Source: a virus. From it: a stretch of 26,920 nt of DNA. Where the stretch lies: the IMG/VR virus record IMGVR_UViG_3300021197_001383, positions 1-26,920 of that record. The stretch is one strand, 5' to 3'. How positions within the stretch are numbered: the stretch's first letter is position 1; the number at the start of each line of letters is the position of its first letter. Position numbers and translations under genes: made by a program. Below, piece by piece: positions 1-26,920 of this stretch. Under the pieces are notes generated by a model. It was not told the origin of the DNA. It saw only the letters and a list, made by a program, of their open reading frames with translations, and did no database searches.

Positions 1-478
1 CTTCGTGACTGTAGACGAACAGTTCGCATGAGACTTTATATGTGTGAAGTTTACCTAATTGATAGAATGGATTTTCGTGTTCAACAAACTTAATTTCAAA
101 CAAACCCTTCGAGAGTGGGAAGTAAATCAAATCACCTTCTCGGGGTTTTGGGATTGATGCCTCGTTTACTGTGACGACTTGTTCAAATCGTTTCTTGGCA
201 AAGACAAGACTTACACTGTCTCGTATTTCAAGTCCAAACTTAGAAACAAAGTCGCCGTCTCCTTCAAATCCATCTGCACTCTCAATATACATTTCGAGCG
301 AGTACCCATCGTCAAACTTTGACTGGGTGTCTTCGCCGAATAGTTTATCTTCGTTCATCAGAGTTCGGGGTATATACACCATATCCTCACCGTGCATTTT
401 GATTGCTTCCACGGTGAGATCTTCAATGAGTCTCTGCTCACTCCCGATGTTTCGTCTGAAATAAGAATTCTTTGCCAT
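1..478 (-). CDS. 14: Neck protein gp14, partial (3' end outside window)
   Basis: I translated this open frame directly. It starts MAKNSYFRRNIGSEQRLIED and runs off the left edge after 159 codons, so the C-terminus is missing (T4 gp14 is about 256 aa). Family knowledge: gp14 joins gp13 at the head-tail neck of T4-like phages. The visible part follows T4 gp14, as I remember it, over most of its length: VYIPRTL, LFGEDTQSKF, EGDLIYFPLSKGLFEIKFVE and ENPFYQLGK all have near-identical T4 counterparts in the same order. The start at 478 is one base past the gp13 stop (TAA-A-ATG) and has a TAGGA ribosome-binding-like sequence just upstream. Its place directly after gp13 matches T4 order. Confidence 0.93.
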   Translation of the reverse strand, partial: MAKNSYFRRNIGSEQRLIEDLTVEAIKMHGEDMVYIPRTLMNEDKLFGEDTQSKFDDGYSLEMYIESADGFEGDGDFVSKFGLEIRDSVSLVFAKKRFEQVVTVNEASIPKPREGDLIYFPLSKGLFEIKFVEHENPFYQLGKLHTYKVSCELFVYSHE

Positions 479-479
479 T

Positions 480-1232
480 TTATCCTACCATGAAATCTGG
501 TGGTAACTCGTACTTGAGTTGAACTTCTTCTTCTATCTTTGTAATTTCTTCTTGTCCTTGAGAGTATAACTCTGCGCCATTGTATGAAAGACCACCGGGA
601 AGTGTGATGTTCTGGAACTTGGATAAGTTCATTCCCCATTGTCTTTTAATTAGTGATGTGACATACTCTTTCAGAAGTCTATCATTATAGATTTCGGTGT
701 ATGTGTCTGGATCTAATATAGAGTATGCTTCGATTACGACAAAATCACCAACAGTAAATTGTTCAGACCAGTCAGTATCGATCAGTAGTTTATTTGTTAC
801 TCTAGAAAATCGAACTGCCTTTTCTGGATCTAGCATCTGTTGAATAAGTGCTAGGTGTCTCTTTGTGATATCATACTGTGCCATGTTTCCCATACCAGTA
901 CGCACCCCATAGAAATCGTTGAGTGCCATCTGATACCGGACATCAAACATGTTCACACTGTTGTTTCCCTGTTCGAATATTCTCGTTACAGTAATAACAG
1001 AGGAATCGACTTGATTCATATCGATATATTCGTTTGTGATATCATCTGCTGTTAACTCATGCTTATAGAATTGTTTCTGCACACCATCAAAATGGTATTC
1101 TGCAAAGAATTGTAGTGCATCATCGAGTCTATCTTCTACCTGTGAATCATCAACATTGATCTCGATCACAGGATCCCCGAGTCTCCTCAGAGCATAGTCC
1201 TTCAGTTGTTGTCTCGTTGCTGGTTGTGCCAT
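480..1232 (-). CDS. 13: Neck protein gp13
   Basis: This encodes 250 aa, somewhat shorter than T4 gp13 (about 309 aa). In T4, gp13 and gp14 complete the head neck before the tail joins. The N-terminus has the family signature: a TRQQLKDYALRRLGDPVIEI block, then VDDSQVEDRLDDALQFFAEY and HFDGVQKQFYKHELT, which I recognise in T4 gp13 and its marine homologues. The rest (MFDVRYQMALNDFYG, then a C-terminal KYELPPDFMVG) is soluble, with no signal peptide or membrane segment. The start has a strong AGGAG Shine-Dalgarno about 8 nt upstream and follows immediately on the TAG of the small frame at 1233-1330. gp14 follows one base after the stop. Confidence 0.92.
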   Translation of the reverse strand: MAQPATRQQLKDYALRRLGDPVIEINVDDSQVEDRLDDALQFFAEYHFDGVQKQFYKHELTADDITNEYIDMNQVDSSVITVTRIFEQGNNSVNMFDVRYQMALNDFYGVRTGMGNMAQYDITKRHLALIQQMLDPEKAVRFSRVTNKLLIDTDWSEQFTVGDFVVIEAYSILDPDTYTEIYNDRLLKEYVTSLIKRQWGMNLSKFQNITLPGGLSYNGAELYSQGQEEITKIEEEVQLKYELPPDFMVG

Positions 1233-1330
1233 CTAAAATGCTCCTCTTCTTTTTATATGTATGATTTCTAGTGCATTTTCTAATGGCAGTTCCTTCGCCG
1301 CCTCTTGGTTTTCTGAACTTTTTCGAACAT
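1233..1330 (-). pseudogene. Frameshifted 32-codon mini-gene filling the gap before gp13
   Basis: The 98-bp gap is not empty. An ATG (1328-1330) abuts the TAG of the upstream gene and starts MFEK, but its frame stops after 16 codons. One base back, in the -1 frame, a protein-like stretch runs SSENQEAAK then ELPLENALEIIHIKRRGAF. It stops at a TAG directly touching the gp13 ATG. If the A5 run at 1319-1323 held one more A, the whole gap would be a single 32-aa gene with zero spacing on both sides. This may be a homopolymer sequencing error, a real disabling deletion, or a -1 frameshift. It could instead be an extension of the upstream 106-aa protein, which has another A5 run (1334-1338) just before its stop. 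Function is unknown. The AGGAG for gp13 lies inside it. Confidence 0.5.
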
Positions 1331-1651
1331 CTATTTTTGTTTACCAAGGAAACTCCGTACCTTTCTGATCCTTTCTGACTCAATGCGGGCCTCGTCGTCA
1401 TAGATCTTTTTGTAATTTTTAAACTCGTTCAATCTCGAAATGAAACGATCCCCATCTTCCCAAGGCATAGGAAGGGGGATTATCGTGGAACCATTACTTC
1501 TGTAATGTTCTTGATTTTGAATATAGACTCTGGTTCTTTGATCGTGTGGTGGATCATAGTCCGGTTCTAGTTTTTTAAAAAGTTGAAAATCTATTTCTTC
1601 GTTGTTTATTATAACTCTGTTTTCATCTGCATTATGAATAAATCTGTTCAT
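1331..1651 (-). CDS. Hypothetical small structural-cluster protein, 106 aa
   Basis: I do not recognise this family. The 106-residue product is hydrophilic, with no signal peptide or membrane segment. It begins MNRFIHNADENRVIINNEEI, has a Pro-rich middle (IIPLPMPWEDGDRF) and ends in a charged, probably helical tail (EARIESERIRKVRSFLGKQK). Its ATG overlaps the stop of the 693-aa gene by one base (TAATG), so translation is probably coupled. It lies between the LamG-like protein and gp13, where T4 has wac, and so may be a neck or whisker accessory; this is position only. The stop lies just past an A5 run (1334-1338). A one-base slip there would extend the protein by 33 residues, ending just before the gp13 start. 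Confidence 0.75.
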   Translation of the reverse strand: MNRFIHNADENRVIINNEEIDFQLFKKLEPDYDPPHDQRTRVYIQNQEHYRSNGSTIIPLPMPWEDGDRFISRLNEFKNYKKIYDDEARIESERIRKVRSFLGKQK

Positions 1652-3732
1652 TATGGGGAAGTTCCAAATCCATATCCAGATTCATCACCCTTCGACAAAC
1701 CAACTAGGGAAACAAAGGTTCCTTTACCGACTGTAATAGAAGTACCATTAGCAAGAGAAGTTACCCTAGCATCAAGAATTGCCTTACCGTCAGTTAGAGC
1801 AGTGATTTTCGTTACTTCACTCGTCCGTTTATTTTCGTTTTCATTATTTGCTCTTCTAAACTCAGTCAAATCATTCCACAGTTTAATTACTTCTGTTCCC
1901 GTAAACTTAACTCCTTCACCTTCAGCATTGTTAATCGTATATGAACCACAAGAACCACTCGAAGTTCCTGCGTTAATAGACGCAACTAATTCACCAACAA
2001 CATCCATTGCATCTGTTCGTCTAACGAATGAGAACGAACCACCACCAGTTGTTCCGGTGTGCGTTTCTCCTGCTGGTCCGAAGTATCCAGTAGTTCCACT
2101 AAATCCACCACATGAACCATCATTAAAGAATAATGTACAGAATGAGTTAGTGGAAGATCCGGTTGGGCCTGGGTTATGTGTTTGTCCATAAAGACGGAGG
2201 TAGTTTAAATCCGCAGAATCTGAGGAGAGTGTATTTCTGATAAGGTCTTGATAAGTAGAGATGTCCACGATGTCCAAACCACCACTCCCACCAGAACCAC
2301 TAGCACCGCCGGTTGACTGAATTGCGTAGTGAGCAGCACATGACATTCCCGTGATAAATCCACCACCGATGGTTGGATAATCAAAGTCTCCAGTTCCGGT
2401 GGTATTTCTCAGCATCAGTTTTCCCCTCGATGGGTTCCAAACCGTAACTATACCTTCAAAGAAGTTTCGACGATGCATTCCGGGATTCTCACCAGAATGT
2501 ACATCAAACAGATTACAACCAGAGGTTCCTCTACATGGAAGATAATAAGCATATCCTGCTTGCCATGTTTCGTCACCAAGTCCGGCAGTAGATCCGTCGT
2601 TTGCACCATTCTGATAAGTACCAGTCAGGGTAGCACCAGACATTCCTGCCCATAATTCTGGACCAGAAGTCACACCGATAACTAATTCATCAATATTTCC
2701 TACCCACCCCTGTGAATTATCACTAGTCGCTTGGGGATTAAATCTAGAACCAATAGAGAATGGGTGTGGATTTAGTTTGATTCCACCGCCATTTGTTGAC
2801 TGGTTTACTGTTCGTATTCCGTTTACATATGCAGTAACTGTAGATCCAGCAGCACTATTTAGATATCCAACAGCAAGGTGGAACCACTGATGTCTCGGAA
2901 TTTGTGCGCCGCTAGTTGGGCCAGTTGTACCACTTATGACTTCTGTTATGCTAACATTATTCAGTAAACCGGTCGTTCCGGTGTCCGCAGCATCTGTCCA
3001 ATGGAATTTGATTGTGTTGTTGTGTTGAGAAAGTTTAAAAGAATCTCCACTACCTCCAGTAAAACCACCACCACTGGTGCTGCCAGCAGTCTCACCACTT
3101 TCAGGTCCAGTATATCCTTGAGATGCGGTTGTATCCAACTTCGCAACAATGAGTTTATCGTTCTGGTACATCTGTGGCCAGATCCATCCGCTGATTAACC
3201 AGTTGTCTAGGGTAGAACCATCGTATCCTCCGCGAGAAGGTAAAACAATATTACCAGCATTTTCAAATCTGATAGTTTCCATAGAACAGGACTGTGTAAT
3301 ACCACTCCACTTCAGACCTGGAGGTGGATACGTTTGCATTACTCCACCATAGAAAGGAGATTTTATAGGGTGACTTGCATCGGGATCGGTTCGGGTGTGT
3401 GCCCTAATTTTATCAATCTCAACTCGTTCGTCGTGTGCGAAATTACCACACCCAACAATCGCTCTGTAATACCAACCATCGTCACCACATCCACCTGCTG
3501 ATGCACGGCGTTGTGTTGGGATGTCCATTGTTCCTCTAGGATCAAATCCTTGAAGATTTGGGTTTGAGGTATTAAGTCTATCGAATAACTCTTGATCCAT
3601 TGTAAAGACGCTATATGCTTTCTTCGATCTATACATCGAAGAGTTTTCTCGTTCATCTAAAATGTCTACGATTCTGCCAGTTTTAAAATCTACGACAATT
3701 TGCTTTACTTTGTTGTTGAGAGTTTTAGCCAT
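1651..3732 (-). CDS. Virion adhesin-like protein with LamG/concanavalin-A-like domain, 693 aa
   Basis: The role is inferred as a surface-exposed structural or adhesion protein. Residues about 168-356 look like a laminin-G/concanavalin-A-like lectin sandwich: NWLISGWIWPQM, then KFHWTDA, HQWFHLAVGYLN, VTAYVNGIRT and WVGNIDELVIGV are the usual strand motifs in the usual order. The N-terminal 100 residues (VVDFKTGRIVDILDERENSS, then GGCGDDGWYYRAIVGCGNF) and the Gly/Thr/Ser-rich C-terminal half, with GPTG-type turns, match nothing I can name. The last about 80 residues (VKFTGTEVIKLWNDLTEFRR onward) may form a coiled or trimerising end. The start has an AAGGG some 12 nt upstream. It occupies the T4 wac (fibritin) slot but shows no long coiled coil, so I do not call it fibritin. 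Confidence 0.8.
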   Translation of the reverse strand: MAKTLNNKVKQIVVDFKTGRIVDILDERENSSMYRSKKAYSVFTMDQELFDRLNTSNPNLQGFDPRGTMDIPTQRRASAGGCGDDGWYYRAIVGCGNFAHDERVEIDKIRAHTRTDPDASHPIKSPFYGGVMQTYPPPGLKWSGITQSCSMETIRFENAGNIVLPSRGGYDGSTLDNWLISGWIWPQMYQNDKLIVAKLDTTASQGYTGPESGETAGSTSGGGFTGGSGDSFKLSQHNNTIKFHWTDAADTGTTGLLNNVSITEVISGTTGPTSGAQIPRHQWFHLAVGYLNSAAGSTVTAYVNGIRTVNQSTNGGGIKLNPHPFSIGSRFNPQATSDNSQGWVGNIDELVIGVTSGPELWAGMSGATLTGTYQNGANDGSTAGLGDETWQAGYAYYLPCRGTSGCNLFDVHSGENPGMHRRNFFEGIVTVWNPSRGKLMLRNTTGTGDFDYPTIGGGFITGMSCAAHYAIQSTGGASGSGGSGGLDIVDISTYQDLIRNTLSSDSADLNYLRLYGQTHNPGPTGSSTNSFCTLFFNDGSCGGFSGTTGYFGPAGETHTGTTGGGSFSFVRRTDAMDVVGELVASINAGTSSGSCGSYTINNAEGEGVKFTGTEVIKLWNDLTEFRRANNENENKRTSEVTKITALTDGKAILDARVTSLANGTSITVGKGTFVSLVGLSKGDESGYGFGTSP

Positions 3733-3747
3733 CTAGTTCAATTACCC

Positions 3748-6700
3748 TTAATCAATGTTGGAAGGTTCTATGTTGGAAGAAGAATCTACCGCCCACTTTG
3801 TTGCAGAATTTGGTGTTACTGGATCTGTTGTTTGTTCTATCACACCTGTCTTATTTATAAGAGAACCGAATCTAGAAAGACCGTGTGCGATTGACATTCC
3901 AGAATAAATCTTCGGAACAGAAAGTATACTAGTAGCAGTTTCAGTCCCAGCATTGACTGTGCGTCCAATGAAGGAGATCGACTTAGTGCAGTTTACAACC
4001 GAATCATTAGTAGCAGAGAAGTTATAGTGTGCATTATCATATGCTTTAGCACTAGTTGCTGAAACATTTGAGTTCATATTAGCACTATATCCACCGCGTG
4101 TTCTGATTGCTGCACTTCTGCGTGCATTAATACTAGAGTTCATTGATGCGTAAAATCCTGCTCCTGCACATCCTCTTGCAAATGCATAGTCAACGTCTAA
4201 GTTAGAATTTTCTAGTGCCATGTATGCTTGGTTTCTTAGCAATGAAACATAAGATCTTTCTGCGTTAATTGAAGAATTATTATATGCTAAGAATCCGATA
4301 CCCATTGGATGATCCACAAATCGATACTGTGTAGTGTCTGGAACTACATCATCACAAGGTCTAGTGCATGTTCCTGCATTGTCTGTACCGGGTGGACATT
4401 CACAGTCACCGTCAGTGCAGTCACTGCATTGTACATACCCAACATCAATATTACCATTTGGACATATAGTTCCGGGTACATCATCTCCACATGAGGTGTT
4501 ATTGCAATAACATGGTTTATTATCATCACCGAAACAACCTCCTCCGGGACAGTTACAGCAGCAGTTGTCTCCGCCACAGTTTATTGGGAGTGTGCAATCC
4601 ACTTCGCAACATTCTGCTGGTTGTTCTCCGTTACATTCACAGGCCGTCGGATTCTCGCAACAGAAAGATTCTTCTTCGTCTACGCAAGCACATTGACACG
4701 CACCGCTAGTGTCACCGCACCCTGTACACCATTGACAGAAATCATCACCCCCACCCGGCGCACATTGTGCCAGGCACGGATCTTCTCTACATTCACATTC
4801 TTCCTGCGAACCACAACACGGTGGATCACCCTCACCACCCCATTCGGTGCATCCGTTCTGTTCACTACAGAAATAGTCTTCACATTTACAGCACCGGTCT
4901 TCGCCATTACATTGTTGAACAACGCAGGTGTTATCGTCTCCCGTTCCATCACCACCACATTGGGTAGAATTGCATCCACACAGGCCTGTGCAGGAGACCC
5001 CACCATCATCACCACCTTCACCACCTTCACCGGAACCACCGCCTTCGGTGCCACCTCCGGCGCCTTGTCCTCCTCCTCCTGCACCATCGCCTACCGTGTC
5101 GTCGCTACCACCACCGTCTTGGACACCACCATCATTAAAGTTTACTGGTCCATCTGCATCTAAATCATATCTATCCCCAATATAACCGGGAGGTATGCAA
5201 ACACCACCAGAAATATCTTGGTTGCTAGTACCACATGCCTCAACTGGTGTGTATGTGATTGGAAGACTTTCTTCTGGTAATACTCCTGCCCCAACTCCAT
5301 AAACCTGAGTACCACCAAGTGTAAGTATTCGTGGAGGTGGTACTTCGTTGCCAGAGTCATCTGGTGGTATTGTAGTTTCCTCACTGAACGGAGCAACTGC
5401 TCTCAAGTAAATTTGATTTCCTGTAGTGAACGGGTAATAGTTATATGCATCTCTAACCGAATCGGACATCTTGGTGTATGGTTTTAAGTATGAGTTCCAT
5501 ACAACTTGAACGTAAGACACTTGACCATTAGGTTGCACAAGTGATATTCTTTCACCTTGATTCAACGTGGAAATGGAGGTGCCTGGTTGATCCAAGTCAA
5601 TTGTTAGTGGACTGTAACCAGAAGAGGCAACAATACTATTTGTTGCCTTGACGGACGATGTTCCATTTGCAAGAACACCTGCAATATCACATCCAGTTAT
5701 TACTGAATGCTTTGCATAGATTGATGAGTTTTGTTCTGCAACCATACCAAAGGAACAGTCTGAAATTGCAACCCGGTCGGTGTGGATCACTGAGTCGGTG
5801 TGTGCTGCCATTCCCGCATAAAATCCACAGATGCCAATGTTAGTACATGCTTGGGAACCCAACGAAGAATTTTTATATACAAGAATTCCTTCTCCACCAG
5901 ATGCTGCCGGATTCATTTCATTGAAATGCTTATATCTGACATCACCTTGAAAAACTATATTACTAAGTGAAGACAGACTACTGTTTGGTTTTACAACCAG
6001 ACCCTTTAATGGTTTTCCGGGTCCAGATGCAGTTGATCTTCTGTATTTAAATACTGTCTTTATTATGGATGCCTCGATACGGTGATCGGATATAACAGTT
6101 CCGATTGTCGGATCGATTCCGCTGGTTGTTGTTGACCCATACTTACCCGTTGGATCTCCTGTTTCGTGTGATGCTTCTGACGGAGCATTTCTATATCCAC
6201 CAACATAGATACCATCATCAACTGAAAATGATCCATCATCCGCATTGATCTTTGAACCACCAAGTCGGTGTAAGAAATTTTTTCCTCTTGATCTAAAAGT
6301 AACTGTATTATCTGATGAATTTACTCCGATAATCTCAAAACACCCAAGAACATTAGTCCGGGCATCTCCGGTGGCACCAGTAATTCCTTCGGATGCAACT
6401 GATCCATCAACTTGTGATGGGTAGTATCCGGCATGAATGTTCGTTCTATCCCGAAGCATCATATAGTCACCTACTTCGATGCCAGTTGTACTTGGTGCAA
6501 CTGTTGACGTTGTTGGGAAAGAAGCAGTATCGGCCAACTTTACTGTAATTCTATTATCAACAAGAGAACCGTTACCATAACCATTATTGTTTTCAACTGC
6601 ATCATACTGATAGTTTGTAACTTCTTGTAGATAAAAACCCAACGGAGTTTCGCCAGCAATACTAATACCTTTATGACTTGTATTGTTTATTTGAATAGAC

Positions 6701-6933
6701 GTTGTAAGATCATACGTTCCCTTGAGACAACGAACAATGGCATGTCCTCTATCAGTAAAGAACATACGTTCAATATTATTCAACGCTCTACCGGGAGTGT
6801 AATATGGATTGGTTAAACTACCATCACCATCAATATCACTACCACTAGGTGAACAATAGAATGTAGTAACAGTGTCAATTACATTGACATTAAACCCACC
6901 CTGCGGAATTCTAATTGCACTTTGATCAGCCAT
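3748..6933 (-). CDS. Beta-helix tail adhesin/spike with large cysteine-rich insertion, 1061 aa
   Basis: This is probably a tail-fibre or spike protein. Residues about 27-95 (YCSPSGSDIDGDGSLTNPYY, then GRALNNIERMF and LKGTYDL) match the usual entry into pectate-lyase-like right-handed beta-helix proteins. Coil-like repeats of 21-24 residues with an NSS(I/L/V) turn occur at about 372-438 (AEQNSSIYAKHSVI, ANGTSSVKATNSIV) and again at about 874-986 (AYNNSSINAERSYV, SMNSSINARRSAAI). Between them lies an insert of about 430 residues. It contains a beta-rich part, a Gly/Asp-rich linker (about 597-647) and 46 cysteines in residues 648-860. A weak AGGAG lies upstream of the ATG. The protein ends NSATKWAVDSSSNIEPSNID. 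The fold is a pattern-based call and the receptor or enzymatic role is unknown. Confidence 0.85.
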   Translation of the reverse strand: MADQSAIRIPQGGFNVNVIDTVTTFYCSPSGSDIDGDGSLTNPYYTPGRALNNIERMFFTDRGHAIVRCLKGTYDLTTSIQINNTSHKGISIAGETPLGFYLQEVTNYQYDAVENNNGYGNGSLVDNRITVKLADTASFPTTSTVAPSTTGIEVGDYMMLRDRTNIHAGYYPSQVDGSVASEGITGATGDARTNVLGCFEIIGVNSSDNTVTFRSRGKNFLHRLGGSKINADDGSFSVDDGIYVGGYRNAPSEASHETGDPTGKYGSTTTSGIDPTIGTVISDHRIEASIIKTVFKYRRSTASGPGKPLKGLVVKPNSSLSSLSNIVFQGDVRYKHFNEMNPAASGGEGILVYKNSSLGSQACTNIGICGFYAGMAAHTDSVIHTDRVAISDCSFGMVAEQNSSIYAKHSVITGCDIAGVLANGTSSVKATNSIVASSGYSPLTIDLDQPGTSISTLNQGERISLVQPNGQVSYVQVVWNSYLKPYTKMSDSVRDAYNYYPFTTGNQIYLRAVAPFSEETTIPPDDSGNEVPPPRILTLGGTQVYGVGAGVLPEESLPITYTPVEACGTSNQDISGGVCIPPGYIGDRYDLDADGPVNFNDGGVQDGGGSDDTVGDGAGGGGQGAGGGTEGGGSGEGGEGGDDGGVSCTGLCGCNSTQCGGDGTGDDNTCVVQQCNGEDRCCKCEDYFCSEQNGCTEWGGEGDPPCCGSQEECECREDPCLAQCAPGGGDDFCQWCTGCGDTSGACQCACVDEEESFCCENPTACECNGEQPAECCEVDCTLPINCGGDNCCCNCPGGGCFGDDNKPCYCNNTSCGDDVPGTICPNGNIDVGYVQCSDCTDGDCECPPGTDNAGTCTRPCDDVVPDTTQYRFVDHPMGIGFLAYNNSSINAERSYVSLLRNQAYMALENSNLDVDYAFARGCAGAGFYASMNSSINARRSAAIRTRGGYSANMNSNVSATSAKAYDNAHYNFSATNDSVVNCTKSISFIGRTVNAGTETATSILSVPKIYSGMSIAHGLSRFGSLINKTGVIEQTTDPVTPNSATKWAVDSSSNIEPSNID
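3852..3859 (-). promoter_or_regulatory. T4-type late-promoter-like octamer (TATAAATA)
   Basis: The minus strand carries an exact TATAAATA, the T4 late-promoter core, inside the 3' end of the beta-helix gene and about 120 nt before the ATG of the 693-aa gene. A transcript from here would cover the 693-aa, 106-aa, gp13 and gp14 genes. An exact octamer is expected about once by chance in a window of this size and composition, so support is weak. Confidence 0.25.
4354..4992 (-). other. Cysteine-dense module within the beta-helix adhesin
   Basis: This segment encodes residues 648-860, with 46 Cys in 213 residues, interspersed with Gly, Asp, Glu and Asn. Spacing is dense: CC pairs, CxC, one CCC, and two copies of CC-x5-C-E-C (CCGSQEECEC and CCENPTACEC). 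A glycine-rich linker precedes it and the beta-helix coils resume about 14 residues after it. Such spacing is typical of disulfide knots or metal-binding clusters. I recognise no named family. The frame stays open and in register through the region, so it is not a degraded segment. Confidence 0.85.
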
Positions 6934-6950
6934 TTTAGTTTATTATTCTC

Positions 6951-8174
6951 CTAGAGTTCGGCATCTACCGTAACCCAAATATTTCCTTCGACTTCGCCAT
7001 CACCCTTATCGGATCCTACTGCACCACCACCGGGATTGTGATCTGTACCTAAACTGGCAATAAGATTTGTCCCAAGAACATTGCCCGGTGTAATCTGAAG
7101 GATGAAACTATCTGGGAGTGTTTCTAGTAACGAAACTCCACGGGTAGAATCAATTGTTCTCCAGTTACCATAAACAAGTTTGCTTGCCCAATATTTATTA
7201 CGCTTTTCATCCATCAAAATTAATTTTGTGTTCTTTGACTTAACATTTCCAAGCGGACCATCTGTAGAAACATATGCACGAATGGTTTCAAAATATCGTT
7301 TACAGTCTCGAATATCATCTGCAATATCTCGCTGTTCGAAGTCTGTACTCTGTTCTCCTGCTTCCAATTGAACCTGTGATATATCTATCGCTTCTGTTGC
7401 CCCAGTGTTCCAACCGAATACACTCGGAGCAGCAGGATTGTCAGATCCAGTTCCTCCCGTTCCGGCCTGTAGATACATTCTCATCGCAAGATAACTCGAC
7501 GCAGTATCACCAGCACCAGTAGGAACTCGATCCCCGGTAAAACCAAGAACCTTTCCTTCCAAATCAGGAACACTAAACGTATGAGAGAATTTAGTCCACG
7601 AAGAACTAAGTGCAAATGTCCCACCAGCAAGTCTTACATCAGTGGAGTGATTACCAGCACCTGTACCAAAAACTTGAACAAGAGATGCACCAACAACTCT
7701 AGAGGATCCGCTGACAGTTAAAAATTTTGCTTTGAATGAGAGTGTTGCACTCTTGCCGGCAAGTGTTTTTACATTTTCGATTCTTTGCTCTAAGTATGCT
7801 TCGGTTGTCAAACCAGTTGATAGGTTCGTTGGATCATAAAGATTCGACAACGATGCACCTGTTCCGCTAGTTTGAACTCGAAGAAAGTGATTGCTCAATG
7901 GAGTAAATCCACTCGGACCATCTAGTTCGTGTTCCATTCTCTCGATCGTTAATTCAGGTTGGAACCCTTGTGTCGCACCGATCATATAAAATCGCCATCG
8001 ATCTAATGTGTAGTCGAATGTTGATCCAAGAGTTGCTTCACCAAAAGTAAACACATAAGGATCGACAGTAAATTCACCACGCTGACAGATATTAAAATCG
8101 CCATTGATGATTGAATTTCTTCTCTCCTGTGGACCTTGGTGTCCTCTTAGATTTATTGCACTACTACTGTACAT
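6951..8174 (-). CDS. Tail fibre/structural protein with carbohydrate-binding-like module, 407 aa
   Basis: The 407-aa product begins MYSSSAINLRGHQGPQERRN. It then enters a module starting NSIINGDFNICQRG, typical of phage tail proteins carrying a carbohydrate-binding-type (CBM4/9-like) jelly roll. Further hallmarks are YTLDRWRFYMIG, EQRIENVKTLAGKSATLSFK, SWTKFSHTFSVPDL and, after the sandwich, ISQVQLEAGEQSTDFEQRDI with DCKRYFETI. The same order of motifs occurs in the last 370 residues of the 1118-aa protein, so the two are paralogous here. The start has AAGGA about 10 nt upstream. It sits between the collar-type fibre and the beta-helix adhesin in an evident adsorption cluster. Sugar binding is an inference from the fold family. 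Confidence 0.82.
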   Translation of the reverse strand: MYSSSAINLRGHQGPQERRNSIINGDFNICQRGEFTVDPYVFTFGEATLGSTFDYTLDRWRFYMIGATQGFQPELTIERMEHELDGPSGFTPLSNHFLRVQTSGTGASLSNLYDPTNLSTGLTTEAYLEQRIENVKTLAGKSATLSFKAKFLTVSGSSRVVGASLVQVFGTGAGNHSTDVRLAGGTFALSSSWTKFSHTFSVPDLEGKVLGFTGDRVPTGAGDTASSYLAMRMYLQAGTGGTGSDNPAAPSVFGWNTGATEAIDISQVQLEAGEQSTDFEQRDIADDIRDCKRYFETIRAYVSTDGPLGNVKSKNTKLILMDEKRNKYWASKLVYGNWRTIDSTRGVSLLETLPDSFILQITPGNVLGTNLIASLGTDHNPGGGAVGSDKGDGEVEGNIWVTVDAEL

Positions 8175-8194
8175 TTAGTTTAATTCCTTTTCTA

Positions 8195-11100
8195 TCAGAA
8201 AGATGAAAGTGCTACTCGTTTCCATGTGTTGCCCTCAACACACACATAGAAGTGTGTGTTACTCCACGCAATATCTCCGGTGTTTCCAGTGTCCGAAGCA
8301 GATACAGGAATATCAGGTCCGGTTCCACCAGAACCTTCGTCAGAACCGAGTCGGAATCTTCCCTTCGCATCAAAACTTGCTCTCTCTATACCATCAGTAT
8401 CGAAAGACATCTTATTTGTACTGTGTGTATATTTGATCTGTCCTTCGTCTACATCACCGGCAGAGTTGTGGAATCTTACAGATCCTGTTTTGCTTCCTAG
8501 AGATCGAACTTCGATTGCAGGATCTCCGGTTCCGTGACATACTATCTTAGTATCTGAACCGTAAACATAGAGATCAGAGTCAACAGAGGCATCTGGATCT
8601 GTGCAACTTGAACCAACGGCAAGTTTACCAGAGAACGATCCTGTTGAACCGAAACTAATTCCTATCAACGATGCTGTTATACCATGAGATCTAAGTGAAC
8701 CCTTAACATCCAAAGATGCTCCGGGTGCGTTTGTGCCGATTCCAACATCGCCATCCATGTATGCAATATCGGGTGCATGATTTTCCCATTGTGAGAACGT
8801 GACACCTTGGAATGTTGTTCCGGAACTACCATCAGAAAGTAGTGCAGCAGATGCTCCAGCAGGCGCTCCTGTTGGTAAGGTATATCCGTCAGTTCCACTA
8901 TTGGTTACTTCGATAGATATTGTCTTCATTGTTCCCTGAACATCTAGAGATGCTCCGGGAGCAGTCGTACCGATACCGATTCTGTGTGCTGCGGAAGCAC
9001 CAGCAGAAACTCCAATCGTAAAGACTGGTTCGTTATCGTTTCCTGTTACGACTATACCTTCACCAGAAACTCCCTTAATTCGCATGAAGTTTTCTGTGGT
9101 GGAATCTTCGTAGATATTAATCTGTGCGGTTATTCCATCGAGTCGAATTCCATTTGTCAAACCACCACCAGAACCTCCGATGTGGAGTCTAGACTGTGGA
9201 TCTGAATTATTGATTCCGAGGAATCCGCCAGTTCCGAGACGCATTCGCTCAGTTCCTGTTACATCTACTGTACTCTGGGAAGCAGCAAAGATAAGATCTT
9301 CGCCGCTGTTTGGTCTGAGATCTCGGATCAGTGGTTTAAAATCATGATAACCATCGTCACCATCAGTATCGTAGATGAGAATGTCACCATCAGAAACTCC
9401 CGTGTCATACACGTTTGTAAGTTCACCGGCAGTCAGTGCTACATCAAGTCCATTGATGAGCGATGCTTTTGCTGCTGATGTGAGTTTGATGATGTAGTTC
9501 ACAACACCGTATGGTTGCATGTTGTTGTGACTGATACTCTCTCCTGTGTTATCCAATCCAAGTGAATCGAAGTCCGTTGAGATATTACCTTCGATTGGAA
9601 CATCACCAGTTCCATCCTCAGTTTGGAGATTCAGAGATCCTGCGCCGAATGATGCATTACCGATGATATTGAGTTCACCTACACTCGGATCTAGTGGGGT
9701 ATCGTCCGAATTACTGAAAATATCACTGATGGGCGCGTTCGGCATTGGGACACTGGAAGTAAATCTCCATCCTCCCCGATTCTCTCCCGAGAACCGCAAT
9801 CGGGACATCGCCCGTTGATTATTATTGTCACAATCACCACACACGACATAGTTATCAAGGAGATTATTGTTGGTTCTGAAGTTTGGTCTACCGACAAAGA
9901 TACCATCTGTAGTTCCATATTGTGGAGTGAAAAATTGACCGTCATCATTATTCGTGGACAGCGATTGTCCAACAACGTGAATGTGCTGCGGAACCTTGAG
10001 TCCTGTTGAGTTTACTGTTCCGCTTCCTGCGATCACGATTTCACTGAGGTTCATGGTAAGATTTGCTTCAATTGTTATCGAAGAATCGGCAGAAATTGCG
10101 TGGGTATGAACAGGAAGTTCTTGGACGGTAAGTTGATGAATTTCCTCACCACCTTCTTGTCCTAACTCATAGTTGTAGATAGTGTTTGACGTTCCACTAT
10201 CATTTCCGACTATGGTCCTACCACGAAGATCTGGTTTTCTAAATTCATTTGTTTCTTGTGACACAACATAGAAGGTTGCATTAATGTCATCACCGACTGG
10301 AATATTATTAGAAGTAATAATAGTTAGCGTAGAGTGTTCAACACCTGTGCTATCTGTATCTTCTAGTGCGGGAAATCTCAAAACCGGATTGTCTGGAACA
10401 AGAACAGTTCCACCTGCACCCGCAATTTGCTTGGTGAGATGATCAACTGTAACCGTCATTGTATTTGTAGATTCATCCCAATCAGTAATGTCACCAGTGA
10501 CAATTTCGGACTGTCCAAGTTCACCACCGATTGCATCGTAGATAAACGTGGATGAAACTCTACCGCCTAATAGTGAATATGGAGATAAATCTACATCAAA
10601 ACCATCCCGTCTCGCTATCACAAGTTTCTGTGTAAATCCGTATCGATTTCCGATGCGTGAATGAAGTTCGGGATATGATGTTGCAATTAAAGTTCCACCA
10701 TCACACATACTCCAACCATCTGGCACATCATTTTGTTCTCCTGCGTATGGTGCAATTACACCGGCAGGTTGAATACCTTCTAGACTTACTGTTGCTTCAC
10801 CACCAATAAGTGTGCCGATATAATTTGTTACTAAACCTTTACCTTGCTCAGTTCTTGTAAGCATAGGTTTAATGACTGTACCACCGGCAGTCGGTGGTGC
10901 GTCAATCAGTTTACCTTTAGATGTATCTGATAGGAACCATACTACCTTTGTTTCGTCATTAACTTCTTCCATTGCAGAAAGATCAATTTCACCCTGATAC
11001 ACAAGGGTAAATTGACTTGTGCTGAGTACCTTTTCAATCACACCAGATACTTCTGCGTTAATAGCAGAATTTGCTTGTGCCCCGGTGAATCCAGAAGTGG

Positions 11101-11218
11101 CAACATCCCAACGAACAACGTCCCCAGCAACAAATCCGTGTGTTGCTTGGGTTATGTTGTTCCGGATGGACTTTCCATCTGCGGATGCTGTTTGTAATTT
11201 AAATGCACTATATGCCAC
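8195..11218 (-). CDS. Tail-collar (short tail fibre gp12-like) domain fibre protein, 1007 aa
   Basis: A phage tail-collar domain is clear: QPAGVIAPYAG with VPDGWSMCDGGTL and SYPELHSRIGNRYG (150-195), RKPDLRGRTIVGN (about 327-345), LPVHTHAIS (about 370) and NNMQPYGVVNYIIKL (about 563-577). In T4, gp12 uses such a domain to grip the host surface. Residues 24-140 are a separate domain found twice more in the upstream 1118-aa protein. The C-terminal third has fibre repeats of the form (V/I)GIGTxAPGASLDV(Q/K)G at about 745-760 and 824-840. It ends in the common phage motif HFYVCVEGNTWKRVALSSF. The start codon is GTG, the only non-ATG start among the called genes, with GGAG about 10 nt upstream. 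At three times the length of gp12 it looks like a gp12/long-fibre hybrid. Confidence 0.87.
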   Translation of the reverse strand: MAYSAFKLQTASADGKSIRNNITQATHGFVAGDVVRWDVATSGFTGAQANSAINAEVSGVIEKVLSTSQFTLVYQGEIDLSAMEEVNDETKVVWFLSDTSKGKLIDAPPTAGGTVIKPMLTRTEQGKGLVTNYIGTLIGGEATVSLEGIQPAGVIAPYAGEQNDVPDGWSMCDGGTLIATSYPELHSRIGNRYGFTQKLVIARRDGFDVDLSPYSLLGGRVSSTFIYDAIGGELGQSEIVTGDITDWDESTNTMTVTVDHLTKQIAGAGGTVLVPDNPVLRFPALEDTDSTGVEHSTLTIITSNNIPVGDDINATFYVVSQETNEFRKPDLRGRTIVGNDSGTSNTIYNYELGQEGGEEIHQLTVQELPVHTHAISADSSITIEANLTMNLSEIVIAGSGTVNSTGLKVPQHIHVVGQSLSTNNDDGQFFTPQYGTTDGIFVGRPNFRTNNNLLDNYVVCGDCDNNNQRAMSRLRFSGENRGGWRFTSSVPMPNAPISDIFSNSDDTPLDPSVGELNIIGNASFGAGSLNLQTEDGTGDVPIEGNISTDFDSLGLDNTGESISHNNMQPYGVVNYIIKLTSAAKASLINGLDVALTAGELTNVYDTGVSDGDILIYDTDGDDGYHDFKPLIRDLRPNSGEDLIFAASQSTVDVTGTERMRLGTGGFLGINNSDPQSRLHIGGSGGGLTNGIRLDGITAQINIYEDSTTENFMRIKGVSGEGIVVTGNDNEPVFTIGVSAGASAAHRIGIGTTAPGASLDVQGTMKTISIEVTNSGTDGYTLPTGAPAGASAALLSDGSSGTTFQGVTFSQWENHAPDIAYMDGDVGIGTNAPGASLDVKGSLRSHGITASLIGISFGSTGSFSGKLAVGSSCTDPDASVDSDLYVYGSDTKIVCHGTGDPAIEVRSLGSKTGSVRFHNSAGDVDEGQIKYTHSTNKMSFDTDGIERASFDAKGRFRLGSDEGSGGTGPDIPVSASDTGNTGDIAWSNTHFYVCVEGNTWKRVALSSF
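8237..8260. repeat. Perfect 9-bp inverted repeat (hairpin) near the 3' end of the collar fibre gene
   Basis: The arms aacacacac (8237-8245) and gtgtgtgtt (8252-8260) are perfectly complementary around a 6-nt loop. The hairpin is about 40 nt before the stop codon, within the conserved C-terminal motif coding for HFYVCVEGN. No T-run follows on the minus strand, so it is not a standard intrinsic terminator. It may simply reflect the codons for this peptide. Confidence 0.4.
8701..8977 (-). repeat. Two imperfect ~43-nt direct repeats coding GIGTxAPGASLDV(K/Q)G
   Basis: The copies lie at 8701-8743 and 8935-8977, sharing a core atgctccggg with diverged flanks. Each encodes the glycine/threonine turn and LDV strand typical of phage tail-fibre repeats. 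They are ancient, diverged coding repeats rather than a recent duplication. Confidence 0.6.
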
Positions 11219-11240
11219 TTGGTATTATCTCCGTGTTATA

Positions 11241-14200
11241 CTATTTAGTAATATCATTCTTGAGTTCTGCATCGAATTCGTATTCAGCAAGGTATGTGGT
11301 ATCAATGGTCACTGTTCCAGTATACTTCCTAGAAGGCATAAAACCTCTCTTTGTCAGGACTTGTACACCACCATAACCAAACGTCATGTCACCAACCGAT
11401 GCTGTTCCCATCCCGGATCCGTCAACAATTGAAGTTGCTTTGACACAAGTTGGATTGATTCTCATCGGGGTTGCAAAGGTTGTGTAATTTCCGTATGTTC
11501 CCTGAATAGCAATGCTTGCGTTGTCAGCAGTTTCTTCACCTACAACACCATTCCAACCACTCTGTGCAATCTGATAATACCTCTGACATGCTTCGAGATC
11601 GATTTCAAAAATTGGTGTCTGGAAGTTGGTTGCTTGCTGTCCGTGTTCTACCTGAACCTGTGCGAGTGATAAGATACCATCATATGTCAGTCCGGTGGCA
11701 AATCCCTCAAGAGTTGCACCTAGTGAACTAGTAAATGATGCATTGTTATCACTAGAGTGAGTAATATATTTAAGATCAAAGAATGATGTGTCACCAATAC
11801 TAGTTCCTTGCAAGAATGCAGGTAATGATACTGTATGTGTAAACTTGTTCCAATCTGTACCAAGTCCAATATCTTGCACATGAACAGCGTTTCCTTCTGC
11901 GGTATTGCCAAGTGCTTGGTAGTCTTGAACAACTGCCACTCGAACATTTCCTGTTTTGGTTCCCTTTGCCCAATAACTAATGGTTACGTCTTTGTTCGCA
12001 AATCTACGGACGTTTTCAATTCTTTGTCCTACAGAAACAGTAGATTTATTTTCATTTCCAAAATTGGCATCAATATATCCTTGGAAGTTCAAGTAATGCT
12101 TAGGGTATCCGGGGACTGCTGTTTGTGCATCCAAGAATGTTCCTTGAGACATACCACCAATAATATTAGAAACAGATCCCGATGATGTTAAATCTGGAAT
12201 TACTTCTGCATTAAATCTATCTGCATGGAATGTATCATACTTGGATCCATCAGATGGGAAGTTCGTGCTTAAAGTTGTTGGAGCAGTGCCTCTCTGCCAG
12301 TGATCGAAGTTACTGTTGATGATAAGGTTTCTTCCCTGTCGTCCAACAACAGGAGGAACCACTAAACCACCGTCTTCGATAAAGTATCCGAGGACTTCGA
12401 CTTGTAGACTAATTACTGAGGTAAACGCAGCCACACCACTTTCTACTTCATGTGGTTTTCCAATAGAAACTGCTATCTGTCCATTTGGATTTGAATTTTC
12501 AATTGGAATGATCTTAGTAAAAATCTGTCCTTCAACATTGAAATTTTGCATACCAGCATCCCGAACTGACATGGATGCAATATTTTCAGTAGTTTCAAAG
12601 TTGTTTGGGAAGTTTGCATTTGGAACATCGCAATAAATTTCTTCTTGACGACCAGCACCTCTTTGTTTCACGTTGACTCGTACCATCATATGCGTGGCAT
12701 TTGTCGGTGGTGTTATCTTTGTGAAGTAGTCACTGATGCTCGACCATCCGCTCGGATTGTTTGTATATGAGTTGTTGACTCGATTAGGATCCTGTGCATT
12801 ATCACTAGATTCTGCTGTTCGACTGAAGAACAATCTGAACTTTTCATATGATGAGATTGAGTTGTCAAACGGAGATGGATTTGTTCCTGATGCTAGGAAT
12901 GGCAGAGGAGCAATTTCGGTGCCGTTTTTAAAAATCATCTTGGTATTTCTTTGTCCCTCGGTTGGGAAGAAAGTCTTACCTGTTAATGATCCGGTCTCTT
13001 CTGCATCCGAACCCGGTCCAGTCGGGGGCGCAGTATTTGTGGTGATTCTTCTGCCAACATATGAAAGAACCAAACCCCGTGTGTTTGATGTCGCAATGAA
13101 CATTGGTTTCTTAACCATACCCAGAGTTCTTGGATACTCAAGTCCAAGACTGCTTGATGAAGAAGCAGCAGTATTTGAGGTTAAGAAGTATACTCTTCCC
13201 GGTTCATATGTGTGGGGACCGTCTACAAGATCAACCCACCCTGAGTTTGTTAGATAGAATGCATCAGAAGATCCAGAAGCAGGAGTCACAACCTCACTGA
13301 TAATTCCTTGTGTTTCAGCATCAACTTCATTATTTGCTTGTGCTTTTTGATAAGTACCAAAAGGTTGTGCTGAGTTCGTGATACCCGTATCAAATTTCAT
13401 CACATCACCAACGGTGAATCCGTGATTTTCTTGATTAACAAGAAGTCGGTTTCCTTGTGCAACCACACCAGTCTCAATGGACTCTGCAATTTCACCACCA
13501 ATATAACTTACGACGAATCCTGTATCCCCGGTCATACCAATCATCATTGGTTTTCTAACAAAACCAACCTGAGAATCAACTGGTGGGTTCTGCGAAAGCA
13601 TTCCCGTAGCACCAGATGAAAGGAAGTATGCTTTACCAATTTCTAATGTATATCCAGAAGAAACATTATCGATGATCCTATCGAAGTTTCCTCTTACTTC
13701 ACCTTGGAATGTAATGTCGAATGTTGTGTCGTCAATTACATCAGAAACAATACCAACTGCTTCTGCTTGTTCTTTATTTGCAGCATAGGCCGCAGTAAAT
13801 CCATTTCCGGTTGGTCTGACTGGCATACCAAAGGAAAGACCGTGTGCAGATGCTGTAGTTACTCTCTTCTTGTTAATGCCGTGGTAGAAGTGTGCAAAAC
13901 CATCTTCCGAAATTTCAGCAATATCGATGGGATTTGCTAATGTCGTGTTGTCATATTGAAGAGAAACACTTCGGTGATCTCTAGTTATTCCACCGGCGTT
14001 GGTGTGTCCGGGTGATGCAGTAAACCCAAGGATCATGACTTCGCATGATTCGCCACCACCGATATGAATATTACCAGCAGTTCCTGTAACCAGGCCTCTA
14101 CCATCACCAAATTCTATATTTTCGTTTGTTGTCCATGCACCAGTGTGACCACATGTACCAACTTGATGTGGTTTCCATAACCATCCAGCACTGGGCCCAT

Positions 14201-14597
14201 CACTTCTTGCAATGATAATACCACCACCACCGGCAGTTAAAATTTCTGAGTCTGCACTACAACCAGTTCCGCCACTCTCATACGTTCCACCAAGAACTAG
14301 ATTATAGTCTGCAACAGTAACATTGGTGGAATGCATCGTGGTCATTTGACCAAGGATCGTAACCTCTCCACCGAATGTAACACCCTTCTCCACATAACCA
14401 GAGTGTTCTACTGCAAAAACACCATTGACATCAACACCAACAGAAATACCATCAGCAGAAATCCCAGTATACAATTTCAGTCTGTTTAGTTTGTCGATGA
14501 TATCTTCGTTGGTAATTCTTCTCCACTCTTGGAAGGTATCACCCAACGAAACATCTGTAATTTCGTATGTGTTAAACTGTGGTCCGGTGCTAGACAT
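11241..14597 (-). CDS. Multidomain tail fibre/structural protein, 1118 aa
   Basis: The N-terminus (NTYEITDVSLGDTFQEWRRI, then TNEDIIDKLNRLKLY) resembles the attachment segment of marine T4-like fibres. It is followed by a VTILGQMTTMHSTNVTVADY block and LVLGG, a widespread phage fibre module. Residues about 240-370 and 378-518 are two copies of one domain (HGLSFGMPV/HGFTVGDVM to FVVSYIGGEI/LVLSYVGRRI); a third copy starts the next fibre. Residues about 540-740 are beta-rich and unnamed. From about 750 a carbohydrate-binding-like module starts (RNLIINSNFDHWQRG) and closes with LAQVQVEHGQQATNF and ACQRYYQIA at about 1002, paralogous to the 407-aa protein. An AGAGGA Shine-Dalgarno lies about 10 nt before the ATG. 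The gene follows the 62-aa gene by 3 nt. Host recognition is inferred. Confidence 0.85.
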   Translation of the reverse strand: MSSTGPQFNTYEITDVSLGDTFQEWRRITNEDIIDKLNRLKLYTGISADGISVGVDVNGVFAVEHSGYVEKGVTFGGEVTILGQMTTMHSTNVTVADYNLVLGGTYESGGTGCSADSEILTAGGGGIIIARSDGPSAGWLWKPHQVGTCGHTGAWTTNENIEFGDGRGLVTGTAGNIHIGGGESCEVMILGFTASPGHTNAGGITRDHRSVSLQYDNTTLANPIDIAEISEDGFAHFYHGINKKRVTTASAHGLSFGMPVRPTGNGFTAAYAANKEQAEAVGIVSDVIDDTTFDITFQGEVRGNFDRIIDNVSSGYTLEIGKAYFLSSGATGMLSQNPPVDSQVGFVRKPMMIGMTGDTGFVVSYIGGEIAESIETGVVAQGNRLLVNQENHGFTVGDVMKFDTGITNSAQPFGTYQKAQANNEVDAETQGIISEVVTPASGSSDAFYLTNSGWVDLVDGPHTYEPGRVYFLTSNTAASSSSSLGLEYPRTLGMVKKPMFIATSNTRGLVLSYVGRRITTNTAPPTGPGSDAEETGSLTGKTFFPTEGQRNTKMIFKNGTEIAPLPFLASGTNPSPFDNSISSYEKFRLFFSRTAESSDNAQDPNRVNNSYTNNPSGWSSISDYFTKITPPTNATHMMVRVNVKQRGAGRQEEIYCDVPNANFPNNFETTENIASMSVRDAGMQNFNVEGQIFTKIIPIENSNPNGQIAVSIGKPHEVESGVAAFTSVISLQVEVLGYFIEDGGLVVPPVVGRQGRNLIINSNFDHWQRGTAPTTLSTNFPSDGSKYDTFHADRFNAEVIPDLTSSGSVSNIIGGMSQGTFLDAQTAVPGYPKHYLNFQGYIDANFGNENKSTVSVGQRIENVRRFANKDVTISYWAKGTKTGNVRVAVVQDYQALGNTAEGNAVHVQDIGLGTDWNKFTHTVSLPAFLQGTSIGDTSFFDLKYITHSSDNNASFTSSLGATLEGFATGLTYDGILSLAQVQVEHGQQATNFQTPIFEIDLEACQRYYQIAQSGWNGVVGEETADNASIAIQGTYGNYTTFATPMRINPTCVKATSIVDGSGMGTASVGDMTFGYGGVQVLTKRGFMPSRKYTGTVTIDTTYLAEYEFDAELKNDITK

Positions 14598-14600
14598 TTA

Positions 14601-14789
14601 TTAGTTTTCCTCTTTGATTAAATCACGGAGCAGAGTTTTGAGATAATCTACCTCTTGCCTTAGATTATGTATGTCTTTTTTCTGCCTTCTTTTTTCCAAT
14701 GCTTCGTTCATCTTTGTTTTATTAACAAGAATCAAAGCACCAGTTTCTAAATCCCGTTCATAATTTTTATTGTCAGTTTTTGCTCTCAT
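14601..14789 (-). CDS. Small coiled-coil protein, 62 aa
   Basis: The product is highly charged. It starts MRAKTDNKNYERDLETGALI and ends in a likely coiled coil (about residues 28-60) with leucine/isoleucine heptads in KDIHNLRQEVDYLKTLLRDL. The ATG overlaps the stop of the 1751-aa gene (ATGA), which suggests coupling, and the fibre gene starts 3 nt after its TAA. Small genes of this kind are common at this spot in marine T4-like phages; I cannot assign a function. A fibre-assembly chaperone role, by analogy with T4 gp57A (also a small helical protein), is possible but purely inferential. The two tight junctions support it being a real gene. Confidence 0.8.
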   Translation of the reverse strand: MRAKTDNKNYERDLETGALILVNKTKMNEALEKRRQKKDIHNLRQEVDYLKTLLRDLIKEEN

Positions 14790-17700
14790 ATCAATGCCAC
14801 CACTCGAAGATCTTTAACTTGTGGTACAACTGTAGTATCTTCAGAGAACATGAGAACCTTAATCTGTAAGGTTGAAAATGCCTGGACATCCTTTAATAAT
14901 TTATAACTTGTTTCTGTAAACTCAAATGGATTGTCTGTTTCTGTTACTTCATTTACTTGTTCTAATTGATAGAAAGGTTCTTCTGCAATTTCTTTATATG
15001 TTGTGGGCGGTAATGTCCGACAATATACCTCAATTGTTGTGCCAATCGGTCGATTGAGATCTAACATTACTCGAACATCATCTCCGTTTTCTTGGAGTTT
15101 GATTGATCGAGTCAAGTACCTAGCAACCGCAGAATCTGTGTAAGTTCCGGAACCAGTATATTCTCCACCACCAGAAGCGTCGTTAACAATATTTTCTACG
15201 GTAATAACAGTAAGATTTTTCGTATCAACAACAGGAGTTATGGTGGATGAGGATGGATTCGAAATTTCAATTGTGTGCGTTGTTTGTTGTTCGGAAGATC
15301 CACCCGTAGCAGCAATGAGTTGACTGTTTGGGAACGTGTAGTTTTGATTTTGTGGTACTTGGAAAGTAGTAGATGAAGTACCAAAAGTCAATTTGTGAAC
15401 TACGGATGTACTCGGTAAAATTAATTCGTTCGATATAATTTTTGTGAGGTTGACATTAGTAGGTACGCCAGGTTCAGACAAATTGATTTGAAGTGTTCCC
15501 GGTGCAGTTGTAAATACGCACCGATTGATTTCACACATAAGTGAGGTCGAAGTATCTTCCTCTGCAACATTTGTATTCTGTGGTAAGAAAAGACTTCCCA
15601 TATTCGGGTGCTTAGTAATAATATTACCAGTCAGAGAATCTTCTAAACCAACATTACCTGTATAAACTTTATAGTCATCTGTATTAGACACTATACTTAA
15701 TGAATAGTTTCCGGGTTGTAGATATACTGGTGACGAGAATTTGAAGTTTGTTGCACTTGGGACATCATTACCAATTATAACTTCACTTGGATATAGAGTA
15801 ACTTCCGAGAAAGGAATGATTGACGAAGCAGATGGGTATCCGCTGACAGTTGGTCTGATCTGTATTGTTACTGGTAAGGTTTCAGACTTACTGGAAAAGT
15901 ATAGATTTATATCGTTTAAGAATACACCATTTGAATGGAGATTGGAGGACACTGTAAAGATCTGTGATAATGGATCGATCCACTGTGTTTCCAATGATAG
16001 GTTGAGTGAGTCCTCTCTAGTGTATACATCGCGGACGATCTTTTCGCTAGTTACTGTTTGTCTTCGGAGAACAAGTGGTCGAGTAGCACTGAATGTAGTG
16101 TCGGTTGTACTCTGTACACCTTGTGCATAGAAAACTCCTTCTGCTGAAGTCTCTGCATCTGCGGCAGTGTTTGTTGACGAGTCAGTAAGTCTAAAGACCT
16201 TCTCTCCAGTCAGATACTTCTTTGGAGGAACAGCAAACTGGAGATTATCAATTTTACCGAAAGAATCGGTTTGGATTGTACCACCAAGAGAACCACCAGT
16301 AGGAGTACAGAATTGACTTACATCGTCACCATCAAAGAATGGAATTACAATTGAATTTGGTTTTAGATTTTCTGCTTTGATCGTTAGTGTTGAAGATCTA
16401 ATGAATGGCACGACACTTACATCGATAACCTTATCGTTTACTCGTTTCTTTAATGTATCAGGAACACTACCCAGTCTAATATTAAGTCTAGACTTTCTTT
16501 GATCTATAGTCTTTGCGATGTTTGATACAGAAGAAACATTCTTCTCAATTCGAGATGCAATGAATATGTCGGAGTTTGTTCTTCTCGCTTGCTCTAGGAA
16601 TCGCTCACCAACAACATTCTGTAGTTTGTCGTCGATGTTTTCAATACCAGACCAAATACTAGACCATTCATTCCACTGAGTTCCGAATCCTCTGGAATCA
16701 TTAAAGTTGTTAACCTTCCAGTTATCATTGGAACCCATGTCATTAATTTTAACGACTGGACGAACTGATGTAGAGAACCATTGATCTGATGGTGGATCAA
16801 TTTCCAAACGACCAATCCAGTTAATTAAGTCAAACTGATTTACAGAAATAAATCCGTTACTAAGAGATTGAGATACAATCGGTTGGGTGTCTGTTATCTT
16901 TGAGTGAATGAGTCCATCACTTGATTGTTGTAGATTATCCCCGATTACTAATGTCGTGGTATCAAGAGCATGATTTGTTTCTGCAAATCCGGGTCTAAGA
17001 GTGGAATTTTCGTAATCAATCGAGCAGGCATATTTACTATCTGCTACATCGCCGAGTCCATGTCCCGCGAATGTATCTACTACGATTCCAACCTTCTCAC
17101 CAATAACACCGGGTTCCGTACTCTTTTCTATATCCATTGCTTCGATTTCATTTTCGATCAAGGATAGTTTGGTGTAAATTTCTAGATCATCAACTCGCTT
17201 CTCAACTCTACCAATATCTGACATTGTGTATCGATTGTTTTCGATATACTTAACTGCAACATCGGATGCATTGTGCGTGTATGGTGGCATCGCAATTGTG
17301 TATAGGGTCATCGAATCTGGTCTGTCTGCGGGTGCGACTGGTGAAAGATCCGGGACACCTTCGATGATATCAAAGTTAATATCATCACCAAAAGTTTGTC
17401 TTGCGACAATTTTGTCGATTCTTGCTTGGTAGTATGTGTGTGATTCTTCTATACTCACCAGATTATCTTCTGGAACAACATGACCACCAAGTTCGTCGCC
17501 CACAGGACCACTATGTCGGAAATCGATACATGATGCAAGAGAAGTTGTTTTACCTAAACTATTACTTGCAAACAGAGGAATGTCACCATAAGTAATACCA
17601 GCATAGGATTCTACAGTAAACGGACCAACCGATCCACTGTGCTGGAAATAATCATATGTTACTCCGAATGGAAGACTCAATATTCCGGTCGCAGGGTTAT

Positions 17701-20041
17701 CATCATTTGTTTCAATGTATTTGCTAAACTTCTCTGGTTTAATATACAATCTTCCGTTGATGTAACGTGTCTCTCTCTGACCGTCATCAAACAAGAAGTC
17801 ACCCGGTTCACCCTCACTCATATGGGTTATTTTGTTAACATCAAATTTATTCATTTCAACGTACCAAATTGGATCTTGTCCCGTGCCTTCGTTCTTCAGA
17901 TCCCCCGCACCAAACTCTTGGTAATTGTTCGTAAATGTTTTACTTCTGATTGTAGGTGAAGTAATATTTGCATCAGAAGCACCCTTATCTTGTGCAACGA
18001 TTGGAGCAATCAACAAGTATTGGTTATCTCCCGCACCGTCGCTGGGAATGGATATTGTGAGAGTTTTTCCATCTGAAGATCTGGTATAAACGGGTCTACT
18101 GTTGACATCATTATAGTAGTAATCTACTACTTCATATGGTAATCCATCTTCGGGTTTTGCCATAAGAATGTAGTCATCGTTATTTGTGATGATTTCATCA
18201 CCAGATTCATTAAAGAATTGATGCACACCATCGGGATCTGTTGCAACAGAAAGATTCCACGTTGCTACGTTATTTGCGTCTGTTGTGATTAATTGAGATC
18301 TTGTGTAAACATATCTTAATTGATCAATTGATTTTACTGTTTTACCTTGAGGAACTTCAAATACTAATCCCGAGTTTTTAATATCTCGTAATGTCTGATC
18401 CGTATCTGATGTGTTCGATATGTTCCGAATTAATTTGAGTGTTGGGAAATCATTGTCCAAAATATTCGCTGATTCTCGACTCGCCCCGGGCGTCATATAT
18501 GTTGCATTTGATAATGTACTTGGAGCATTGCTTGCTGGTTCAAACGACTCGACATACATTCTATAAACATATTGAGAATTAATCTTACCACCACCATCGT
18601 GACGCTGTGGCCAGACATCAGGATTATCTCTACCAGAAAGATTTGCTAGATCATCTTCTCTCTTAAATGCATGAACCCTAGCAGTTCCAATTAATTGAAA
18701 AGCACCATCCCAAAGTTGAACGGCCGCTGACGTTGTTATTATATTATTTTCATCATCAGGGTTTACAAGAGTGTTAAAGAATGATCTGTTACCATCCCAT
18801 TCAGTACCTTCCCCAACCGGAGTTGATCCCTGCCCGTCGGCATTAACTTCAACACCAACAAAGTAGGATCCTAGTTTTGCACCGGGTAACTTAGTTAGAG
18901 AAGATGTAGCAGTGGATCGTGATTTGTTAACATCCAAGAACTGTGGTGACTGTGTTTCGTATTCATATCCATAAAGATATGCCTTGCCTGGTTGTAATAC
19001 AGATACCAGTTTGGCCGAATCCCCGCCGCGATCAGATGTATAAACACCACGGTTCGTCCCATTATTCAGGTGTTCTCGTAAATCAATCTCGAATGGTTTT
19101 ACTGTGTATGATCCGGATTCATCGTATGTTCGTCTTGCAAGAGTCTTCTCTAACTCTGCATAATCTGTATAGAGAGTCTTGAAAATTACCTTACCAATAT
19201 CAAATCTAACAAGTTCGATAAAGTTTTTAGTAGTTGCAATATCGGTAACAAATCCCAGATTAAGATCAATCTTATAACGATCTGCGCCAGGTGCATTGTA
19301 GTTATATGATCCAGAGGCCGGATCTCTCAGAGTGGCATCATCGCCTTCTGTTGCAACACTTCTACGAACACTGAAACCAACACTACCACTGGGGGTATCA
19401 AATTCTCTAGTTCCATCTCCAGTAAATCCGTAGATAGAAGTCGATTGCTTATCAGTTTTTACAAAGAACCCATCAGTATAGAAAATACCGGGACTGGTTG
19501 TGATAACTTTACATCTTCCCTGTACACCGTTAACCACGGTTGCATCGGTGGTGTCGCTAGAAACTGCTGCAATTTCACCTGCTCCAGTTCCACCAACAAA
19601 GGTTGATCCGAACGTGCCTCCGGGTTGGAAAGTATTTCCTTGAAGGAAGTTTACATACAGAAGATCATAGTCATCAACAGTCGAACTCGGAGTTCTTTCA
19701 TAGTGAACGACTCTAGCACTAACATTTTCCGTTGTGCCTCCATCAGTCTTAATCTGACTGATGTCATAGCCACCAATCATATCTAAACTAGCACCCTTTA
19801 CAACTCTGATATAGGAACAGTTCTGAACGGACTGATCACCACCGATGATCTTTGCACCATCTTCGAAGATGTGATCACCCATCCTAGAAACTTGATTCTG
19901 AAGGATGCTTTGAAGTTGAGTAAGTTCTCTTGCTTGAACTGCATATCCAGGTCTAAAGAGGACTCTAAGAAACTTCTTGTCTTCGTCGTAGTCGTCATAG
20001 TATGGATCTATGTTCAGTAATGTCGGATCGTATGATGCCAT
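14786..20041 (-). CDS. Giant virion structural protein, DUF4815-like, 1751 aa
   Basis: This is the largest gene here. Its N-terminus (YDPTLLNIDPYYDDYDEDKK, then FLRVLFRPGYAVQARELTQL, QSILQNQVSRMGDHIFEDGA) is the signature of the DUF4815 family of myovirus structural proteins. A middle part carries a helical stretch around SDIGRVEKRVDDLEIYTKLS. A later beta-rich part has ETQWIDPLSQIFTV, LNDINLYFSSKSETLPVTIQ and YLQPGNYSLSIVSNTDDYKV, a sandwich repeatedly seen in such proteins. There is no signal peptide or membrane segment. The start is supported by AGGTGG about 8 nt upstream and a 13-nt gap after gp8. It lies where T4 has gp9/gp10, so a baseplate-peripheral role joining fibres to wedges is likely but inferred from position. 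Confidence 0.87.
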   Translation of the reverse strand: MASYDPTLLNIDPYYDDYDEDKKFLRVLFRPGYAVQARELTQLQSILQNQVSRMGDHIFEDGAKIIGGDQSVQNCSYIRVVKGASLDMIGGYDISQIKTDGGTTENVSARVVHYERTPSSTVDDYDLLYVNFLQGNTFQPGGTFGSTFVGGTGAGEIAAVSSDTTDATVVNGVQGRCKVITTSPGIFYTDGFFVKTDKQSTSIYGFTGDGTREFDTPSGSVGFSVRRSVATEGDDATLRDPASGSYNYNAPGADRYKIDLNLGFVTDIATTKNFIELVRFDIGKVIFKTLYTDYAELEKTLARRTYDESGSYTVKPFEIDLREHLNNGTNRGVYTSDRGGDSAKLVSVLQPGKAYLYGYEYETQSPQFLDVNKSRSTATSSLTKLPGAKLGSYFVGVEVNADGQGSTPVGEGTEWDGNRSFFNTLVNPDDENNIITTSAAVQLWDGAFQLIGTARVHAFKREDDLANLSGRDNPDVWPQRHDGGGKINSQYVYRMYVESFEPASNAPSTLSNATYMTPGASRESANILDNDFPTLKLIRNISNTSDTDQTLRDIKNSGLVFEVPQGKTVKSIDQLRYVYTRSQLITTDANNVATWNLSVATDPDGVHQFFNESGDEIITNNDDYILMAKPEDGLPYEVVDYYYNDVNSRPVYTRSSDGKTLTISIPSDGAGDNQYLLIAPIVAQDKGASDANITSPTIRSKTFTNNYQEFGAGDLKNEGTGQDPIWYVEMNKFDVNKITHMSEGEPGDFLFDDGQRETRYINGRLYIKPEKFSKYIETNDDNPATGILSLPFGVTYDYFQHSGSVGPFTVESYAGITYGDIPLFASNSLGKTTSLASCIDFRHSGPVGDELGGHVVPEDNLVSIEESHTYYQARIDKIVARQTFGDDINFDIIEGVPDLSPVAPADRPDSMTLYTIAMPPYTHNASDVAVKYIENNRYTMSDIGRVEKRVDDLEIYTKLSLIENEIEAMDIEKSTEPGVIGEKVGIVVDTFAGHGLGDVADSKYACSIDYENSTLRPGFAETNHALDTTTLVIGDNLQQSSDGLIHSKITDTQPIVSQSLSNGFISVNQFDLINWIGRLEIDPPSDQWFSTSVRPVVKINDMGSNDNWKVNNFNDSRGFGTQWNEWSSIWSGIENIDDKLQNVVGERFLEQARRTNSDIFIASRIEKNVSSVSNIAKTIDQRKSRLNIRLGSVPDTLKKRVNDKVIDVSVVPFIRSSTLTIKAENLKPNSIVIPFFDGDDVSQFCTPTGGSLGGTIQTDSFGKIDNLQFAVPPKKYLTGEKVFRLTDSSTNTAADAETSAEGVFYAQGVQSTTDTTFSATRPLVLRRQTVTSEKIVRDVYTREDSLNLSLETQWIDPLSQIFTVSSNLHSNGVFLNDINLYFSSKSETLPVTIQIRPTVSGYPSASSIIPFSEVTLYPSEVIIGNDVPSATNFKFSSPVYLQPGNYSLSIVSNTDDYKVYTGNVGLEDSLTGNIITKHPNMGSLFLPQNTNVAEEDTSTSLMCEINRCVFTTAPGTLQINLSEPGVPTNVNLTKIISNELILPSTSVVHKLTFGTSSTTFQVPQNQNYTFPNSQLIAATGGSSEQQTTHTIEISNPSSSTITPVVDTKNLTVITVENIVNDASGGGEYTGSGTYTDSAVARYLTRSIKLQENGDDVRVMLDLNRPIGTTIEVYCRTLPPTTYKEIAEEPFYQLEQVNEVTETDNPFEFTETSYKLLKDVQAFSTLQIKVLMFSEDTTVVPQVKDLRVVALI

Positions 20042-20054
20042 TTATTTGTCCACC

Positions 20055-22403
20055 TTAAAAACCAAGAATAATCTTGAAGTCTTCTGCTTGTTCGATGTTG
20101 CGATCTATTTCTTTTATATTCTCTATGTATAATACATCACCAGATGATAGTTTCAATTCTGGTTCAGATACACTGGTAATCCATTTATTACTTGGAGCAT
20201 TGGGTGATCCACCAGAAAGACCAAAACCGTCTGTTCCAACTCCACCCCTAAATGTTCCAACTACATCTGATAGAAGTAATTCACCTGTTGCACCAGATTC
20301 ATACTTCCATTCAACTACACTTGCCTTAGCATAGGTTGAATTAATTTTGGATCCCTGTTCTATGATATCATCAGGGGAGAATGCAGTTTCCGTTAACTTG
20401 TTTCCAGTAGCAGATGTTGAATCTGCTCTACCTTCAACAATAATATTTGTTGTAGTTCTGTATAGTTTATTCAGAATAGTGCTGGAAGTCTTATCATCAA
20501 TAGAAACAATTCTAGCAATATCTTGTTGTCCCGCAATGTCTTGGAATGATATTGCATCTGTAGTGGAACCTTGAACAAACGTCTTTATGAGTTCTCCACC
20601 CTTGGCCTCAACTCGTTTGATATTTGGATAAAATGCTCCGCTACTAATTCCTTGAACTTCTGCGGCGAGAGTTGAACCAGAGAACGATCCGATGATAGGT
20701 TCCACTAGGAGTTCTTGTCTGACAACATCCCAATCGACAACAGTTCCTTCCGCAGTGCCTGTGCCTATTCCCGTATATTGTGATACCTTCTCACCAACAA
20801 CAAATTCACTCAAGTTGCCACTCGTAACTCCAAACACAATTCGTTTTGTATCATCGTTGATGTCTTGTGTTTTGAAAACTCCATTTGGATTTTCGATGAG
20901 AATGTCAACATACTCAGGGTTTCTAGAATGGAACGATTGTATTTTGGCAGTTGCTTTACTTTCCGTGCCTATGATATATTTACCTTCAAGGAAAGTACCT
21001 GTTGTGTTCGTATAATCGAAATTACCGTTTACGAATTCTGGTTTTCTCAACACGATTTCGGAAGTTCGAGCAAGTTCGCTACCAGCAACTCTGTCGGTGC
21101 CATCATTCAAGAGGGGATTCTTGACTATACCAAACTGTCGTATATCATTTTTTGTTGTGATGAATGCATTTTCATCACGTTCGATTTTCATATTAATCAT
21201 TGTTCTGGACGCATCCAGATCTATTACGATGTTACCACCATGTCCCCTCTTCGGACTAATTACAGGTCGCCATGAATCGGCAGTTCCTGATGTGGGTGTT
21301 GTTAGGATATCAACAATAGCAACGCTATAGTCTTTTCCTTTTGTGATGGGAACAATATCACTAACTTGATTCGCCGTATCTAATTTAGTTCTTACCGTAC
21401 ATTCACTGCCATCACCTGTGACGACTGCATGTGGGATGATAATATAAGATGATGGGCGCTTTTCTGAATCCAAGTTACCCAAAGTTTCGTCTGGATATAA
21501 TTCAAAATCAAACGGTTGATCTACAACGATATATGGATCACCATCAAATTTTGCTGTTCCAGTTCCATCTCTATAAATGTAGTTTGAAATTCTGCGATAC
21601 TGACCTACTTCTGATCCCCTACCGTCTACAATATAAACTGCGTACCCTTCATAATACGAAGAAATTTCATTCGGAGAAGAATTTTTATCTAAGTACACGC
21701 GATTTAAATCACCAGTGTTTCCATGCTGACATGGTTTTCGTGTACCCTCGGAAAATCCGGCAGCATATACTGCGGAACCATCGACATCTCGTTTAAAATA
21801 TTCAATTGCTCCGGGGACCGCTTTTTTCTGTGTTTCGTATTGATGGATATCATTTGTGTTTGTAATGTCAGTGACAATACGAATAGGAATAAAATCAGTT
21901 GTCATGAAAGGTCTCAGATCTTCCGTAACCTTACCCAAGAACTTCCACTTGTAACCATCATCTCCAATTTGGGTAATATCAGTTCCGAGAAATTCTGGTT
22001 TTAGTGTAGATTTTGCACCGTTGTTATTATCAATACATTTGTAAATTCTCTGTTCATCAGCAAGAACATAAAAGTTGTTTGCGGTAATACCGGCCGTTGG
22101 ATTCTCGTATAAAGAAAGAGTGTCGTCATATGCATCATATACCGAACCAGAAACCCAGTTGTTCCTCGGGACAATATGAATCGCATTGTTTTTGTCTATC
22201 CGTTTTGCTGCAATGGCATTCCTAAATGCATCGTTTTGTACATCTACCGATCCAGTAACACCGGGTGGTACTGATTCATTGGGCCACTCATTTACGTTAC
22301 CAATGAACAAGTAATATTGATCTTCGTTTGTTTTATCAAAGTCAGAGATCAATGAGGTCGCAAAATGACGACCGAAGGGTTTTTGAAAGTTTTCTATTGC
22401 CAT
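20055..22403 (-). CDS. 8: Baseplate wedge protein gp8, enlarged (782 aa)
   Basis: gp8 is a wedge subunit in T4 (334 aa). Landmarks in T4 order, as I remember that protein: QYYLFIGNVNEWP, IHIVPRNNWVSG, QRIYKCIDNNNG, DGYKWKFLGKVTED, IRQFGIVKNPL, and a C-terminal SGDVLYIENIKEIDR to FKIILGF that mirrors the T4 end (SGEMIYMEN to INILF). Extra sequence is inserted within the protein, including about 270 residues between NPL and SGDVLY. I chose the ATG at 22403 (MAIENFQKPFGRHFATSL): it follows the upstream TAG by one base, like the other junctions, and has GGAG about 12 nt upstream. An in-frame ATG at 22445 (796 aa) would overlap by 41 nt and has no visible Shine-Dalgarno. Confidence 0.9.
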   Translation of the reverse strand: MAIENFQKPFGRHFATSLISDFDKTNEDQYYLFIGNVNEWPNESVPPGVTGSVDVQNDAFRNAIAAKRIDKNNAIHIVPRNNWVSGSVYDAYDDTLSLYENPTAGITANNFYVLADEQRIYKCIDNNNGAKSTLKPEFLGTDITQIGDDGYKWKFLGKVTEDLRPFMTTDFIPIRIVTDITNTNDIHQYETQKKAVPGAIEYFKRDVDGSAVYAAGFSEGTRKPCQHGNTGDLNRVYLDKNSSPNEISSYYEGYAVYIVDGRGSEVGQYRRISNYIYRDGTGTAKFDGDPYIVVDQPFDFELYPDETLGNLDSEKRPSSYIIIPHAVVTGDGSECTVRTKLDTANQVSDIVPITKGKDYSVAIVDILTTPTSGTADSWRPVISPKRGHGGNIVIDLDASRTMINMKIERDENAFITTKNDIRQFGIVKNPLLNDGTDRVAGSELARTSEIVLRKPEFVNGNFDYTNTTGTFLEGKYIIGTESKATAKIQSFHSRNPEYVDILIENPNGVFKTQDINDDTKRIVFGVTSGNLSEFVVGEKVSQYTGIGTGTAEGTVVDWDVVRQELLVEPIIGSFSGSTLAAEVQGISSGAFYPNIKRVEAKGGELIKTFVQGSTTDAISFQDIAGQQDIARIVSIDDKTSSTILNKLYRTTTNIIVEGRADSTSATGNKLTETAFSPDDIIEQGSKINSTYAKASVVEWKYESGATGELLLSDVVGTFRGGVGTDGFGLSGGSPNAPSNKWITSVSEPELKLSSGDVLYIENIKEIDRNIEQAEDFKIILGF

Positions 22404-22404
22404 A

Positions 22405-24270
22405 CTAGTATATATCTCCGCCAGTCGGTCCAACATTGTTGACATCTAACTGTACAAAGTTGTGTAATGTTATCCCATCGAAGGAAATTCCGGAGGGTAT
22501 TGATGTTATACCCCGGACATTTGGATGGAAGTAGATTGAGAAATATGTGATTCCGAGATTCTTCGCAGCAGTATATCCACCATCAATTGCAGTTCCATAT
22601 CCGTGTGTTGCTCCGCTACTACCCAGCGGTCTTTCTAATGGGTCGTGACTTGTTATTCCGCCTTCTGGCATGGTAACAAATGTAATTCCATGAACACCCT
22701 CGTTGAATACAGATCCGTCTGGACCTGTTGCTGCGAATGGATTATACCCCCTCGGATACAAATCTCCAGATGCACCGATCCATGTACCCGTGTTTCCAAC
22801 ATATCCATTGTTCCTTAAGTTCAATGTTGTCCCAGAAGTGTACGGAGTATAGTGACCAATAATCGGATACTCTTGAATCTTAGTTATGTTTAAGTCTTGA
22901 GTTGAATTTCTACCCAATACTCTAATCAGAGATATTTCTCCAAACACCTTCATTCCTGCTGGATGGATTAATTTTTCAATCACATCTTTATACTTGTTTA
23001 GAGTTATCTCAGATTTCAAAACGTAAGAGTGTACCTGATAATAATCATTATCTTGGAAAACTTTGTTTGAACTAATCTTGCCTTTGTTTCCATCATAATA
23101 GCCAGGTTTTGCGTGTACTGCTTTGGGTATAAGATATCCATATGCAGAACCGTCTCCCGTTTGGGTTCTTACGCTAAATGGAACTGGTTCGTTATAAAAT
23201 ACCCCGCCGTCTGTTACATATATTTCTAGGATCTCACCTTGCAATCCCACCTGAGAGACGTATCCTGCTGCTCCCGCACCCGGAACCCCATAAATCTCAC
23301 CAATGGGTATCGAGGGATCCTGTTCGTAAATACCAAATGCACAGCAGGGCGCACAACCAAAATTAGGTTGTGGATATACTAAAACATCATCAGTTCCTGT
23401 TCTATACCTATTCAGTATAATTGGATCACCGACTCTATAGTTGAATCCGGGACTTGTTATTTCAACACCGGAAAGAACGCCAAATGTATTTTCATAAACA
23501 TCACCAGTCGTTCCACCAACATCACAAAACGCTGGCCGACCAGGAACAAATGTTCCTGTAATTTCTCGTAATGAAAGTTCTGCAATCGAAGCACCTCGCA
23601 CCGTGTACTGTATTGCAGAATCTACTGTTGCGAAAGCGGTAATTTTTTTACTATAAGGATCTCTCTGTCTTAATTTTTTATTAACAAAACTAAAGATATC
23701 ATCGCCGCCGAATGCTGTTGTTTTTATAACATCTGGATTTTTCCATCTACCATCAGATGCTCGTAGCATATCTTCTTCTGGGTAGTAAAACTCAACGACA
23801 CTATTGTAGATTATCCTGAATAAAAACTCAAAGGCCTTTTCGGTGCCTTTTAGTTTGTAAAATTCTTTTATGTTTTTTATTATACTCTGTATGTTTAGTG
23901 GAGTTACACCATCATCAGCAATTGCCAACTCTGTCGGAAAGTTTAAGAGGTAAGTATTTCGGAATTGATTGACGAACGAAGATATAGTGGTATCGATATC
24001 AGAAACTGTAGTTAGTCTACTAATTGCACCGACAGAATTTTCATTTTGTTCTACCCATTCATAGTATGCTTCAATAAATGAAATGAACATAGGGTAATCT
24101 GATCGAACAAATTCAGGAACCTGTGACTCAATAAAGGGAGATATACGGAAAAGAACCGACTCTTGTTCTGGAGTCAGTTCAGCAAGAACCTGAGAGATAT
24201 CCGATGGTTGAAGATCAATGAAGGTCTTTAACTTGAATAATAGGGGTAAACTATTATAATCGTTAGACAT
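22405..24270 (-). CDS. Baseplate-region structural protein in the gp7 slot, 621 aa
   Basis: I do not recognise a named T4 homologue. The N-terminal 190 residues are helical and conserved-looking: QVPEFVRSDYPMFISFIEAY, YEWVEQNENSVGAI, SFVNQFRNTYLLNFPTEL, IKEFYKLKGTEKAFEFLFRI. This block is familiar from structural proteins of marine T4-like phages. The rest is Gly-rich beta sequence, with a Cys cluster FGCAPCCAFG near residue 304 and GSGATHGYGTAIDGG near the end. It lies between gp6 and gp8, where T4 has gp7, so it may fill the gp7 wedge role; that is positional inference. The start overlaps the gp6 stop (TAATG). GGAGGG, formed by the last Gly codons of gp6, supplies the Shine-Dalgarno. Confidence 0.82.
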   Translation of the reverse strand: MSNDYNSLPLLFKLKTFIDLQPSDISQVLAELTPEQESVLFRISPFIESQVPEFVRSDYPMFISFIEAYYEWVEQNENSVGAISRLTTVSDIDTTISSFVNQFRNTYLLNFPTELAIADDGVTPLNIQSIIKNIKEFYKLKGTEKAFEFLFRIIYNSVVEFYYPEEDMLRASDGRWKNPDVIKTTAFGGDDIFSFVNKKLRQRDPYSKKITAFATVDSAIQYTVRGASIAELSLREITGTFVPGRPAFCDVGGTTGDVYENTFGVLSGVEITSPGFNYRVGDPIILNRYRTGTDDVLVYPQPNFGCAPCCAFGIYEQDPSIPIGEIYGVPGAGAAGYVSQVGLQGEILEIYVTDGGVFYNEPVPFSVRTQTGDGSAYGYLIPKAVHAKPGYYDGNKGKISSNKVFQDNDYYQVHSYVLKSEITLNKYKDVIEKLIHPAGMKVFGEISLIRVLGRNSTQDLNITKIQEYPIIGHYTPYTSGTTLNLRNNGYVGNTGTWIGASGDLYPRGYNPFAATGPDGSVFNEGVHGITFVTMPEGGITSHDPLERPLGSSGATHGYGTAIDGGYTAAKNLGITYFSIYFHPNVRGITSIPSGISFDGITLHNFVQLDVNNVGPTGGDIY

Positions 24271-26504
24271 TAATACCCTCCACCACCAAGGGGATTACCG
24301 GCGTCATCATCTCCAATACCAGAACCCGCATCATTTTGTCCGGGGTCTCCACCACCGCCGCCACCGGGGTCTCCACCACCACCGCCGCCACCGGGGTCTC
24401 CATCACCACCGCCGCCACCGGGGTCTCCATCACCACCGCCGCCAGGTGGATCAGTTGGTGGTTCAATTGGTGGATCTGATACAACAGTTCCATCAACTAC
24501 ATCTTCTCCACCCTGACCACTGTCTGCGTTTGAACTACTACCATCTCCACTGAAGAATGTTGATGAAGGTAATGCATTGATTATTGTGCTGTCTGCTCCT
24601 GTTGGAACTTGATACGCATCAAGACCAATTGCAAGAGAAGATGGTACACGATCGTATCTTTCTCGTCTGAGTTGCTTAGTTGTGACGTTGACTGTAACTG
24701 CATCATTGTCGTCTTCGTCGTATGTCAATATAAGATTATTTGTTGCAATAATATCTTGATCATCGGGAACGGCAGTGAATCGTATAAATTCACTTCCATC
24801 CTCAATAGACACAGGAACGAAGTTTGATGATAAAGTTACTTTACCCTTTTCGTAGTTTATCGTACCTACATTTGAATTCAGAATCTTCTTAGTCCCTCTC
24901 TCGAAGTAAAGGAGTCGGATAAATCCTCGGCCATCATCTTCTGCAAATGCTGTTTGCATTTTACCATTTAGATCTAAGTGTTTGAAATATGTAGAAGTAA
25001 CAACAGGCACATGACCACTATGTGGATGGAACATTGGATTCTTGAACTCGATTGTATATCCAGTAGAAGCACCCAGATTTGGGTATAACCACTTTTGAAT
25101 TCTTATTGTAGTTTGGTTTCCTAATACGGAGGATTCTGTATTATCAATTCTCTCCAGTAGTTTAGAGAAAACCATATCCTTTTCGAATTTTTCCAAGTCT
25201 GTATTAATGTAAGAAACTATATTGGACTTGGCTAAGATATTAATTGCTTCTGGACTCAGTAGAGTTTTATTTGGATCGTATAAAATTTCTGTATTCATTA
25301 ATAGATAAAGGTATTCTGGATCTATAACTTCCGGGATAATACTCACTAGATTTTTATTCTTTACGATGTCTTGAACAATAGTTTTTTTGGCACTTGCATT
25401 TAAATACTTACCACTCTCTGGTTTAATTGAAATGAATACCTTACCGTATTGTGGTGGACTTTCATTCTCTCCACCATATACGTTTATCGTTTCAACATCT
25501 GCATACTCTTTAACAACAATCGCCTCATAGTCTCCTGATGTAACTGCCCTATCCTGTGCCTGGAATGTTCGCGGGGCATAATATTTAATATCTTTGATTG
25601 TTTCTGGATCTGCACCACCAGACGAAAAGTCTACGGTTTCGATGTAAGCATTACCAGATATACTAAATGCTCTGCTAGAAGCAGACTCATTTCTTCCGAT
25701 TCCATTTGCAGCAGATCCAGTTGTAGACAAATATGTTATGGTGATTATATTTCCATCTGTTAGTTCTTGACCAACAATACCATCACCAAAATACAACTCG
25801 AAAAATTCATCATTTTTTTCTTGTATGAAAAATACTTTATCAGTAGATTTATAATCAGTGAAATTAGTGCCCTCAGACCATGCGTCAAAGTAACCAGATC
25901 TGTCTGATCCAGATGTTTGGACATTTACTGTAATGTGATTTGTATCTACATTTATATCCGGAATTGTAAATCTTCGGTTAGTGACAGTGGAATCGTACAC
26001 AAAAGAAATTGTTCTTCTTTCACCCTCATATATTTTTACATTTGCAGCAATACCATTTCCAGCATTATCTGTATTTGGATCTTCCTCGATTAACACTGGA
26101 GTAAGATTCTGAAACGTGTAGTCTACTCCGTTTTCTCCTTTGGCAGAAAACGTAGTGAATGCAGGCAAATATGTGCCGGCAACATAAGTCGTGTTATACT
26201 TTACATTTACAGTCGCAAATGATGCCTTCTTTGATGTTGGTGTGTATCCAAGATGCTTTGCGAGAGATACAACGGAGTCTCTCATAACCGCACTGTCCAA
26301 GAACATCTCGTTGGCAACCATGTTTGCATAGAAACCCATGTAGTGGGTGTTGTATGAAAGAACATCAAGAAGGACGGATAATCCAGATCCTTCAAAGTCA
26401 TAATCTTTGAATACACTCTGAGACTTCAAATACGTCTTAAGAGATTCTTTGATATCCAGAAAGTCTAATTCTGTTAATTCAAGATTTCTGTCGTTGGTTG
26501 CCAT
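24270..26504 (-). CDS. 6: Baseplate wedge protein gp6 with Gly-rich C-terminal tail, 744 aa
   Basis: gp6 forms the inner wedge ring of the T4-type baseplate (baseplate J family). The N-terminal half shows family motifs: TELDFLDIKESLKTYLKSQS, FKDYDFEGSGLSVLLDVLSY, NTHYMGFYANMVANEMFLDS and RDSVVSLAKHLGYTPTSKKA, then YYAPRTFQAQDRAVTSGDYE and YGKVFISIKPESG. T4 gp6 is about 660 aa. Here the last 100 residues are extra: an acidic Ser/Gly stretch, a Pro-rich stretch (PIEPPTDPPGG), then GGGGGDGDP-type repeats at about 687-722, ending NPLGGGGY. The ATG overlaps the gp25 stop (TAATG), with GGAG upstream. The tail is unusual for a wedge core protein; whether it is displayed or disordered cannot be judged here. 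Confidence 0.93.
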   Translation of the reverse strand: MATNDRNLELTELDFLDIKESLKTYLKSQSVFKDYDFEGSGLSVLLDVLSYNTHYMGFYANMVANEMFLDSAVMRDSVVSLAKHLGYTPTSKKASFATVNVKYNTTYVAGTYLPAFTTFSAKGENGVDYTFQNLTPVLIEEDPNTDNAGNGIAANVKIYEGERRTISFVYDSTVTNRRFTIPDINVDTNHITVNVQTSGSDRSGYFDAWSEGTNFTDYKSTDKVFFIQEKNDEFFELYFGDGIVGQELTDGNIITITYLSTTGSAANGIGRNESASSRAFSISGNAYIETVDFSSGGADPETIKDIKYYAPRTFQAQDRAVTSGDYEAIVVKEYADVETINVYGGENESPPQYGKVFISIKPESGKYLNASAKKTIVQDIVKNKNLVSIIPEVIDPEYLYLLMNTEILYDPNKTLLSPEAINILAKSNIVSYINTDLEKFEKDMVFSKLLERIDNTESSVLGNQTTIRIQKWLYPNLGASTGYTIEFKNPMFHPHSGHVPVVTSTYFKHLDLNGKMQTAFAEDDGRGFIRLLYFERGTKKILNSNVGTINYEKGKVTLSSNFVPVSIEDGSEFIRFTAVPDDQDIIATNNLILTYDEDDNDAVTVNVTTKQLRRERYDRVPSSLAIGLDAYQVPTGADSTIINALPSSTFFSGDGSSSNADSGQGGEDVVDGTVVSDPPIEPPTDPPGGGGDGDPGGGGGDGDPGGGGGGGDPGGGGGGDPGQNDAGSGIGDDDAGNPLGGGGY
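24340..24444 (-). repeat. Tandem 27-nt repeat in gp6 (Gly/Asp/Pro tail)
   Basis: There are four contiguous units starting ccggggtctcc on the plus strand: 24340-24363 (24 nt), 24364-24390, 24391-24417 and 24418-24444 (27 nt each). The last two are identical. On the coding strand they give (G)5-7(D G)DP units. Unit-length variation in multiples of three keeps the frame, which suggests ongoing slippage or recombination. Confidence 0.9.
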
Positions 26505-26896
26505 TATCGTAATCTCTCCAGTGCAAGATTCAAGGTTTCGATTCTGTCGTCGTTGGCCAACCTAAAGGTTATAGTACAAAGCATATTTTGCGTTTCTGCT
26601 ACTATTGCCACAGTAACATCTTGTACTACTGCTCTGGGTTCAAAATCTTGAATGACTTGTTTTATTCTGTCTTTTGTTTCGATGACCGCAAATGGTCCTG
26701 CTAATTCAAATAATTGATCTGTTATTCCACCGAAGATTCCCGGTTGAAATGGTCTTTCGTATTTGTTTGTGAGAACTAAATTTCTTATTGATTTTTTTAC
26801 CGCCTCATAATTCGTCTTTAGCGGAACATCTCCTGTAATGGGGTTCCGAGTAAACGAAAGATCTAGATCTGAAAATTTGTATTTTTTATCTCTCAT
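26504..26896 (-). CDS. 25: Baseplate wedge protein gp25 (GPW/gp25 family)
   Basis: At 130 aa it matches T4 gp25 (132 aa), a lysozyme-like-fold wedge protein that ties wedge to sheath initiation. Family motifs are present: FSDLDLSFTRNPITGDVPLK at 8-27, IRNLVLTNKYERPFQPGIFG with ITDQLFEL (about 37-65), and VQDVTVAIVAETQNMLCTIT with LNLALERL at the end. There is no signal peptide. The gene is first in the visible block and its stop overlaps the gp6 ATG by one base. Only 24 bases lie upstream in the window and they show no good Shine-Dalgarno, so the start rests on length and on the family N-terminus. Confidence 0.94.
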   Translation of the reverse strand: MRDKKYKFSDLDLSFTRNPITGDVPLKTNYEAVKKSIRNLVLTNKYERPFQPGIFGGITDQLFELAGPFAVIETKDRIKQVIQDFEPRAVVQDVTVAIVAETQNMLCTITFRLANDDRIETLNLALERLR

Positions 26897-26901
26897 ATGT
26901 C

Positions 26902-26909
26902 TATTTATC
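26902..26909 (-). promoter_or_regulatory. Late-promoter-like octamer (GATAAATA) before gp25
   Basis: On the minus strand GATAAATA fits the NATAAATA late-promoter pattern reported for T4-like cyanophages (7 of 8 to the T4 core). It ends only 5 nt before the gp25 ATG, so transcripts from it would have almost no leader. It may instead be the A/T-rich end of the preceding gene, which is outside the window. Confidence 0.2.
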
Positions 26910-26920
26910 TGCCTGAAGTG

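Follow-up and report, generated by a model that had tools for sequence, protein, structure and literature searches.

The window analysed here, that is, the whole 26,920-base virus record, comes from a marine T4-like phage, and its major genes all lie on the minus strand: the right end holds the baseplate wedge genes, the middle those resembling tail-fibre genes, and the left gp13. The gp13 gene (480..1232, minus strand) encodes a 250-aa head-tail adaptor Ad2, or neck protein (phrog_211, 2.4e-40), and is preceded by a 106-aa open reading frame (1331..1651, minus strand) of no known family, which nine IMG/VR contigs (L081-L089) encode at 90-98% identity; together with the window itself (L090) these close relatives make up the window's clade. 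Adjacent genes in the window mostly abut or overlap, which makes the 98-nt gap before gp13 (minus strand, 1330-1233), the largest on the coding strand, conspicuous. The first-pass annotation had singled out this gap, and its reading of the letters holds: an ATG (1330-1328) adjoins the TAG (1333-1331) of the 106-aa frame, a TAG (1235-1233) adjoins the gp13 ATG (1232-1230), T5 runs (A5 on the minus strand) are present at 1319-1323 and 1334-1338, and the gap is open in the gp13 frame, ending in ELPLENALEIIHIKRRGAF before the stop. Its suspicion of a cryptic coding frame in the gap was also right, while the frame, start, stop, length and mechanism it proposed were wrong. Elsewhere in the window, a 62-aa open reading frame between large tail genes (14601-14789, minus strand) matches phrog_473 (virion structural protein, E 8e-7) and is a further small structural gene, and a 1061-aa open reading frame (3748-6933, minus strand), for which a PHROGs search returned no match, carries a long Cys/Gly-rich insert (CNSTQCGGDGTGDDNTC...) at about 4350-5250.

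The gap is very probably the middle of a real, unannotated small gene hidden in the third frame of the minus strand (sORF, 1150..1347), a reading to which we give a probability of roughly 0.85 on the basis of its conceptual translation, frame conservation, codon-position statistics and profile match. The sORF runs from a TTG start (1347-1345) to a TGA stop (1152-1150), comprises 65 codons (M/LVNKNRCSKKFRKPRGGEGTAIRKCTRNHTYKKKRSILDGTTSNETTTEGLCSEETRGSCDRDQC) and overlaps both neighbours, its start covering the last 17 nt of the 106-aa frame and its end sharing 83 nt with gp13 (codons 1-27). The TTG is the sole start common to the whole clade and the sole possible start in L089, and the Shine-Dalgarno sequence before it is weak and variable within the clade. 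An 83-aa version with an ATG start (1150-1401) was rejected, since in L089 a stop codon interrupts the frame between that ATG and the TTG.

Copies of the sORF occur in 55 viral contigs; all stand immediately ahead of gp13, and the genes upstream of them are many and different. These contigs comprise the window, its nine close relatives, 35 recovered by a DNA pattern scan, and a further 10, namely L002 from the first scan plus those added by profile scanning and by a second pattern. In all 35 pattern-scan contigs the element lies directly before gp13 with the same frame open, and throughout the 55 the frame remains open across the gp13 start and ends 32-86 nt inside gp13. Starts vary among lineages between ATG, GTG and TTG, one of which is present in frame in 38 of 39 distinct sequences. 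A single contig (L120) holds a broken copy with no in-frame start, which is either a pseudogene or an assembly error. Length differences are multiples of three (3 nt in L147 and L153, 12 nt in L002 and L170), and a profile built without the window's clade placed the window's sORF first among 742 segments (4e-13, with the next at 6e-4). The peptides share the core KP[KR]G...[RK]K..R[SN].TYK[RK]..RS, and a related peptide is encoded in the third frame upstream of gp13 in several of the more distant loci. The most conserved stretch (NTYKR..RS) coincides with a promoter-like motif, a hairpin and the gp13 Shine-Dalgarno sequence, so its conservation is confounded with theirs. Judging from these contigs, the sORF family occupies a constant place immediately ahead of gp13 within a single branch of environmental T4-like phages.

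In almost all lineages, no more than about 20 nt separate the sORF start from the stop of the gene before it; TAATG and TGATG are frequent junctions, and this arrangement is kept although the upstream genes differ. In L012, L016, L026, L092, L096, L106 and L148 the directly upstream genes differ greatly, from about 106 to 990 aa, while the sORF and gp13 remain joined. From such sequence comparisons, the junction upstream of the sORF and gp13 appears to be a module boundary at which fibre-like genes are exchanged. The overlapping form of the sORF is not present in L001, the contig with the closest gp13 of a different lineage (71%). This contig has a 21-codon open reading frame (MRINSYSRKQISPKYIRGNNN) about 90 nt upstream of gp13 and not overlapping it, whose ATG precedes the end of the upstream stop by 14 nt; the peptide is faintly like the start of the window's small protein, and the frame may be a short non-overlapping form of the sORF.

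Substitution patterns point to the third frame as the coding one. Of the 58 columns that vary between the sORF start and the gp13 ATG across six lineages, 37 fall at third positions of this frame (P=2e-6), as against 14 of 58 in the remaining frame and 7 of 58 in the gp13 frame, where the first-pass annotation had placed its gene and where the other 51 occupy positions 1 and 2. Synonymous changes in the third frame number 35 of 64, compared with a null mean of 17.6, and no null run was as high. Seven changes distinguish L026 from L092 ahead of the hairpin loop, and every one of them is synonymous in the sORF frame. The overlapped part of gp13 is in turn depleted of synonymous changes: the ratio of codons 2-24 to codons 29-100 is 0.27 in gp13 genes with the sORF and 0.82 in those without it (141 control pairs). 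This suppression has a combined P of 1.5e-11, from within-lineage pairs that are not independent of one another, and is individually significant in four of six lineages (W, A, B and D) and not in C and E; it fades gradually past codon 24. Taken together, these patterns argue with high confidence that the third frame is protein-coding and evolves under joint constraint with gp13, about 24 codons of which are read in two frames.

The predicted product is a basic protein of 65 aa with a pI of about 9.7 in the window and 9.7-11.7 across the family. It is probably disordered; an AlphaFold model (pLDDT 56.5, no secondary structure) was uninformative. Homology searches of phage records, Pfam, PHROGs, NCBIfam, PDB and genome contigs with the small protein returned no relative or structure. 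A Pfam importin-beta-binding match (E 0.002) was below the cut-off and probably reflects basic composition. Judged against PHROGs, Pfam and NCBIfam, the product is a new protein family, one that gene callers are likely to overlook given its small size, its overlap with the genes on both sides and its frequent TTG or GTG start. A role as a nucleic-acid- or virion-associated accessory of neck or late assembly is only a guess.

The same stretch is predicted to fold into an RNA hairpin (1227..1288, minus strand; -14.6 kcal/mol, z -4.46, with 0 of 200 shuffles as stable), in which UGCCAUU-AG-AAAAUGC pairs with GCAUUUU-A-GAUGGCA. The gp13 Shine-Dalgarno sequence, AGGAG (1241..1245, minus strand), is kept in all relatives and sits at the edge of the loop, and its last G is paired in the predicted stem together with the gp13 AUG. 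When gp13 leaders were folded, a hairpin was found in most lineages; a scan requiring a paired Shine-Dalgarno sequence misses the window's hairpin, which direct folding finds. Other lineages pair the Shine-Dalgarno sequence directly and with different arms (TCGCTCC/GGAGCGA, ATGCTCC/GGAGCAT, TCTCCTAA/TTAGGAGA and TATACTCT/GGAGTATA). Arms pair better with their own partner than with arms swapped between lineages (P=0.02), but the pairing itself is weak in L004, L005 and L148. Some other T4-like gp13 leaders likewise show arm pairing, and hairpins in gp13 leaders may be more widespread. In L020, which belongs to another lineage and lacks the sORF, the gp13 leader has a strong hairpin (CTTTGATAC/GTATCAAAG) around a TATAAAAG motif. 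An Rfam search gave no match. On these folding models, we put the chance that the hairpin controls gp13 at about even.

The hairpin loop contains a putative late promoter, TATAAAAA (1250..1257, minus strand), which resembles the T4 consensus TATAAATA and at which ACATATAA is conserved in the relatives. A T4-like start at this motif would place the Shine-Dalgarno sequence at the very 5' end of the transcript. A 128-kb relative has no further copies of the motif, and a genome-wide ATACATATAWRA late-promoter consensus was not found; TATAAAWA is no commoner than its reversed control, and CTAAATA is likewise not enriched. The late promoter described for cyanophages is NATAAATA (PMC2984593).

These elements raise the alternative that the region serves solely as the regulatory leader of gp13, made up of a late promoter, a hairpin sequestering the ribosome binding site and a Shine-Dalgarno sequence, with the open third frame as a by-product. 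The hairpin and loop motif are indeed predicted and partly conserved, and L004 keeps the ACATATAAAGGAAAAGGAGCG element despite a one-base length change that breaks the frame. However, the excess of variable columns at third positions remains when only the part upstream of the hairpin is counted (28 of 45, P=7e-5), start codons and in-frame length changes are conserved, and the synonymous suppression in gp13 extends far past the hairpin. We therefore consider this alternative improbable, and as the sole explanation it is strongly disfavoured.

A still smaller likelihood attaches to the reading in which the sORF sequence arises solely by extending the 106-aa protein at its C-terminus, through frameshifting at the A5 run of 1334-1338, where the first-pass annotation had also considered an extension of that protein. 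Slippage on this run could reach the sORF frame, and CAAAAATAG is unchanged in the window's clade. Against this, other lineages carry the sORF behind unrelated genes and with its own ATG, GTG or TTG, the ATG or GTG overlapping or adjoining the upstream stop, and in the window's clade the TTG is kept in all members, including the one that offers no other start.

The originally proposed 32-codon gene (1233..1330, minus strand), in the gp13 frame and broken by one base through a homopolymer sequencing error, recent decay to a pseudogene or a -1 frameshift, is scarcely credible: the window and its clade keep the frame open, and the gene's ATG and TAG adjoin the neighbouring genes in the window, but the extra base that would restore it occurs in none of the nine close relatives, all 10 clade contigs keep both the 98-nt spacer and an open third frame, and in other lineages the proposed frame is interrupted by stops. 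Neither an intact frame nor a conserved peptide was found in the relatives, and the start ATG, which reads ATT in L081, L082, L084 and L089, is absent from three of the clade's seven distinct sequences. Positions 1 and 2 of that frame take nearly all substitutions, also within the clade, where the nine variable spacer columns lie at position 2 (six) and position 1 (three); in the third frame the same columns lie at position 3 (six) and position 2 (three). Peptide conservation among relatives had been named beforehand as the comparison that could overturn the proposed frame, and its outcome went against that frame. The protein-like end of the frame (IHIKRRGAF) results from reading the conserved ACATATAAAA...AGGAGC element before gp13 out of frame, and the abutting TAG is an out-of-frame reading of [LI]-D in the real open reading frame. 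On these comparisons, the openness of the 32-codon frame is no more than chance, and its status as a gene is not supported. A protein-like look by eye can thus mislead on frame, and relatives settle the choice of frame quickly.

If the third-frame gene is real, as is very probable, its position suggests how it might be expressed together with gp13; we infer the start mechanism, the coupling and the promoter activity as follows. Given how close its start lies to the stop of the preceding gene in almost all lineages, translation of the sORF would most likely begin by coupling to that gene. In long read-through mRNAs the hairpin would hold the gp13 start codon paired in its stem, and because the hairpin lies inside the sORF, ribosomes translating the sORF would open it and so couple gp13 synthesis to that of the small protein. 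The late-promoter-like motif in the loop could in addition give rise to a short late transcript without the 5' arm, on which the hairpin is bypassed. We offer only tentatively the combined proposal that this stretch of about 100 nt both encodes a small basic protein and gates gp13 translation through an embedded hairpin and late promoter. Under such gating, early or read-through messages would yield gp13 only where ribosomes also translate the small gene, while late messages would start inside the hairpin and escape it.

The sORF represents a previously unannotated family of proteins, in strict linkage with the gp13 neck gene; the latter clearly belongs to the T4 gp13 neck protein/Ad2 family (phrog_211). 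In the isolates with the nearest gp13, the Pelagibacter phages Mosig and HTVC008M (45-47% identity), no small open reading frame is annotated before gp13, and Melnitz-3 has a 72-codon gene there that is annotated as tail fiber. As such genes are presented in surveys like that of Fremin et al. (2022), cited in PMC11323111, the sORF resembles the small overlapping phage genes missed by annotation in having fewer than 100 codons, in being found only through a comparative signal and in having no known function; what sets it apart is its overlap with the genes on either side and the dual coding that affects about 24 codons of a conserved neck gene.

The closest parallels to the leader are found in the T4 genes e, soc, 49 and I-TevI, in which the Shine-Dalgarno sequence and/or the AUG is sequestered on long transcripts, and the transcripts that start at late promoters lack the 5' arm (PMC3014915, PMC2988022). 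Similarly, the helix predicted here pairs the AUG and the edge of the Shine-Dalgarno sequence, and a TATAAA-type motif lies between the arms, such that a transcript starting from it would lack the 5' arm. In contrast to the T4 examples, the hairpin described here precedes gp13, its promoter is putative, and its 5' arm and loop lie inside a conserved overlapping coding frame. If the hairpin works as in T4, a known regulatory device would here be superimposed on a protein-coding frame.
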